A stretch of DNA of 61,863 nucleotides, taken from the NCBI GenBank assembly GCA_022826485.1, contig JAJDUU010000037.1:1-61863 (forward strand). Reading direction: 5' to 3'. The stretch's first letter is position 1; each line of letters starts with the position of its first letter. This document shows positions 1 to 61,863 of the stretch, piece by piece. The DNA comes from Chloroflexota bacterium. Its GTDB lineage: Bacteria; Chloroflexota; UBA11872. The position numbers were made by a program, and so were the translations under genes. The notes beneath the pieces were generated by a model. It had not been told where the DNA came from. It was given only the letters and a program-made list of their open reading frames with translations, and did not search any database.

Positions 1-1
1 C

Positions 2-139
2 ATCCCACGCCCCGGACCCTCACCCTGCCCTCTCCCTGGGGGAGAGGGAACTGGATCGCCCTCACCCCCGTATCGAGTACGGGGCGAGCTCTACGCCGAG
101 CCTCCGGTGCGAGTCTAGGCTCAACCGGAATGGATTCCC
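2..139. repeat. Terminal direct repeat, left copy
   Basis: This 138-bp block recurs ungapped and in the same orientation at 61726-61863 with three mismatches (two adjacent near base 25, one near base 53). It contains a CTCTCCCTGGGGGAGAGG palindrome and a CCCCGTATCGAGTACGGGG palindrome. Because the copies are not identical they are two copies of a dispersed repeat rather than a circular overlap. Confidence 0.9.
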
Positions 140-206
140 GCTCCCCGCCTTCGCGGGGACAGGCTTCGCGGGAATGACGGAGGGGTTACGCAAAGGTCTC
201 CGAAGG
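132..206. repeat. Dispersed GGATTCCCGC...GCGGGAATGACGG repeat
   Basis: Composite palindromic repeat: GGATTCCCGC, a GC hairpin (CCCCGCCTTCGCGGGG), then GCGGGAATGACGG followed by AGGGGTTACGCAAAGGTCTCC. Close relatives lie at 11468-11568, 27740-27789 and 52077-52103, with an inverted piece at 61684-61722. It sits downstream of the minus-strand methyltransferase. Confidence 0.85.
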
Positions 207-286
207 CGGGAATCCAGTTCGGCCCAACCTGCCGGATCGCCAGATCAATGCGCGGAGTCGCAGCCAAATCTTGAGTAGGCGACGGG

Positions 287-1189
287 CTACGCCCCGCTTT
301 GAGGCGTCCTGAACAAGCTGTAGCCGAAGCGGAGCGTTTCGGGATAGTGACCGCTGGAATCGAAGCCGAGCAGGGCGCGGCGTACGTCGGCGTCGAAGCG
401 CTCGGCTCGATCTCCCAGGACTCGCCGTGAGAGCCTCGCGGTGGAACGGAAATTCCCCAGTATCGATTCCAGCGTCCAGAGATGGGGGTGCGGGAACTCG
501 AACGTGCCGACGTGCCGCAAACCGGCCGCGGTCAGCTCCTGCCGATCGTGGTCGGCGCCGCGCGGGGGTGACGACGGGCGCTCGCTTGGGAACAGGGCGC
601 CCCAACGCTGCTCCTCGTATCGCCGTACGACAGCCCGCAAGACGTCATGCGACGGTTCTTGTCCCCGCAGCAGGCTGAAACACCCCAGCGTCGCCAGGCA
701 CCCGCCGGGCGCGAGCCAGTCCAAGGCGCGTTCGGCGATCGTCGGCTGGTCCAGCCGGTGGAAGGCTTCGCCGATGGAGATCAACTCGAACGAGCCGGGC
801 GAAGCCTCGATGTCCTCGGCGCGCCCGACCATCCAGCGGATGTTGGTCAGGCCTTGCCGCTCGGCCCGCGCCCGCCCGACCTCGATCATCTCCGGCTCTT
901 GATCGACGGCCCAGACTTCGCTGAAGTACCGCGCGAGCGGCAGCGCCACTCGCCCCGGACCACACGCCAGGTCGAGCAGGCGCCCTTTGCCCGTGACTCC
1001 GGCGCGACGCCTCAGATCGGCGAGCATCCGTTCGGGATAGGGCTGCCGGTAGCGGGCATAGTCCTCCGCGGCGCCTAAGTAGAGATCAGTCGAACTGTCC
1101 GGATTGCCGGGCCGGGCTGGTGACAAGCTGGACCCCCTTTCTGGCAGATTCTGTGCTGTGCTGCCGGGCGCGGACGGCCATCTTGGCAT
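287..1189 (-). CDS. Class I SAM-dependent methyltransferase
   Basis: 300 aa. The SAM-binding motif I is at residues 71-80 (LLDLACGPGR), followed by an acidic strand end (WAVDQEPEM, about 93-101) that would hold the ribose hydroxyls and a later LAPGG turn. This is the methyltransferase type 11/25 fold; the acceptor cannot be deduced. The only upstream start is ATG at 1189, but the first 35 residues look unstructured. A perfect AT-rich inverted repeat lies 44-76 bp upstream of the start (1233-1265). The gene lies downstream of the maleate-isomerase/M24 pair on the same strand, but a 146-bp gap suggests a separate unit. Confidence 0.85.
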   Translation of the reverse strand: MPRWPSAPGSTAQNLPERGSSLSPARPGNPDSSTDLYLGAAEDYARYRQPYPERMLADLRRRAGVTGKGRLLDLACGPGRVALPLARYFSEVWAVDQEPEMIEVGRARAERQGLTNIRWMVGRAEDIEASPGSFELISIGEAFHRLDQPTIAERALDWLAPGGCLATLGCFSLLRGQEPSHDVLRAVVRRYEEQRWGALFPSERPSSPPRGADHDRQELTAAGLRHVGTFEFPHPHLWTLESILGNFRSTARLSRRVLGDRAERFDADVRRALLGFDSSGHYPETLRFGYSLFRTPQSGA

Positions 1190-1232
1190 CGCATGCCGGG
1201 CGGGCGCATTTTGCGCGGCGAATCGGCGGCGT

Positions 1233-1265
1233 CGGCTAATTCAAAGTCGGATTTTGAATTAGCCG
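1233..1265. promoter_or_regulatory. Perfect 13-bp inverted repeat, AT-rich
   Basis: CGGCTAATTCAAA (1233-1245), a 7-nt loop, then TTTGAATTAGCCG (1253-1265); the T1232/A1266 pair extends it to 14 bp. It is strikingly AT-rich for this genome. It lies between the stop of the minus-strand maleate-isomerase-like gene and the start of the methyltransferase. It could be an operator or a stem-loop terminator; no T-tract follows it on either strand, so the role is open. Confidence 0.6.
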
Positions 1266-1335
1266 ATGCGCGGGGGACATCGCTGTTCCGGCCAAAGCGC
1301 GCACCCGCCGGCTCGGGCAGCAGGGATTCGTGCGG

Positions 1336-2073
1336 TCAGCGCGTCGCGGCAGCGAGCAGGCGTCCGCGAGCGGGCGTGGCGGCTGGGGCGCCGGCGAGTT
1401 TGGCGACGTGCCACAGGGTGGCTTGGTTGGCGGTGATGATGGGCTTGGAGATCGCCGCTTCGAGTTCCTCGATGATGGCGGCGGTGCGCAGGCCGGTGCA
1501 GCTGATGAAGATCGCGTCGCCCTCAGGCGTGTCGACGTCTTTCGATACGACGTCGAGCGTCTCCTCGGGCTCGATGGCCTCGATGTCGCCGCGCCGGTTC
1601 AAGCCGACCAGTCTGACGACCTCGAAGCCAGCGGTTTCTAGGTAGGCGCGCAGCCGCTCGTTGAGCGCGTCGACGTGCGGCGAGAGCACGGCGACTCGGT
1701 TCACGCCAAGCTCGCGCAGCGCGGTGGCCGCGGCGGTTGAGGTTGTTGTGGCCGGCACTCCTGCGGTGTCACGCATGTCCGCTGCAATGGCTGCGTCGCC
1801 GTCGGGTCCGAGGACATAGCTGCCCGACGTGCAGCCATAGGCCACGGCCTGGGCGCCGCGCTCGGCGAGGCGTCGCGCCGCGCGGCCGATGCCCGGATCG
1901 CGGGCGAGGCCCTCCACGTGCGCCAGCGTGATGCCGTCGTCGCCCAGCGGTGGCGCGGAGTCCACGGGCTCGATTTCAAGCTCAAGGCCTGGAGGTACGA
2001 ACAGCTCCAACTCCGCGAGATGCCCCGGCTGCATGGCCTCGGGCCACACGATGCCGATGCGGCACGCGCCCAT
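1336..2073 (-). CDS. Maleate isomerase / Asp-Glu racemase superfamily protein (EutA-like)
   Basis: 245 aa, normal length for maleate cis-trans isomerase/arylmalonate decarboxylase relatives. Two cysteines sit in the expected places: AYGCTSGS (about residues 78-85) and ISCTGL (about 190-195), the pair that does acid-base or thiol chemistry in this fold. The start ATG at 2073 lies 5 bp after the stop of the M24 gene, so the two are almost certainly co-transcribed. In characterised ectoine-degradation clusters an M24 ectoine hydrolase (EutD/DoeA) occurs with a protein of this superfamily (EutA). The pairing suggests, but does not prove, a role in opening or processing a cyclic or N-acylated amino-acid compound. 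Confidence 0.8.
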   Translation of the reverse strand: MGACRIGIVWPEAMQPGHLAELELFVPPGLELEIEPVDSAPPLGDDGITLAHVEGLARDPGIGRAARRLAERGAQAVAYGCTSGSYVLGPDGDAAIAADMRDTAGVPATTTSTAAATALRELGVNRVAVLSPHVDALNERLRAYLETAGFEVVRLVGLNRRGDIEAIEPEETLDVVSKDVDTPEGDAIFISCTGLRTAAIIEELEAAISKPIITANQATLWHVAKLAGAPAATPARGRLLAAATR

Positions 2074-2078
2074 CGTTG

Positions 2079-3284
2079 CTAGCGCTCGGTGAGGACGCGC
2101 TCGCCGTGGGTCAGGACCTCACAGCCGTTCCTGGTGATGACGCTGGTCTCGCTGAAGGCGACGCCGAACTCTCCGAGCTGCCGCACGGCAATGGGGTGGT
2201 GAAAGACCATGCCGGGTTCGAGCACCGTGGACTGGTCGCGCTGGATGAATCCCGTCGCGTCGGCCCAGTTGGGTGGGAATCCGGCGCCGATGCCGTAGCC
2301 GAAGTTGCCGTGAAAGACCAGGTCGTCGCCCGCGGCGGCGAGCGCGCGCCAGCCGATTTCGGCCACGTCGCGGGCTACCGCGCCCGGTCGCAGCGCGTCC
2401 AGCACGGCATCGAGGGCGGCGATGCAGGCGTCGGCGGCGCGGCGGACCTCGTCGGAGGCCGGGCCGATGGTCAGCGTGCGCATCTGCGGCGCGGTGTAGC
2501 GCTGATGGCAAGCGCCGATCTCGAGCAGGACGTTGTCCCCGCGTTCGAGCGTGCGGCGCTTGTGGGTGGAGTGCAGGATGCCCGAGCGCCGGCCGCTGGT
2601 GACGATGGGGGACAGGCAGGGATATTCACCGCCCGCGTGCGCCATGGCGGCGTAGGCCGCGCCGGCGATTTCGCCGTCCGTGACGCCGGCGTCCGCCGTC
2701 TCCATGGCGGCCTCGGTGGCGGCCCGGGTGGCGAGCGCCGCCCAGCGGATGTGCTCGATTTCAGCGGGGGACTTCAACCGCTTGAGCTCGATGAAGAGCT
2801 CTCCGGCGCTGACGAACTCGGCGTGGGGAAGGGATCGCTCCATCCCGGCGCGAAACGCCGGCGTCTGCCCCCAGTTGGCGTCATCGGCGCCGATGCGTCC
2901 GCGTTCCAGTCCGTGCTCGGCCAGCATGGACGCGGCGTAGGCCGGCCGGTCGCTTCCGGGCGGATAGCCCCGCAGGTCCTCGAACCACGTGCTGATCCAG
3001 GCGCTGCCGAACTCCGGCGGATCCATCGCGATGGCCGGCTCGCCGCGGCGCGGTACGACCAGACAGGCGGCGCCATCGACGGCAAACGTCTGAAACCCCG
3101 AGAGATAGAAGACGTTGGCCGGGTTCATCACCAGCAGCGCGTCGAGTCCGGCGGCGTCCATGGCGGCGTGGGTGCGCCGCAGGCGGCTGCGGTACTCGTC
3201 GACGGAGAACGCCAGCTCTTTGGCGACCTCCCGCAAGTCGCCGGCGGGAAACCGCCCGCCGTCGAGGCTGGGATGCAGTCGCAC
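2079..3284 (-). CDS. M24 family protein, metal ligands mostly lost (ectoine hydrolase/creatinase-like)
   Basis: 401 aa, with the creatinase N-terminal domain (about 1-150) and a pita-bread M24 domain (about 160-400). The usual metal ligands D, D, H, E, E are mostly replaced: the first aspartate region reads NVLLEIGAC, the second YTAPQMRT, the His region GYGIGAGFPPNW and the first Glu region MVFHHP; only the last Glu (AFSETSVIT) remains. That pattern fits the non-peptidase branch (creatinase, DoeA/EutD) that hydrolyses small C-N bonds without metal. It is the first gene of a pair with the downstream EutA-like gene. The substrate is inferred only. Confidence 0.8.
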   Translation of the reverse strand: MRLHPSLDGGRFPAGDLREVAKELAFSVDEYRSRLRRTHAAMDAAGLDALLVMNPANVFYLSGFQTFAVDGAACLVVPRRGEPAIAMDPPEFGSAWISTWFEDLRGYPPGSDRPAYAASMLAEHGLERGRIGADDANWGQTPAFRAGMERSLPHAEFVSAGELFIELKRLKSPAEIEHIRWAALATRAATEAAMETADAGVTDGEIAGAAYAAMAHAGGEYPCLSPIVTSGRRSGILHSTHKRRTLERGDNVLLEIGACHQRYTAPQMRTLTIGPASDEVRRAADACIAALDAVLDALRPGAVARDVAEIGWRALAAAGDDLVFHGNFGYGIGAGFPPNWADATGFIQRDQSTVLEPGMVFHHPIAVRQLGEFGVAFSETSVITRNGCEVLTHGERVLTER

Positions 3285-3410
3285 GGCTACCGGCTCCGGG
3301 GAGTCCGGTGCAGCCGCGTAGGGGCAGGTTTCAAACCCGACCGCTCCCAGGGCGCCAGGGACGTTCCGTCGGCTTGCAAGGTATTCGGTGGGCTGGATTC
3401 CCGCCTCCGC

Positions 3411-3515
3411 GGGAATGACGAAGGTGGGTGCGGGAATGACGAGAGTGGGTGCGGGAATGACGAAAGTGGGGGAGGGAGTGACGAAAGTAGCCGCGGGAAT
3501 GACGAAGGTGGACGA
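3411..3515. repeat. 21-bp tandem repeat, five units
   Basis: Five consecutive 21-bp units (3411-3431, 3432-3452, 3453-3473, 3474-3494, 3495-3515), each beginning GGGAATGACGA or a one-base variant, plus a degenerate sixth. The array grows directly out of the tail of a dispersed GGATTCCCGCCTCCGCGGGAATGACG element at 3395-3420. It lies between the M24 gene and the aldo-keto reductase, both minus strand. Confidence 0.85.
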
Positions 3516-3555
3516 GGGAAGTGCGAGCTGTTGGGAAGACGTGGTCTCCGTCGCA

Positions 3556-4563
3556 TCAGCGGTACTCGTGGGGACCCCAGGGGGCGTTGTAGTAGGTGGC
3601 GATGGCGCGGCCGGGCGGCGCCACCGCGTTCAGTCGCTCGTGGTCGTCGTCGGTCACCACCACATTGATCGCGCCCAGATTCTCCGCCCACTGCTCCGGG
3701 GTGCGTGGGCCCACGATGGGGCTGGTGATGCCCGGCTGCCGCATGTTCCACGCCAGGGCGAGCTGCCCTGGGGTGCAGCCCTTGTCGTTGGCGATTGACG
3801 TCAACTCCTCCACCACCGCGAATGCCTCGTCGGTGAAGAGACCTCGTTGGCGCTGGGCCTCGACGCTGCGCTCATACCGCGATCCTGCCGGCGGCGTCGC
3901 ACCGCGCGCGTAGCGGCCGGTCAGGAACCCGCCCGCCAGGGGCGCCCAGGGGATGATGCCGATGCCGAAGTTCAGCGCCATCGGCACCAGCTCGCGCTCG
4001 ATGCGCCGGTCGAGCAGGTGATATGGCGGCTGGTCGCAGATCGTGCGATTTAGTCCCAACTCGCGTGAGATCCAGAGCGACTCCACGATCTGCCATGCGG
4101 GGAAGGTGCTGGTGCCGACGTAGCGCACCTTGCCGGCGCGAATCAGGTCGTCGAGCGCGCGCAGCGTCTCGTCGAGCGGCACGTCCGTCACGGGCCGATG
4201 CACCTGGTAGAGGTCGATGTAGTCGGTTTGCAGGCGGCGCAGCGACGCTTCGCACTGCTCGATAATGTGGCGTCGGCTGTTGCCCTGGGCGTTCGGATCG
4301 TCGTCGTCCATGGGGAAGTGGACCTTGGTGGCCAGGACCACACGCGAGCGTCGGCCCGACCCGCCGAGCGCCTTCCCAACCATGGTCTCGCTGGTGCCGC
4401 GGCCGTAGGAGTTGGCCGTGTCCATGAAGTTGACGCCGGCATCGAGGGCGCGGTCGATGATGGCTTGCGTCTGGTCTTGATTGGTCACCTGGCCGAAGTT
4501 CCAGCAGCCCAGGCACAGCGGGCTGACCTTGACCCCCGTGCGACCAAGATTGCGGTACTCCAT
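3556..4563 (-). CDS. Aldo/keto reductase
   Basis: 335 aa NAD(P)H-dependent aldo-keto reductase TIM barrel. The catalytic tetrad is visible: D48 and Y53 (FMDTANSYG), K80 (VVLATK) and H122 (LYQVHRP). The C-terminal cofactor loop (SPIVGPRTPEQ) is present. It belongs to the bacterial AKR group related to YajO/Gpr and general stress reductases, which reduce aldehydes, keto sugars or methylglyoxal. The start was set at ATG 4563, preceded by GGGAGA about 8 bases upstream; an open extension to 4689 has no family similarity. Confidence 0.9.
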   Translation of the reverse strand: MEYRNLGRTGVKVSPLCLGCWNFGQVTNQDQTQAIIDRALDAGVNFMDTANSYGRGTSETMVGKALGGSGRRSRVVLATKVHFPMDDDDPNAQGNSRRHIIEQCEASLRRLQTDYIDLYQVHRPVTDVPLDETLRALDDLIRAGKVRYVGTSTFPAWQIVESLWISRELGLNRTICDQPPYHLLDRRIERELVPMALNFGIGIIPWAPLAGGFLTGRYARGATPPAGSRYERSVEAQRQRGLFTDEAFAVVEELTSIANDKGCTPGQLALAWNMRQPGITSPIVGPRTPEQWAENLGAINVVVTDDDHERLNAVAPPGRAIATYYNAPWGPHEYR

Positions 4564-4819
4564 GGCCCTGTCTCCCGTGCGCGTCGTTGCCGCTAGGGCG
4601 AGTGTGTCACGCAGTCCGTGGCGGCGCAGGTGGATGCATCGTGCGGACCTTCGAGGATGTCCCTGGGTGTCATGGTGGCTCCGGGACATTGGCTGTGGCG
4701 GCCTTCCCCGACGACCGCCTCTTCGAGCCCGCGAGCACCGGTGGTCTTTACGCCGCGGGCGCTCGCGGCTGATAATCCAGCGTCAGCGCAGGATGCCTCT
4801 CAAGCAAGGACAAGATCCG

Positions 4820-5920
4820 ATGCCGACGCCTTCCCCGAGCGTGCCGCAAGTTGCGCCCTTGACGGCCAGTCAGATCGCCCAGTTCAAGCGCGATGGCGTT
4901 CTCGTGCTTCCGGCGGTGCTCGACCCGGATCTTTGCCGCCGCGCCCGGGACGACATGTGGGAGACGATTGCGGCAGACCTGCCCCGCATGAAGCGAGACG
5001 ATCCCTCGACGTGGGGCCCGATCACAGCAGAGGAAACCGCCGGCTTCAGCGCCCGGCGTCCCGCAGACGGCGGCGAGCCGCTCTTGAGCGGCAAGGGCCA
5101 CCGGTTGACTATTCGCAATGGGTCTGAAGATCTCGCGCTCGACCTTGGTCCGCGGGCGGCGTGGCAGGTCGCCGAGCAACTGCTCGGGAAGGGGACGGTG
5201 GTATGGCCCGCCGGTCTGGACCAGTCTGGGTTTGCGACCGGCCCCTGCCTTATGGACGACGGCGCCATGGAGGGACTGGCGAGTCACTTGGGCCGGAAGA
5301 TCGAGAATTATCGGGAGGCCGCAAGTTACACGACGGAGGATCTGCGGGTGCCCAAGACCGGACCGGTGTGGATGAACGGACAAGGGACACGCGGCCTGTA
5401 TTGCACGCTGCCGAACAGCCCCTCGCCGGGGCCGAACTGGCGCGGCTCCCATTCCGACGGCCCGTGCTATGGCAGGACACGCCTACAGTTCGCCGCCTAC
5501 ATCGACGACCTTCCGCCCGCCTCCGGCGGCTTCACCGTGTGGCCGGGCAGCCACACGCGGATCTGGGAGCAGCAGTGGAAGGCCTTTCATGAGCACGGGA
5601 CGACGCACACGGGCCAGCGCGAGCAGATGCGCATGGCGGGGGGCTATGACGCGCTTCCAGACCCGCTCTTCGAACAGATCAAGGCCGATACCCAGCCTTT
5701 CGAGACCCATGGGCCGGCTGGCACCTTGGTCTTGTGGCACACGAAGATTCTGCACATCCCCGGACAGAACCAATCCAGCGACGTCATCCGCCAGGCCACG
5801 ATCTACGGCTATCTCAAAACGCTCGAGTCGCTCTCCGATGCGCTGGCGATGGACGATGACGGCGGCGGCATCTGGCGCGATTGGTCCGATGAGGTGCGCG
5901 CGATCGACGAGCAAAGCTAA
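4820..5920 (+). CDS. Phytanoyl-CoA dioxygenase (PhyH) family Fe(II)/2-oxoglutarate oxygenase
   Basis: 366 aa. It has the double-stranded beta-helix pattern with the proximal iron ligands H211-x-D213 (GSHSDGP), a product-side motif SGGFTVWPGSHT (about 235-246) and the distal region LWHTKILHIPG with candidate His312 and downstream R324 for 2-oxoglutarate. The family hydroxylates small organic acids, osmolytes or lipids, and PhyH paralogs are often amplified in sponge-symbiont genomes. The start ATG 4820 has AAGGA at 4806-4810; ATG 4793 is an in-frame alternative. It is divergent from the aldo-keto reductase. Confidence 0.88.
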   Translation: MPTPSPSVPQVAPLTASQIAQFKRDGVLVLPAVLDPDLCRRARDDMWETIAADLPRMKRDDPSTWGPITAEETAGFSARRPADGGEPLLSGKGHRLTIRNGSEDLALDLGPRAAWQVAEQLLGKGTVVWPAGLDQSGFATGPCLMDDGAMEGLASHLGRKIENYREAASYTTEDLRVPKTGPVWMNGQGTRGLYCTLPNSPSPGPNWRGSHSDGPCYGRTRLQFAAYIDDLPPASGGFTVWPGSHTRIWEQQWKAFHEHGTTHTGQREQMRMAGGYDALPDPLFEQIKADTQPFETHGPAGTLVLWHTKILHIPGQNQSSDVIRQATIYGYLKTLESLSDALAMDDDGGGIWRDWSDEVRAIDEQS

Positions 5921-6168
5921 ACGGAGGGCGAACGCTCGCGGAGGAGCCAGGCCGCGTAGCAGGCCCTGGATAACGGCGTTGCGGTGTGCCAAGCCGGTGG
6001 CCTGACATCCTGGTCGCCGCGGGAGTTGGATTGAGCTGTCGCCGTGCTCGGGTAGAGGTCGCCGTGGGTCAGTAGTTGGCGCCCATGGTGGGTGAGAACT
6101 CCCGTCGTGCCGAGCGCTGCCCCGAACCGCGTAAAGTGGACCCCACTCGTTGCCGGCGGAGTCGCCAC

Positions 6169-7260
6169 ATGGCAATCACCAAGCCCAACGGCAGGCGCGA
6201 GGCGCTCGGCCGGGGCTCCTATACGTTTCCCGGCCTCACCGTGCAGGTCGAGCGCACCGAGACCCTGATCCCCGCGCATGAGAATCAGTGCCCCTGCGGG
6301 TTCCTCTTCCGGCTGGCCAATGGTGAGTTGGTGGTGGGTGGGCCTCGCACCGTCGAGCCCGAACTCACCTGGCGCCGGTCGCGTGACGGCGGCGAGACGT
6401 GGTACGCCGCGCCCGCCTGGCCCAGCTTCTACGTGCACCAGTTCGACGACGGCGAGCTGCTGCACGTGGGAACGCCGGGCGAACCGTGGCTGACGCGCGG
6501 CGACGCGCCGGGCGACTATCGCTTTTCGATCCATCGCTCGCACGACAATGGGCAGACGCACGCCCCGGAATCGGCGCTGATCTCGGGTGTTCCGGAGCTC
6601 GCGGAGGAAGACAGCGAGAAATGGGGGCGGCACGTCTGGGCGTATGTGGATCACGGCCTCGTGGCGCTGCGCGACGGGAGCCTCCTGGCCACCGTGCTCG
6701 GGAAGTTTGCCGGCGACGTCAAGCATCGGGTGTTCGTCATTCGCTCGGACGATCGGGGAGCTACCTGGAGCTATCGTGCGAGCGTGGCCTTTGACCTCAA
6801 CCCGACCCACACGCACCACATCGAGGGATTCACCGAGCCCGACTTGCTGGCGCTGCCGAACGGCGACCTGCTGTGTTTCATGCGCACCGGTGGGCGATAC
6901 GAGGGTCGGCATACCGCGCTCGCCATGAGCCGGTCCGCCGACGACGGTCACTCGTGGAGCGCTCCGGAACCCGTCGCCGACCGCGGCGTCTTGCCCAAGG
7001 CCTGCCGCATGACGAACGGCGTTCTCGCCGTGATCTATGGCAGACCTGGCGACTGGCTCGCCTTCAGCCGCGACGACGGCCACACCTGGATGGGCCACAC
7101 CTGCCTCAACCTGGGCACCCAGGCCTGGGACTGCGGCAACTACGATTGGGTGATCGAGGTGGCGCCCGACACGCTGCTGGCTGCCTATGCCGAGACGGAC
7201 CGCAACGACCCGCGGCGCAGCGCCATTCTCGGCGCCTGGATTACCGTGAAGCCGACCTAG
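6169..7260 (+). CDS. Sialidase-like (BNR/Asp-box) beta-propeller protein
   Basis: 363 aa with at least five Asp-box motifs (SRDGGETW, SHDNGQTH, SDDRGATW, SADDGHSW, SRDDGHTW), the hallmark of a six-bladed sialidase-type propeller. No signal peptide is seen. Asp boxes identify the fold, not the substrate; a typical sialidase arginine triad cannot be assigned with confidence. ATG 6169 is chosen because family similarity begins there. About 250 bp of leader without a gene precedes it. It is a distant relative of the four-gene array at 35-40 kb. Confidence 0.85.
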   Translation: MAITKPNGRREALGRGSYTFPGLTVQVERTETLIPAHENQCPCGFLFRLANGELVVGGPRTVEPELTWRRSRDGGETWYAAPAWPSFYVHQFDDGELLHVGTPGEPWLTRGDAPGDYRFSIHRSHDNGQTHAPESALISGVPELAEEDSEKWGRHVWAYVDHGLVALRDGSLLATVLGKFAGDVKHRVFVIRSDDRGATWSYRASVAFDLNPTHTHHIEGFTEPDLLALPNGDLLCFMRTGGRYEGRHTALAMSRSADDGHSWSAPEPVADRGVLPKACRMTNGVLAVIYGRPGDWLAFSRDDGHTWMGHTCLNLGTQAWDCGNYDWVIEVAPDTLLAAYAETDRNDPRRSAILGAWITVKPT

Positions 7261-7307
7261 CCGGCTCTAATCACCGGCCCGAGTTCGAGTGTGATCCCCT
7301 CGGATGG

Positions 7308-7910
7308 CTAGCGGGCGACGCCGTGGCGATAGGCTGGATCGATCACCTGCCGCACGCGGGCGGGGAACAGGCGCACGATGCGCGGCGCCGCGTGGCGCAT
7401 GCGCTTGGCGATGTGGCGCCGCAGGTAGAACATGCTGACGACCATGGCGAGGAGCGAGCCGAGTGCGGCCATGGCGCCCAGGGCGCCGCCGAACATCAGG
7501 CCCGCCAGAGTGCCGTTCGCGGCGCCAAGCGGCACGACGTCGACACGGGTATAGAACGACTTGAAGCCGAAGCCCCAGTCCACGCCCCACCCCTGCGAAA
7601 CGTCCATGCCGGCGACCATGCCGGCGGACGCGGCCACGCCAAGTCCGATTCCGAGCGCCCAGGTCACCCCGGCCACGTTCTTGAACAGCAGTCCCCACGC
7701 GATGCCAAAGCCGATGAAGCTGAAGACCGGGATGTGCACGGTCATGGAGAGGTTGTAGAGATCGCCCTCGTCAATGACCTGAGGGGCGGTGAAGACCAGC
7801 GGCATCCAGATGGCCGCGATGATGGCCCCGAGAACTAACCCGACCTTGAATCCGCCCCAGCCGCGCAGCCAGTCGGTGACAGTCTTGTTCTCGGCGAGGT
7901 CGTAAAGCAC
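7308..7910 (-). CDS. Uncharacterised multi-pass membrane protein, paralog 1
   Basis: 200 aa with about four hydrophobic helices (around 22-42, 62-82, 85-105 and 138-162) and a basic C-terminal tail containing RVRQVIDPAYR. It is a clear paralog of the protein at 8030-8644: shared YDLAENK start, GGFKVGLVLGA, FGIAWGLLF/GVIWGLLF, DWGF-K-FY and RQVIDP-YR. I recognise no family. The ends may face the cytoplasm, with a mid-protein soluble loop around SQGWGVDWGFGFKSFYTRVD. Confidence 0.75.
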   Translation of the reverse strand: MLYDLAENKTVTDWLRGWGGFKVGLVLGAIIAAIWMPLVFTAPQVIDEGDLYNLSMTVHIPVFSFIGFGIAWGLLFKNVAGVTWALGIGLGVAASAGMVAGMDVSQGWGVDWGFGFKSFYTRVDVVPLGAANGTLAGLMFGGALGAMAALGSLLAMVVSMFYLRRHIAKRMRHAAPRIVRLFPARVRQVIDPAYRHGVAR

Positions 7911-8029
7911 CGTCGGTGCTTGCCTATGGTCCGACGCGTGCGAGCGCGGCGTTCGCGCCGACCGTGTGCGGGCGATGCATCAGCCACACACTCAACATCT
8001 GGGTGTCGGCAACCGTGAATTGCGGACGA

Positions 8030-8644
8030 CTAGCTGTCGCCGCCGAAGCGGTAGACCGGATCGATCACCTGGCGCACGCGGATGGGAAACCGGGCCACGA
8101 GGCCGGGCGCCACGTTTTTCATTCGCTTGGCGACGAAGCGGCGAATGAACAACGTGCTGGCGATCGTGGCGACAAACGCCCCGAGAATGGTCGCGGCGGC
8201 TCCCGCGCCGGCATGAATGAGCGCCTTGACCACGCCGACGGCAAGACCCTGTGGCTCGACGTCGATGGGGTTATAGAACGTTTTTACGTTGAATCCCCAG
8301 TCCAGCGACCAGCCCAGGCCGGCGGCCAGCCCTTCGGAAATGCCGGCGCCGACGCCCAGCACCAGGCCGAAGCCAAGCAGCCAGGTCACTCCGGCGGCCA
8401 GGCGGAACAAGAGACCCCAAATCACGCCGGCGGCGAGAAAGGCGGCGATGGGAACCATTGTGGCCATCGCGAATCCATACCAATCGCCCACGAAGAACAG
8501 CGGCGAGGCATATGACAGCGCCAGCCAGACGATCGAGACCACGGCCCCGAGTACGAGCCCAACCTTGAATCCGCCACGGCCATGTAACCAGTCGGTCAGG
8601 AACTTGTTCTCGGCAAGGTCGTAGGGCACTGGCGCAAACCTCAC
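8030..8644 (-). CDS. Uncharacterised multi-pass membrane protein, paralog 2
   Basis: 204 aa, a tandem duplicate of the 7308-7910 gene, with the same order of landmarks: PYDLAENK at residues 7-14, GGFKVGLVLGAVVSI in the first helix, VIWGLLFRLAAGVTW in the third, LDWGFNVKTFYNPIDV in the loop, and RVRQVIDPVYRFGG at the C terminus. A 119-bp gap separates the two. Conservation of both ends and the loop suggests both copies remain functional. No family is recognised. Confidence 0.75.
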   Translation of the reverse strand: MRFAPVPYDLAENKFLTDWLHGRGGFKVGLVLGAVVSIVWLALSYASPLFFVGDWYGFAMATMVPIAAFLAAGVIWGLLFRLAAGVTWLLGFGLVLGVGAGISEGLAAGLGWSLDWGFNVKTFYNPIDVEPQGLAVGVVKALIHAGAGAAATILGAFVATIASTLFIRRFVAKRMKNVAPGLVARFPIRVRQVIDPVYRFGGDS

Positions 8645-8795
8645 ACTCTGGGCCGACGGAGGCGCATCGGCGCGAACTCTCGGCCGCTATCGTGCCACGT
8701 CAGGCCGGGGCGTTGCGATTCCCGCGTCGTTGCGCACTCTCTCGGCGGCTGTGCGATCTTCGGCTCGTGCCGCCAGCAACCGACGGATAGGGCCC

Positions 8796-10019
8796 ATGCC
8801 GCAATTTGGAGAGCTCGAGCGTCCGGCGGATGCCGGCGATATCCGGTCGCTGACCTTTGACGAGTCCGAATTCGAGCGGCGGCACGAGGCGCTGCGGACG
8901 GCGATGGGGAACGAAGGTCTGGATGCGCTGGTCTGCACCTTTGCGCCGAGCGTTTGCTATGTCAGCGGCTACGAGACGCTGGCGTCGTTCGTGCCCGCGT
9001 TCCTCATTGTCGGCCTGGATCGCGAGCCGACGCTGCTCGTCGACGACTTCGAGGTCTTCAACGCGCTGGTATCCAGTTGGGTCGAGGATGTCGTTACCTA
9101 TCCGTGGTCGGAGGATCCCGCCGCCGTGCTGGTGGACCTGCTGCGGCATCGCGGTTGGGCCAACGCGCGGCTGGGCTGGGAGCACCATCAGCATGGCGGG
9201 GCGCACCAGAGCTTTCAGCACGCCGCGGAATCGGTGGGCGCCTCGTGGAGCTACGTCCATTGGCTGGTGGATGGGGTGCGGGCGCGGAAAAGCGCCGCCG
9301 AAATCGCGGCCATCCGGTCCGCCGGGGCGATCACGCCGCGTGGGTTCGACGCCGCCAGGCCCGAGCTGCGCCCGGATGCGCCGGACACGGACGTCGCGGC
9401 GGCGGCCTACCAGGCGTTGGTGGGCGCCGGCAGCGAGCGCATGTCGATTCAGCCCATCATCACCGCCGGCCGGAACTCCGGCATCCCGCACACCACGTTC
9501 GGGCGCTCGCGGCTGACGCCGGGGCACCCGGTGATCCTGGAGTGGGGCGCGTGCATCAAGCGCTACACCGCGCCCATGATCCGCACCGGCGTGATCGGCG
9601 AGCTGGCCGATCCGGTCTGGAGCGAGATGTACGCGGCGTGCGTGGCGGCGGTGGAGCGAACGATCGCCGGCATGCGGCCCGGCGTGTCCACGCTTGAGCT
9701 CGGCGAGTACGCAACCGAGCCGCTGGCCGAGCTGCCGTCGCGGGTATTCAGGGACGGCAACCGCGGATACTCGGTGGGCTTGAGCTTCGAGCCGGACTGG
9801 ATGGACGTGCCCGGTCTGCAGATCTGCCCCCGCAGCGGCCGCACCGAGCGGTCGGTTGCCACCTATCCAATGCTCGAGGCGGGTCACGTGTTTCACGTGC
9901 GGGCGGTGACGCGCGACGTGGGCCGCGCCGGCGTGGGTGTGAGCGAGACGGTGGCGGTCACCGCCGACGGCTGCGAGGTGCTCACCGACTACCCGCGCGA
10001 CCCGATTAGCCTCAGCTAA
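8796..10019 (+). CDS. M24 family protein lacking metal ligands
   Basis: 407 aa. N-terminal creatinase-type domain followed by the pita-bread domain. As in the 2079-3284 protein the metal-binding residues are replaced: HPVILEWGACIKRYTAPMIRT in place of the DxG...DxTRT motif, YSVGLSFEPDW in place of GHGxG..HE, and HVFHVRAV in place of the first Glu motif; the last Glu survives in GVSETVAVT. It is most likely a small-molecule amidohydrolase of the creatinase/DoeA branch rather than a metal-dependent prolidase. ATG 8796 marks the start of family similarity. The next gene, a Gfo/Idh oxidoreductase, follows 66 bp later on the same strand. Confidence 0.8.
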   Translation: MPQFGELERPADAGDIRSLTFDESEFERRHEALRTAMGNEGLDALVCTFAPSVCYVSGYETLASFVPAFLIVGLDREPTLLVDDFEVFNALVSSWVEDVVTYPWSEDPAAVLVDLLRHRGWANARLGWEHHQHGGAHQSFQHAAESVGASWSYVHWLVDGVRARKSAAEIAAIRSAGAITPRGFDAARPELRPDAPDTDVAAAAYQALVGAGSERMSIQPIITAGRNSGIPHTTFGRSRLTPGHPVILEWGACIKRYTAPMIRTGVIGELADPVWSEMYAACVAAVERTIAGMRPGVSTLELGEYATEPLAELPSRVFRDGNRGYSVGLSFEPDWMDVPGLQICPRSGRTERSVATYPMLEAGHVFHVRAVTRDVGRAGVGVSETVAVTADGCEVLTDYPRDPISLS

Positions 10020-10085
10020 CGAGGTCGGGTTCGTGCGCTATGTTGGCGCTTGCCGGCCACTCGTCGTCGGGGACTAGTAAGCGCG

Positions 10086-11144
10086 ATGGACACAGCACGA
10101 ATCGGGGTCGTGGGCACGGGATGGTGGGCCACGGAGGCGCACATTCCGGGGCTCATCGAGCATCCGCAGGCCGAGGTCCCGGCGCTCTGCGACCTGGACG
10201 CGGAACGCGCGGCGCGGGCGGCCGAGCACTACGGCGTGAAGGTCGTCTACGACGACCTCGACAGCATGCTGGCGCGGGAGTCTCTGGACGGCCTGGTCGT
10301 CGCCAGCAGCAACGCCTCGCACTTCGACCTCGCGCGCCGGGCCATCGACGCGGGTCTGCACCTGCTGATTGAGAAGCCGATGACCGAAACCGCGCCCGAG
10401 GGCCGGGTGCTGTTGGAGGCGGCCGAGCGGGCCGGCACGGAGATCCTGGTGGGGCATACGTTTCACTACACGCGGCTGGCGCGCCGCGCCCGCGAGCTGA
10501 TCACCGGCGGAGCCATCGGCGAAGTCGAGCTGGTCCACAGCCTGTTCGCCTCGTCCGCCATCCAGCAGGCGCGACATCCAGATGCGTTAGAAGGGGTCTG
10601 GAAGTTTCCGGTGCACGGGCCGACGCCCCAGAACTTCAGCGCCTACGGTCAGGGGCAGAACCAGCTCACCCACTCGGCGGCGTTGGCGGCATTTGTGATT
10701 GACGACGGCCCCGAGTCGGTCCATGGATACATGTCGAATGTCGACGTGCCCGTCGACGCGGTGGACGTGCTGAGCGTGCGCTTCACCGGCGGCGCGCTGG
10801 GCACGCTGGCCAGCGTGGGCACCAAGCCCGGCGACGACACCCCCCACAACGAGCTGCGCATCTTTGGTTCCAAGGGCTGGATGGAAATCGACATGGAGCG
10901 GGCGACGCTGCTGACGCTGCATCGCTACGACGGCGGCGACGAGCAGTTGCGCGAGGACGATCCCTCGATGCACTACCCGCTGCGGGCGCCGGCCCAAAAC
11001 CTGGCCGACGTGGTGCTGGGCCGCGCGCCCAACCTCTCGCCCGGCTCGATCGCCCAGTGGTCGGTGGAGCTCGTCGACGCGGCCTATCGCTCGGCGGCCA
11101 GCGGCGAGCCGGTGACTATCTCGGATCTCTATCGGGGGGCGTAG
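10086..11144 (+). CDS. Gfo/Idh/MocA family oxidoreductase
   Basis: 352 aa. N-terminal Rossmann domain with GVVGTGWWA (residues 7-15) and the family signature EKP (LLIEKPMTE, about 96-104), followed by the mixed alpha/beta substrate domain (HTFHYTRLARRARELI, then GSKGWMEID). These enzymes oxidise or epimerise cyclic sugars, inositols or sugar acids with NAD(P). The start at ATG 10086 matches the Rossmann strand. It follows the M24 gene in the same direction, so they may share a transcript. Confidence 0.88.
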   Translation: MDTARIGVVGTGWWATEAHIPGLIEHPQAEVPALCDLDAERAARAAEHYGVKVVYDDLDSMLARESLDGLVVASSNASHFDLARRAIDAGLHLLIEKPMTETAPEGRVLLEAAERAGTEILVGHTFHYTRLARRARELITGGAIGEVELVHSLFASSAIQQARHPDALEGVWKFPVHGPTPQNFSAYGQGQNQLTHSAALAAFVIDDGPESVHGYMSNVDVPVDAVDVLSVRFTGGALGTLASVGTKPGDDTPHNELRIFGSKGWMEIDMERATLLTLHRYDGGDEQLREDDPSMHYPLRAPAQNLADVVLGRAPNLSPGSIAQWSVELVDAAYRSAASGEPVTISDLYRGA

Positions 11145-11582
11145 TCTGCGTCATTCAGGGCTTGCGGGCCCTGGATTGTCATTCCGATGAAGCGCTTTCC
11201 GCCCGTCCGTCATTCCGGCGAAGAGCCTGCCCCGGACTTGATCCGGGGCCGGAATCCAGGCCCGAAATGGCGCGGACTACCCCACGCGTCGGAGATCGAG
11301 AGTCTTAGATTTCTCACTGCGTTCGAAATGACAGGTGGGGTGATGTGAGCGTGGCGGGGCGATCTCCCGCGACGTGCATTGGCCGGAAACTGGAGACCTT
11401 TGAATAAAGAGGCAAGGGCGACGCATGCGTCGCCCCTACGCGTGGGCTCACAGGTTCAGCGTCCGGTGGATTCCCGCCTTCGCGGGAATGACGGAGGGGT
11501 TTCGCAAAGGTCTCCCTCCGCGGGGACAGGCTTCGCGGGAATGACGGCGGGGTTACGCAGAGGTCTCGAAACTGTGGGGAGA
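11145..11582. repeat. Repeat-packed intergenic region
   Basis: 438 bp with no credible gene. It holds several dispersed repeats: a CCGGACTTGATCCGGGGCCGG element (about 11230-11255), an ATTTCTCACTGCGTTCGAAATGACAG element (about 11309-11334), a perfect 20-bp palindrome at 11416-11435 (GGGCGACGCATGCGTCGCCC), and two overlapping copies of the GGATTCCCGC/GCGGGAATGACGG element (11468-11568). It separates the plus-strand Gfo/Idh gene from the minus-strand DUF3179 gene. Confidence 0.85.
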
Positions 11583-12614
11583 CTAGCCCCCAATGAACGC
11601 GGACTCGGGGTAGAAGTCGCGCCAGGCCCAGTCGAATGCGGATGTCCACGGCACCGGGCTGAGGGCTTGGCCCGCGAGCGGACCGCTGAGGGCCAGGCCG
11701 TTGGCGGCACTCCAGAGCGTGCCCGTCTCGCGATCGCGCAGAGTGTCGTCGCCCGCCGCCTCGAAGTTGAGCAGGCGGTCCGCCACTCGCCGCAGATAGG
11801 CCCGCACGGTGCCGGTCGCCTCATCCACCCAGACCATCACGGGTGCATCGCCGACCGTCAGCTGCACCAATCCCGCCAATCGCGCGTGGCTGAAGTCGAC
11901 GGCCGCGGCAGCGTCTCCCAGGGCGAGGCCGATCACCCAGTTGTCGCGCGGCGTCGCCAGGATGACCCGCGGTCCGCTGAGGCCGTTTGACAGCACCAGC
12001 GCGTAGGGATGGCGTGCGCTAAACCCGGACCAGGTGTCAAGCGTTGCGGGAAGCTGCCTGAGCGTCGCGCCCCGCAGCTCGCCGACCAGGGCTCGGCCAA
12101 TGGGCTGGCTCCAGATGCTGCCGGTCGCATGGTCGAACCACGTCATGGCGGTTTTGTACAGCGCGCCCTGGTTGCCAAAGACCAGCGTCTGGCCCTCGAA
12201 CCGCCGGTCGTGCACGAGACCGGTGTAGCAGAGCGGTCACCAGCTAACGAGCACCGGCGTGCCGCCGACGACGTCGTTGACCATCTCGCGGCGGTTGAGC
12301 GAAGTGACGGGATAGGCGCGGGCCTCGCCGTTGATCACGAGTCCAATGACCAGCTCATCCGGCTGGAGCGGCGCGTCGGCGGCGGGAACGAACTGCGGGG
12401 AATAGATGGGCGCGATGGCGTCGCGGCTTAGGCGCTGGTCGTAGGCCGAATCGAACATCATCCGCTCGTGCGGATCGGGGAGGTCCCGGGGCGGCCGCGT
12501 GGTCCGCGGCGCCTCCGGCGAGCCGCGTATCGCCCAAGCCAGGGCCAATGCACCCAGGACGACGAGGGTCAGGCCGAACGCGACCGATGCCGCGATCCCT
12601 AGTCGACGCCGCAT
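11583..12614 (-). CDS. DUF3179 membrane-anchored protein, candidate selenoprotein (UGA = Sec126)
   Basis: 343 codons with one in-frame TGA at 12237-12239 (codon 126). Residues 1-30 form a basic start and a hydrophobic anchor; the DUF3179 domain follows (INGEARAYPV, MVNDVVGGTPVLVSW). After the TGA the same frame resumes with PLCYTGLVHDRR, FGNQGALYKTAMTW and TGSIWSQPIG, all DUF3179 landmarks, to residue 343. The family consensus at the break is VxxCPLC, so TGA replaces exactly the first Cys of a CxxC site, giving Sec126-x-x-Cys129. A 6-bp hairpin begins 13 nt after the UGA. The alternative is a nonsense mutation, but both halves are otherwise intact. The function of DUF3179 is not established; a redox or metal role is inferred from the motif. 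It lies 55 bp downstream of the Lon-like gene on the same strand. Confidence 0.75.
12204..12239 (-). promoter_or_regulatory. Candidate bacterial SECIS hairpin after in-frame UGA
   Basis: On the mRNA: UGA (12239-12237), 13 nt, a perfect stem CCGGUC (12223-12218), an 8-nt loop UCGUGCAC, and GACCGG (12209-12204). The apical loop, which contains a GU, begins 19 nt after the UGA, within the spacing known for bacterial SECIS elements. A GC-rich genome makes short stems common, so this supports the selenoprotein reading but is not independent proof. Confidence 0.5.
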
Positions 12615-12669
12615 GCCGACTCAGCCCGATGCCCGCCGACGAACGCGCGGCGGGCGACCGAATCCGGGC

Positions 12670-14271
12670 TCAGCGCAGCGCGACCTGCAGCGCTTGCGCG
12701 AGGTCGTCTACCGGAATGAACGTGATGTCGTCGTGGATTCTGGGCGGAAGGTCGTCGAGGTCGCGCTCGTTGCCGCGCGGCAGCAGGACGCGACGCACGC
12801 CGGCGCGATGGGCCGCGAGCACCTTGGGAGCGACGGCGACCGTGGGCTCGATGCGACCGTCTACCGACAAGCTGCCCGTGGCGGCCAACTCGGGATCGAC
12901 GGGGCGATCGCGAGCCAGTGACACGATGGCGATGGCGACGGCAAGGCCTGCCGAGCCCGAGTCACCGGCCAGGGTGCTTCTCGGCGCTTGCACATGCATG
13001 TCGAACTCTTGCAGGAAGCGCGCCGACACCTGTAGGTCCGAGAGTCGCCCGCGGATTGCCGACGTCACGACCGCCAGATCGTTGGAGACGTTGGCCCCGG
13101 TCGTGTCGAGCATCGTAATCCGACCGAACCCGGGAACGAGGGCATGGCCAAGTCCGGGCATGAGCACCGCCGTCACGTCGCCGCGCCGGCCGCCGTGCTG
13201 ATCGACCACCAAGGCGGCTGACTGACCGAGCCGCTGCGCGCGACGGTCGCGACGCTCGGGGACGGGCGGCCTGCCTGCGAGGTCAAACAGGTGCTCGCTC
13301 TCAATGACACTTGGAGAAGCGTCGCCGCCCAGGGTGTTGGCCACCAGGGTCCGTCGTATAACCCGCCGTAGCAGCTCGTCCAGGCGGGCGACGCCGGCCT
13401 CGTCCGTATAGCTACGGATGAGCACCAGCAGGGCGTTTCCGTGAAACGTCAGGGCATCGGGAGTCAACCCATGATCGGCGAGGGCGGCAGGAATCAGGGT
13501 GCGCCGGGCCAACTCGGCTTTCTGATCGATCAGGAAACCAGGGAGCTCCGCGAGGTCGAGTCTCGAGAGGTCGTCCGTCGCGAGCGGTTGGGTCCAGCGG
13601 CAGGTGACAACCAGAAGGACTCGCGACAGGTCGAACGGAACGCCGAAAAATGGGTCGAGGACGTTGGCGCGCCGGTGGGGGTCTGTCAGTCGCGCGAGGA
13701 GCGCGCTGGCCTGGGAGCCCCAACGCTCGGCCGCGCGATCGATCCCGGTCAGCACGATCACGGCCTCTGCGGATTGCGCCCGCTCAACGGCGCCCATGAG
13801 CGCGCCTGGCTGTCGGTCGCGCCGCCAGATCTCCTCGGCTGTGCCGAGTTGCGCCAGGTCAATGACCTCGCACGGGCGATCCAGGGCCCGAGCCGTCGAC
13901 CGCGCGACTGCCGTCTTGCCCACGCCATTGGGTCCGTGCAGGCAGAGCAGACGCGTTGGTGAGTGCGAGGCTTGGTCAGCGGATGCCTGGGCGTAGTGAG
14001 CCGTCACGTGCTCGGCGATGGCGGCCACGGCTTGCGGGGGCGCGGAATGCTCGGACTCCAGGGCGTTTCGCACCGGAGCGATCGCGAGTGGTCGTGCCTG
14101 GCCGGGCGTCCACGGCAGCGCGATGGCGCGCGCGACGCCAGCGGAAGAGGCGCTGTCATCATCCAGGCGCGCGGATAAGGCTTCGACCGCCTCGTCGGGC
14201 AAATCGGCCTCGGCGAGGCGAGTCCGCAGGTCGGCTGAATCCACCGTGCACTCCACCCCGGCGATACGCAC
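12670..14271 (-). CDS. Short Lon-like ATP-dependent protease
   Basis: 533 aa against about 800 for classical Lon; the N-terminal substrate domain is absent. AAA module: Walker A G113-T120 (GPNGVGKT), a Walker B-like strand ending at D178 (VIVLTGID), and the Lon signature VLDPFFGVPFDLSRVLLVVT (204-223). Protease module: catalytic Ser440 in GDSGSAGLAVA and Lys483 in APKVLAAHRAGVRRVLLP. The sequence around the Ser is divergent (DSGSAG for DGPSAG). GTG start at 14271. It probably degrades a limited set of cytosolic substrates. It lies directly upstream of the DUF3179 candidate selenoprotein and may be co-transcribed with it. Confidence 0.85.
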   Translation of the reverse strand: MRIAGVECTVDSADLRTRLAEADLPDEAVEALSARLDDDSASSAGVARAIALPWTPGQARPLAIAPVRNALESEHSAPPQAVAAIAEHVTAHYAQASADQASHSPTRLLCLHGPNGVGKTAVARSTARALDRPCEVIDLAQLGTAEEIWRRDRQPGALMGAVERAQSAEAVIVLTGIDRAAERWGSQASALLARLTDPHRRANVLDPFFGVPFDLSRVLLVVTCRWTQPLATDDLSRLDLAELPGFLIDQKAELARRTLIPAALADHGLTPDALTFHGNALLVLIRSYTDEAGVARLDELLRRVIRRTLVANTLGGDASPSVIESEHLFDLAGRPPVPERRDRRAQRLGQSAALVVDQHGGRRGDVTAVLMPGLGHALVPGFGRITMLDTTGANVSNDLAVVTSAIRGRLSDLQVSARFLQEFDMHVQAPRSTLAGDSGSAGLAVAIAIVSLARDRPVDPELAATGSLSVDGRIEPTVAVAPKVLAAHRAGVRRVLLPRGNERDLDDLPPRIHDDITFIPVDDLAQALQVALR

Positions 14272-14447
14272 GTTTGAATCATAGCCGGGTCTGGCGGCCG
14301 GCCGTCGGTGAGAAAGCCCGCATGCCGGGCCGGAAAGTCATAATTGGCCCGCGAATGCGCCGCCCGGACGCGCGGGATTGACTCGCGGCGGGCGCGGCGC
14401 GAAGATCGAAACAAGAGACGGGCGTATTCCCGGCGGTGAGGTTTAGC

Positions 14448-14789
14448 GTGGCTGCAGCACAGATGCCTTCGAACGAAGTCGACGTCCACGAGGCCAAGCA
14501 GTTGGTCGAGCAGGGCGAGGTCCGCGTGATCGACGTGCGGACCCAGTTCCCATTTCCGGCCATGCCCGGAGCGGAGTATGTGCCGCTCGAAGACATTCTG
14601 GCGCGGCCGACCGAGGCGATTCCCACCGACAAGCCGATTCTCTTCATCTGCAACGTCGGCCAGACCAGTGGCGTCGCCACGCAGATGGCGACGGCGCTGG
14701 GACTCAATCAGGCCTACAACATGCAGGGCGGCATGGAGGCCTGGGAGGCGGCGGGATACGACACCGAAGAGCCGCCGGACGGCCACTAG
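14448..14789 (+). CDS. Single-domain rhodanese
   Basis: 113 aa rhodanese fold: VDVHEAKQLVEQGEVRVIDVR strand pattern, then the active-site loop with Cys68 (FICNVGQTS), a sixth residue of which is Thr-Ser rather than the Arg-Ser usual in sulfurtransferases. It is expected to carry persulfide sulfur. GTG 14448 is chosen because GGTGAGG lies 6 bases upstream; GTG 14436 and ATG 14463 are alternatives. The MoeB/ThiF-like gene starts 44 bp downstream, a pairing typical for sulfur transfer to a ThiS/MoaD-type carrier. Confidence 0.85.
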   Translation: MAAAQMPSNEVDVHEAKQLVEQGEVRVIDVRTQFPFPAMPGAEYVPLEDILARPTEAIPTDKPILFICNVGQTSGVATQMATALGLNQAYNMQGGMEAWEAAGYDTEEPPDGH

Positions 14790-14833
14790 CGGTCGCCGGG
14801 CACGATTGACACCTAGGGAACGAGGGTAGGCGC

Positions 14834-15673
14834 GTGTTCAATGTCGAGCAGGTACAGCGATACAGCCGACACATGCTGTTGCCGGAGGTCGGCGTCGCCG
14901 GACAAATGAAGCTCCTGGACGCTAGCGTCGTGGCCATTGGAGCCGGTGGGCTGGGTTCGCCGGTGCTCTACTACCTGGCCGCCGCCGGCGTGGGCAAGCT
15001 GGGCGTGGTGGACTTCGACGTGGTCGATCGTTCCAACTTGCAGCGGCAGATCCTGCACCGCGAGGACCGCGTGGGGCTGCCCAAGACCGGGTCGGCGGCC
15101 GAGACGCTCACCGGGCTCAACTCGGACGTCGAGGTGATCGAGCACAACGAGCCGCTCACTTCCGAGAATGCGATGGAAGTCCTGGGCGACTACGACGTGA
15201 TCGTGAACGGCTGCGACAACTTTCCCACCCGCTACCTCGTCAACGACGCCGCCTACATGCTGGGCAAGCCCGTGGTTGACGGCAGCGTGCTGCGGTTCGA
15301 GGGCATGTCGACGATCTTCGTGCCCGGCGAAGGCTGCTATCGGTGCTTGTATCCGACGCCGCCGCCGCCGGAAATGGCGCCGAGCTGCTCCGAGGCCGGC
15401 GTGCTGGGCGTGCTGCCGGGCCTGGTGGGCCTCATCCAAGCCACGGAGACGATCAAGGTGATTCTGGGCACCGGCGACACGCTCGCCGGACGCCTGCTGC
15501 TGTTCGACGCCCTGGCCATGGAGTTCCGCGAGCTGAAGCTGCGGCGGGACCCCGGCTGCCCGCTGTGCGGCGACTCGCCCACGGTCACCGAGCTGATCGA
15601 CTACGAGGAGTTCTGCGGCTTCGCCGGCGGCGACCGCGCCTCGCAGCCGGTCGAGGCGGGCGTCGCGGGGTAG
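14834..15673 (+). CDS. MoeB/ThiF family sulfur-carrier adenylyltransferase
   Basis: 279 aa with GTG start. Nucleotide-binding GAGGLG at 36-41, the Arg/Gln region SNLQRQ (67-72), D128 in GCDNFPTR, catalytic-type C185 in SCSEAGV, and two zinc CxxC pairs (C168/C171 and C242/C245). Enzymes of this family adenylate the C-terminal Gly-Gly of MoaD, ThiS or similar carriers before sulfur transfer. The rhodanese domain that is fused in eukaryotic MOCS3 is here a separate upstream gene. No carrier protein gene is visible in the window, so the pathway (molybdopterin, thiamine or other) is undecided. Confidence 0.9.
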   Translation: MFNVEQVQRYSRHMLLPEVGVAGQMKLLDASVVAIGAGGLGSPVLYYLAAAGVGKLGVVDFDVVDRSNLQRQILHREDRVGLPKTGSAAETLTGLNSDVEVIEHNEPLTSENAMEVLGDYDVIVNGCDNFPTRYLVNDAAYMLGKPVVDGSVLRFEGMSTIFVPGEGCYRCLYPTPPPPEMAPSCSEAGVLGVLPGLVGLIQATETIKVILGTGDTLAGRLLLFDALAMEFRELKLRRDPGCPLCGDSPTVTELIDYEEFCGFAGGDRASQPVEAGVAG

Positions 15674-15682
15674 GAGCGCAGG

Positions 15683-15749
15683 CCCATGCTGCACGCAGCA
15701 TGGGCCACCGGAATCCGTCATTCCGGCGGAAGCCGGAATCCAGTCCGGA
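15683..15749. repeat. Hairpin repeats after the MoeB-like gene
   Basis: CCCATGCTGCACGCAGCATGGG (near-perfect palindrome, 15683-15704) is followed by an inverted CCGTCATTCCGGC/GCCGGAATCC element. The first hairpin recurs with a perfect arm match at 16369-16390. It may act as a terminator for the rhodanese/MoeB unit, although no T-tract follows. Confidence 0.7.
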
Positions 15750-15818
15750 CTAGCCGCGCTTGGGGCAACTCGCCTGCGGCGATAGCATCGACGGTTCCGC
15801 CAAGCCCTCAGCCACGCC

Positions 15819-16307
15819 ATGACCCTTCCCGACGCCTCACCGCCTAGCACGACTATCGACCGCGGCATCTACGTGATGCCGCAGTTCGTCACGTTCGAGG
15901 TGTCGGACATGGATGCGGCGCGGCGCTGGTATGTGAACGGGCTGGGGTTCGTGGAGCTGGCGGTGATGCCCGGTCCCTCCGGCGATCCGGTGCTGGTGCA
16001 CCTGCGCCGGTTTCGGTATCAGGACATCTTGCTGGTGCCGGGACGAGATTCCGAGGACAAAGCGTCAGGCGTGAGGGTCTCGTTCGCCGCCGGGGATGAC
16101 GACCTGGACGCGCGGGCGGCCATTGCCTCCGGCGAGCCGGGCGGCGTCGTCGAAGGGCCGACGCGCACGCCGTGGAATACACGCGATTTGCACTTTCGTG
16201 ACGCCGACGGGCATCTGGTGGTGTTCACCCAGCCGGCCATGGACGCCGACATGGACTCGGAGTTTGCGCGGCGCGTGCGGGATTCGGTGACGCGGGCGGA
16301 GGAGTAG
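15819..16307 (+). CDS. VOC/glyoxalase-fold protein
   Basis: 162 aa with one vicinal-oxygen-chelate module pair: VTFEVSDMDAARRWYVNGLGFVEL at the first beta-alpha-beta unit and RDLHFRDADGHLVVFTQP at the last strands. The terminal motif normally provides a Glu metal ligand (LxDPDGxxxEL); here it reads VVFT, so a metal-dependent activity is doubtful. ATG 15819 is used; ATG 15876 (MPQFVTF) would remove 19 residues that precede the fold. It stands alone between repeat clusters. Confidence 0.75.
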   Translation: MTLPDASPPSTTIDRGIYVMPQFVTFEVSDMDAARRWYVNGLGFVELAVMPGPSGDPVLVHLRRFRYQDILLVPGRDSEDKASGVRVSFAAGDDDLDARAAIASGEPGGVVEGPTRTPWNTRDLHFRDADGHLVVFTQPAMDADMDSEFARRVRDSVTRAEE

Positions 16308-16603
16308 GTCCGGCGGTCAGTGTGTTCAACCCGGCGGCCGGTTGGCGTGCGGGGGGCGTGAGTCGGCTCCCATGCTGCGCGCAGCATGGGCCACCGTCAC
16401 GGAGTATGAACCGCGGCCAAACTGCTCCCTGTCATTCCGAGCGCACGCGAGGAATCTGCGGCCGTTCCCACAGCTCGGGAGCGTGTTGCCGTCATGCGGC
16501 CAGGGCCAGGCCGTCCGTGCCTCATCCGCTGCGGCCGAGATCGAGCGCTATGGATTCCTCACCGCGCTCGGAATGACGCCTGGGGGCTGAGTCGTCGTGG
16601 CTG
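16308..16603. repeat. Intergenic region with three repeat elements
   Basis: Contains the CCCATGCTGCGCGCAGCATGGG palindrome (16369-16390), an inverted CTGTCATTCCGAGCG...GAGGAATC element (about 16430-16456) and a direct GGATTCCTCACCGCGCTCGGAATGACG element (about 16553-16577). The last two are one repeat family in opposite orientations. No gene is seen. Confidence 0.75.
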
Positions 16604-17650
16604 CTACACGTGATAGATGTAGAGATCGCGGTCGGTGAGCGGCAGGTCCACCCACGCGCTGCCCTGGCGATGGCTTTCGGCGATGGCGAAGCAGGCCTCG
16701 GTGACGTGGTGCGCCTGCTCGATGTGATTGAGCGTGGGCCGTCCCGTTTCGTGGGCCTCAATCTGGTCCTCCAGGCAGGAGACGACTGAGCTCGATTTCT
16801 TGACCTCGGGCAGGGACTCGGTGTGCCACTCGCGGTGGCTGGGCGAGTCGGTGGGGCGGTTGACGCGCAGGGACAAGCCCTCGCCATTGTTCAGCGTGCG
16901 CACGACGCCCTCGTCGCCCACGATCTCGAACTCGTGCTGGCCGGCGGGAACGCACCAGGCTTCCACCCCGGTTTCGAACTCCAGGTGATAGGTCGCCATC
17001 GGGTCGTCGTCGAGCCGGCCGTCGACGATCTGGAGGTCACGGGGATGAAGCTCGCCGCGCACGCGCGTGATGTTTGGGTCGCCGAGGAGATACGACAGCG
17101 CGTCGACGGAGTGAATGTGGCCGTGGAGCAGACTCCGTGCGGGGAATTGGATCGCGGCCTTGGGCTCGCCGATGCGGCCCTGGACGATCAGGTCGCGCGC
17201 GGCGTTGAAGGTCTTGGAGAACCGGTTCAGAACGCCTGAGTTGAACACGGTGCCCTGCGTCTGGCAGGCCGCCAGCACGGCGTCGGCCTCGCGGGGTGAG
17301 CAGGCGATGGCTTTTTCCAGATACATCATGGGCACACCCGCGTTCGCCACGCGCACAGCCAGCTCCGAGTGCACGTCGGCCCGCGTGCAGATGGCGACGA
17401 GGTCAGGCTGCTCCTTGGCAATCATCTCGTCGAGGTCTTCGTAAACCGCTGGCACGCCCCAGCGCTCGCTGAAGTTGGCGCGCTTTTCGGGCAGCAGGTC
17501 GCACCCGGCCACCAGATCGAGCTGATTGAGGGCCTGACAGGCTCCCGGCAGGCCGTAGGGCAGCATGAAGTCGCGCGACGGCGGGATCTCGTCGTCGATG
17601 GTGTTGCCCATGCGGCCCAGGCCGAGGATGGCGGCGCGGTAGGTCTTCAT
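16604..17650 (-). CDS. Gfo/Idh/MocA family oxidoreductase
   Basis: 348 aa. Rossmann motif AILGLGRMG (residues 8-16), family signature region MMYLEKAIACSPREA (about 110-124) with Lys-Ala in place of Lys-Pro, and a substrate-domain histidine run LLHGHIHSVDALSYLLGD where the active-site His lies. It is the last gene of a minus-strand run of three (19426 to 16604), 51 bp after the alpha/beta hydrolase. It is likely to oxidise a sugar or inositol derivative; the substrate is unknown. Confidence 0.85.
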   Translation of the reverse strand: MKTYRAAILGLGRMGNTIDDEIPPSRDFMLPYGLPGACQALNQLDLVAGCDLLPEKRANFSERWGVPAVYEDLDEMIAKEQPDLVAICTRADVHSELAVRVANAGVPMMYLEKAIACSPREADAVLAACQTQGTVFNSGVLNRFSKTFNAARDLIVQGRIGEPKAAIQFPARSLLHGHIHSVDALSYLLGDPNITRVRGELHPRDLQIVDGRLDDDPMATYHLEFETGVEAWCVPAGQHEFEIVGDEGVVRTLNNGEGLSLRVNRPTDSPSHREWHTESLPEVKKSSSVVSCLEDQIEAHETGRPTLNHIEQAHHVTEACFAIAESHRQGSAWVDLPLTDRDLYIYHV

Positions 17651-17701
17651 GTCGATCTCCTGCTGCGGTGGTCGTGTTCGCTGCCCGGCATGGTGCCAGT
17701 C

Positions 17702-18343
17702 TCAGCCGGACGGTGCGCGGTCCAGTGACTGGATGAACTCTGCGGTGACCGCGGCGGCCTCAGCGAGATGACCGGCGGCCGTGTGACCCGACCTCTTGCG
17801 CGGGACGAATGAGTGGTCGCCGTCGGCGAGCCAGTGGATGCGAATCGATTCCGAGAGATCGTAGCCATTGACCTCTGTCTTGGAGCCGAAGGCGTCGCGC
17901 TCGCCCTGCACGATGAGCGTGGGCGTGCGCAGCGCGGCCAGGTGCGCGGTGCGGAGCCTCTCCGGCTTGCCCGGCGGATGAAAGGGATAGCCCAGGCACA
18001 CGAGACCGCGCGCACCGACTGTGTCGGCGATGAGACTGGCCATCCGGCCGCCCATGGAGCGTCCCCCGATCACGAAACCCTCGGCGCCGCCCAGGGCGTC
18101 GAGGGCCTCGTGCCAGGTCTCCAGGAGCACGGCTTGCCGGTCGGGCGGCCGGCGGCTGCCGCCTTCGCGGCGCCGGCGCATGTAGGGAAACTCGAAGCGC
18201 ACGACGCGAATGCCGGCGGCGGCCACGCCGGTGGCGATGGCCTCCATGGTCGGGCTGTCCATGGGCGCCCCGGCGCCGTGCGCCAGCACGAAGCGGTCCG
18301 GCGCGTTGGCTGGTCCGTCGGTGAGGAAAGACATCTCGGTCAT
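17702..18343 (-). CDS. Alpha/beta hydrolase, KANL3/Tex30 type
   Basis: 213 aa alpha/beta hydrolase. Oxyanion region LAHGAGAPMDS (20-30), nucleophile elbow GGRSMGGR with Ser96, acid D150 (VQGERDAFG) and His177 (ADGDHSFVP). This compact dienelactone-hydrolase-like family includes bacterial YqiA-like esterases and the KANL3/Tex30 group; substrates are mostly unknown. The start ATG 18343 lies 6 bp after the stop of the preceding gene, so the two are co-transcribed. Confidence 0.85.
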   Translation of the reverse strand: MTEMSFLTDGPANAPDRFVLAHGAGAPMDSPTMEAIATGVAAAGIRVVRFEFPYMRRRREGGSRRPPDRQAVLLETWHEALDALGGAEGFVIGGRSMGGRMASLIADTVGARGLVCLGYPFHPPGKPERLRTAHLAALRTPTLIVQGERDAFGSKTEVNGYDLSESIRIHWLADGDHSFVPRKRSGHTAAGHLAEAAAVTAEFIQSLDRAPSG

Positions 18344-18349
18344 GTGGAC

Positions 18350-19426
18350 TCAGGTCAAACGAATCTCGGCGGACGTGAGGGCGTCCCGAAACTCATTGAG
18401 CGGCAGGTGGCCGTCGGTCATGACGATGGATGACGTGATCGGCGTGTGGCCGCCGGACCCGACGCTCAGGCGCAACGGTCCGTGGCGTCGGGGCGTGTCC
18501 ACGCCGCGGGCGCGAGTCTCGGGGAACCCCCAGAGATTCACGATGTCAGCCGCATCGGCTGGAAGGTCGACGACGGCTTCGTGCGTGCGGTCCATGATGC
18601 CGCGTATGCCCTCCCAGAACTGCGCCACGTATCGCGGGCCGTGGGAATCGGTGTATTCCCAGATGAATAGGCGGATGTTGTCGGCCAGCGGAATGTTCTG
18701 CTCGACGATCTCCGATTGCAGCAGCACGGGGCCTTCGGCCGGGTTGATGAGGTCGAACCGGCGCTCGATGGGATTCGCGAGACCGATGGCGCGTCCGATC
18801 TGGATCGGAAAGCTCGCCGCGCAGTAGCACCAGTCGCCCCCGAAGGCCTCCATTTCCACGGTCGCTGGATCGAATTCGAGCCCGCGGCTCTCGGCCTGGG
18901 CCAGCAGGTCGAGTCCCCAGGCCTTGGCCTGCATCCAGCCGCGAATTTCGGTCTGCTGCAAGCCGCCTGGGGGCAGATCGGGAGCGGCGTCGCGGGATGC
19001 GCCGTCGAGCCGCAGTTGGTCGGCGGTAATCACGCCGTCGGATAGGCCGCGATTGCGAATAGCGGCTCGCTGATCCTCTTCGACGCCCTGCAAGAAGTCG
19101 CCGCCGAGCGCCCGCTCCTTGGCCTGGGCGCCGCCCTCGACGCGGGACACCATGGACCGCACGTCCAGCCGCGCGTCGGCGTACTCGATGATCTCGTCGG
19201 CGGCTTCGAGATGCGTGGGGAGAAAGTAGATCGCCTCGTCGTCGCCGGCCGCGTCGATGACGCGCTGGTAGTCCAGTTGCAGCCGCTGTTCGAGCGGATA
19301 GGCCAGCGGGATGCGCTCGACGAACTGATTCCACTTGCGATCCATCCGCTCGCGGTTGTGGGGCGGCAGGGCAAGCCAGGTGAGGGAGTGAACCGAGAGC
19401 CAGATCTTGCGCAGGTGCGTAGCCAT
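18350..19426 (-). CDS. Protein of unknown function, first gene of a three-gene operon
   Basis: 358 aa, soluble, no signal peptide or transmembrane segment. Recognisable features: a C-terminal segment NLWGFPETRARGVDTPRR followed by SSIVMTDGHLPLNEF, a Trp/Tyr/Cys-rich patch FGGDWCYCAASFPIQIG (about 205-221), and an N-terminal KIWLSVHSLTWLALPPHNRERMDRKW. I do not recognise the family. Codon use and GC match its neighbours, and strong conservation-type motifs (W, C, H) suggest an enzyme. Neighbours are an esterase-like hydrolase and a Gfo/Idh dehydrogenase. Confidence 0.75.
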   Translation of the reverse strand: MATHLRKIWLSVHSLTWLALPPHNRERMDRKWNQFVERIPLAYPLEQRLQLDYQRVIDAAGDDEAIYFLPTHLEAADEIIEYADARLDVRSMVSRVEGGAQAKERALGGDFLQGVEEDQRAAIRNRGLSDGVITADQLRLDGASRDAAPDLPPGGLQQTEIRGWMQAKAWGLDLLAQAESRGLEFDPATVEMEAFGGDWCYCAASFPIQIGRAIGLANPIERRFDLINPAEGPVLLQSEIVEQNIPLADNIRLFIWEYTDSHGPRYVAQFWEGIRGIMDRTHEAVVDLPADAADIVNLWGFPETRARGVDTPRRHGPLRLSVGSGGHTPITSSIVMTDGHLPLNEFRDALTSAEIRLT

Positions 19427-19775
19427 GGGCGCGGCTTCCAGGTCTTGGGCCGATGCGGCGATTATGCCCCGCGGCTAGGCTGGCGGATCCGGGCCGGCTG
19501 CAGACCGGTACGTGGTTACGCTCGCCGCGATCCGTCGCTAAGCCGTTCATGGTTCGACAGGCTCACCACGAACGGCGGTGGGCTCGCCGATCGCGGTCCC
19601 GTTCGCCCCCGTATCAAGTACGGGGCAGGCTCTGAGCGAAGTCGAAGGGCTCTTTTCGCGGTTCGATTGGCCTACCACGAACAGCCTCGTGGATGCTTGA
19701 AGTCGGTTCCTGATGGGCCCCGTCCTCGCACCGGCCGCCCTACTATGCCGTTGGCTGGTATCGGAGGAACCTGGC
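19427..19775. repeat. Intergenic region with composite dispersed repeat
   Basis: 349 bp without a gene. It holds a composite element at about 19543-19652: TTCATGGTTCGACAGGCTC, CACCACGAACGG, then CCCCCGTATCAAGTACGGGG and CTCTGAGCGAAGTCGAAGGG. The same modules occur in a different order at 49771-49848. The SD for the SGNH gene, GGAGGA, is at 19763-19768. Confidence 0.8.
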
Positions 19776-20774
19776 ATGCAATGGATCGCGCTGCCGTCGC
19801 CGAACGTCGAAATGCGGGGCTTGGTGGGTGCGCCGCGGGCGCTGCTCCATCGGATTCCGGAGGAGCATCGAGACAGCCTGCCGACCGACACCTGGGAGCG
19901 TGCGGAGATGGCTTCGGGCGTGCGGCTGGTCTTTCAGACGAACAGCCCGCGCGTGGCGCTGCACTTCGAGTATCTGGCCCGGCCGAGCCGCGCCAGCAAG
20001 GTCGACGCCTACGTTGATGGGCGGTTCGCGGGCACCGACGGCGGTGACGATCCGGGTCCATGCACCGCCGATCTCCTGGTGGGCATGACGGGTACGCATG
20101 AAGTCGAGCTGCACATGCCGCCCTACTCCAAAGTGCGGCTCAAGTCGCTGGGTCTCGCCCCCGGCGCCAGCCTGGCGGCGCCCGACTCGCGGCCGTCGCG
20201 ATTCATCACCTTCCACGGCGACTCGATCACGCACGGCGCCGTCACTACGCGGTCGGGGCTGGCCTATCCAGCGCGGGTGGCCCGAGCCTTGGGAGCCGAT
20301 TTCATCAACCTCGGATTCGGCGGATCGGCTAGAGGCGAGCCGGGCATGGCGCGGATCGTGGCGGCGCTGCCGGCCGACGCCATTTCGCTCTACTACGGCA
20401 TCAACACTTACGCGATCGGCCAGCCGGGACCGGAAGCGTTTGGCCGCATCTACGCCGACTTCCTCGAGGTCGTTCGCGCCTCGCACGCGGAGACGCCTAT
20501 CGTCGTCATCACGCCCACCTGGTATGTCCCGGAGTTGAACCACCGAAACGCCGCCGGCGCCAGCGTGGAGGAATATCGAGAAGTTATCCGGCGCGTGGTG
20601 AGCGCCCGCGTGGCCGTGGGCGACGCCAACCTGGCCGTGCTGGAGGGCTGCAGCCTCATCGGCCCCGGCGATGAACCGCGACTGGCCGACATGGTTCATC
20701 CGAACGACGAGGGCTTTGCCGCCATTGCCGCGGGCCTCACGCGGATGATCGGGCAGGCGTGGGGGATCGCCTGA
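19776..20774 (+). CDS. SGNH/GDSL hydrolase with N-terminal beta-sandwich
   Basis: 332 aa. Residues 1-130 look like a beta-rich accessory domain (as in carbohydrate esterase relatives); residues 144-332 are the SGNH hydrolase. Catalytic Ser150 is in FHGDSITHG and the Asp305/His308 pair is in DMVHPNDEGF; the block III Asn region reads LYYGINTYA. It is probably a carbohydrate O-acyl esterase. ATG 19776 has GGAGGA 7 bases upstream. It precedes the DHDPS-family triplet on the same strand with a 65-bp gap to the probable ATC start. Confidence 0.87.
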   Translation: MQWIALPSPNVEMRGLVGAPRALLHRIPEEHRDSLPTDTWERAEMASGVRLVFQTNSPRVALHFEYLARPSRASKVDAYVDGRFAGTDGGDDPGPCTADLLVGMTGTHEVELHMPPYSKVRLKSLGLAPGASLAAPDSRPSRFITFHGDSITHGAVTTRSGLAYPARVARALGADFINLGFGGSARGEPGMARIVAALPADAISLYYGINTYAIGQPGPEAFGRIYADFLEVVRASHAETPIVVITPTWYVPELNHRNAAGASVEEYREVIRRVVSARVAVGDANLAVLEGCSLIGPGDEPRLADMVHPNDEGFAAIAAGLTRMIGQAWGIA

Positions 20775-20839
20775 CCGCGCACTGGGGCAGCCATTCGGAT
20801 ATCGTGACGCGCAGGACGGCGCGACACGGAGCCTGAGCC

Positions 20840-21748
20840 ATCAAGTCGAAGGATGAGTTCGACGCGCGGCTGGTGGGGCCGTGCAACTCCGTGCCGACGA
20901 TCTTTCACGAAGACGGCACGATCGACTACCCGTCGATCCGCAACCTGATCGACTTCAGCATCGACGGCGGCTGCGACGTGATCATGCTCACCTGGGGCGA
21001 CAGCTTGATCTCGCTGCTCACCGACGACGAGGTCGCCGAGCTGCACCGGGTTGTCATTGACCAGACCGGCGAGCGCGCGATCACCATCGCCTGCGACAAT
21101 ATCTGGGGACGCAACAAGGCGGTCGAGTTCGGGCGCTACGTGCGCGAGCTTGGGTTCGACGTCTACATGGTGCGCCCGGCGGAGTGGGCCAAGGGAACGG
21201 CGGAATCGCTCGCACAGTTTTACACCGCCTGCGGCCGCGAGTCGCCGGTGATGTTCGTGGGTGACGTGCCGCTGCGCACGCTCGAACTCCTCGCCGACGA
21301 TCCCAACATGTGGGCCTTCAAAGAAGATCTGGGCCTTGACTACGCCCACGAAATCATCATGCGCTGGGGCGACCGCTGGCCGATGGTCGGCGGCGGCGGG
21401 ATGAAGCGTCACCACCTGCTCTGGGCCCACGGGCACTGCGACACCTGGCTCGACGGCTTCTGCCGCACCTTCCCGGCGGTGTCCCGGGACTACTGGCGCG
21501 CGCTGCAACGCGGCGACATCGCGGCGGCTTGGGCGCAGGCGATGCAATACGAGGTTCCGCTGCGCGCGATGGCGCAGCGCGTGCGCTATGGGCCCGACGG
21601 GCTCGTCAAGCATGCGATGGTGGAGGCTGCGGGCGTGGCGCCCCGCTGGCGGCGTGCGCCGGCGGCCAATCCGACGGAGGAAGAGATGGACGAGTTGCGA
21701 GAGTTCCTGGCTGGGCTCGGTCCGCAGACGCAGCCGGTGTCGGCATGA
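20840..21748 (+). CDS. DHDPS/NAL-family aldolase, tandem paralog 1 (probable ATC start)
   Basis: 302 aa if read from ATC 20840 (IKSKDEFDARLVGPCNS), which aligns with the true N termini of the next two paralogs (MKSPDEIRGRMEGPCLS, MRDHDEVRALLDGPINS). The first standard start is GTG 20873, which would delete strand 1 of the barrel. The Schiff-base Lys is in MWAFKEDLGLDYAHE; the usual DHDPS tyrosine (YNxP) is replaced by FVGDVP, and the GTTGE loop by LTWGDS. The family makes or breaks C-C bonds in 2-keto acids; loss of Tyr argues for a different reaction. Stop and next start overlap as ATGA (21745-21748). Confidence 0.8.
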   Translation: MKSKDEFDARLVGPCNSVPTIFHEDGTIDYPSIRNLIDFSIDGGCDVIMLTWGDSLISLLTDDEVAELHRVVIDQTGERAITIACDNIWGRNKAVEFGRYVRELGFDVYMVRPAEWAKGTAESLAQFYTACGRESPVMFVGDVPLRTLELLADDPNMWAFKEDLGLDYAHEIIMRWGDRWPMVGGGGMKRHHLLWAHGHCDTWLDGFCRTFPAVSRDYWRALQRGDIAAAWAQAMQYEVPLRAMAQRVRYGPDGLVKHAMVEAAGVAPRWRRAPAANPTEEEMDELREFLAGLGPQTQPVSA

Positions 21749-22632
21749 AGTCTCCGGACGAAATCCGCGGTCGCATGGAGGGTCCTTGCCTCTCGCTGCC
21801 GACGGTGTTCAAACGCAACGGAGACATCGATCACCAGGGCATGCGCAACGTCATCGACGTGGCGCTGGACGCGGGTTGCCAGATCGTGATGCTGACCTGG
21901 GGCGACAGCCTGGTCTCGCTGCTCACCGATACCGAGCTGGCCCAGGTGCATCGCAACGTGATCGAGCACGTGGGCAACCGGGCCGTGACTATCGGCTGCG
22001 ACAACCAGTGGGCGCTGCCCAAGGCGCTGGAGTTCGGTCGCTACGTCGAGGCGCTGGGGTTCGATCTCTACATGGTGCGTCCGGCGGACTGGGCCAAGGG
22101 CACGCCGGAGACGTTGGCCGACCACTTCCGGGCGATTGCTCAGGTGACCCGGGTGATGCTGGTGGGCCACGTGCCGATTCGCACCTGCGAGCTGATCGAA
22201 AACGTGCCCAACGTCCTGGCGTTCAAGGAAGACCTGGCCATCGACTACGCCCACGAGGTGCAGATGCGCTGGGGCGACCGCTGGGCCATGGTCACCGGCG
22301 GCGCGCACAAGCGGCACGTGCTGTTCCATCCCCACGGTCCGCGGGCGTGGCTGGATATATTCATCCGCTTTCACCCGCAGCCGACGGTCGACTTCTGGAA
22401 CGCCCTCAAGCGCGACGACACGCGCACGGCCTGGGACATCGCCCTGCGCTACGAGCAGAAGCTCTGGGACCTCGCCGCGCAGGTCCGCTACGAAAAGGAC
22501 GGGCTGTTCGCCCACGCGCTGCTGGAGGTCTACGATGTCGCGCCGCGCTGGCGCCGTTCACCCGCGCCCGATCCAACCGATGAAGAACTCGACCAGCTGC
22601 GCGACTTTATGCGCGGCCTCGGCCTGATGTAG
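21745..22632 (+). CDS. DHDPS/NAL-family aldolase, tandem paralog 2
   Basis: 295 aa TIM barrel. Schiff-base K161 in VLAFKEDLAIDYAHE; the tyrosine position reads VMLVGHVPIRT and the substrate loop LTWGDSLVSLL. Residues 83-99 (IGCDNQWALPKALEFGR) and YMVRPADWAKGTPE are nearly the same in all three copies. The ATG overlaps the previous stop, implying translational coupling, and the next gene starts 17 bp later. The reaction is unknown; a 2-keto-3-deoxy sugar-acid aldolase or dehydratase is the closest reasonable guess. Confidence 0.85.
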   Translation: MKSPDEIRGRMEGPCLSLPTVFKRNGDIDHQGMRNVIDVALDAGCQIVMLTWGDSLVSLLTDTELAQVHRNVIEHVGNRAVTIGCDNQWALPKALEFGRYVEALGFDLYMVRPADWAKGTPETLADHFRAIAQVTRVMLVGHVPIRTCELIENVPNVLAFKEDLAIDYAHEVQMRWGDRWAMVTGGAHKRHVLFHPHGPRAWLDIFIRFHPQPTVDFWNALKRDDTRTAWDIALRYEQKLWDLAAQVRYEKDGLFAHALLEVYDVAPRWRRSPAPDPTDEELDQLRDFMRGLGLM

Positions 22633-22649
22633 CCGCCCGGAGGTTCCCG

Positions 22650-23537
22650 ATGCGTGACCACGATGAAGTCCGCGCTCTGCTCGACGGTCCTATCAACTCG
22701 CTGCCCACGATCTTTACCGAGTCCGGTGAGATCGACTGGGACGGCACGCGGGCGGTGATTGACAAGTCGCTCGAAGGCAACTGCAACGTCATCATGCTGA
22801 CCTGGGGCGACAGCCTGATCTCGCTGCTCACCGACGATGAGGTCGCCGAGCTGCACCGGGTGGTGATCGACCACGTGGACGGTCGCGCGCTCACCATCGC
22901 CTGCGACAACCAGTGGGGCCTCAACAAGGCGATCGAGTTCGGCCGCTTCGTGCGCGAGCTGGGCTACGACCTCTACATGGTGCGCCCAGCCGACTGGGCC
23001 AAGGGCACGCCGGAATCCCTGGCGGACTACTACAAGGCCTGCGGCCAGGTGGCGCCGGTGATGTTCGTGGGCGACGTGCCGATTCGGACCCTCGAATTGG
23101 TGGCCGACGACCCGAACATGTGGGCTTTCAAAGAGGACCTGACGCTGGACTACGCCCACGAGGTTCTCATGCGTTGGGGCGACCGCTGGCCGATGGCGGG
23201 CGGCGGCGGCATCAAGCGGCACTACGTGCTCTGGCCCCACGGCAACTGCAACTCCTGGCTGGACGTGTTCATCTACTGCAATCTCCTGCCCCAGAAGCTC
23301 TACTGGGACGCCATCAAGCGCGACGACCTGCCCGAAGCCTGGCGCCTGGCTCGCCACTATGAGCAACCGATTTGGGACCTCTGGCCGGTGTTCCCCGCCG
23401 GCGGCGACGGCCTGGTGCACACCATGATCGAGGTCTGCGGCGTGGCCCCCCGCTGGCGCCGCTCCCCCGCCCCCAACGCCACCGAGGAAGAGATGGAGCA
23501 GGTGCGGGATCTATTGCGGGGACTGGAGCTGCTGTAG
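22650..23537 (+). CDS. DHDPS/NAL-family aldolase, tandem paralog 3
   Basis: 295 aa, the third copy. Schiff-base Lys in MWAFKEDLTLDYAHE, FVGDVPIRT in place of the tyrosine motif, LTWGDSLISLLTDDE loop. It shares more with copy 1 (LISLLTDDEVAELHRVVID, RWPM-GGGG-KRH) than with copy 2, suggesting stepwise duplication. SD GGAGG lies 6-10 bases before ATG 22650. It ends the operon; a decayed transporter fragment follows on the other strand. Confidence 0.85.
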   Translation: MRDHDEVRALLDGPINSLPTIFTESGEIDWDGTRAVIDKSLEGNCNVIMLTWGDSLISLLTDDEVAELHRVVIDHVDGRALTIACDNQWGLNKAIEFGRFVRELGYDLYMVRPADWAKGTPESLADYYKACGQVAPVMFVGDVPIRTLELVADDPNMWAFKEDLTLDYAHEVLMRWGDRWPMAGGGGIKRHYVLWPHGNCNSWLDVFIYCNLLPQKLYWDAIKRDDLPEAWRLARHYEQPIWDLWPVFPAGGDGLVHTMIEVCGVAPRWRRSPAPNATEEEMEQVRDLLRGLELL

Positions 23538-23565
23538 GGAGGCTATACCTGGGGGACGCGGCCGT

Positions 23566-23703
23566 CGGGACTGGTCTGTACATCAGTCCAATGGCTCCCG
23601 CAGCGGCCCTGAATACGGTCTGTACGAGAAAGGCGATACGCCAGCCGTCGAGCAAGGCATTGGCGGCGGTGGGGTCTGAGGCGACGGTGTCGATGCCAGT
23701 CTC
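23566..23703 (-). pseudogene. Remnant of the C terminus of an MFS transporter
   Basis: Read on the minus strand, 46 codons (VASDPTAANALLDGWRIAF, then LVQTVFRAAAGAIGLMYRP) match the last 46 residues before the tail of the intact MFS gene at 24246-25751 (VASDPATTNAFLDGWRVAF, LVQAVFMVTAAVIAWMYRP). No start or upstream transporter sequence remains. It lies on the far side of the DUF1640 gene, so a duplicated transporter has been lost except for its 3' end. Confidence 0.8.
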
Positions 23704-23741
23704 GGTGCCCCGGAGTCGCGTCGATTGAGGAAGCGGACGAA

Positions 23742-24113
23742 CTAGATCGCGTTTAGCAGAATTGCGGTGGCGATCCCGATGGCGGTGGTGAGAAAGACGG
23801 TTGCGCCGCTGACCATGGCGCCCACGCGCACGTACACCCGCTGCTCGAGTGCATGCATTTCACCGCGCACCGCCACGATCTCGCCGCGAAGCACTTGGAC
23901 CTCACCGCGAAGCACCTCGACCTCACCGCGCACCGCCGCGATCTCGCGGGTGAGATCTTCCTTGGTGGCGAGGCGGGCGAGATCGTCCTTCGTGGCGAGG
24001 TTTTCGCCGAGGCCCTGGGCAATCGTGGAGACGAGAACGCTGGCTTGCGTCTCATTGAAGCCAGCCTCGTCCTGCAGTCGGCGAGCTGCCTTGAGGGTGT
24101 CGAAGGTCAGCAT
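23742..24113 (-). CDS. DUF1640-like coiled-coil protein with C-terminal membrane anchor
   Basis: 123 aa. N-terminal helix TLKAARRLQDEAGFNETQA, then ATKDDLARLATKEDLTREI, a strict 7-residue coiled coil (AVRGEVE, VLRGEVQ, VLRGEIV, AVRGEMH; about 60-87), and a single C-terminal transmembrane helix (ATVFLTTAIGIATAILL). This is the bacterial DUF1640/CCDC90-like layout, a membrane-tethered trimeric coiled coil of unknown function. ATG 24113 has GGGAG upstream; a longer frame to 24200 is unlikely. The coiled coil is encoded by near-identical 21-bp DNA units. The gene sits between an intact MFS gene and a fragment of its duplicate. Confidence 0.8.
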   Translation of the reverse strand: MLTFDTLKAARRLQDEAGFNETQASVLVSTIAQGLGENLATKDDLARLATKEDLTREIAAVRGEVEVLRGEVQVLRGEIVAVRGEMHALEQRVYVRVGAMVSGATVFLTTAIGIATAILLNAI

Positions 24114-24245
24114 TGTGCTCCCAGGCTGTGTTGTCGGCGGCGGGCCCTGCAATGCGATGGGGCTGCAATCATCGGCCGGATTGTCCCACACTCGCCGCAC
24201 GGAAAGAGCTATCGGCGACCTTGGCGACCCGCGCGCACTTGCTGC

Positions 24246-25751
24246 TCAGTTCCGTTGATCGTTTGGGTGAGTCGACGGACGATACATCCAGGCAATCACG
24301 GCGGCAGTCACCATGAAGACGGCCTGTACGAGAAACGCAACGCGCCAGCCGTCGAGGAAGGCGTTGGTGGTGGCGGGGTCCGAGGCCACGGCGTTGACGC
24401 TCGCCTCGGCGCCGGCGTTGGCCATGACGGCCGTGACGATGGCGGTGATCAGGGCCAGGGCGACGATGCTGGCGATGGTGCCGGCCAGGTTCATGAAGGC
24501 GACGGCGACGGTGTAGACCCGCTCGGGGACGGCGCCGAGCATGGCGTTGGTGCTGGGCGAGGTCACCAGCGAGAGACTGGCGCTGTTGACGACAAGCACT
24601 AGCACGACAACGGCCAGAGGGGTGTCCCTACCGAAGCCCGAAAGCGCCAGGACGCTGACGAGGCCCACCAGCGGTCCGGCAATCAGAAACGGACGCGGCG
24701 TCCACCGGTCGGAGAATCGTCCGGCGAGGGTGGCGACGAGGGTGTAGACGGCGAAGCCCGGCACGAGGATGAATCCCAGATCGCGCGCGCTGAAACCCAG
24801 CACGCCCTGGATGTAGAACGGCACCAGGAATCCGCCGCCGGAAAGGCCCATCAGCAGCACGATGCGGGCGCCCAGGGGCGTGACGACGGCGCGGCGTCGT
24901 AGGAGTCGCAAGTCGAACACCGGATGCGGCGTGCGCAGCTCCCACCAGACGTAGGCGCCGCCGAACGCCGCCGCTGCCGCGATGGAGCTCCAGACGAGCG
25001 GCTCGCTCCAGCCGATCACCGGGCCCATGGTCAGACCCAGCACCAGCGTTGTCGCCGTGCCCGCGATGGCGCTCGACCCGAACCAATCGAAGCGGCCCGG
25101 ACCGTCGGCGGAATCGGGTGACCGACCGGCCTCGAGCACCAGCCAGGCGCCGACCGCGCCGACGATCGCCGGCAATGCCAGGGCGTGATAGGCCCAGCGC
25201 CAGCCGCCCGCCTCAACGACGATGCCGCCTACGGCAGGCGCCACCAGGGCGCTGAATCCGACCGTGGCGGAGGAGAGTCCGAGCACCTTGCCACGCTCGC
25301 CCTCGGGGAAAAGGGTGACGGCGATGGCGATGCCGTTGGCGCCCACGATGGCCGTCGCGACGCCCTGCAGCAGCCGTGCCGCGATGAGCAATTCGAGCGA
25401 TGGCGCCCAGCCGGCCATTACCGACGCGGCGGCGAATAACGCCATGCCCCCGATGAAGAATCCGCGGCGGCCCAGGCGGTCGGCCAGGTAGCCCGCGGGC
25501 ATGACCACGGCGGCGGTGGTGAGCGACACGGCGATGGCGACCCACTGCACCTCGGCCAACGTGGACTGGAAGTCCTCCGCGATGCTGGGCAGCGTGACCG
25601 CGGCCACGTTGTGCACGATCACGCTGAGGAAGGTGCCGATGAGGATGACGCTCAGGCCGCGCCACTTGGGATCGCGCACGAGCTGCAGCCAGCCGCCGGG
25701 CTCGTCCTCTGAATCCGCCAAGACTTCAACGGGCGGCTGGCGTTGAGGCAT
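24246..25751 (-). CDS. MFS transporter, DHA2 (14-helix) type
   Basis: 501 aa with about 14 hydrophobic segments. Motif A is seen in the first loop (GYLADRLGRRGFFIGG, about 87-102), and motif C-like GVATAIVGANGIAIAV follows. The N-terminal 30 residues are soluble. DHA2 proteins export drugs or metabolites using the proton gradient. It is transcribed divergently from the TIM-barrel-like gene at 25886, with a 134-bp shared upstream region. The last 46 codons have a decayed copy at 23566-23703. Confidence 0.9.
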   Translation of the reverse strand: MPQRQPPVEVLADSEDEPGGWLQLVRDPKWRGLSVILIGTFLSVIVHNVAAVTLPSIAEDFQSTLAEVQWVAIAVSLTTAAVVMPAGYLADRLGRRGFFIGGMALFAAASVMAGWAPSLELLIAARLLQGVATAIVGANGIAIAVTLFPEGERGKVLGLSSATVGFSALVAPAVGGIVVEAGGWRWAYHALALPAIVGAVGAWLVLEAGRSPDSADGPGRFDWFGSSAIAGTATTLVLGLTMGPVIGWSEPLVWSSIAAAAAFGGAYVWWELRTPHPVFDLRLLRRRAVVTPLGARIVLLMGLSGGGFLVPFYIQGVLGFSARDLGFILVPGFAVYTLVATLAGRFSDRWTPRPFLIAGPLVGLVSVLALSGFGRDTPLAVVVLVLVVNSASLSLVTSPSTNAMLGAVPERVYTVAVAFMNLAGTIASIVALALITAIVTAVMANAGAEASVNAVASDPATTNAFLDGWRVAFLVQAVFMVTAAVIAWMYRPSTHPNDQRN

Positions 25752-25885
25752 AGTTCGAGCCGGCCGATTGATGATCTGACAGGCTGCGGCGTAAGGTACA
25801 CCAACGATCAGCGGGCAAGGTGCGCCGATGAATCGCCGACGCCGGTGAGCGGGCTCGTTTCACGGTTCTGCCGCAGGCCCCTCCC

Positions 25886-27664
25886 GTGACCGACCGCTTC
25901 GGCGACGCGTGGCTCAGCGGTGCGCCGCGGTATCTGACCGATCTGGACCGCGCCGAGCCGGCTTCCGCGATCCGCTCAACTCCCCAGCCGCGTCACTGGC
26001 GCGCCATGTCCTATCGCACCGACTCGCTCAGCGGGACCATGCTGGCCGCGGGCCTGGAGACGGCGGCGCCGACGGTGCGCTATCCGCTGGACGCTCGCGG
26101 CCTGCACGCCATCTCAATTGGAACGGTGCCCATCCGCACGGCCGCCGAGGGGCTGACGCTGGGGGTGCCGCTCAAGCTGAGCGGCGACGACAGCTTCTCG
26201 TTTATCACCATGGAGCCCGCCCGACGACCCGACCACGGCGTGGACGTGGTGGAGTGTTACTGGAAGATCGCGGACCTCACCGGTCAGCAGCTGGATATCG
26301 GCCAGGCGAGCGCGCGGATCGGCGAGGGTGACGGGCCCGGGGCGTACGCTTGCGCGGCGGCGCGGGTGGTTTACATAAAACTTGTGCCGCTCACGGATGC
26401 GGAAATCTCAGACTGGCGCGCCGATCAAGCCCGCAGCGACACGCGGCGACTCTTCGCGCACAACGACGCCCACTTTGCTCAGTACCTCTTCCGGCTCACG
26501 TCGGCGGACGACGTGCGGCGCGAGATCGAGCAATACCACGAGAGCGATTTCTCGCGGATGTACTGGGAGGCCGGCGGCGGCGATCAGCTGGCGTACTTCA
26601 GCGCAATCGGGCGGCGGCACACGCTGGACGGACTGGAGGACTACGGTCGCCGCGGCGATCGCATGCACGCCGAGAGCTGGCGCGTGTTTCGCGAGGAGGG
26701 CGTCGACCCGTTCGACGTGGCGCTGGAGCAGACGCACGCGGTCGGGATGGAGTTTCACGCCGGCTATCGCGTGGCCGCATTTCAATACCCGCCGCCGCTG
26801 GACCACCACAACCACGGCGACACGTACTTCGCGCGGCATCCGGAGTTCCACGGTGAGGACCGGGCGGGCAACCGGACGCCGCGCATCTCGTACAGCTATC
26901 CGGAGGTGCGCGAATACGTCGCGTCGTTGCTGTGCGAGATGGCCGAGCGCCCCATCGACGGCGTGTGCCTGCTCTATAACCGGCGCCCGCCGCTGGTGGA
27001 ATACGAGCCGCCGTTGGTGGACGGATTCACCCGTGAATTCGGGTGCGATCCGCGGACGCTGCCGGAGGACGATCCGGACTGGCTGGCCTATCGCGCAGGC
27101 ACGCTGACGCAGTTCATGCGCGACGTGCGCGCGGCCATGGACGAGGCGTCACAGGGCCGGCGGCGGATCGCGGTCTCGGCGATCACCGAGGCATCCGAGG
27201 CGGAGAACCTGATGCAAGGGATCGATCTGGTGACCTGGGTGCGTGAGGGCCTAGTGGACACGCTCATTCCCTACAGCCCCCGCGCCAACTTCCGCCCGTT
27301 CTTCAGCGAGCCCAGCGGCATGGTCTGGACCGATCCCGCGCAACTCGACTTTCTGTCACAGACGGTCGCCGGATCGCCGTGCGTGGTGGCGCCCAACCTG
27401 ATGCCGCGGGTGATGTCGCCGGAGGACTATCGGCGGCAGGCGGCGGTCATCTACAGCGCCGGGATCGACCATTAGTTCTTCTGGGACTCGGCCGGCGGCG
27501 GGTGCCGCGCGAATTTCGGGCATGCCTGGAACGCCTTGCGCCGGCTGGGCCACGTGGACGAAGTCCAGGCGTGGATCGCGGCGGGCGAGCCGGACTTGCC
27601 CAGTCCGTCAATGCCGCTGCGCGAATGGGCCGGATGGGATCTTTCGTACGTGACCCCGGGATAG
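25886..27664 (+). pseudogene. TIM-barrel glycosidase-like protein, interrupted by amber codon
   Basis: 592 codons with an in-frame TAG at 27473-27475 (codon 530). Before it the protein aligns throughout with its neighbour at 27828-29594 (HNDAH, SDFSRMYWE, GMEFHAGYR, LLYNRRPPL, LPEDDPDWLAYRAG, MSPEDYRRQA). After the TAG the same frame continues FFWDSAGGGCRANF...WNALRRLGHVDEV...WAGWDLSYVTPG to TAG 27662-27664, matching the end of the paralog. The stop replaces a Leu codon (TTG to TAG). Either a recent nonsense mutation or a sequence error; the 529-residue product would lack the last barrel strand. Start is GTG 25886. Confidence 0.75.
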
Positions 27665-27739
27665 GGACTATGCGTAAAACGGGCAGGCTCCCGGCGACGA
27701 CCGGGAGAGCATTGGGTGGCCCCAGAATGAACGGGGCAT

Positions 27740-27789
27740 GGATTCCCGCTCCCCGCCTCCGCGGGGACAGGCTTCGCGGGAATGACGGA
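27740..27789. repeat. Dispersed GGATTCCCGC/GCGGGAATGACGG repeat
   Basis: Composite with central CCCCGCCTCCGCGGGG hairpin, the same form as at 132-180. It lies 38 bp before the start of the next gene and so is close to its promoter. Confidence 0.85.
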
Positions 27790-27827
27790 TGTTGAAGCAA
27801 GAGTCTCGGGATAGAGAGGTGAGCGCC

Positions 27828-29594
27828 ATGTCCGACGCCATAACCGACCGTGGATTCCGCGCCGCGCCGCGCTACGTCGCCGATTTCGACCGCTGCACGC
27901 CGGCCGAGGCGCTGTCACCGGAGGCAACCCGGGGACGGTGGCAGACACTGTCGTTCGAGGCCGAGGGCGTTTCGGGGACCATGCTCTTCGCCGGACCGGA
28001 GACGCTGGCGCCGGACGTGACCTATCCGCTGCGGGTCGAGGGCTGGCACGCGATCTCGGTGGGCGTCCACCCGACAGCGGGAGGCGAGAGCGACTTTTCG
28101 CTGGTTCCGGTGAAGCTCAGCGGCGATTCCGCATTCTCAACGCTGACCTGGAGCACGGAGGGCCACCATCTGCGCCGCAAGGAGCTGCAGGAGATTTTCT
28201 GGAAGGTCGCCGACCTCACCGGCCAGGAGGTGGTGTTTTCGCAGCTGCACCGGCGCATCGATTCGGGCGACGGGCTGGGGTCGGTGCAGTCGGGCTCGGC
28301 GCGCATCGCCTACCTGAAGCTGGTGCCGCTGTCCGACGATGAGGTGAATGATCTGGTCGGTGAGCGCACGTCGGGCCGCGACCGCCGCCTCTGGGCCCAC
28401 AACGACGCGCACGGGCCGCACTACACCTACCGCATGACGACCGCCGACGAGGTCAGGCGCGAGATCGAGCCGTACCGCGACACCGACTTCAGCCGCATGT
28501 ACTGGGAGTCCGGCGCGGGCGACCTGATGCGCTATTTCACCAAGATTGGCCGCACCGCCACCGCGCACGGGGTCGAGATGTTTCCCCGCGTGGGAGACCG
28601 CCTCCTGGCCGAAAGCTGGCGCAGCTTCCACGAGCAGGGCATCGACCCGTTTCAGGTGGCGCTCGACCACACCCACGAGCTGGGGATGGAGTTTCACGCC
28701 GCCTACCGGCTCGCCGCCTGGACCTACCCGCCGCCGATGAACCAGGAATACCTCGACGGGTATTTCCAGGACAACCCCCAATGGCGCTGCCTCGACCGCG
28801 ACGCGCGCGAGCTGCCGCGTATGTCCTACGCCTTTCCCGAGGTGCAGGACTACTGCCTGGCCGCGTTGCGTGAGATGGCCGAGTTCGACCTCGACGGCAT
28901 ATGCCTGCTGTTCAATCGGCGACCGCCGTATCTGATGTACGAGCAGCCGCTGATCGAGGGATTCGCCGCGAGCCACGGCGCCGACCCTCGCGAGCTGCCC
29001 GAGGACGATCCGGAGTGGCTGGCCTATCGCGCCGGCGTGCTGACCGGGTTCATGCGCCGGGTGCGGCAGGAGATGGACGCCGTTGCGCGCGAGCAGGGCC
29101 GGCGCCGCATCGAGGTCTCGGCCTGCGTGCAGGGCCTGATGGCGGAGAACGTGCTCTTTGGCTGCGACGTGGCGACCTGGGCGCGCGAGGAGCTGATCGA
29201 CGCGCTCATTCCCTACAGCGCCGCGCCGCTGGCGATGCCGACCGAGGAGGACACCTGGTCAGCGGCGGAGCAGCTGACGCCATTCGTCGAGGCCACCCGC
29301 GGCACCGCCTGCACGCTGGCGCCGAACGTGATGCCGCGTCACATGAGCCCCGAGGACTTCCGCCGCAAGGCGCACCTGATCTACGGCACCGGAGCCGAAC
29401 ATCTGTTCTTCTGGGACTGCGCGGGTCCCGGCGGGCGCGCCAACTCGCTGCCGATGTGGAACGCGTTGCGGCGATTGGGTCACCGCGAAGAGATTGCCGA
29501 GTGGGTGGCGGCCGGCGAGCCGGCGCTGGGCGATTGGACGGTGCCGCTGCACGACCTCGCCGGCTGGGACATGACGGTCATTGCGCCGGGCTAG
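27828..29594 (+). CDS. TIM-barrel glycosidase-like protein of unknown family
   Basis: 588 aa, no signal peptide. Residues 1-185 look like a beta-rich module (GTMLFAGPETLAPDVTYPLRV, VPVKLSGDSAFSTLTW). Residues 195-588 resemble a hypothetical TIM-barrel glycoside hydrolase: HNDAHGPHYTYR, SDFSRMYW-type TDFSRMYWESGAGD, LGMEFHAAYR, DGICLLFNRRPPYL, FFWDCAGPGGRAN. Acidic residues in the E-F-H and D-G-I-C strands could be catalytic, but I cannot name a family. ATG 27828 follows GAGAGG. Paralog of the interrupted gene upstream; the next small gene overlaps its stop by one base. Confidence 0.7.
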   Translation: MSDAITDRGFRAAPRYVADFDRCTPAEALSPEATRGRWQTLSFEAEGVSGTMLFAGPETLAPDVTYPLRVEGWHAISVGVHPTAGGESDFSLVPVKLSGDSAFSTLTWSTEGHHLRRKELQEIFWKVADLTGQEVVFSQLHRRIDSGDGLGSVQSGSARIAYLKLVPLSDDEVNDLVGERTSGRDRRLWAHNDAHGPHYTYRMTTADEVRREIEPYRDTDFSRMYWESGAGDLMRYFTKIGRTATAHGVEMFPRVGDRLLAESWRSFHEQGIDPFQVALDHTHELGMEFHAAYRLAAWTYPPPMNQEYLDGYFQDNPQWRCLDRDARELPRMSYAFPEVQDYCLAALREMAEFDLDGICLLFNRRPPYLMYEQPLIEGFAASHGADPRELPEDDPEWLAYRAGVLTGFMRRVRQEMDAVAREQGRRRIEVSACVQGLMAENVLFGCDVATWAREELIDALIPYSAAPLAMPTEEDTWSAAEQLTPFVEATRGTACTLAPNVMPRHMSPEDFRRKAHLIYGTGAEHLFFWDCAGPGGRANSLPMWNALRRLGHREEIAEWVAAGEPALGDWTVPLHDLAGWDMTVIAPG

Positions 29595-30049
29595 TGGGCG
29601 AAGCCTCGGGCCTGGACCGAATTGAGAGCGCGTTCAATAGCGCATTCGACCACTGGGACATTTGCCTCCCACCGGAGGCCATCGCGTCCCGGCAGGCCGG
29701 GCGAATCGTCAAGAGCGGCTGGACCGTCTGGTTCGCCTTCGGCGCCGAAGCCGGCGCCGAGTATCTCGACTACTACGCCAGCCACCGGATGACCAACGAC
29801 CGGCACGTGCGCCTCCACGCCGACGGTCGTGTGGAAGGACTCGAGGCGATCAACGAAATGTACGTCGTTCCCGATGATCCCGATGAAGCCGCGCAGGTCA
29901 AGGCCGACTTCCACGCACGCAACCGGGACGTGCGACGCATGCTTGACGAGAAGGGTTTCACGCTCGACGGCGTGGTGCACCCGAGCGTTTCGCTCAATCA
30001 CTATCTGCTGACTGGGGGAGCGGTAGAGGACGACGAAACCGAGCCATAG
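29594..30049 (+). CDS. Small uncharacterised protein coupled to the TIM-barrel gene
   Basis: 151 aa. GTG start at 29594 overlaps the preceding TAG (TAGTG), implying translational coupling. Soluble and acidic, with EYLDYYASHRMTNDRHVRLH and HPSVSLNHYLLTGG; the segment SGWTVWFAFG precedes it. I do not recognise the family. Its tight coupling suggests it works with, or on the product of, the upstream enzyme. Confidence 0.7.
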   Translation: MGEASGLDRIESAFNSAFDHWDICLPPEAIASRQAGRIVKSGWTVWFAFGAEAGAEYLDYYASHRMTNDRHVRLHADGRVEGLEAINEMYVVPDDPDEAAQVKADFHARNRDVRRMLDEKGFTLDGVVHPSVSLNHYLLTGGAVEDDETEP

Positions 30050-30064
30050 CGTCGGCCTCGGCCG

Positions 30065-31222
30065 CTAGGGTGCCCCGTCTCTCTCCCGCCGCATCCGCTC
30101 GCTGAAGAGGGCATCGGTGAGGTTCGTGCCTTCGAGCACCGCGTCGGTCAGGTCCGCGCCGATCAGCTCGGCGCCAGTGAGGTTGGCGTTGGTGAGGTCG
30201 GCGTCTTGCAGCAGCGCGCCGTCCAGATTCGATCCCGAGAGATTGGCGTCGGTGAACTGCGCGCTGCGCAAATCGGCGTTCGTAAATGCCGCGCGGATCA
30301 GCTCGGCGCCGCTGAAATCGGCGTGCTGGAGGTTTGATCGACGGAATCCCACAGCAAACGTCCGCGTATCGGCCACGATGGCGTGCGAGAAGTCGCCGTC
30401 GTCGAAGACCGAAGCGCGAAGGTTGGCGCCGCGAAAGTCGGCGCTGGTTCCGAATTCCTCGTAGCCGGAGAAGTCGGACCCCATGAGCAGCGTGCCCGAC
30501 ACGGTGATGTCGGTGAGCACGGCGCCGCTGAAGTCGGTGCGGCGAAACTCGGACCCATACACCTGCATGCCGCTCAATTGCGCCTGGGAGAAGTTGGACG
30601 CGTAGACGTCCGTGTTGATGATCAGCGCGTCGCGCAAGGCGCCGCCCGACATGTCGACGCGAATCATGGTCGAGTTGGTCAGTTCGACATTGCTGAGATC
30701 CGCGCCCGGCAGACGGGTGCTGTAGAACCGCGCTCGGCTGAGCTCGGCGCCGTGCATGTCGATATTGGCTGCGACGGAGTTGTCCAGTTCGATCCAGGAG
30801 GCGTTGACGGTGCGCAGGCTGGCATCGCTGAGGTCGGCGTTTTGCAAGTTCGCGCCGGTCATGTCGGCGTCGTCGAATCGAGCGGCGATCAGCCGAGCTC
30901 CACGAAACGTGGCCGCATAGACGTTGGCCTCGGACAGATCGGCGCCGTCCAGCGTGGCCTCGATGAAGTCGGCGAACCGAAGGTCCGCGCCGCTGAGGTT
31001 GGCGCCGGACAGGTCCGCGCCGGAGAAGTTCGAGTCGCGCAGGAACGCACCGGAAAGGTCGGCGTCGGCGAGGTCGCTCTCGGGGCAGCTGGTGGGATCG
31101 TCACGCCAAACCACGGTGAACTCGGACTGAATGGTGCAGGCGCCCACGACCGCGAACGGCTGGCTGATCACCAATCCCACGGCCAGGGTGGCAATTCCCA
31201 GAACCGCCAGCGCGAATGTCAA
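30065..31222 (-). CDS. Secreted or membrane-anchored pentapeptide-repeat protein
   Basis: 385 aa. Residues 1-30 form a hydrophobic signal/anchor (LAVLGIATLAVGLVISQPFAVV). From about residue 50 to the end it is a right-handed quadrilateral beta-helix of A(D/N)LSG-type pentapeptides (ADLSGANLSGADLRFADF near 67-84; DADLTNANLTGAEL near the C terminus), about 60 repeats. Two cysteines (C29 and C46) flank the start of the helix. Pentapeptide proteins often act by mimicking DNA or as structural surfaces; no specific role can be given. Convergent with the 29594 gene, with only 15 bp between. Confidence 0.88.
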   Translation of the reverse strand: MTFALAVLGIATLAVGLVISQPFAVVGACTIQSEFTVVWRDDPTSCPESDLADADLSGAFLRDSNFSGADLSGANLSGADLRFADFIEATLDGADLSEANVYAATFRGARLIAARFDDADMTGANLQNADLSDASLRTVNASWIELDNSVAANIDMHGAELSRARFYSTRLPGADLSNVELTNSTMIRVDMSGGALRDALIINTDVYASNFSQAQLSGMQVYGSEFRRTDFSGAVLTDITVSGTLLMGSDFSGYEEFGTSADFRGANLRASVFDDGDFSHAIVADTRTFAVGFRRSNLQHADFSGAELIRAAFTNADLRSAQFTDANLSGSNLDGALLQDADLTNANLTGAELIGADLTDAVLEGTNLTDALFSERMRRERDGAP

Positions 31223-31356
31223 GTAGGCGGCGACGAATGCCGCGGAGCGGCGAATGGGCAGCGGAGTCCTCCCGGCGGCAGCGCCGCACGCGTCAATGGT
31301 AGCGAGACACCGTCCGTCGCTTGGGAATGGTGCTCACCGACGGCTGAATGGATGCG

Positions 31357-32382
31357 TTACCAAGGCTGCCGCTCCACCGGCTCCAACACCACCTCGCCGC
31401 CGGTGGCGCTGGAGCGCTCGGCCGCGAACAGGATTTCCATGATGTGGCGGCCATAGGCGCTGCTGGCCGGCGGGCGGTCGTCGGTCGCGATCGCCGTGAC
31501 GAAGTCCCGGTACTGCTCGGCGAAGTCGTTGATGGGCGCGATGTCCAGCTCCCGCCAGGCGCCGTCCTGGCCCACCCGCACCATGCCGCCCGGATGCTCG
31601 GCGGTGTCAAAGTGCACCTGCAGGCGGCCCTGCGTGCCGTGGACGTCGATAGAGGCGGTGTCCTGGGGTCCGCGCTGGTGCTCCACCAGGATCACGACTC
31701 CGGCGACACCGTTGGCGTAACGGATGAGGGCGGTGGCGGTGTCGTCGCCGTGCATGTAGTGCATGTGGGTTCCCAGGACCGCCTTCACCGAGACGGCCTT
31801 GCGACCGATGAGGTGCGTGACCCAGTCGACCATGTGCACGCCGTCGCCCATCCACATGCCGCCGCCCATGGAGCGGGTGAGGTAGCAGCGGTCGAGGCGC
31901 TCGAACGGAAACCTGGCGCTCACGAGGGCCAGCACTTGGATGACTGGGCCCAGAGCGTTGGTGTCCAGAAATGTCCTTGCGGTGTGCAGGGCCGGTCGGT
32001 ATTGCCCGGTGAGGCCGATCTGCAGCAGCCGGCCGCTGCGTGCTTCGGCCTCGATCATGCGGTCGCACTCGTCCATGGTCACGGCCATGGGCTTCTCGAC
32101 CAGCACGTGCTTGCCGGCGTCCAAGGCTTCGACGGTTACGCCGGCATGGAGGTGGTGCGGCAGGAGAATGCCCACCGCCTCGACGTCGGGGTCCGCCAGC
32201 AGGTCGCGGTGGCTGGCGTAGACCCTGGGAATGTCGTAGGTCTTGCGGCGCTCCTCGCGCCGCTCGTCGTCCGGCTCGGCGCCGGCGACGCAGCAGGCAA
32301 GGCCTTCGGCTTCGAGTGCGGCGAGGCCCTCGAGGTGCCTGGCCGCGATGCCGCCCAAGCCGATGAGCCCAATCTGAAGCAT
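31357..32382 (-). CDS. Gfo/Idh/MocA family oxidoreductase
   Basis: 341 aa. Rossmann motif LIGLGGIAARH (4-14), family signature VLVEKPMAVTMDECD (about 94-108), then GLTGQYRPALHTARTFLD and an active-site region GGGMWMGDGVHMVDWVTHLIGR with the catalytic-type His. This is a well-preserved sugar or inositol dehydrogenase relative. ATG 32382 starts directly at the Rossmann strand. It is the last gene of the minus-strand catabolic block that begins at 40373. Confidence 0.88.
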   Translation of the reverse strand: MLQIGLIGLGGIAARHLEGLAALEAEGLACCVAGAEPDDERREERRKTYDIPRVYASHRDLLADPDVEAVGILLPHHLHAGVTVEALDAGKHVLVEKPMAVTMDECDRMIEAEARSGRLLQIGLTGQYRPALHTARTFLDTNALGPVIQVLALVSARFPFERLDRCYLTRSMGGGMWMGDGVHMVDWVTHLIGRKAVSVKAVLGTHMHYMHGDDTATALIRYANGVAGVVILVEHQRGPQDTASIDVHGTQGRLQVHFDTAEHPGGMVRVGQDGAWRELDIAPINDFAEQYRDFVTAIATDDRPPASSAYGRHIMEILFAAERSSATGGEVVLEPVERQPW

Positions 32383-32424
32383 TCGGCGCACCCTCCCTAA
32401 CGCGGGGCGTGAGTGTAAGCCTAT

Positions 32425-33036
32425 CTAGGCGTGCGGCGGGTTGCGCTCGGGGGCGGCGGTCAGCGCGCCGCTGGGCGTCTGGGCGTAGCCCTCGCCCGCC
32501 GGCACGTCGAACACCAGATCGAACACCAGGCCCAAATCGGTATCCAGGTTCGCCCGCACCGTGTCGTCGCTGACGTTGGCCGTGGCGGGGTCGACGCGTT
32601 GGGTCACGTAGGCGAAGTCGGCGAACTGGGTGAGGGGATAGGCGTAGCGCAGCCACACGCCGCGGTGCAGCACCGCGCCCCGTCCTGGTTCCAGCAGAAA
32701 GGCCTGAGCTGCATCAACGTCCGGGCCTCCGCCTGCATCATCCGGGGCGACCACGATGGCGCTCACGCCCTTGACGGGGATGAGCGTGACGGTGCTTTCC
32801 GGGTGCTTCTGGAGGAACTCGCAGCGGTTGCCGCGGTAGTAGTAGCGCAGGCTGCACATGTGCGCGGCCTTGGGGAACTCCAGCTCCTTGTGCACCCAGA
32901 GGAATCCGAGATTGCCCGGCGAGCGGTTCAAGCTCGGGGAGTCGGCGGATTCGGGCGCGATGACGGCGCCGAACGGGTGGAACGCCGTTGCTTCCAGCGG
33001 TTGGACGGATAGCGGGCGCACGTCGAGGTTGGACAC
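32425..33036 (-). CDS. Ureidoglycolate lyase (AllA)-like cupin
   Basis: 203 aa. AllA-type landmarks: ATAFHPFGAVIAP (residues 15-27), the strand pair CEFLQKHPESTVTLIPV, SAIVVAPDD, and QAFLLEPGRGAVLHRGVWLRYAYPL. AllA releases urea from ureidoglycolate to give glyoxylate in purine and allantoin breakdown. This protein is about 30 residues longer than the E. coli enzyme, and no other allantoin gene is present, so it may act on another ureido or hydroxyacid compound. GTG 33036 has GAGGAG upstream and is where similarity begins. Confidence 0.75.
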   Translation of the reverse strand: MSNLDVRPLSVQPLEATAFHPFGAVIAPESADSPSLNRSPGNLGFLWVHKELEFPKAAHMCSLRYYYRGNRCEFLQKHPESTVTLIPVKGVSAIVVAPDDAGGGPDVDAAQAFLLEPGRGAVLHRGVWLRYAYPLTQFADFAYVTQRVDPATANVSDDTVRANLDTDLGLVFDLVFDVPAGEGYAQTPSGALTAAPERNPPHA

Positions 33037-33095
33037 CGGTAGCTCCTCGGTCAGGCGGCGCCAAGGCACGATGCCACAGTTTGCCGTGGGATCGC

Positions 33096-34223
33096 CTAGA
33101 CCGACTCCTCGATCGACGCCGGACGGACGGGACGACCTTCGGCGGCGGACCGGCTCAGGGCGATGTGCGTGCGCATGGTGCGCAGCACCTGCGCGGCGCT
33201 TACCCACGGCTCGCGGCCCTCGTGGACGGCCTGCAGAAAGTCGGCGCGCGAGGCCAGGAAGGAATCCGGCATCAGGGAGTGGCGCAGGGGCAGCTCAACC
33301 ATGAGGCCGCGCGGGGTGTGCGGTCCGTATCGCAGCGTTGGACGCCGCATCGTCGCCGGCGGCGGCGCGCCGGCGTCCTGCCGGCCGTCCACGCTGGCGC
33401 GCTCACCCACGGCCACGAAGTCCATCTGGCGACGGTGCCGCGTGGCGAAGTCGAAGAGGAGCGTGGCGTTGGCCCCGTCGGCGAATCTGAGCGTGCCGCT
33501 GAACACCGAGCCGACGCCGTCGACGCGGCGGCTCCAGTGCGCGTAGACCTCTTCGGGTTCCTGCTCGAACCACGTCAGCAACGTGTCGGCGGCGTGCACC
33601 ACGTTGTCGTAGGCCGCATCGAACGCGTTGGTGTGCTGGCGTCCCACGGCCGAGTGGTAGAGATACGAGGCCGAGATGAGCGGGCCGGTCACGCCGGCCT
33701 GGATCAACGACCGAATGCCATGCGGCACCGGCGCGAAACGCGTGTTGTGATCGACGGCGAGCGTGATGCCCCCGGCGTGGGCCGTGTCGACCATGGCGCG
33801 GCACTGGGCGTAGGTGGCGGCGAAGGGCTTCGCCATGAGCACATGGACACCTCGTCGAGCCGCCTCCTCGACCGCGGCGACGCGCGTCGGCGAGAGTCCC
33901 ACGTCCCAGCGAATGTTGACGTCCACCACGTCGAGGTCGACCGCGTCGAGCATCTCCCGGAAGTCCGCGAACACATGCTCGACGCCCCAGCGGCGCTGAA
34001 TGGCCGCGCGCGCCTCGGGGTCGGGATCGGCGGCGGCCACCGGCGTCAGCCCGGCCTGGCGATAGGCCGGAAGGACCGAGTTGTGCACGACGCGACCGGC
34101 GCCGATGAGCCCGATGCGTACGTCCTGCGGAATCGGCCTGCCGAGCGAGGGCGGCGTCAGCGGAACGGCGGCGACTTCGTCGAGAGAAGCCGGGGGTGGC
34201 GTGTCCGGCTCCTGGAGGATCAT
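33096..34223 (-). CDS. Gfo/Idh/MocA family oxidoreductase
   Basis: 375 aa. A 34-residue proline-rich leader precedes the Rossmann motif RIGLIGAGRVVH (36-47). The family signature is modified to VLMAKPFAATYAQC (AKP for EKP, about 126-139). The active-site region is SAVGRQHTNAFDAAYDNVVHAADTLL. The start overlaps the stop of the upstream isomerase by four bases (ATGA, 34220-34223), so the isomerase and this dehydrogenase are coupled, a pairing common in inositol and keto-sugar breakdown. Confidence 0.85.
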   Translation of the reverse strand: MILQEPDTPPPASLDEVAAVPLTPPSLGRPIPQDVRIGLIGAGRVVHNSVLPAYRQAGLTPVAAADPDPEARAAIQRRWGVEHVFADFREMLDAVDLDVVDVNIRWDVGLSPTRVAAVEEAARRGVHVLMAKPFAATYAQCRAMVDTAHAGGITLAVDHNTRFAPVPHGIRSLIQAGVTGPLISASYLYHSAVGRQHTNAFDAAYDNVVHAADTLLTWFEQEPEEVYAHWSRRVDGVGSVFSGTLRFADGANATLLFDFATRHRRQMDFVAVGERASVDGRQDAGAPPPATMRRPTLRYGPHTPRGLMVELPLRHSLMPDSFLASRADFLQAVHEGREPWVSAAQVLRTMRTHIALSRSAAEGRPVRPASIEESV

Positions 34224-35218
34224 TCGACACCCGCCAGGATCGGTCGCACGTACGCAGCGGCGTCCCGCACGCCCTCGGCATGGTCCTGATACGGATCCTC
34301 ATTCTCGAGGCTCAGCGCGCCGGCGTAGCCCACGTCCCGTAGCGCCTCGAAGAACGCCGTCCACGTGTCGTCGCCGTGGCCGCGGCCAACGGTTCGGTGC
34401 ACCCAGGCGCGCGGGGCGTCGGCGCCGAATCGCCGCCCGTCCAGCACGCCCGCCGTGGCGAGCTCGTCGGCAATGAGCTGGGTGTCCTTGACGTGCACGT
34501 GCGCCACCGAGTCGCCCAGGGCGCGCACCACCGCGGCGGGATCCATGCGCTGCCAGAAGAGGTGGCTGGGGTCGACGTTGGCGGAGATGACGGGTCCCAC
34601 CGCGTCGCGCAGCCGTTGGAACGTCGGCACGTTGTAGACCAGGTGCATGGGGTGCAGCTCCAGCGCCACGCGCTCGATTCCGCGGCTGATCGCGTAGCCC
34701 GCCAGGTCGCGCCAGAGGCCCCCGGCCGCTTGCCAATGGCGCTCGCGCAGCGCCACCGACTCCTCGGGCCAGGGAAAGCTCACCCAGTTGACGGTGCTGG
34801 CCGCGAGGCCGTCGCCGCCGGCGCCGGACATGCTGATGACCGTGCGGACGTCCAGCAGACTGGCAAGCTCAATGGTGCGCCGGATGAGTCGCCGGGCGCG
34901 CCCGCCGGTCCGTGGGTGCAGCGGCATGCCGGCGGCGTTGAGCGCCGCGATCGATAGTCCACGGTCGGCGATCATGGCGCTGAATTCGCGCCGCAGTTGC
35001 GCGTTTGCCACCAAGAGCTCCGCCGCCGCCAACTGACCGGCCTGGGTGATCTCGACCACCTCGGCCCCGATCTCGGCCGCCAGATCGAGTGACGCCTCGA
35101 ACTCCGAGCGGGTGACGGTGGATCGCTCCCAGCGCGGCTTGGACGCGGCGTCGTTCGGTTCCACGTCGATGCGGCCATGCGACACCGTGAACAGGCGGAC
35201 CAGCAGGCCCAGGCGCAT
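34220..35218 (-). CDS. Sugar phosphate isomerase/epimerase (xylose isomerase-like TIM barrel)
   Basis: 332 aa AP-endonuclease-2-type TIM barrel. Metal and substrate residues are present in order: Glu in VALELHPMHLVYN, Asp/His in NVDPSHLFWQ, His in VAHVHVKDT and Glu in LSLENEDP. These enzymes isomerise or epimerise keto sugars or inosose. It overlaps the following Gfo/Idh gene by four bases, which fits a dehydrogenase-isomerase module for a cyclitol or keto-sugar. Confidence 0.88.
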   Translation of the reverse strand: MRLGLLVRLFTVSHGRIDVEPNDAASKPRWERSTVTRSEFEASLDLAAEIGAEVVEITQAGQLAAAELLVANAQLRREFSAMIADRGLSIAALNAAGMPLHPRTGGRARRLIRRTIELASLLDVRTVISMSGAGGDGLAASTVNWVSFPWPEESVALRERHWQAAGGLWRDLAGYAISRGIERVALELHPMHLVYNVPTFQRLRDAVGPVISANVDPSHLFWQRMDPAAVVRALGDSVAHVHVKDTQLIADELATAGVLDGRRFGADAPRAWVHRTVGRGHGDDTWTAFFEALRDVGYAGALSLENEDPYQDHAEGVRDAAAYVRPILAGVE

Positions 35219-35251
35219 GGCTACCGCACCCTTCGGGGATTCAGCGGCGGA

Positions 35252-36451
35252 CTAGGTCGCGAGGCTCTGCACGTCGATTACGGCGCGACAGATTCGCTGC
35301 GACGGCAGGCCGATGGTTCCCAGCTCGCGGGTGAAATCCGAGTCGGAGTAGATGACGTGCAGCCGGTCGTCCCGGTACATCTTCGAGGTGTAGGAGCAGC
35401 CGCCGCGCGTGTGGAAGGCGAAGGGCGTCTCCCAGTGCTCGCCGTTGCCGTCCAGGCTCAGCATCACGTGCGTGACCTGCGGGTGTCCGTAAGCGCCGCG
35501 GCCGGAAGCGCAGGCGAGAATGCCGTTGGGCAGCAGCGTGAGCCGGGGCTTGACCGCCTGCCAGCCGGTGTTGGTGGGCGTGGACCAGGTGCGGCCGCCG
35601 TCGGTGGAGCGCGACTGGAACATCGGGGAGTAGCTGCCGGTCCGCATCACGCAGAGGATGTCGCCGTTGGCCGTGACCACCAGATCGGCCTCGTCGAACC
35701 CCTCCTCGACCGGACGGTCGGCATGGCCGTAGACCGGGGCGACCTCGCCGGCGTCGAACTTGTGGACGAAGTCCCAGGTGTATCCCTGGTCGCTCGAACG
35801 CACGATGAAGACGCCGACGCGTGTATTGCGGACGCGGCCCTTGGAATCGGTGATCCACTCGCTTCGGGGAAGGACGTCCACCCACTCCAGGGCCGTCAGG
35901 TAGTCGCCGTTGTCCAGCTCGATGAGCGAGCTATAGGACTGGTACGAGGCGCGCTCGAACGGCAGATCGCGCACCTTGAAGGTGTGCTTCTCCAGCGGCT
36001 CGCCGGCTTTGGACCAGCGCCGCCAGAGGAACGTGGGGCTGTCGACTTGCCCCACATCGTGATAGGAGCCCGAGGTGCGGTCCTTCCAGCGCTCCGCCAT
36101 CTCCACGGTGTCGTGGTCGATGTGCACGATGCTGTCGTCGCGCGGGTATCCCAGAATGCCCGAGGCGAACTCGATGCCCTTGCGGCCCGTGTCCGGGTGG
36201 ACGTAGACCATGGGGTGATCGTCCGGCGCCTCGCGCCAGGAGGCGCCGGCGTCGTCCGAGACGGCGAGCTCCAGCGGCTCGTGGCCGCCGTGACGCCCGT
36301 GGTGATAGCTCAAGAACATGTGGTCGCCCTCGAGCTCCACCAGGCCCGGGAAGTTGATGACCGAGTCGGTGGTCTCGAACCAGGTATCGATGCGCTCGAC
36401 GCTGATCGACGCCGTGCGGCCGTTCCGTTCGTATACCGCTTGACGCAGCAT
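35252..36451 (-). CDS. Sialidase-like propeller protein, tandem copy 4 (last in array)
   Basis: 399 aa with Asp boxes SDDAGASW, SSDQGYTW, STDGGRTW and a variant SLDGNGEHW. Shared family signatures: SVERIDTWFETTDSVINFPG near the N terminus, EGFDEADLVVTANGDILCVMR, GSYSPMFQSRS, GHPQVTHVMLSLDG, GGCSYTSKM and LPSQRICRAVIDV at the C terminus. No signal peptide. The Cys near GCSYT is constant in all four copies. It is 33 bp upstream of the isomerase gene on the same strand, linking the array to the catabolic block. Confidence 0.85.
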   Translation of the reverse strand: MLRQAVYERNGRTASISVERIDTWFETTDSVINFPGLVELEGDHMFLSYHHGRHGGHEPLELAVSDDAGASWREAPDDHPMVYVHPDTGRKGIEFASGILGYPRDDSIVHIDHDTVEMAERWKDRTSGSYHDVGQVDSPTFLWRRWSKAGEPLEKHTFKVRDLPFERASYQSYSSLIELDNGDYLTALEWVDVLPRSEWITDSKGRVRNTRVGVFIVRSSDQGYTWDFVHKFDAGEVAPVYGHADRPVEEGFDEADLVVTANGDILCVMRTGSYSPMFQSRSTDGGRTWSTPTNTGWQAVKPRLTLLPNGILACASGRGAYGHPQVTHVMLSLDGNGEHWETPFAFHTRGGCSYTSKMYRDDRLHVIYSDSDFTRELGTIGLPSQRICRAVIDVQSLAT

Positions 36452-36671
36452 GAGTGCGACTCCGGTTATTGGGCGTCGAAATGCTAGCCCCGGGGGCGGG
36501 CGCGTGTCGAACCTCGAAACGTGTCTCTTCGATTCTGCGCCGACATCTGGAACCGAGCCGCGGACGGTTCATTTCCTGCGATCGAGATTGGGGCTCTCGA
36601 TTCCTCGCTGCGCTCGGAATGACAGGCGGGGGCGCTGTTTGCGCCCGGCAAACCGCCCTTCGAGACGCTGC
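36452..36671. repeat. Intergenic gap with GATTCCTCGCTGCGCTCGGAATGACAG repeat
   Basis: 220 bp between sialidase-like copies 3 and 4. The element at about 36599-36625 belongs to the family also seen near 11309 and 16553. No gene is seen in the rest. Confidence 0.7.
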
Positions 36672-37838
36672 TTAGCTTTCGTGCAGGCGCACGTCGATCA
36701 CGGCCCGTCGGATGCGCTGCGACGGGAGGTTGTGCGTGCCGAAGGGCCGCGTGAAGTCGGAGTGGGAGAAGACGACGTGCAGCTGCCCGTCCCGGACCAT
36801 CGTGGACGTGTAGGAGCAGCCTGGTCCGGTGTGGAAGCAGAAGGGCGCTTCCCAGTGGTTGCCGGTGCCGTCGAGGCTGATCATCACGTGGGTGACCTGT
36901 GGGTGGCCGTAGCCGCCGCGGCCGGCGGCGCAGGTGAGCACGCCGTTGGGCAAGAGGTTGAGCCGCGGCTTGACGCCCTGCCAGCCGACCGGCGCGGGCG
37001 TTCCCCAGGTGTGGCCGCCGTCTGTCGAGCGCGTTTGCCACATGGGGGAGTACGAGCCGGTGCGGTTGACGCAGAGAATGTCGCCGTTGGCGGCGACCAC
37101 CAGGTCGGCCTCGGTGAGCCCCTCGTCCACGGCCTGGTCGCCCACGCCGTAGACCAGATTCAACTCTTCGGGTCTGAACGCGGTGACGAAGTCCCACGTC
37201 CGGCCGCGGTCGCGCGACCGGACGATGAAGGTCGTCATGGTGATGGCCCAGCGGTGTCGACCGTCGTCTCGGACGTCGTCGGTCTTCCGCGGCGGTCCGA
37301 CCTGGGCCTCCATGGCGGCGAGCAGGCTGCCGTCGTCGAGGTCCAGGATCTTGGCGTAGGTCTGGTAGGAGGCGGTCTCCCAGGGCAGCCCGGAGATCTT
37401 GAACTCGTGCCTGTCGATGGGGTCGCCGTTCGAGCGCCAGGTGCCCAGGTGAAAGGTCGGGTCGTTCTCCTGCATCACCAGGTGGAACGGACCTACGTAC
37501 TTGTCCCACGTGCGCCGGTTGGCCTCGACCGTGTTGTGCTCCAGCCGCATGATCGTGCCGTCGCGGAGATATCCCAGGCTGCCGCCGCCGAAGTCCATGC
37601 CGGGCGGCGGGTCGCCCCAGGTCTCACCGTCGTCGGTCGAGAAGGCGTCGCGTTTGGGCTCCACGTCGGCGATGGCGTGCTGCGAGCGGCTGAAGCGCAT
37701 GATGAGACAGTCGTCGGCGAGCTCGATGACGCTGGGAAAGTTGAGGATGACTTCGGTGTCTTCCTGCCAGGTGTCGATGCGCTCGACGCTGAGAGTTGCG
37801 GTGCGCTCGCCGTCGCTGTAGGTGGCGGACTCGAGCAT
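36672..37838 (-). CDS. Sialidase-like propeller protein, tandem copy 3
   Basis: 388 aa. Asp boxes STDDGETW, SRDRGRTW, STDGGHTW and SLDGTGNHW. It carries the same conserved blocks as the other copies (SVERIDTWQEDTEVILNFPS, EGLTEADLVVAANGDILCVN, GSYSPMWQTRS, GGYGHPQVTHVMISLDG, GPGCSYTSTM, LPSQRIRRAVIDV). The start MLESATYSDGE aligns with copy 2. The loop around 120-160 differs most between copies, so the four may recognise related but distinct glycans. Confidence 0.85.
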   Translation of the reverse strand: MLESATYSDGERTATLSVERIDTWQEDTEVILNFPSVIELADDCLIMRFSRSQHAIADVEPKRDAFSTDDGETWGDPPPGMDFGGGSLGYLRDGTIMRLEHNTVEANRRTWDKYVGPFHLVMQENDPTFHLGTWRSNGDPIDRHEFKISGLPWETASYQTYAKILDLDDGSLLAAMEAQVGPPRKTDDVRDDGRHRWAITMTTFIVRSRDRGRTWDFVTAFRPEELNLVYGVGDQAVDEGLTEADLVVAANGDILCVNRTGSYSPMWQTRSTDGGHTWGTPAPVGWQGVKPRLNLLPNGVLTCAAGRGGYGHPQVTHVMISLDGTGNHWEAPFCFHTGPGCSYTSTMVRDGQLHVVFSHSDFTRPFGTHNLPSQRIRRAVIDVRLHES

Positions 37839-37892
37839 CGGAACTAACCTCCTGCGCGGCGGCTTGCCGGCGTCATCTCGCGGTGCGGCCGA

Positions 37893-39092
37893 TCAACCAT
37901 CGAGAACGGTGACATCCAGGACTGCCCGGCGAATGGTCTGGGACGGTAACTGGTTGGTGCCCATGTCGCGGGTGAAGTCCGAGTGCGAGTAGACCACGTG
38001 CAGCCGGTCGTCCCGCTGCATGGTCGAGGTGTAGGAGCAGCCGGGTCCGGTGTGGAAGGCGAACGGCGGCTCCCAGTGGCGGCCGGTGCCATCCAGGCTC
38101 AGGGTCACGTGCGTGACCTGGGGATGGCCATAGGCCCCGCGCCCCGCGGCGCAGGCCAGCACGCCGTTGGGCAGCAGCTCGAGGCGCGGCTTGACGCCCT
38201 GCCAGCCGACGTTGACCGGGGTCGACCAGGTGCGTCCGCCATCCTCGGAGCGCGACATGTGCATCGGCGAGTAGGACCCGGTGCGGAACATGCACAGGAT
38301 GTCGTCGTTGGCGAGCCTGACGAGATCGGCCTCGTTGAAGCCTTCGTCCAAGGGCCGGTCGGCGGGGCCGTACACGGGCTTGAGCGCGTAGGCGTCGAAG
38401 GCGTGGACGAAGTCCCAGCTCTTGCCGCGGTCGCCGGACCGCACGATGAAGACGCTGGTGATCGTTTTGCGCACGCGGCCGTTGGGCAGGGTCTGCCACT
38501 CGTCTTCGGGAACGATCCTCACCCACTCCAGCGCCGTGAGGAAGTCGCCGTCGTCGAGTTCGAGCAGGCGCGAATAGCACTGGTAGGAGGCGCGACTCCA
38601 CGGCATGCCGCGCACCTTGAACGGGAAGCTCTCGATCGGCGTGGCGTCGGCCGTCCAGCGATGGAAGCGGAATGTGGGGTCTTCCTCCTGGAACTGGTCG
38701 TGATAGGGCCCGTGCGCGCGGTCGTAACCCACCGAAAGGGCGTGCTCGGTGCTGTGATTGATGCGCACGAAGGAGCCGTCGCGCAGGTGTCCGGTCACTC
38801 CTGAGTCATGGGTCTCGTTGATGAGACCGGTGCGCGCATCGCGCGAGAGCAACGGAAAGTCGTTGGGTAGGCGCCGCCAGCTAGTCCCGGCGTCATTGGA
38901 CAGGAAGGCCCAGGTGGGCTCCTCGCCGCCGTGGCGGCCGTGGTGGATCGTCATGAAGAGGCGGTCGCCGTCCAGCTCGACGACGCCGGGGAAGTTGATA
39001 ATTGACTCGCGGTCTTCCAGCCAGGTGTCGATGCGGTCGACGCCGATGCGCACCGAGCGCGAGCCGTCGGTGTAGGTGGCGCTCTCGATCAT
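37893..39092 (-). CDS. Sialidase-like propeller protein, tandem copy 2
   Basis: 399 aa from ATG 39092 (MIESATYTDGS), chosen because it aligns with the starts of copies 1 and 3. Asp boxes SNDAGTSW, SGDRGKSW, SEDGGRTW and SLDGTGRHW. Conserved blocks: GVDRIDTWLEDRESIINFPG, MTIHHGRHGGEEP, EGFNEADLVRLANDDILCM, GSYSPMHMSRS, GPGCSYTSTM, LPSQTIRRAVLDV. It shares LEWV--VP--EW with copy 4, suggesting those two are closest. Confidence 0.85.
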   Translation of the reverse strand: MIESATYTDGSRSVRIGVDRIDTWLEDRESIINFPGVVELDGDRLFMTIHHGRHGGEEPTWAFLSNDAGTSWRRLPNDFPLLSRDARTGLINETHDSGVTGHLRDGSFVRINHSTEHALSVGYDRAHGPYHDQFQEEDPTFRFHRWTADATPIESFPFKVRGMPWSRASYQCYSRLLELDDGDFLTALEWVRIVPEDEWQTLPNGRVRKTITSVFIVRSGDRGKSWDFVHAFDAYALKPVYGPADRPLDEGFNEADLVRLANDDILCMFRTGSYSPMHMSRSEDGGRTWSTPVNVGWQGVKPRLELLPNGVLACAAGRGAYGHPQVTHVTLSLDGTGRHWEPPFAFHTGPGCSYTSTMQRDDRLHVVYSHSDFTRDMGTNQLPSQTIRRAVLDVTVLDG

Positions 39093-39164
39093 CGGTGCTC
39101 GGTGGTCCACGCGGCGTGCCGCGTGGGAGCCTCGATCCGATACGTTGCCGCCGTGCGGCCCATT

Positions 39165-40373
39165 TCAGGCATCCTCCACCTCCACGTTGATCACCGCGCG
39201 CCGGATGCGCTGCGAGGGCAGCTGGTTCGTACCCATCTCGCGGGTGAAGTCCGAGTGCGAGAAGACGACGTGCAACTGACCGTCCTGGACGAAGGTCGTG
39301 GTGTAGGAGCAGCCGGGGCCGGTGTGAAACGGGAACGGCGTCTCCCAGTGGTTGCCGGTTCCGTCGAGGCTCAGGATCACGTGCGTGACCTGCGGATGCC
39401 CATAGCCGCCGCGCCCTGAGACTGCCGCCAGGACTCCGTTCGGCAGGAGGTGGAGCCGCGGTTTCACGGCGGGCCAGCCCATGCTCTCCGGCTCGGTCCA
39501 CGTTTCGCCGCCGTCCGTGGAGCGCGTCTGGAAAATCGGCGAGTAGGAACCGCTGCGCATGATCAGCACCAGGTCGCCGTTGGCCGCGATCTCCAGGTCG
39601 GCCTCGTCGAACCCTTCGTCGACGGCTCGGTCGTGCGGTCCGTAGACCTGCTCGTGCTCCCAGGGATGGAAGGCCGCGGTGACCTCCCAGGTCTGGCCGT
39701 TGTCGTGCGAGCGGATGATGCCCACCGAGAACCGCATGTTGTAGTGCGCACGGCCGCGGCGGTCCACGCCCGGCAGGCGCGGCGGGGCGCCGGCCAGCAC
39801 GCCCACGGCCGTCAGCAACTCGCCGTCGCCGAGCTCGAGGATCCTGGCGTAGTTCTCATAGGACCCCGTCTCCCAGGGCGTGTTCTGAAGGGTGATGAGG
39901 CGGTTTTCCAGCGATTCGCCGGTGTTGCTCCAGCGCCGCCAGCGCAGCGTGTGATCCGGCGTTTGCATGATGGCGTGCATCGGACCCTCGCGCCGGTTCC
40001 ATTGGCGATGCTCGAGATCGGCCTGGTGGACGTCGATGTGGGTGATGGTGCCGTCTTGCATGTAGCCGCGGTTGCCGCCGGCGAAGGTGAGAAAGTTCTC
40101 GCCCGTTTGCGGGTGGGCGTCCAGGAACGGGCTGTCGAGCCCGAGCGGCGTCCAGGTGGCGCCGCCGTCTTCGGAAAGGAAGGTGCGCAGCGGTTCGCCG
40201 TCGGGTTCCCCGTGACGGGCGTGGTTGGCGCTCAGCACCAGCCGATCCCCGTCGAGCACCACGATGCCCGGAAAGTTCACGATGGTGTCGGTGTATTCGA
40301 GGAACGTATCGATGCGCTCGACCGAAATGGTGGCGCGTCGTCCGTCGCGCGCGTACGTGGCCGTGGTCAACAT
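39165..40373 (-). CDS. Sialidase-like propeller protein, tandem copy 1 (first in array)
   Basis: 402 aa from ATG 40373 (MLTTATYARDG). Asp boxes SEDGGATW, SHDNGQTW, STDGGETW and SLDGTGNHW. Blocks: SVERIDTFLEYTDTIVNFPG, LSANHARHGEPDGEP, EGFDEADLEIAANGDLVLIM, GSYSPIFQTRS, GPGCSYTTTF, LPSQRIRRAVINV. It is the promoter-proximal member of the minus-strand block. The 248-bp gap to the divergent ABC permease gene should hold its promoter. Confidence 0.85.
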   Translation of the reverse strand: MLTTATYARDGRRATISVERIDTFLEYTDTIVNFPGIVVLDGDRLVLSANHARHGEPDGEPLRTFLSEDGGATWTPLGLDSPFLDAHPQTGENFLTFAGGNRGYMQDGTITHIDVHQADLEHRQWNRREGPMHAIMQTPDHTLRWRRWSNTGESLENRLITLQNTPWETGSYENYARILELGDGELLTAVGVLAGAPPRLPGVDRRGRAHYNMRFSVGIIRSHDNGQTWEVTAAFHPWEHEQVYGPHDRAVDEGFDEADLEIAANGDLVLIMRSGSYSPIFQTRSTDGGETWTEPESMGWPAVKPRLHLLPNGVLAAVSGRGGYGHPQVTHVILSLDGTGNHWETPFPFHTGPGCSYTTTFVQDGQLHVVFSHSDFTREMGTNQLPSQRIRRAVINVEVEDA

Positions 40374-40621
40374 GGGCCTGAGCTCCCTTGAGGCCCGCCG
40401 GGCCGCAAAACCGTGGTGGCCTGAGTACACCACGCCCGCACGCGGCGCGCGAGTGTCACGAGTGCGGCGCGTGGCACCGGGGTAATCGGATCGTGGTGGC
40501 GCCGGCGTCGGCCGGCCGTGTTGCCGGGCGGCGCGCCAATTGAGTAGCATGCCTGTACCCGGGAATCTTGCGCAGAGCGGACGCGCGACTCAGACACCAC
40601 GTTTCGGCGTGAAGGGATGAC

Positions 40622-41590
40622 ATGACCCAATACATCGTCCGCCGCATTCTCATCTCGATTCCGCTGCTGTTCTTGCTGTCGCTGACGTCGTTCATCGTCT
40701 TCCAGCTCGCGCCGGGCGACCCGATCCAGGCGTTGATCGACCCCGAAGAGATGCTCTACATGGGGCCCCACGACATCGAGGAGCTCCTCAAGGAGTACGG
40801 GCTCGACAAGCCGGTGCCGGTTCAGTACTTCCTCTGGCTGAAAGAAGCCATCACCGGGAACCTGGGGTACTCCATCCAGACGCACAACGTTCCGGTGCTT
40901 GAGCTGATTCTCGACCGGCTGCCTCCAACGATCAGCTTGATGACGGCGACGGTGGCGGTGGGCTTGGCCCTTGGTCTGCTGTTTGGCGTGATTTCCGCGC
41001 TCTACCAGTACTCGCGCTTGGACTACACGCTCACGATCAGCGCCTTCTTCATGCTGTCGGTGCCTGAGTTCTTCTTCGCCCTGATGGGAATGTTCATCTT
41101 TGCGGTGACCCTGGGGTGGTTTCCGACGTTTGGCATGTGGACGCCCGGTGGTGAGACCGGCATCAACTGGGATCTGCTGCATCACGCGGTGCTGCCGGTG
41201 TTCGCGCTGGCCATGAACGACATCGCCGGCCTGATGCGCTATGCGCGCGCGTCGGTGCTCGACACCATTTCCGCCGACTTCGTCACCACGGCCCGGGCCA
41301 AAGGCCTGAGCGAGCGGCTCATTCTCTGGAAGCACGTGTTCCGCAACGCGCTCATCCCCATCGTCACGCTCATCGGTCTGCGGCTGCCGGTGCTGTTCGG
41401 CGGGGCGCTCATCGTTGAAACGATTTTCCGCTGGCCGGGCGTCGGTTTGCTGGGCTACACCGCTCTGCTGCAGCGCGACTACCCGGTTATCATGGGCGTG
41501 CTGATCATCTCGTCGGTCATCACGCTGGCCGCCAACCTATTGACCGATATTGCGTACGCCTGGGTCGATCCACGGGTGCGCCACTCATGA
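40622..41590 (+). CDS. ABC transporter permease, DppB/OppB type
   Basis: 322 aa, six transmembrane helices. The N terminus YIVRRILISIPLLFLLSLTS is the usual first helix of DppB proteins; a periplasmic loop follows (about 30-95), and the EAA coupling loop is seen at ADFVTTARAKGLSERLILWK. It forms a channel with the next gene for peptides, nickel or oligosaccharides. SD GAAGGGATG precedes ATG 40622. No substrate-binding protein or ATPase gene is present in this window. Confidence 0.92.
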   Translation: MTQYIVRRILISIPLLFLLSLTSFIVFQLAPGDPIQALIDPEEMLYMGPHDIEELLKEYGLDKPVPVQYFLWLKEAITGNLGYSIQTHNVPVLELILDRLPPTISLMTATVAVGLALGLLFGVISALYQYSRLDYTLTISAFFMLSVPEFFFALMGMFIFAVTLGWFPTFGMWTPGGETGINWDLLHHAVLPVFALAMNDIAGLMRYARASVLDTISADFVTTARAKGLSERLILWKHVFRNALIPIVTLIGLRLPVLFGGALIVETIFRWPGVGLLGYTALLQRDYPVIMGVLIISSVITLAANLLTDIAYAWVDPRVRHS

Positions 41591-41609
41591 GGCAACGCCG
41601 AGGGAGAGC

Positions 41610-42578
41610 ATGAGCACCGAGAGCCGAGCCGAGGGCGCATCCGCCTCTCAGACCGGTGGGGGCATGTCCCAGTCGGCTGCCGATCTGGCCGCGGAAGAGA
41701 TTATCGAGCTTCCGCCGGAGCTCTCGCCGTTTCGCCGGGCGTTTCGACGATTTCTCGCCCACAAGCTGGCTCTCGCGGGATTTATCTGTCTCATCATAAT
41801 GGCGCTGCTGGCCGCCACCCAGGCAATCGTGTCGCCGTTTGATCCCGAGAAGCCGCACCTGTTCAAAGTCAACCGGCCCCCGGACACCGTCAATTGGATG
41901 GGGACCGATCAGGTCGGCCGTGACGTGTTCGCCCGCATTCTGCAGGGTGCGCGCGTATCGCTGTCGGTGGGGATCGTCGCGGTCTCCATCTACGTCGTGA
42001 TCGGATTCATCATCGGCTCCATCGCGGGACTCGCCGGCGGCTACGTCGACGATGCGCTGATGCGCTTTACGGACTTCGTGATGACCTTTCCGACGTTTAT
42101 TCTCATCATCATTCTTGCGGGTATTACAGGCCCGAATATTTTCAACATCATGGTAATCATTGGGATCTTTGGCTGGCCGGGCCTGGCGCGGCTCTTCCGC
42201 GGCAACATCTTGGTGATGCGCGAACTGGAATACGTGATGGCGTCGAGCGCGCTGGGCGCCAGTCAGCGCTACATCATCATGCGGCACATCCTGCCAAACA
42301 TCGTCGGTCCCGTGACGGTGGCGATCACCCTGGGCGTGGCCGGTGCGATTCTGGCCGAGGCCGGGCTGAGCTTCCTTGGATTCGGCGTCACGGAGCCCGC
42401 CGCGAGTTGGGGGTCCATGATCAACAGCGCGCGCGGCATCGCCTTCCTGGCCGGCTTCCCCTGGCTGTGGATTGCGCCGGGCGCCGCGATCAGCCTCGCG
42501 GTCCTTTCGATCAACTTCATGGGTGACGGCCTGCGCGACGCCTTCGACGTGCGCGGACGCAGCCAGTCCGGCGAGTAG
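41610..42578 (+). CDS. ABC transporter permease, DppC/OppC type
   Basis: 322 aa. A cytoplasmic N-terminal segment of about 50 residues is followed by six helices; the DppC signature GTDQVGRDVFARILQGARVSL is at about 99-119 and the EAA loop at VMASSALGASQRYIIMRH. The C terminus GDGLRDAFDVRGR is typical. ATG 41610 has AGGGAGA directly upstream and lies 19 bp after the partner permease. In characterised operons this pair is accompanied by a binding protein and two ATPases, which are absent here. Confidence 0.92.
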   Translation: MSTESRAEGASASQTGGGMSQSAADLAAEEIIELPPELSPFRRAFRRFLAHKLALAGFICLIIMALLAATQAIVSPFDPEKPHLFKVNRPPDTVNWMGTDQVGRDVFARILQGARVSLSVGIVAVSIYVVIGFIIGSIAGLAGGYVDDALMRFTDFVMTFPTFILIIILAGITGPNIFNIMVIIGIFGWPGLARLFRGNILVMRELEYVMASSALGASQRYIIMRHILPNIVGPVTVAITLGVAGAILAEAGLSFLGFGVTEPAASWGSMINSARGIAFLAGFPWLWIAPGAAISLAVLSINFMGDGLRDAFDVRGRSQSGE

Positions 42579-42714
42579 CCCCAACGTCTAGCCGGTCGAT
42601 CGTCCGAATCTGAAGTCTTTCAGACCGAGGTCAACCTGCGTGTGCGACTGACGCCCTTCCAGCCTTAGTGCCGCCTGGTTTCCGCGGCGCCCTTCCGTCG
42701 GGCGGCGATGGCGC

Positions 42715-43653
42715 TCAGCCGGAGGCGGAGCCCAACAGCCCGAGGCGCTCGAGCTCCGGCTTGACTCGCTCGAGATCGGACTCATCCGCCGACGTGTGCG
42801 GCAGTCGCAGGTGCCGCGACGCGATCCCGTTCAGCTCGAGACACGCGCGCCAGAGCGATTGCCACCCGCCGGGGAATGATCCGCCCTGGCGAATGATCTT
42901 GGGGTGACCCGACAAGTCGAATAGCGGCGTCTCGATGTCCCGAACCACTTGCGCCGCGTCGGGTATGTCGCCCGATTGGAGCGATTCCCAGAACCGTCGG
43001 CCGACGTGGGGTGCGAAGCTGGTGGACCAGTCCATGAAGCTGCGGCAGCCATAGGTCCATTGCAGCATGTGGCGTCCGAGCTTGCCGCCGCTCATGAACT
43101 TCCAGTGGCGGTCGAACTCTTCGATCGTCTGCACGGCGTAGGCGTCCGTGCCGTCTTCCTTCATGCAGCAGATATTCGGCTCGTCCACCAGCCGGTGCAG
43201 CATTTCGTGCGGGGGAAACCCGACGACCATCACGGGCATGACCGCCGCCACGAGCTTGTAGTGGGCCGCCATGCCGACGGGATCGCCCAGCTGACCGGAC
43301 GGCGCCGCCATGACCACGTCGGCGCCGACGTCCCGCGCGTAGTGCGCAAATTCAACTGACTGCGTCGTGGCCCATAGGCCGGTCGCGGCCACGACCATCG
43401 CGCGTCCGGCCGTGCGCTCGACGACAAAGCGCGTGATGTCCGCCACTTCCTGCTCGCGCATGTAGGCGAACTGGCTGTCGCCGATCGTGAGCAGCGCGAC
43501 CTGGGTGCCGCCCGCGATGCCGGTCTCGATGATGTTGGCGACGCCGTCGTAGTCGATCGCGCCATCCGCCAGAAAGCTGGTGGGAATGGACATCACCGGG
43601 CCTTCGAGGTGTGTCTTGATCTCGTCGGGCGTCACTCGGTGCGGCTTGGCCAT
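42715..43653 (-). CDS. DHDPS/NAL-family aldolase
   Basis: 312 aa from ATG 43653 (MAKPHRVTPDEIKTHLEGP), with GGGAGAG upstream. Schiff-base Lys in NICCMKEDGTDAYAV, a more classical motif than in the triplet. The tyrosine motif is VMVVGFPPHEM and the substrate loop is LLTIGDSQFAYM. It shares the N-terminal layout (LEGPVMSIPTSFLADGAIDYDG) with the triplet at 20.8-23.5 kb and so belongs to the same expanded group. Divergent from the sialidase-like gene at 43752 with a 98-bp shared upstream region. Confidence 0.85.
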   Translation of the reverse strand: MAKPHRVTPDEIKTHLEGPVMSIPTSFLADGAIDYDGVANIIETGIAGGTQVALLTIGDSQFAYMREQEVADITRFVVERTAGRAMVVAATGLWATTQSVEFAHYARDVGADVVMAAPSGQLGDPVGMAAHYKLVAAVMPVMVVGFPPHEMLHRLVDEPNICCMKEDGTDAYAVQTIEEFDRHWKFMSGGKLGRHMLQWTYGCRSFMDWSTSFAPHVGRRFWESLQSGDIPDAAQVVRDIETPLFDLSGHPKIIRQGGSFPGGWQSLWRACLELNGIASRHLRLPHTSADESDLERVKPELERLGLLGSASG

Positions 43654-43751
43654 GCGCGGCTCTCCCGGCGGGGGATGCCGCAGCGTAGCCCAAGGCATCG
43701 CCGGCACGCTGTTAAGCTTGCGCCCCGATCCTCGCAGGCAAGGAAGACCCG

Positions 43752-45356
43752 ATGCTCGCCACCCCCCGCTACCGCGCCGGCACCAGGCTCGGGCAGATCG
43801 TCGAGCTCCCCGACGGGCAGTTCTTCACGCTGACGGCCGAGGGCAAGCCGCCCTTCCAAGAGACGCTGGGGGGCGCGGCTTTCGACGATCCGTGGACGCC
43901 GGAGCGCCTGGTGATGCGATGCGGTCGCGGCATACCCATCGTCTGGTCCGAGCCGGAGGTGGTGCACACCATGCCCGGCAGCGCGGGGCTCTGGACGCTT
44001 GGTCGAGCCCTCGTCGATCGGAATGGCGACCTGCACGGAATCGGCATGCGGTTCCTGAAGTGGCCCAAGGACATCGAGCGGCCGGGTCGCGACGAGCTGC
44101 GCTGCGACGTCTATCACGTCGCCTCCCGCGACGGCGGCGCCACGTGGGAGCCGCCGCACCGCGTCGACTACGGGCGTGAGTACACCGGGGCGCTGCTGGG
44201 ATTCACGCAGCTATCCAGCGGGCGGCTGCTGCTGCCGCTGCACTTCTACGACTTCGACCGCGAGGCGGGCAAGAATGTGGCCAAGTCGTGCTATTCGGAT
44301 GACGGCGGGCGGACCTGGCACGCCGATTCGACGGAGCTGCCGGTGCCCTCGGGCGGGCGCCATAGTCACTCGGGGGCGGTTGAGCCCACGGCCGCGGAGC
44401 TTGGCGACGGCCGGGTTTGGATGGTCATTCGCACCCAATTCCGGCGTCTGTACGAATCGTTCTCCAGCGACGGGCGAACCTGGACACCGCCGCAACCGAC
44501 GCGCTTCCGGGCGCCGAACTCGCCCTGCTCGGCCGCGCGCCTGGCCGACGGACGCTTGATGCTGATCTGGAACAACACCCAGGGGCCGCCCTTTGGCGGC
44601 GAGACGCGCCAGGTGCACGCATCGCGGCACGTCATGAACGCCGCGCTCTCGAATGACGACGGGGCCACGTGGCAGGGCTACCGCGAGTTTGCACGACAGA
44701 TCGACCACGACAACGTGGACGACCAGGTGAGCTACCCGATCATCAATCCGTTGTCGGACGGTCGCGTCCTGGTCCAGTTCGCGCACGTGATTGCCGGCTG
44801 GCGAAGAGTTGAGACTGACTACGTGGTCTTCGACCCCGATGTGCTGACGGAAACAACCGATGCGGACGACTTCACCCATGGGCTGCGCGGCTGGTCCACC
44901 AACGGCTGTGGCGGCGTGAGCGTCGAACACGAAGACGGTGAGGCGATGCTGCGCTTGCAGCGCGTGGACGACCGGCCCACGGCGGCCGAGCGGAATTTCC
45001 CCTTCGGCCCGAAGGGCGAGCTGCGGTTCGAGATCCGACGCGCGGCGGACGCCATCGGTGTCGACCTCGTGCTGGACGAGGCGTTCTGGCGTCCCAACGA
45101 TCGCCGGACGGACGGCGCCGTGGATGCGTCCCTGGGCATCGCGGAGCTGTCGGCCGGCCTCTGGACGCCCGTGACCGTGGCCTGGGACGTCAGCCGCGGC
45201 GAAGCGCTGGTGAACGTCAACGGCTCGCAGCGTCGGTTGCCGATCCAGGGCGAACCCTTCGGCCTTTGCTATCTCACGCTGTACGGACGCGCGTCCGGTC
45301 CCGAGCTTGCCGGAACCGACGTGCGGCGACTGTCGGTCGAGGTGACGCCCGAGTAG
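43752..45356 (+). CDS. Sialidase-like propeller protein with C-terminal jelly-roll-like domain
   Basis: 534 aa. Residues 1-365 are a sialidase-type propeller with Asp boxes SRDGGATW, SDDGGRTW, SSDGRTW and SNDDGATW; an N-terminal RIP-like RCGRGIPIVWSEPE and a later VWMVIRTQFRRLYESFS could supply arginines. Residues 370-534 form a beta-rich domain (FTHGLRGWSTNGCGGVSVEH, ELRFEIRRAADAIGVDLVLD, RRLSVEVTPE) resembling a concanavalin-type glycan-binding module. It lies upstream of the rhamnosidase and sulfatase on the same strand and probably belongs to the same glycan locus. Confidence 0.83.
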   Translation: MLATPRYRAGTRLGQIVELPDGQFFTLTAEGKPPFQETLGGAAFDDPWTPERLVMRCGRGIPIVWSEPEVVHTMPGSAGLWTLGRALVDRNGDLHGIGMRFLKWPKDIERPGRDELRCDVYHVASRDGGATWEPPHRVDYGREYTGALLGFTQLSSGRLLLPLHFYDFDREAGKNVAKSCYSDDGGRTWHADSTELPVPSGGRHSHSGAVEPTAAELGDGRVWMVIRTQFRRLYESFSSDGRTWTPPQPTRFRAPNSPCSAARLADGRLMLIWNNTQGPPFGGETRQVHASRHVMNAALSNDDGATWQGYREFARQIDHDNVDDQVSYPIINPLSDGRVLVQFAHVIAGWRRVETDYVVFDPDVLTETTDADDFTHGLRGWSTNGCGGVSVEHEDGEAMLRLQRVDDRPTAAERNFPFGPKGELRFEIRRAADAIGVDLVLDEAFWRPNDRRTDGAVDASLGIAELSAGLWTPVTVAWDVSRGEALVNVNGSQRRLPIQGEPFGLCYLTLYGRASGPELAGTDVRRLSVEVTPE

Positions 45357-45465
45357 GGTTGCCGAGAAGCCGACGGTCCTTCGGCCGCCGACGCTTGGCT
45401 TGCCGCAGTTGCCTGCAAGCCGCTGGCGCTACCATGCCGCCATTGGGCGTTGCTGGGAGTGAGCC

Positions 45466-48051
45466 ATGTATTCGATCGCCCCGCCCGAATTGACGGCGGT
45501 ATCGCACTGGCCGGCCCGTTGGATCTGGACCGACGGCGATCCCAAGCCGCGCAACTGCTATCTCATGGCCCGGCGTACCTTCGACCTGCAAGGCGACGCT
45601 GCGCAGGCGGAGTTGCACATTTCGGCGGCCGACCGCTACGTGCTCTGGGTCAACGGACGCTACCTGGGCCGCGGACCGGCGCGCAGCGATCCTCGGCGCA
45701 AGAGCTATGACACCCACGACGTGGCGGCCCACCTGACGTCGGGACGCAACGTCATCGCCGTACAGGCCTACCACTACGGGATCGAAGGCAGCCGCGGCAC
45801 GGGCTGGGGCAGCAGCAGCGGTTCGTCCTACTCGGTCGGTGAGCGGGCGGGACTCTGGGCGCAACTCGATCTCACCCTGGACGACGGCTCGGCGCAAACC
45901 ATCGGCACCGATTCGGACTGGGTCCTGCGACCCGCGCAGGGCTGGCGGACTGATGTCGAGCTCATCAACAGCCTCGTGGGCTTCATCGAGGTCTACGACG
46001 CCGGAGCCGATCCCGCCGATTGGATCGAGCTGGACTTCGACGATGGTGATTGGGCGCGCGCGGTCGAGATCACCGGAAACGACGTGGAGTGGTTCGTCTT
46101 CGAGAAGCGCGAGATTCCTCAGATGGAAGAGCGCATGGTCTATCCGCGCGAGGTCGTCGACGTGGGCGAGACCATCGACCTTGGGCGGCTGGGCCAGATT
46201 GACATTCCCGAGCTGCTGTACAGCGAGCCGCATCTGCCGCTCGAGAATGCGACGGCGGGCGAGGTGTCGGCAGTGCTGGCGCCGGATGCGTCGGTGGCCT
46301 GTTTGCAGAGCGTCTTTGCGCCTGGGCAGGGGATTCGCGCGCCGTACGTGGTGGTGGATTTCGGGCGGCAGCTCTTCGGCTATCCGAGGCTGGAGTTCGA
46401 TGCCCCGGCGGGGGCCATATTGGATGTGACTTACGGCCAGCAGTTGCTGGGCGGGCGCATTCCGGCCGCGCTGCGCTATGGCGACCGCGTCATCACGCGC
46501 GAGGGACGACAGACGTGGCAGGTCGGCGAATACCGCCAGTTCCGCTATCTCCACGTCACCGTTCGCAGCCGACTCACGCCGGTGCGGCTGCGCTCGATCG
46601 GCCTGAACGAGTATCGCTATCCGGCCGACGTCCGCGGACGATTCGAGTGCTCCGACGAAGTGCTGACCAAAGTCTGGACGGCATGCGTCGACACCATGGA
46701 ATCGCACATCGAGGACACGCTGGTGTGCGACTCCTACCGCGAGCGCGTGCCCTGGAGCGCCGGCGACGGCAGCCACGGGGGACGCTTCACCCACGTCGCC
46801 TGGGGCGACCTGCCGGTGGTGGACCGCTACTTCCGCCTGTTCACGTTGAGCGATCGCGGCGACGGGAACCTGATGATGGCCTTCCCGCCCAGCTTCTGGC
46901 CGACGCACGTGAACCAGCACTTCATGCTGCAATGGAGCACGCGCATTCGCGAAATCTACCTCTACGGCGGGCGTCGCTGGGTGCTGGACGAGCTGTATCC
47001 CAGCGTGCGCAAGCAGCTCGATTGGTTCGTTCCGCACCGCGACCGGACGACGGGGCTGCTGACCTGGGTGCACCCGCTCTATCACATCGATTGGACGCCC
47101 AACGACTTTCGCGGGGCGAGCATCATCACCAACTGCCTCTACGTGGCGAGCCTGGAGGACGCGGCGGCGCTGGCGGACGCGGTTGGGCGGGACGATGACG
47201 CGGAGCGCTGGCGCGACATTGCGCGCCAGGTGCGCCCGACGGTGCGCGAGAGCTTCTGGAACGAGGCTCGCGGGCTGTTCGTCGACGCGGTGCGCGACGG
47301 CGCGCAATCTCCGGTGGTGAGCGAGTTGGGGAACTCGCTGGCGATCATGTACGACGTGGCGACGCCGGAGCAGACGGCGCGTATCGCCGACCACCTGGGG
47401 AACCCGCCGGACGACATGGTGCCCACCTCCCCGCTGTTTTACGGCTACGTCGCCGACGCGCTGATGCTCGCCGGGCCGCGACCCGGCGGGACCGAGCGTT
47501 TGAGTGAGCGCTACGCCTACATGATGGGCGCGTCCGACCAGCCCACGATCTGGGAGGGCTGGGACAACTTCACGGCGGGCAACGGCATCGTGCGCGACGA
47601 GCAGATGGCCACCTGGGCCACCGAGCAGCGCGTGCGCCCAGCCGGCGTCCGCAGCCTGGTGCACAGCGGCGGGGTGCTCACCGGCACCGTGCTCTTGGCG
47701 CGGGTGCTGGGTGTCATGCCGACCGGTCCCGGGTTCTGGACCTGCGAGATTCGTCCACGGCCCGGCGAACTGGAATGGGCGCGCGGCGTCCATCCCGCGC
47801 CGCAGGGTGATATCGAGGTCGCCTGGCAGCAGAGTGGCGGGGCCTTCGCGCTTCAGGTGACGATTCCGGAGGGCGTCGCGGCGGAGGTGGTGCTGCCGCG
47901 AACGGATGCGGGACAGTCCGAGCTGATGATCGACGGACGTGCCTCGCCGCTTGACGCGCCGCCGGCGGGCGTCGACGTTGCGGCGGACACGGTCAGCATC
48001 GCGGCGGTAGGTGCCGGCGCGCACACATTCCAACTCCGCGCCGCGGAGTAG
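45466..48051 (+). CDS. GH78 alpha-L-rhamnosidase
   Basis: 861 aa, cytoplasmic by lack of a signal peptide. Domain order: N-terminal carbohydrate-binding-type beta-sandwich (about 15-160, ADRYVLWVNGRYLGRGPAR), concanavalin-like domain, (alpha/alpha)6 barrel from about 400, C-terminal beta domain from about 745. Catalytic block at D422-S-Y-R-E426...D434 (DSYRERVPWSAGD), matching the GH78 D/E/D set in overall spacing, and a second Glu at E697 (TIWEGWD). It removes terminal alpha-L-rhamnose from glycans or glycosides. The sulfatase gene starts 11 bp downstream, so sulfated rhamnose polymers such as ulvan-type material are a plausible target. Confidence 0.88.
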   Translation: MYSIAPPELTAVSHWPARWIWTDGDPKPRNCYLMARRTFDLQGDAAQAELHISAADRYVLWVNGRYLGRGPARSDPRRKSYDTHDVAAHLTSGRNVIAVQAYHYGIEGSRGTGWGSSSGSSYSVGERAGLWAQLDLTLDDGSAQTIGTDSDWVLRPAQGWRTDVELINSLVGFIEVYDAGADPADWIELDFDDGDWARAVEITGNDVEWFVFEKREIPQMEERMVYPREVVDVGETIDLGRLGQIDIPELLYSEPHLPLENATAGEVSAVLAPDASVACLQSVFAPGQGIRAPYVVVDFGRQLFGYPRLEFDAPAGAILDVTYGQQLLGGRIPAALRYGDRVITREGRQTWQVGEYRQFRYLHVTVRSRLTPVRLRSIGLNEYRYPADVRGRFECSDEVLTKVWTACVDTMESHIEDTLVCDSYRERVPWSAGDGSHGGRFTHVAWGDLPVVDRYFRLFTLSDRGDGNLMMAFPPSFWPTHVNQHFMLQWSTRIREIYLYGGRRWVLDELYPSVRKQLDWFVPHRDRTTGLLTWVHPLYHIDWTPNDFRGASIITNCLYVASLEDAAALADAVGRDDDAERWRDIARQVRPTVRESFWNEARGLFVDAVRDGAQSPVVSELGNSLAIMYDVATPEQTARIADHLGNPPDDMVPTSPLFYGYVADALMLAGPRPGGTERLSERYAYMMGASDQPTIWEGWDNFTAGNGIVRDEQMATWATEQRVRPAGVRSLVHSGGVLTGTVLLARVLGVMPTGPGFWTCEIRPRPGELEWARGVHPAPQGDIEVAWQQSGGAFALQVTIPEGVAAEVVLPRTDAGQSELMIDGRASPLDAPPAGVDVAADTVSIAAVGAGAHTFQLRAAE

Positions 48052-48062
48052 CAGGAGCAGCA

Positions 48063-49715
48063 ATGGCCCACCAACAGCGACCGAACTTCCTCTTCATCAC
48101 CACGGACCAGCAGCGCTGGGACGCCATGGGCCACAACAACCCGCACATCCGCACGCCGGCCATGGACTCGCTGGCGCGCGACGGGCTGCGGTTCGACCGG
48201 GCATATCCGACGAATGCCATCTGCATGCCGGCCCGCGCCAGCATGATCACGGGTCGCAGCCAGCGCGGACACCAGGTCTTCGACCACGCGGTGAACATGA
48301 GCGAGTCGATTCCGGTGCTGGGCGATTCGCTGCGGGCGGCGGGTTACACCACGGCGCTGATTGGCAAGGCACACTTCAAGACCGCCGATCTCGAGGACGT
48401 GCTGCCGGACGACCCGCCGCCGGGCGCGCCGGTCAGCGACGAGGACGGGCTGTGGTATGGGCCGTACTTCGGCTTCGACTACGCCGAGATCCACACCGGC
48501 CATGCCTACCCCGCCGGCCACTGGCGGGTGTGGCTGGAGCGGAATCATCCCGAGGGCCTGCGGCTCTGGCGGCAGGATCAGGCGCTGGAGGAGCCCAGCG
48601 GCGCCTTCGCGAGCTGGAAGAACTCGATCCCGGCCGAATGGCACTACACCCACTGGACGGCCGATCGCACCATCGAATGGCTGCGCCGGCGAGACGCCGA
48701 TGAGCCGTTCTTCCTCTGGATGTCATTTGCCGACCCGCACCAGCCGTTCGCCCCGCCGCGGCCGTACTGCGACATGTACGACCCGGCGGCCATGCCCGGG
48801 CCGTTTCCCGAGGAGGACGTGAGCCGCAAGCCCCCGGCCTACCAGTGGGCGCGCGACGGCCTGCCCTACGGCGGCTACAACACCCACGACGGCTGGTCGG
48901 GGGACCACTTCGGCGAGATCGTGGCGCACTACTACGGGCTGACGACGTTCATTGACGACGAGATGGCCCGCGTGCTCGACGAGCTCGACCGGCTGGGCCT
49001 GCGCGACTCGACACACGTCGTCTTCACCTCAGACCACGGCGAGGGCCTGGCGGACCACGGCGTGGCGGCCAAGCCGATGATGTCGTACGAGGCTGTCAAC
49101 CGGGTCCCCATGCTCTGGCGGCATCCGCCGACGGTGGAAGCGGGCAGAAAGTACGACAGCGTGACGACGCACCTGGACATCACGCCGACGGTGCTCGACC
49201 TTGCCGGGGCCGACCCCCTGCTCGGGATGGAAGGCCGCTCGTTTGCGCCGCTGTTGCGCGGTGAGACCGACACCCACCGCGACGCGGTGATCGTGGAGCG
49301 CATCACGGTATTGGGCGGCGGCGGCCGGCGACTGATGGACTCCAAGCAAGGGCGGCGTGGACCGGGCGTCGGCAGCTGGCCGGTCAATCACGATGAGCCG
49401 TTCGAGATTCGGGTCAAGATGCTGGTGACCGACCGCTGGAAGCTCTTGCACTACGGCGGGCAGCCGTACGGCGAGCTCTACGACGTGGTCAACGACCCGG
49501 AGGACATCAACAACCTGTGGGATGACCCCGCGTATGCGGACGTGCGGCGCGAGCTTACCGACCGCCTGCTGGCCGAGTTGATCGACTCCGAGCTTGGCGA
49601 CGCCGTCGCCATCCGCCACGCGCAGGCGCTCGGCGGCGCGCTGCGCGACCAGCGCCTGGTCGAGGGCCAGCCCGAGGCGCGCGCCTCGCTGGAGGGACGC
49701 ACTCGCGGCATCTAG
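48063..49715 (+). CDS. Type I (formylglycine) sulfatase
   Basis: 550 aa alkaline-phosphatase-fold sulfatase. The formylglycine site is C54-x-P-x-R58 (CMPARAS), the Cys-type site matured by FGE. Metal and sulfate residues: D15/Q16 (TTDQQRWD), K102 (GKAHF), H226 (DPHQPF), D324/H325 (FTSDHGEG). No signal peptide is seen, so it would act in the cytoplasm on imported fragments. It follows the rhamnosidase by 11 bp and is surely co-transcribed. No formylglycine-generating enzyme gene is in the window. Confidence 0.92.
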   Translation: MAHQQRPNFLFITTDQQRWDAMGHNNPHIRTPAMDSLARDGLRFDRAYPTNAICMPARASMITGRSQRGHQVFDHAVNMSESIPVLGDSLRAAGYTTALIGKAHFKTADLEDVLPDDPPPGAPVSDEDGLWYGPYFGFDYAEIHTGHAYPAGHWRVWLERNHPEGLRLWRQDQALEEPSGAFASWKNSIPAEWHYTHWTADRTIEWLRRRDADEPFFLWMSFADPHQPFAPPRPYCDMYDPAAMPGPFPEEDVSRKPPAYQWARDGLPYGGYNTHDGWSGDHFGEIVAHYYGLTTFIDDEMARVLDELDRLGLRDSTHVVFTSDHGEGLADHGVAAKPMMSYEAVNRVPMLWRHPPTVEAGRKYDSVTTHLDITPTVLDLAGADPLLGMEGRSFAPLLRGETDTHRDAVIVERITVLGGGGRRLMDSKQGRRGPGVGSWPVNHDEPFEIRVKMLVTDRWKLLHYGGQPYGELYDVVNDPEDINNLWDDPAYADVRRELTDRLLAELIDSELGDAVAIRHAQALGGALRDQRLVEGQPEARASLEGRTRGI

Positions 49716-49770
49716 GACGGCGCTAGCAAACAGCTGACACTGGGGCAAATGGTGTGCAGGCGCCCCAATC

Positions 49771-49848
49771 CGTTCGCCCCCGTATCAAGTACGGGGCAAG
49801 CTCTGAGCTTGTCGAAGGGCGTGGTTCAACAGGCTCACCACGAACGGG
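49771..49848. repeat. Composite dispersed repeat
   Basis: CGTTCGCCCCCGTATCAAGT, ACGGGG, CTCTGAGCTTGTCGAAGGG, then GGTTCAACAGGCTCACCACG. The same modules as at 19543-19652 but with the GGTTC-ACAGGCTC module after rather than before the CCCCCGTATC palindrome. Confidence 0.85.
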
Positions 49849-49882
49849 TCGGTGCACGTCCGACGGGCTTCCGTTGGCCGTC

Positions 49883-50914
49883 CTAGCTGTGGAGCTCCTC
49901 CACGTCGCTCTCGCCGCAGATGTCCATCAGCGTGTGATGGACCGCGAGATCGTGCGCGTAGTCGAACCACGGCTCCTGCTCGCCACGCACGCACGCCGCG
50001 AACTCGTCGATGTCGGCGCGAAACGGCTCGAAGGGGTCGGCGCCGTAGATGTGCCAGCCGTCGGCGCCTGCGCCCGGGCCGCCGGTGTGGATCGCGGCTG
50101 ACGGCACGCGGTCGCCGGCGATCATGAACGGCGTCACGATGGCCTGGGCCTCCGAGCCGTAGACCTCGAAGCTGCGCGGACGCCGGTTCTCGGTTTCGAG
50201 AAAGCTCAACTCGATGGAGGCGAGCGTCTCGGGATACTCCAGCACGACGATGTTCAGGTCGTAGTAGTCCTGCGCCTGGGACTCGGGGCGCACCTGGCGC
50301 TGGAACGGGTGGACGGCGTCGGGGGTGCCGGCAACGGCCATGACCATGTCGAGCGCGTGGCAGCCGAGGTTATAGAAGGCGCCGCCGCGGAAGTAGGGCC
50401 CGCCAAGCTGACGCGGGAGCACATCGGCGCTGAACGGCGAGCCCATGTGCGCCCGCACCAGGTGCACGGTGCCGAAGTCCCCGGCGCGAACCATGTCGAT
50501 CACGCGTCGAAACGGCGGCAGCGGACGGAAGTTGTAGCCGACCTGAAAGAGCAGCCCCTTCTCGCGGGCCGTCCCGATCAGCTCGTCGGCGTGGGCCTTG
50601 GTCCAGCCGCAGGCCTTCTCCATGAGCACGTGCTTGCCCGCGGCGAGCGCCCGGCGGGCGTAGGACGGATTCTCGACCTCGGCCCCGCCGATGACGACGC
50701 CTTTGATTGACGCGTCGCTAAGCACGGCGTCGATGTCGTCGATCCAGGTGATGTGCTGGTAGTCGGGGGTCGTCTCCCGGTCGGCGCGGAACTCAAGGCT
50801 GGGCTCGTAGATGCCAGCCAGGTCGATGTCGGGAGTGTCCCGCAGCCAGCGCGTCTTTGTGCGCGCGTGTCCGTGTTTCGCACCGAGCATGGCCAGGCGG
50901 AGTCGGTCGCTCAT
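49883..50914 (-). CDS. Gfo/Idh/MocA family oxidoreductase
   Basis: 343 aa. N-terminal AMLGAKHGHARTK is an altered dinucleotide loop (G-x-K-H-G-H for GxGxxG). The signature reads VLMEKACGWTKAHAD (EKA for EKP). The substrate domain has GGAFYNLGCHALDMVMAV with the active-site His. Clear family member with an unusual cofactor loop, which may affect NAD versus NADP use or binding. It is 72 bp downstream of a D-2-hydroxyacid dehydrogenase on the same strand. Confidence 0.85.
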   Translation of the reverse strand: MSDRLRLAMLGAKHGHARTKTRWLRDTPDIDLAGIYEPSLEFRADRETTPDYQHITWIDDIDAVLSDASIKGVVIGGAEVENPSYARRALAAGKHVLMEKACGWTKAHADELIGTAREKGLLFQVGYNFRPLPPFRRVIDMVRAGDFGTVHLVRAHMGSPFSADVLPRQLGGPYFRGGAFYNLGCHALDMVMAVAGTPDAVHPFQRQVRPESQAQDYYDLNIVVLEYPETLASIELSFLETENRRPRSFEVYGSEAQAIVTPFMIAGDRVPSAAIHTGGPGAGADGWHIYGADPFEPFRADIDEFAACVRGEQEPWFDYAHDLAVHHTLMDICGESDVEELHS

Positions 50915-50986
50915 GGGGAGAGTCCTTGCGGTGACGTTGGCGGATTGTGTCGGCCATCACCGGCGATGGCAACCGACGTTGGGCGG

Positions 50987-51928
50987 CTAGTACCCCGCGC
51001 GCTTGTCGACCAGGCTCAGCAGCGGCTCGCCAGCCTGAAACCGGCGCAGGTTGTCGGTGAAGAAATCCAGCCAGCGGCGCTCCTCTTCGGTCGACGTGGC
51101 CCGGTGGAACGACAGGTGGAAGCTGTCGATGTCCCACAGGGGCGAGTCGTCAGGCGGCGGCGCGATCTGCAGGCTGGCGCCCGCAAGTCGCCCGTCACGC
51201 AGGGCGTCGGCCAGCGCGTCCAGGTCGTAGAGGGCGTCGCGCCCCGAGACGTCGATCAGGTAGGCCGAGGGCTTCATCAGCGCGAGCTCCCGGGCGCCGA
51301 TGAACTGCTGGGTCTCGGGCGTTTTGGGGACGGCCACCGCCACGTAGTCGGACTCGCGGAGCAGGCGCGGCAATTCGTCCCGAGGCAGCATCTCGTCAAC
51401 GTGCGGATGGTCGCCGCCGTCCGAGCGGCGCAGCGCGATCACGCGCATGCCAAAGGCCTGGGCGAGGCGCGCCAACTCGCGCCCGATGCGGCCGAGCCCG
51501 GCGATGCCGAGCGTCTTGCCCCGCAGCTCGGTCGGCGAGCCGTAGACATAGTCGCGGGCGGGGCGATGCTGCACGTCGTAGATCAGGTTGCGCGCGAACC
51601 CGAGCATCGAGGCCAGGGCGTGCTCGGCGCCCGGCGTGTCGAACACGCCCTTGGAGCAGGAAAAGGGAACGGGGCTGGCGACAAACTCGGGAAACAGCAT
51701 CTTCTCGACGCCGCCCGAGGCGGCGTGCACCCAGCGCAGCCGCTCGGCGCGGGCGAGCATGGCCGCGTCGAAGTCCCCCACGAGCAGCACGTCGGCCGTC
51801 GGCAGGTGAGGCGCGATGGCGTGGGCGTCCCCAACGGCAGCGAGACGCACGCCGGGCACGTCCTCCAGCGCCTCGGCCACGCCGTGCGCGTCGAACGTGA
51901 CGACGACCTGGAGCGGCGATTCGTTCAT
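50987..51928 (-). CDS. Divergent D-2-hydroxyacid dehydrogenase
   Basis: 313 aa. NAD motif GLGRIGRELA (about 144-153) and the fold of the D-hydroxyacid dehydrogenases. Two catalytic positions are altered: the Arg motif NxARG is DVSGRD, the Glu of the DVFxxEP loop is missing (LQIAPPPDDSPLW), and the His motif TPHxxG reads LSFHRATS. It may be a reductase with altered chemistry or a non-enzymatic relative. ATG 51928 is used because similarity begins there; the longer frame to 52024 is unlikely. Confidence 0.8.
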   Translation of the reverse strand: MNESPLQVVVTFDAHGVAEALEDVPGVRLAAVGDAHAIAPHLPTADVLLVGDFDAAMLARAERLRWVHAASGGVEKMLFPEFVASPVPFSCSKGVFDTPGAEHALASMLGFARNLIYDVQHRPARDYVYGSPTELRGKTLGIAGLGRIGRELARLAQAFGMRVIALRRSDGGDHPHVDEMLPRDELPRLLRESDYVAVAVPKTPETQQFIGARELALMKPSAYLIDVSGRDALYDLDALADALRDGRLAGASLQIAPPPDDSPLWDIDSFHLSFHRATSTEEERRWLDFFTDNLRRFQAGEPLLSLVDKRAGY

Positions 51929-52076
51929 GCGGGCTCCGAGAGTTGGGCGGTGCGCCTGATCGTATCGCGTGGCGCCTCTGCCAAATCGCTGCTCGTGGGC
52001 GACTTTGATATCTAAGCGGCGCACGGTGGACCAACGGTGATGGGCGCACTCGATTCGTCCGTTGACTTACGGGGAT

Positions 52077-52103
52077 GGATTCCCGCCTTCGCGGGAATGA
52101 CGG
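52077..52103. repeat. Dispersed GGATTCCCGCCTTCGCGGGAATGACGG repeat
   Basis: Short form of the element at 132-206: a single palindrome with 10-bp arms (ATTCCCGC/GCGGGAAT). It lies in the divergent region between the hydroxyacid dehydrogenase and the HpcH aldolase gene. Confidence 0.85.
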
Positions 52104-52180
52104 ACTCGGAGTGACTCAATGGTCGACGCCGGCGCTGCGATACATTGGCGCGGTTTGAGCGCCCGCCCCCGAGGTCCGCC

Positions 52181-53005
52181 ATGAGCAGCTACGCCGTCCG
52201 TCCCGCGATCAACCATCAAATCAACCCCGTGACGCGCGCCCTGCGAGAAGGCCGGGTGGTCTTGGGGGCGTGCAGCATCTCGTTTGCGTCGCCGCCCGTG
52301 GCGCAGATATTCGGCTCGGCCGGATTTCACTTCTACTACATCGACATGGAGCACGGGCAGACCGGCTATCCCGAGCTGGCGACCATCTGCATGGCGTCCA
52401 AGCTCACGGGGATGGTGCCCATCGCCGGTACCACGAGCGTGGAGGACCATCTGATCGCCCGCCCGCTGGACGCCGGCGCGATGGGCGTGATTGTGCCGCA
52501 CGTCGAGACGGCCGAGCAGGCGGCCATGGCAGTTCGCTACAGCAAGTACCCGCCTGAGGGCAAGCGCGGCGTGCTGACGGCAGGCGTGCACACGGAGTTC
52601 GCGGAGCCGGACTGCGGCGAGCTGACCGCCGGGCAGAACCGCGAGGTCCTGACCGCCGTGAAGGTGGAGAGCGGGCTCGGCATCGAGAACATCGACGCGA
52701 TCGCCGCGACGCCCGGCCTGGACGCCATCCTGATCGGACGCACCGACCTGTCGGCCACCATCGGCATTCCGGGTCAGATCCACCATCCCGACATCCGGGA
52801 TTCCGTCGAGCGCATGCTGGACGCGGTCAAGCGCCACGGCATCGCCGGCGGCCCGCACATCGGGTCGATCGAGGAGTCGCTGGAGTGGGCCGACAAAGGC
52901 GCGACCTTCATGAGCTACGGCTACGACGGCGACATGCTCATGCAGGCGTCGAAGCAGTTCGTCGGCGGCGTGCGCGACCTGCTGGGAGACCGGCTGCTGG
53001 ACTGA
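52181..53005 (+). CDS. HpcH/HpaI family class II aldolase
   Basis: 274 aa TIM barrel. Metal and catalytic landmarks: YYIDMEHG (D55, E57, H58), VIVPHVETAEQA, and IGRTDLSATIG with the Asp ligand. The family cleaves 4-hydroxy-2-keto acids (such as 2-keto-3-deoxysugar acids) to pyruvate plus an aldehyde using a divalent metal. ATG 52181 with GAGG upstream. It fits the end of the sugar-acid route suggested by the neighbouring dehydratase and hydroxyacid dehydrogenase genes. Convergent with the amidohydrolase, stops 3 bp apart. Confidence 0.88.
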   Translation: MSSYAVRPAINHQINPVTRALREGRVVLGACSISFASPPVAQIFGSAGFHFYYIDMEHGQTGYPELATICMASKLTGMVPIAGTTSVEDHLIARPLDAGAMGVIVPHVETAEQAAMAVRYSKYPPEGKRGVLTAGVHTEFAEPDCGELTAGQNREVLTAVKVESGLGIENIDAIAATPGLDAILIGRTDLSATIGIPGQIHHPDIRDSVERMLDAVKRHGIAGGPHIGSIEESLEWADKGATFMSYGYDGDMLMQASKQFVGGVRDLLGDRLLD

Positions 53006-53008
53006 GGG

Positions 53009-53851
53009 CTACTCCAGGCCCAGCAGGCTCAGGCTGTCGCGGTGGATGATTCCCTCGATCTCCTCGGATGGAATCTTGGGCAGCCCGGTGCCCTCGGTGA
53101 CGGCGTTGATGTTTCGCAGGGTGTTGATCGTGCCGTCGACGGTGCTGAAGGGCAGGTCGCTGCCGAAGAGCACGTTGTCCACGGCGCCGAACTCGCTGAG
53201 CATGGCCAGTGCCTGGTAGAGCCACCACGGTTTGTTCTCGAGTCCCGACACGTCGGTGAACACGTTGGGGTGCTTGCGGGCGACGACCATGGCGTCGGCG
53301 AACCAGGGTAGGCCGATGTGCGCCAGGATGATCCGGAGCTCCGGGAACTCTCGCGCCACCGGGTCATAGAGCAGCGGACTGGCCAGCTCCATGGGCGTGT
53401 TGGCCATGCCCTGGTAGGCGGCGTGGGTCAGGATCGGCAGGCCGAGCTCCTGGGCTCGGGCATGGACCCGTCCGGCCTTGGGATCGTTGGGGTGGTAGTG
53501 CTGGTAGACGGGGCTCATCTTGATGCCGCGCAGGCCGAGGTCGTTCACGGATCGGTCAATCTCGTCGAGCGCGTCCGGCTGATTCGGATCGATTGACATA
53601 AAACCGATCAGCTTCTCGGGGTGCTGGCGCACGTAAGCCGCGATGTGGTCGTTGGGCGTGCACATTTCCATGGCGATGGAGTTGATGCCGAACACGATCA
53701 CGCGGTCGGCGGTCTGCTCGGCTTCCCAGTGCCGCTCGGGCGTGACGTTGATATCCAGCACCTCCGGCGGATAGGTCAGCTCGATGGCCCGGCTGAACTG
53801 CGGGCCCCACTGCTCCGAGGTGCTCAGGTGAGTGTGGACGTCGACGATCAT
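53009..53851 (-). CDS. Amidohydrolase-2 family (metal-dependent TIM-barrel hydrolase)
   Basis: 280 aa. N-terminal metal motif VDVHTH (H6 and H8), then LPILTHAAY (His), IILAHIGLPW (His) and the final Asp in NVLFGSDLPF. This family (ACMSD/LigW-like) hydrolyses lactones or decarboxylates. ATG 53851 overlaps the stop of the upstream dehydrogenase by four bases (ATGA), so the two are translationally coupled. A lactonase or decarboxylase step next to a hydroxyacid dehydrogenase is the likely role. Confidence 0.87.
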   Translation of the reverse strand: MIVDVHTHLSTSEQWGPQFSRAIELTYPPEVLDINVTPERHWEAEQTADRVIVFGINSIAMEMCTPNDHIAAYVRQHPEKLIGFMSIDPNQPDALDEIDRSVNDLGLRGIKMSPVYQHYHPNDPKAGRVHARAQELGLPILTHAAYQGMANTPMELASPLLYDPVAREFPELRIILAHIGLPWFADAMVVARKHPNVFTDVSGLENKPWWLYQALAMLSEFGAVDNVLFGSDLPFSTVDGTINTLRNINAVTEGTGLPKIPSEEIEGIIHRDSLSLLGLE

Positions 53852-54831
53852 GACGCCTTCGCCTCCCACAGCAGCGGCTCGTCCGCAAGCAACCGCCGCA
53901 CGTTTTCGGCCACGCCGGCTGCCGTCTCGCGAACGAAAACGTCGCAGGCGTTGGAGGCGTGTGGCGTGACGAACACTTCGTAGTCAAAGAGCGGATCGGC
54001 GGGATCGACCGGTTCCTCCCAGAAGACGTCGATCCCGGCCGTGCTCAGCTTGCCGCTCGCCAGCGCGTCGATCAGCGCCTCACGGTCGATCACGTGACCC
54101 CGCGCCACGTTCACGATCACGGCGTCGTCGTCCATGGCGGCGATGGACTCGGCGTTGATCAGCCCCTCGGTCTCGGGCGTGAGCGGCGTGGCCAGCGCGA
54201 TGAAGCGACAGCCGCGCACGGCCTCATGCAGCTCGTCGGGCGGATGCACCGACGTCAATCCAAGCTCGTGCACGTCGCTCTCGCGGGGCGTACGCCGTAC
54301 GCCAACGATCTCGCAGCCGAACGGCTGCAACAGCCGCACCAGCTGGCTGCCAATGCCTCCCAGACCGATGACGCAGACCCTGGAGCCGAACAGCGAATGG
54401 CCGAACGGCACGTTCCAGTCTTGCGTGCGAACGCCCTCGAGCAGTCGCGGATAGCGGCGACCGCCGCCGATCAGCAGGAAGAGGGCCATCTCCGCCACGG
54501 CTTGAGCCAGACCACCGTCCGCCGAGGGCACGTTGGCGACGCGTACGCCGCGGGCGTTCGCCGCCGCTACGTCGATGGCGTCGAGCCCGACTCCAGGCTG
54601 CTGCACCAGGCGCAGCTTCGGCGACGCATCGAGGACGGTGGCGTCGATGATGGCCCGGGCCGGGAGGAGGACGGCGGCGTCGCCAGCGTGCTGCGCGACC
54701 TCGGCCTCGGGACAGGTTCGCACCCGGTGATCGGGCAGCGCCGCCTGGATGCCGCCCGACAGGTCCGGCATGTAGTCGTTGCAGAACAGCAGGTCCACGG
54801 GATGGTCCGCCTTTGCTCGCTCGCGGCCCAA
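53848..54831 (-). CDS. D-2-hydroxyacid dehydrogenase
   Basis: 327 aa with an intact active site: NAD motif GLGGIG (156-161), R244 (NVARGHVI), E273 (DVFWEEP) and H291 (VTPHASNA). It reduces or oxidises a 2-keto/2-hydroxy acid such as glyoxylate, hydroxypyruvate or a sugar-derived acid. The first gene of a coupled pair with the amidohydrolase. Divergent from the galactonate-dehydratase-like gene with 94 bp between. Confidence 0.9.
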   Translation of the reverse strand: MGRERAKADHPVDLLFCNDYMPDLSGGIQAALPDHRVRTCPEAEVAQHAGDAAVLLPARAIIDATVLDASPKLRLVQQPGVGLDAIDVAAANARGVRVANVPSADGGLAQAVAEMALFLLIGGGRRYPRLLEGVRTQDWNVPFGHSLFGSRVCVIGLGGIGSQLVRLLQPFGCEIVGVRRTPRESDVHELGLTSVHPPDELHEAVRGCRFIALATPLTPETEGLINAESIAAMDDDAVIVNVARGHVIDREALIDALASGKLSTAGIDVFWEEPVDPADPLFDYEVFVTPHASNACDVFVRETAAGVAENVRRLLADEPLLWEAKAS

Positions 54832-54925
54832 CGACCACGGGCGCCGAACGCTCGGGGCAGCATGCGATCATAGGCCGCCGGTTCCGCGGGTGCGAGCGCA
54901 TCCGAGCCCTCACGGGGGAGGCGAC

Positions 54926-56083
54926 ATGCGGATCACCGACGTCAAGCACTTTGCGCCCACGGTCGGGATGCGGCCGCAAACCATCGTGAAGGTCGAGACC
55001 GACGCCGGCATCTCCGGGCTCGGCGAAGCCGGCACCGCGGGCCGCGAGCGGGCGGTGCGGGGCATGTTCGACCACTACCGCGAATTTCTGATCGGCAAGG
55101 ACCCGCGGCGGATCGAAGACATCCACCAGGTGCTCTACCGCAGCCAGTATTTCGAAGGCGGCACGGTGATCACCGCCGCCGCCTCGGCCATCGACATCGC
55201 GCTGTGGGACATCCTGGGGCAGCACCTGAACACGCCGATCTGGCAGCTTCTGGGCGGCGCGTCGCGACACAAGGTCACTTGCTTTGCAGACGCCGTGGCC
55301 GGCGAGGGCGCGACCATGCCGGAGCGCGCGGCGGATCTGGCGGCGAAGGGCTGGTGCACGGTGCGCTTCTCGCCCGTGATGCCAACTGAAGTCGATCCCG
55401 ACGCGCCCGAGGACGTCTACGAACCGTGGGAGTCAGTGGTGGCGAGCTCCGAGATGCTTCATGCAGTGCGTGCTCGCGTGGGACCGCGGCTGCGAATGGG
55501 GATCGACTTCCACCACCGGCTCAGCGTGGCCGACGCCGCCGAGTTCTGCCGCCTGGTCGACGACGTCAATCTCATGTTTCTTGAAGAGCCGATCCGGTCC
55601 GAGAGCCCCGACGCGTATGCCTCGCTGCGTGCCATGACCGACATTCCATTCGCCATTGGCGAGGAGTTCTCGGGCATCTACGTCTTCGCGCCGTTCATCG
55701 AGCGCGGGCTGAGCAACTACGTGCGGCTGGACGTGTGCAACGTGGGCGGCTTCACGGCGGCGCGGAAGGTGGCCGGCATGGCGGAGGCGCATTACCTGGA
55801 GGTGATGCCGCACAACCCGCTGGGACCGATTTCCACGGCGGCGGCGGTGCACTTTTGCACGGCCATCCCGAACTTCGCTTTGCTCGAATACAACTGGAAT
55901 ACGCGGGCGCGCCCGCCGGACCTGTTTCCGGAGGGATTCGACATCGAGGGCGACGCGTTTCCGCTGCCCGAGGCGCCGGGGCTGGGCGTCAAGCTGAACG
56001 AAGATGCGCTGGCCGATCATCCGACGGTGTTCTGGGAGGCGCCCCACCTGCGCCGGCGCGACGGCTCGTATACGAACTGGTGA
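54926..56083 (+). CDS. Enolase-superfamily sugar-acid dehydratase (galactonate dehydratase-like)
   Basis: 385 aa. Capping domain to about 115, then the barrel. Metal ligands D194, E220 and E246; catalytic His196 (DFHH) and H296 (VMPHNPLGPIS), the pattern of D-galactonate or mannonate-type dehydratases. The C-terminal W (FWEAP, YTNW) closes the site. It removes water from an aldonate to give a 2-keto-3-deoxy acid. Excellent SD GGGGGAGG 5 bases upstream of ATG 54926. The stop overlaps the next gene start (GTGA), so the product would pass to the adjacent DHDPS-family aldolase. Confidence 0.88.
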   Translation: MRITDVKHFAPTVGMRPQTIVKVETDAGISGLGEAGTAGRERAVRGMFDHYREFLIGKDPRRIEDIHQVLYRSQYFEGGTVITAAASAIDIALWDILGQHLNTPIWQLLGGASRHKVTCFADAVAGEGATMPERAADLAAKGWCTVRFSPVMPTEVDPDAPEDVYEPWESVVASSEMLHAVRARVGPRLRMGIDFHHRLSVADAAEFCRLVDDVNLMFLEEPIRSESPDAYASLRAMTDIPFAIGEEFSGIYVFAPFIERGLSNYVRLDVCNVGGFTAARKVAGMAEAHYLEVMPHNPLGPISTAAAVHFCTAIPNFALLEYNWNTRARPPDLFPEGFDIEGDAFPLPEAPGLGVKLNEDALADHPTVFWEAPHLRRRDGSYTNW

Positions 56084-56994
56084 GCGAGGCTCGGCTGGGT
56101 CGGTTCTACTCGATCCTGCAGACGCCGTTTGACGCCGACGGCGCAATCGACCGCGCCGGCCTGGTGCGACTCCTGGACCACCGCGAACGGTGCGGGTGCG
56201 ACGGGCTGTTTCTGCTCGGCGTGGCGTCCGAAGCGATGTTCCTCAGCCGGGCCGAGCAGGAGGAGGTCGTCGGCCTGGTCATGCGCGAGCTTGGCGGGCG
56301 GCTGCCGGTGCTGGTGGCGGCGTATGCCCCGGCGACGGCCGCCGTGATCGAGCTGGGCCATCGCTGGGCCGACCTGGGAGCGTCCGGAGTGGTGGTGCTG
56401 CCGCCGTACGCCGCCGCGCCCACGGACGACGCGGTGGTGCGCCACTACGCGGCTGTCGCGGCGGCGCTGGGCGTGCCGATTATCGCGCAGGACGAGCCGA
56501 ACACCAGCGGGGTGGCCATGAGCGCCGGGCTGCTGGCGCGCCTGGCCCGTGAAGTCGAAGGCGTGGCCGCGTTCAAGGTCGAAGGACAGCCGGTGACGCA
56601 GCGGCTGAGCGCGGTGCGGTCGTTGGTCGGCGACGCGCGCCCCTTGTATTCGGCTGCGGGAACGTCGTTCGTGCAGGAGTTGGAGCGGGGATCGGGCGGC
56701 ATGATGACGGGCTACCCCTATCCCGAGGTCATCGTCGAGACGCTGGCGCTGTTTCACAATGGCGACGCAGCGGGAGCGAATGCTCTGTGGGACCACCTGA
56801 TGCCGCTGACGGCCATGGATGCGCGGCCCGGACTCATGTGGGCGGTGCGCAAGGAGATTCTCAAGCGGCGCGGGCTGATCAAGCACGCGACGGTGCGGGA
56901 TCCGGCACCGGAGATCGACGCGGCGACGCGGGAGGAGATCGGACACCTGATCGACCGGCTGGAGTTGGCCGAGAGGTATTCGGTCGGAGACTAA
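56080..56994 (+). CDS. DHDPS/NAL-family aldolase, probable 2-keto-3-deoxy sugar-acid aldolase
   Basis: 304 aa with GTG start overlapping the dehydratase stop. More classical than the other DHDPS relatives here: ILQTPFDADGAIDRAGLVRL at the N terminus, GVASEAMFLSRAE as the substrate loop (T-T-G-E replaced by A-S-E), and Schiff-base Lys in VAAFKVEGQP. The Tyr strand reads IIAQDEPNTSG, so the tyrosine is replaced. Context favours cleavage or further dehydration of the 2-keto-3-deoxy acid made by the coupled upstream enzyme. Confidence 0.87.
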   Translation: MSEARLGRFYSILQTPFDADGAIDRAGLVRLLDHRERCGCDGLFLLGVASEAMFLSRAEQEEVVGLVMRELGGRLPVLVAAYAPATAAVIELGHRWADLGASGVVVLPPYAAAPTDDAVVRHYAAVAAALGVPIIAQDEPNTSGVAMSAGLLARLAREVEGVAAFKVEGQPVTQRLSAVRSLVGDARPLYSAAGTSFVQELERGSGGMMTGYPYPEVIVETLALFHNGDAAGANALWDHLMPLTAMDARPGLMWAVRKEILKRRGLIKHATVRDPAPEIDAATREEIGHLIDRLELAERYSVGD

Positions 56995-57043
56995 CGCTGC
57001 GGGCGTATGATGACCGCGGGCTGCGATGGTGGAGAAAGCGCGC

Positions 57044-58072
57044 ATGTTGCTAGATAGCCGGAAGTGGGACGCCCGCTACGGTCACGATCTGCTCGCGGCC
57101 TACGGGCCGACCTACACGTCCTATCTCGCCATCACGTCGCCGAGCGCATGGGCCGTGGTGGAGGAGTTCTTTCCCCACCCGCCGCGTCAGCTCGAGTTCC
57201 AGCAGGGCATGGCTGAGGGCTATGTCGAGCCGCTGATCGATCGACTGCCCGACGCCGAGGTGGTGCTGGGCATAGGCGGCGGCAACGCCCTGGACGTGGG
57301 GAAGTACGTGGCCTGGAAGCTGGAAAAGCCGTTAGTGCTGATTCCCACCATCGTCTCGACCGGCGCGATATTCCAGGCGCCGGTGGCGGTGCGCCGTGCG
57401 GACATCTGGGAGTTCTTCCACGACACGGTTGCGCCCGACTATCTGCTGCTGGACTACGACGTGATCGCGGCGGCGCCGCCGCATCTCAACCGGGCCGGCA
57501 TGGGCGAGTGCATCTGCAACCTGGGACATGTGGCGTCGTGGCGCTGGTGGGCGGAGCAGGGACTCGAGGGCCTCCCGCCGATGGACCAGGCCGCGGCGGA
57601 CGGGACGCTGGCCTGGATCTACAAACGCTGCCGGCAGTTCAGCGAGGGCCTCGACGAAAACGGCCAGTTGAGCGATCACGCGATCCGCATCGCCAGCGAG
57701 ATCAACCGCGAGCGCTACGACGTGCCCACGTTCGACATGAAGGTCTCGCGCAGCATCGATCACACCTTCGTCATCGCGTTCGAGTGGGTGCTGGACCGCG
57801 AGCTGATTCACTCGGAGGCCGTGTCGCTTGGGTCACTCATCAACGCGCACGTCTACGGGTGGGGGTTCGATGAGACGAAGGCGCTGCTGGATCTGTGCCG
57901 CGTGCGCTACCGTCCCGCCGAGATCGGCTGCACCTGGGACGAGGTGAAGACGGTGCTTGCCAGGATCAACGAACTGCACGATCTCCTGGGGAATCCTCCC
58001 AACTGGTTCCACCACCGCACGCTCGGCGACGAATCGTTCGAGCGGATGGCGGCGGCCATCGACGCGGCATAG
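57044..58072 (+). CDS. Glycerol-1-phosphate dehydrogenase-like (iron-containing/DHQ-synthase fold)
   Basis: 342 aa. N-terminal nucleotide domain with GIGGGNALDVGKYVAW and PTIVSTGAIF as in G1P and glycerol dehydrogenases; the metal site aspartate and histidine regions are NRAGMGECICN and the helical domain with IDHTFVIAFEWVL. Iron/zinc-dependent NAD(P)H dehydrogenases of this fold reduce dihydroxyacetone phosphate or small aldehydes. ATG 57044 is preferred (GGAGA 6-10 bases upstream); ATG 57026 is in frame. It is 49 bp after the aldolase and 16 bp before a Gfo/Idh gene, in one likely operon. Confidence 0.8.
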   Translation: MLLDSRKWDARYGHDLLAAYGPTYTSYLAITSPSAWAVVEEFFPHPPRQLEFQQGMAEGYVEPLIDRLPDAEVVLGIGGGNALDVGKYVAWKLEKPLVLIPTIVSTGAIFQAPVAVRRADIWEFFHDTVAPDYLLLDYDVIAAAPPHLNRAGMGECICNLGHVASWRWWAEQGLEGLPPMDQAAADGTLAWIYKRCRQFSEGLDENGQLSDHAIRIASEINRERYDVPTFDMKVSRSIDHTFVIAFEWVLDRELIHSEAVSLGSLINAHVYGWGFDETKALLDLCRVRYRPAEIGCTWDEVKTVLARINELHDLLGNPPNWFHHRTLGDESFERMAAAIDAA

Positions 58073-58088
58073 CCGGGGAAACGGGCAA

Positions 58089-59123
58089 ATGTCGCAATCG
58101 GTTGTGCGGGTCGGACTCATCGGCGCCGGGAACTTCGGCGGCGAGGTGGCAAAGATCGTAGCGCGGCGGCCGGAGCTGGAGCTGGTTGGCGTCGCCGACG
58201 TGAATGCGGACGCCGCTCAGCGGCGCGGCGAGGAATACGGCACGCCCTGGTGGGGCGATCACCGCGACCTGCTGGCCGACTGCGACTGCGACGCGGTGGC
58301 CGTCGCCACGCCGCACAACACGCACCGGGACATCGTGGTGGACGCGGCGGCGGCCGGGCGCCACATCTTTTGCGAAAAGACCATGGCGATCACCGTGGCC
58401 GAGTGCCACGACATGATCGAGGCGGCCGACCGGCACGGCGTGAAGCTGATGATCGGCCACAAGCGGCGCTTCCGCGGCGCGCATGCCGAGATCAAGCGCC
58501 TGCTCGAAACCGGCGAGTTCGGCCGGCCGCTTTCCATCAATGTGCATGGCTACTTCGGGCGGCGGATTCACGGCTTCTGGTCCAGGAAGGCGGCCAACGG
58601 CGGGTTGCTGTACTGGGCCGGCACGCACGACGTGGACACCATTCGCCACTACCTGGGCGAGGTCGAGACGGTGTCGGCGATGGCCGGTCCCAAGCTGTTT
58701 CCCGACGTGACCGACTACGACGACGCGATTGCCGTGAATCTGCGGTTCCGCAACGGGGCGGTGGGATCGATCCAGGTCACGACGGCGTTTCCCATGGCCA
58801 CCTACCGCACGTCGTTTAGCTACCAGATCGCCTGCGAGCACGGCGGCATCGCCTACGACCCGCGGCAGGTGGCGGTGCACTACGCCACGCACGACGGCCC
58901 GATGCAGACGACGTTCTTCGAGGGCTATGGCTTCGAGGAGGCGTTCGATACCGAGTGGGACAGCTTCGCCGCCTGGGTGCTGCGCGACGAGCCGCCGGTG
59001 CTGACCGGCGAGGACGGCCTGCGGGCGGTGGAGATCATGCAGGCGGCCTACATTTCGGTCGAGGAGGGCGGCAGGCCGATTTCGCTCCCGCTGGACCGCG
59101 ACGAGCGCAGACCATTTGGGTAG
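58089..59123 (+). CDS. Gfo/Idh/MocA family oxidoreductase
   Basis: 344 aa. Rossmann motif VGLIGAGNFGGE (8-19), family signature IFCEKTMAITVAECHD (EKT for EKP), GHKRRFRGAHAEIKRL and the active-site run NGGLLYWAGTHDVDTIRHYLG with the conserved His. It is the last gene of the plus-strand run that begins at 54926. Start ATG 58089 lies 16 bp after the previous stop. It probably oxidises a sugar or cyclitol feeding the dehydratase-aldolase route. Confidence 0.88.
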   Translation: MSQSVVRVGLIGAGNFGGEVAKIVARRPELELVGVADVNADAAQRRGEEYGTPWWGDHRDLLADCDCDAVAVATPHNTHRDIVVDAAAAGRHIFCEKTMAITVAECHDMIEAADRHGVKLMIGHKRRFRGAHAEIKRLLETGEFGRPLSINVHGYFGRRIHGFWSRKAANGGLLYWAGTHDVDTIRHYLGEVETVSAMAGPKLFPDVTDYDDAIAVNLRFRNGAVGSIQVTTAFPMATYRTSFSYQIACEHGGIAYDPRQVAVHYATHDGPMQTTFFEGYGFEEAFDTEWDSFAAWVLRDEPPVLTGEDGLRAVEIMQAAYISVEEGGRPISLPLDRDERRPFG

Positions 59124-59186
59124 GGGCCGCCGAACTCGCCGGCCTCGGCCACACCCTCCGGTGAACTGCCGGGCTAAGGTCGTCGG

Positions 59187-59381
59187 TCAGCGTCGGAGGC
59201 CGGGATCGTTCCGCCGACCCGGAAGAGCGTGGTAGGCGTGCGTCTCCGGACTTTGCAGTTTGCGCAAGTCCCTGCGCACGTGCTGCCAAGGAATCTCTTC
59301 CTCCGGCGAAGACGTGATCCACGGCCAGAACCGCTAAGCGAGGCGCATCGCGGCGCTCGGTAGTGCGAGTAGCGCCCGTAC
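59187..59381 (-). pseudogene. Decayed member A of the small-protein array
   Basis: 65 codons homologous to the three intact small genes to its right. The initiation position, correctly spaced after a GGAG site, reads GTA (59379-59381), and codon 16 is TAG (59334-59336) where member B has Tyr. The rest (RFWPWITSSPEEE, RRDLRKLQSPETHAY) still aligns with member B (RSWLWFTPSPEQE, KKIRNDQSQETRAY). Confidence 0.7.
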
Positions 59382-59400
59382 GAAAAGGCTCCATCCTCGT

Positions 59401-59463
59401 GCAGCTGCACGTACGGATGCTGCGTTGATTCGAGGCGATGGTTACGGCGGCCTGCGAGCCGCC
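59401..59463 (-). promoter_or_regulatory. Spacer element of the small-gene array (A-B)
   Basis: Contains on the minus strand a GGCGGC/GCCGCC stem-loop (59446-59463) just after the member B stop, a TCGAATC box (about 59427-59433) and, upstream of member A, the perfect 14-bp palindrome CGTGCAGCTGCACG (about 59398-59411). Diverged copies of all three parts lie in the B-C spacer. Confidence 0.55.
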
Positions 59464-59479
59464 GAGTCAAGCTGAGCGG

Positions 59480-59653
59480 CTAGTAGCGATTACGGTAGCG
59501 GCCAGCCATATCGACGTAGGCGCGCGTCTCTTGACTCTGGTCATTGCGGATTTTCTTCGCGAGAGCTTCCTGCTCTGGGGAAGGCGTGAACCACAGCCAC
59601 GAGCGATAAACGAGTCGCTTGGTCAAGCGCCAAATTGCGAGTAGTGCCCCCAT
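59480..59653 (-). CDS. Small protein, array member B
   Basis: 57 aa, ATG 59653 with SD GGAG 6 bases upstream. An N-terminal hydrophobic and basic helix (GALLAIWRLTKRLVYRSWLW), then the conserved TPSPEQE motif, then a charged tail rich in Lys/Arg/Gln ending RYRNRY. It aligns with members C and D and with decayed member A. No known family is recognised. A stem-loop 17-34 bp after the stop and a GATTCTA box (minus-strand TAGAATC) 46-52 bp upstream recur with the other members. Membrane-binding or nucleic-acid-binding roles are both possible. Confidence 0.7.
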   Translation of the reverse strand: MGALLAIWRLTKRLVYRSWLWFTPSPEQEALAKKIRNDQSQETRAYVDMAGRYRNRY

Positions 59654-59749
59654 GAAAATCTCCTATCGCCGTGCAACTGCACGTACGGATGCGAGCTTGA
59701 TTCTAGGTGATGGTCAGGCGGCCGTGAGCCGCCGGGTCGAGGTGAGCGG
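59654..59749 (-). promoter_or_regulatory. Spacer element of the small-gene array (B-C)
   Basis: Contains the GGCGGC/GCCGCC stem-loop (59717-59733) after member C, the GATTCTA box (59699-59705, TAGAATC on the coding strand, resembling a -10 element), and a near-palindrome CGTGCAACTGCACG (about 59670-59683) between the box and the SD of member B. Confidence 0.55.
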
Positions 59750-59935
59750 CTAGCGACTGCCGGGTCCTACGCCACCGCGCGTGTAGTGCTCCCGTATGGC
59801 GTCGTGCGCCTGCTGACGCGCCTGCCGGCGTTGCTGCGCCGAGTGCATGCGCTGCTCGGGGGTGGGTGTGACCCAGCGCCTTAAGCGAGTCACGAGTCGA
59901 GCGAGAAAGCGGGGCACCGCGAGGATGACTCTCAC
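59750..59935 (-). CDS. Small protein, array member C
   Basis: 61 aa from GTG 59935, placed by the GGAG-CCTTTC-start spacing shared with member B; TTG 59947 is an alternative that adds four residues. The same layout: amphipathic basic helix (RVILAVPRFLARLVTRLRRW), TPTPEQ motif, then a Gln/Arg-rich tail (SAQQRRQARQQAHDAIREH). Stop followed on the minus strand by the GGCGGC/GCCGCC stem-loop at 59717-59733, and a TAGAATC box lies 52-58 bp upstream of the start (59987-59993). Confidence 0.7.
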   Translation of the reverse strand: MRVILAVPRFLARLVTRLRRWVTPTPEQRMHSAQQRRQARQQAHDAIREHYTRGGVGPGSR

Positions 59936-60039
59936 GAAAGGCTCCAATCGACGTTCGCCTGCATGCTTGGACTCGAAACCTTGTCTGATTCTAGGCGATC
60001 ATCACGAGCTCGGTTGAGCCGGTGGGCCAGTCCGAACGG

Positions 60040-60228
60040 TTACGGCCAGAAGACCCGCCGAGCCCCGCCCTTAGAGTGGGTCCTGCTTACAAAGTTGCCC
60101 GTCCGTTGGCTTTGACGTCGATGCAAGTGCTTCCCCATGGTGTGCTGCTTGGGCGCAGGCACGAACAAGCGCCAAATGCGGCGCACGGGCCAGGTAGCCA
60201 GGCGCAGCACGGCGAGAATGGGGCGCAT
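60040..60228 (-). CDS. Small protein, array member D
   Basis: 62 aa from ATG 60228, preceded by GATGAGG with the same spacing as the other members; in-frame ATG 60240 and an earlier start at 60255 are less likely. Helix RPILAVLRLATWPVRRIWRL, then FVPAPKQH in place of TPSPEQ, then a basic tail (KHLHRRQSQRTGNF). The most divergent intact member. A minus-strand TAGAATC box is at 60280-60286. The order D-C-B-A on the minus strand is one of decreasing distance from the enolase gene. Confidence 0.65.
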   Translation of the reverse strand: MRPILAVLRLATWPVRRIWRLFVPAPKQHTMGKHLHRRQSQRTGNFVSRTHSKGGARRVFWP

Positions 60229-60366
60229 CGAGAACCTCATCTGTTGTGGGTCCACGCGTCGGGGCGCAGAAGCTGGCGGGATTCTATCGGGTCGGGGTGC
60301 CGCGAGGTCGGGGATGTCTCCGTTTTTTCCTGATCAAGCCAGGGGCAAGTGCTCACTCGCTCCCAT
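60229..60366. other. Upstream region of the small-gene array
   Basis: 138 bp between member D and the stop of the enolase gene, both minus strand. It holds the GATTCTA box at 60280-60286 and no gene. The upstream 80 bp is GC-rich without clear motifs. Confidence 0.5.
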
Positions 60367-61635
60367 CTAGAACGAGGGAATCGGATCCGAGCGGGGCGGG
60401 ATCCCAGCCGACGCCACCACGCGATGGCGGTTGTCGAACTCGACGCTGCCGTCGTCCTCGCGAGTAGTGAGTGTGACGCCGCGCTCGAACGGCGACTGGT
60501 TGCCGAGGGTGAAGTCGCGTTCGTAGGCGCGGACCGACACGTATTCGGCGGTGTGTCCGCCGGCCCAGCGAACGGTGAAGATCGCGCGCGGCAGGGGCTT
60601 TGGCCCGGTGGCGTTGCGGCGGAGGGTCTCCAGCGCTTGCTCGTCGATCTCTACGCCCAGGCCGGGCGCCTCGGGCACGCGCACATAGCCGCGCCGGATG
60701 TCGAGCGGCTCACGCAGCAGGTCGTGGGGATAGACATTGGACGCCGTCACGGCGGGCCAGCGGGCGGCGGGCAGCGCGGCGGCCAGGTGGGCCGCGAAGG
60801 CTGTAGTGATGCCCGTCCCGACCAACTGCACGAAGAACGGCAAGTTGGCCGCGTGCGCCAGCGCGGCGTAGTGCAGCGTGGAGGCGGCGCCCTCGCCGTG
60901 ACCCGCAAAGCCGTCGCAGACGTTCTCTCGCATCGCGGTGAGAAAGTCCGGCTCGTCGAAGTGCAGCGCAATGGCCCGGCGGGACTTGGCTCGAAGCGTG
61001 GCGTTGCCGGCGACGTCGCGCTGGGGAATGGGCGTCTCGAACATGTGGATCTTGGGGAATGCCTCCAGCTCGGACAGGACCTGCTGCGCGAAACCGGCGT
61101 CGAGCAGGAAGCCGTTGAAGTCGAGATCGAAGGTGGCGTGGTCGGGAGTGACGGCGCTGATGGCCTCCATCTGCGCGATCAGGTCGAACCAAGGCCGGGG
61201 CTTGAGCTTGAAGTCCGTGTAGCCCGCGGCGATGGCGTCCTCGGCCTCGGCGGCCCAATCCTCGGGCGGCATCTCGTAGCACCACCACGCCAGCGGCACC
61301 CAGGCGCGCGCCTGCCGGCCGATGAGTCGGTGCGCGGGCACTCCGAGCGCCTTGCCGGTGAGGTCGAACATGGCCTGCTGCAGGCCGGAGCCAAGCTCGT
61401 CGCGCCAGAGCAGCTCCGCCGGGTTGCGGCCTAAGACGCCGGCATCCACGACGTCCATGTCGCGGTCCCAGTTGTGCATCGCGCGGGACTCGCCCCAACC
61501 GACGATGCCGCTGTCGGTGGTGACGCGGCAGATCTCGATCAGGGAGAAATCGAAGATGCCGCGCCGCATGTGCGGTTCCGTGCGCGGCGTGAACCCCACG
61601 TCAAGCTCAATGCGCTCGACGCCCGTGATCTTCAT
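60367..61635 (-). CDS. Enolase-superfamily (mandelate racemase/muconate lactonising) protein
   Basis: 422 aa. Capping domain to about 120 (GIVGWGESRAMH, FDLTGKALGVPAHRLIG), then the barrel: K143-x-K145 (DFKLKPRP), first metal ligand D170 or D172 (FDLDFNG), second ligand E200 (HMFETPIP), third-position region ALHFDEPDF (D227/E228), and a C-terminal extension of about 60 residues after PEAPGLGVEIDEQ. The Lys pair indicates proton abstraction from the alpha carbon of an acid; racemase, cycloisomerase or dehydratase activities are all possible. The C-terminal extension (TVRWAGGHTAEYVSVR) is not part of the core fold. Confidence 0.85.
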   Translation of the reverse strand: MKITGVERIELDVGFTPRTEPHMRRGIFDFSLIEICRVTTDSGIVGWGESRAMHNWDRDMDVVDAGVLGRNPAELLWRDELGSGLQQAMFDLTGKALGVPAHRLIGRQARAWVPLAWWCYEMPPEDWAAEAEDAIAAGYTDFKLKPRPWFDLIAQMEAISAVTPDHATFDLDFNGFLLDAGFAQQVLSELEAFPKIHMFETPIPQRDVAGNATLRAKSRRAIALHFDEPDFLTAMRENVCDGFAGHGEGAASTLHYAALAHAANLPFFVQLVGTGITTAFAAHLAAALPAARWPAVTASNVYPHDLLREPLDIRRGYVRVPEAPGLGVEIDEQALETLRRNATGPKPLPRAIFTVRWAGGHTAEYVSVRAYERDFTLGNQSPFERGVTLTTREDDGSVEFDNRHRVVASAGIPPRSDPIPSF

Positions 61636-61683
61636 GCCGGCACGAGACCCTTGGGTACTACCACGTGACTCCGGCCCTCCATA

Positions 61684-61722
61684 CCGTCATTCCCGCGGAG
61701 GGAGACCTTTGCGTAAAGGGGT
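61684..61722. repeat. Inverted piece of the GCGGGAATGACGG repeat
   Basis: CCGTCATTCCCGCGGAGGGA followed by GACCTTTGCGTAAAGG is the reverse complement of the tail found at 11484-11520 and 171-206. It lies between the enolase start and the right terminal repeat. Confidence 0.75.
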
Positions 61723-61725
61723 GAT

Positions 61726-61863
61726 ATCCCACGCCCCGGACCCTCACCCAACCCTCTCCCTGGGGGAGAGGGAACCGGATCGCCCTCACCCCCGTATCGA
61801 GTACGGGGCGAGCTCTACGCCGAGCCTCCGGTGCGAGTCTAGGCTCAACCGGAATGGATTCCC
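61726..61863. repeat. Terminal direct repeat, right copy
   Basis: Same 138 bp as 2-139 with three mismatches and no gaps, running to the last base of the window. The left copy continues directly into the GGATTCCCGC composite. Confidence 0.9.

Follow-up and report, generated by a model that had tools for sequence, protein, structure and literature searches.

The stretch of Chloroflexota DNA analyzed here (the window, 61,863 nucleotides) carries on its minus strand a gene at positions 11583-12614 that comprises 343 codons and a terminal TAG, and that contains a single in-frame UGA at codon 126 (12237-12239). Translation with this UGA read as selenocysteine (Sec) gives a protein of 343 residues, which matches the Pfam family DUF3179 (PF11376) with an E-value of 5.5e-63 and 213.5 bits, the cut-off being 27. 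A profile search of the raw genome placed DUF3179 similarity on both flanks of the TGA. The codon lies in the motif S-W-U126-P-L-C129, in which codon 129 (12228-12230) provides the second Cys; in an alignment of 31 homologues both positions are invariant Cys columns, codon 129 being Cys in all 31. These results bear out a previous sequence-only reading of this DNA, which had described one in-frame TGA in an otherwise intact DUF3179 gene, with family matches on either side, falling exactly on the first Cys of a motif whose second Cys is kept. Residues 5-30 (12525-12602) form a hydrophobic, predicted helix at the N-terminus, probably a membrane anchor or an uncleaved signal. The window was also scanned for TGA codons flanked on either side, in one frame, by codon composition resembling that of genes; four further hits were the ends of ordinary neighbouring open reading frames, and 12237-12239 alone was found inside a domain. 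Three more DUF3179 genes are present in the source genome, all of them with Cys at the position of codon 126.

Directly upstream, on the same strand and separated by 55 nt, lies a gene for a Lon-type protease (12670-14271; Lon_C, E 5.2e-32), and the two genes are possibly carried on one transcript. The same gene order occurs at a locus of a sister species (L059) and was seen only within the genus. Elsewhere, DUF3179 genes are found next to genes for myo-inositol phosphate synthase, an M32 peptidase, isocitrate/isopropylmalate dehydrogenase, an HpcH aldolase or an MFS protein, and no conserved neighbour was found across the lineages compared. As the Lon gene is a genus-only companion and the neighbours in other lineages are unrelated, the neighbourhood was rejected as a clue to function. 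The intergenic region at 11460-11575 contains repeated 'ttcgcgggaatgacgg' units that resemble a dispersed repeat.

We then considered the conservation of the UGA codon. Full-length orthologues that carry the single TGA were found in five other genomes of the genus (84-87% identity), and the nearest named records are the Chloroflexota MAGs RHO3_bin_74, COS3_bin_17 and jk18xAbins.3. TGA at codon 126 was also found in a second family of the order (three genomes), in a further family of the class (two genomes) and, further afield, in distant Chloroflexota including Dehalococcoidia, in two Acidimicrobiia MAGs and in one Spirochaetaceae MAG (family labels f2, f5 and f22 denote UGA-type copies outside the genus); these counts are not all independent, because the genome set and the named records may overlap, with L059, L060 and L061 matching, and perhaps duplicating, L030, L034 and L033. 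The f5 genomes have at least two UGA-type copies apiece, and in one Chloroflexota genome two such genes face each other within a span of about 2 kb (L049, G065:C31:102856-104952). In comparisons within the genus, the part of the gene behind the UGA has a dN/dS of 0.14-0.28, versus 0.15-0.32 for the part before it, and the changes fall mostly in third positions. Judged by these substitutions, the protein after the UGA is under purifying selection, and the decay of the downstream frame that was looked for in relatives was not found.

A mistake in sequencing or assembly, or a recent nonsense mutation in a gene that is being lost, would in one genome be indistinguishable from what is seen here, as a single TGC to TGA change suffices. 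However, the same TGA recurs in the five other genomes of the genus and in many distant ones, purifying selection continues past the codon, and a covarying hairpin lies behind it; conservation of the TGA and dN/dS past it led us to reject this explanation, to which we attach almost no probability. Reading UGA as a sense codon genome-wide, for instance as Trp or Gly, would also place UGA at a conserved residue, but homologues have Cys at this position instead of Trp or Gly, selABCD are present, and TGA is the stop codon of the same gene in three sister species (L031-L033). Because of these terminal TGA codons, internal and terminal UGA are told apart, and neither error, nor a pseudogene, nor general reassignment fits; the last was rejected on this ground and hardly comes into consideration. 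Moreover, no other read-through gene with an in-frame TGA was seen in the whole window. A DUF3179 match in a genome of the same order (G022:C42:24011-24454) contains one in-frame TAG, not TGA, and could represent either a pseudogene or an error.

The alternation of UGA with UGC and UGU at codon 126, which the sequence-only reading had proposed to seek in relatives, was observed: UGA-type homologues have TGA, while Cys homologues have TGC or TGT, as in genus g2 of the same family. Loss of Sec decoding was rejected as the origin of the Cys form in g2, because this genus still has selA. In a tree of 43 proteins, of which 22 have Sec and 21 have Cys, three state changes are required, and the g2 Cys clade and an Acidimicrobiaceae Cys paralogue fall among Sec rows. 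With the root not fixed and some branches long, this topology fits an old Sec form that changed to Cys later. The Acidimicrobiaceae paralogue belongs to a tandem pair of DUF3179 genes in one MAG (L065:1642-3852), one with UGA and the other with TGC, which suggests that Sec gave way to Cys once the gene had been duplicated.

The machinery for Sec insertion was searched for in the source genome, an assembly of 52 contigs that is about 96% complete. All four components are present, namely selA (492.7 bits), selB (292.4 bits, or 312.4 together with its neighbour), tRNA-Sec (selC; 71.3 bits, UCA anticodon) and selD (378.9 bits), and tRNA-Sec was found in six of six genomes of the genus. The selD gene (contig C17, about 29870-30823; locus L016:1477-2430) has UGA at its own catalytic position, in the context SPGAG-U-ACKLSPTEL, which brings the UGA selenoprotein genes of the source genome to two or more.

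Downstream of codon 126 lies a SECIS-like hairpin, CCGGUC-UCGUGCAC-GACCGG (12204-12223, minus strand), that is found in every UGA homologue of the window's lineage. It starts 13 nt past the UGA, its apical loop starts 19 nt past it, and in this Chloroflexota type it consists of a 6-bp stem and the 8-nt loop UCGUGCAC. In f5 and f22 the hairpin reads CGGGCAU-CGUGU-AUGCCCG, with CGGGAAU-CGUGU-AUUCCCG in one genome and U-G for a C-G pair in one copy, and in the Acidimicrobiia and Spirochaetaceae MAGs it reads CGGCGAU-GGUCC-AUCGCCG. Because the loop registers of the two hairpin classes are offset by one nucleotide, the classes were not pooled into one alignment. In the second-register group (10 sequences), 70 of 70 cells are paired and seven are changed on both sides; this result was reached by none of 500 shuffles, and versions slid along the sequence pair at 23-47%. 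Cys homologues (n = 11) show 39% pairing at the hairpin position. Every UGA copy has the hairpin, with compensatory changes between lineages, and the hairpin is absent from Cys copies except the tandem Cys paralogue of L065, which retains it apart from one pair that has become G-U. The retained hairpin resembles a leftover from an ancestor with Sec, and SECIS-like relics within Cys genes have a published precedent (PMC1794560).

Additional evidence comes from synonymous codon choice. Between families, UGA copies have the same codon at six or seven of the seven positions 131-137 (five to six of six in the Acidimicrobiia/Spirochaetaceae group), compared with a codon agreement of about 0.30-0.57 at other residues shared by the same families; the same sequences recur across these pairwise tests, which are hence non-independent. 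Cys copies show no excess at codons 131-137. Folding of the window sequence alone was not better than shuffles: the minimum-energy fold suggests an extended lower stem round the hairpin (12192-12234, -19 kcal/mol, z -0.57) that is not beyond chance, and, measured against synonymously recoded versions of this one gene, the energy reached a P of only about 0.02. As the single-sequence fold is not significant, the evidence for the hairpin had to come from comparison. This comparison supplies the SECIS-like signal after the UGA for which the sequence-only reading had recommended a search.

We also compared the hairpin with the published bSECIS model, which specifies a loop of 3-9 nt, an upper stem of 4-16 bp, 16-37 nt from UGA to loop, a G at one or both of loop positions 1 and 2 and a minimum free energy of -7.5 kcal/mol or lower (PMC13188914, Fig. 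2A). Stem (6 bp), loop (8 nt), spacing (19 nt) and energy (-10.6 kcal/mol for the hairpin alone) all lie within these ranges. The first G of the minimum-energy loop UCGUGCAC, in contrast, is at position 3, outside the first two positions; alternative pairings with loops CGUGC and UGCA satisfy the G rule at -7.4 and -6.9 versus -10.6 kcal/mol, and the loops of other lineages, CGUGU and GGUCC, satisfy it as well. The review that presents the model notes that some bSECIS elements fall outside it (PMC13188914). The bSECIS of E. coli fdhF is likewise an in-frame hairpin just past the UGA, and the GGUCC apical loop of the Acidimicrobiia and Spirochaetaceae copies is shared with it, whereas the window class differs in its 6-bp stem and in its loop of 8 nt, UCGUGCAC, where G does not occur before position 3.

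In the proposed mechanism, SelB carrying Sec-tRNA(Sec) would bind the hairpin just past codon 126, and Sec would be inserted at the UGA to give the full 343-residue protein, as its conservation supports. Leaky readthrough, or two polypeptides of 125 and 210 residues without any role for Sec, could be suspected since an open reading frame of 210 codons with a GTG start (12215) sits right behind the UGA. Against this, U-P-L-C-Y-T-G is conserved around the UGA and the hairpin is conserved at the synonymous level, one domain with a continuous predicted fold spans the codon, and relatives have Cys there; a split gene is disfavoured by the frozen synonymous codons 131-137, and we consider either variant very improbable. 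The Sec insertion proposed in the sequence-only reading is instead supported by selABCD, the UGA/UGC/UGU alternation, the covarying hairpin and the intact downstream frame. From these comparisons, the gene at 11583-12614 very probably encodes a membrane-anchored DUF3179 selenoprotein.

Regarding structure, the predicted model (pLDDT 86.4, pTM 0.79) has the N-terminal helix of residues 5-30 followed by two similar beta-rich halves, a likeness that is also apparent as second matches in several homologues. Residue 126 closes predicted strand 119-126 of the first half, so that Sec126 and Cys129 would be paired as U-x-x-C where a beta-strand ends. A search for solved relatives by sequence found none. 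Rieske ferredoxins are the top Foldseek neighbours (5bok, E 4.6e-3, TM 0.64 by target); because the matches have E-values of 4.6e-3 and worse, none reaching 0.001, the Rieske likeness is a lead only. No thioredoxin fold was found among the top 50 structural hits. A match in a viral structure library, to the uncharacterised Indivirus ILV1 protein A0A1V0SD44 (E 5e-8), is uninformative on function; judged from the models, a DUF3179-like fold may exist in a giant virus.

As the best reading, we favour a protein that is exported, anchored in the membrane and equipped with a redox pair of the U-x-x-C type. Located outside the cytoplasmic membrane, this pair would most likely be a redox centre of the selenol/thiol kind, in which Sec attacks and Cys129 resolves, and a redox role is probable judging from the motif. 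It is also conceivable that the selenoprotein is real and its U-x-x-C holds a metal in a rubredoxin- or Rieske-like manner instead of performing thiol exchange: CP-x-C is a common metal knuckle, and the Rieske ferredoxins head the structural neighbours. Nevertheless, the structural matches fall short of E 0.001, the 31-homologue alignment has neither an invariant His nor a second invariant Cys pair, and to our knowledge Sec seldom persists where it would be a simple Fe-S or Zn ligand, all of which makes a metal site unlikely. The redox pair has counterparts in Trx-like, DsbA-like and Prx-like UxxC selenoproteins, which also have U-x-x-C and switch between Sec and Cys among relatives; the window protein differs from them in its two predicted beta-rich halves and lack of a thioredoxin fold. 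A more far-reaching proposal, that the window belongs to a distinct SECIS class, strictly conserved throughout the Chloroflexota, in which SelB reads CGUG within an 8-nt loop and not a G at the loop start, and that the two Rieske-like repeats of DUF3179 give Sec a redox or metal site that no studied selenoprotein has, is speculative and improbable.

In the open-access literature searched, only three papers name DUF3179. The sequence-only reading knew of no established DUF3179 selenoprotein, but a literature check corrected this: DUF3179 (pfam11376, UxxC/T) already stands in selenoprotein lists, credited to Zhang and Gladyshev 2007, from the deltaproteobacterial symbiont of Olavius algarvensis (PMC9312934, PMC13188914). 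Since two reviews include it, the gene does not represent a new selenoprotein family. Going by the review descriptions, the listed protein shares the Pfam family and Sec in UxxC with the window copy, which differs in belonging to a Chloroflexota genome. A Chloroflexota DUF3179 selenoprotein is absent from both reviews (PMC9312934, PMC13188914), and no report of one was found in the open-access literature. The novelty lies in the members from Chloroflexota, Acidimicrobiia and Spirochaetaceae, in the support that covariation lends to the SECIS, and in the switching between Sec and Cys.

These results bear on annotation, as such DUF3179 genes are likely split or truncated in Chloroflexota genomes. 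In addition, the Sec/Cys pairs within one family, and the tandem Acidimicrobiaceae pair that shares the hairpin, offer convenient tests of why bacteria keep or drop Sec. Finally, because Sec is widely kept at a fixed site, the CPLC pair would be functionally reactive, and this would give a first functional handle on DUF3179.
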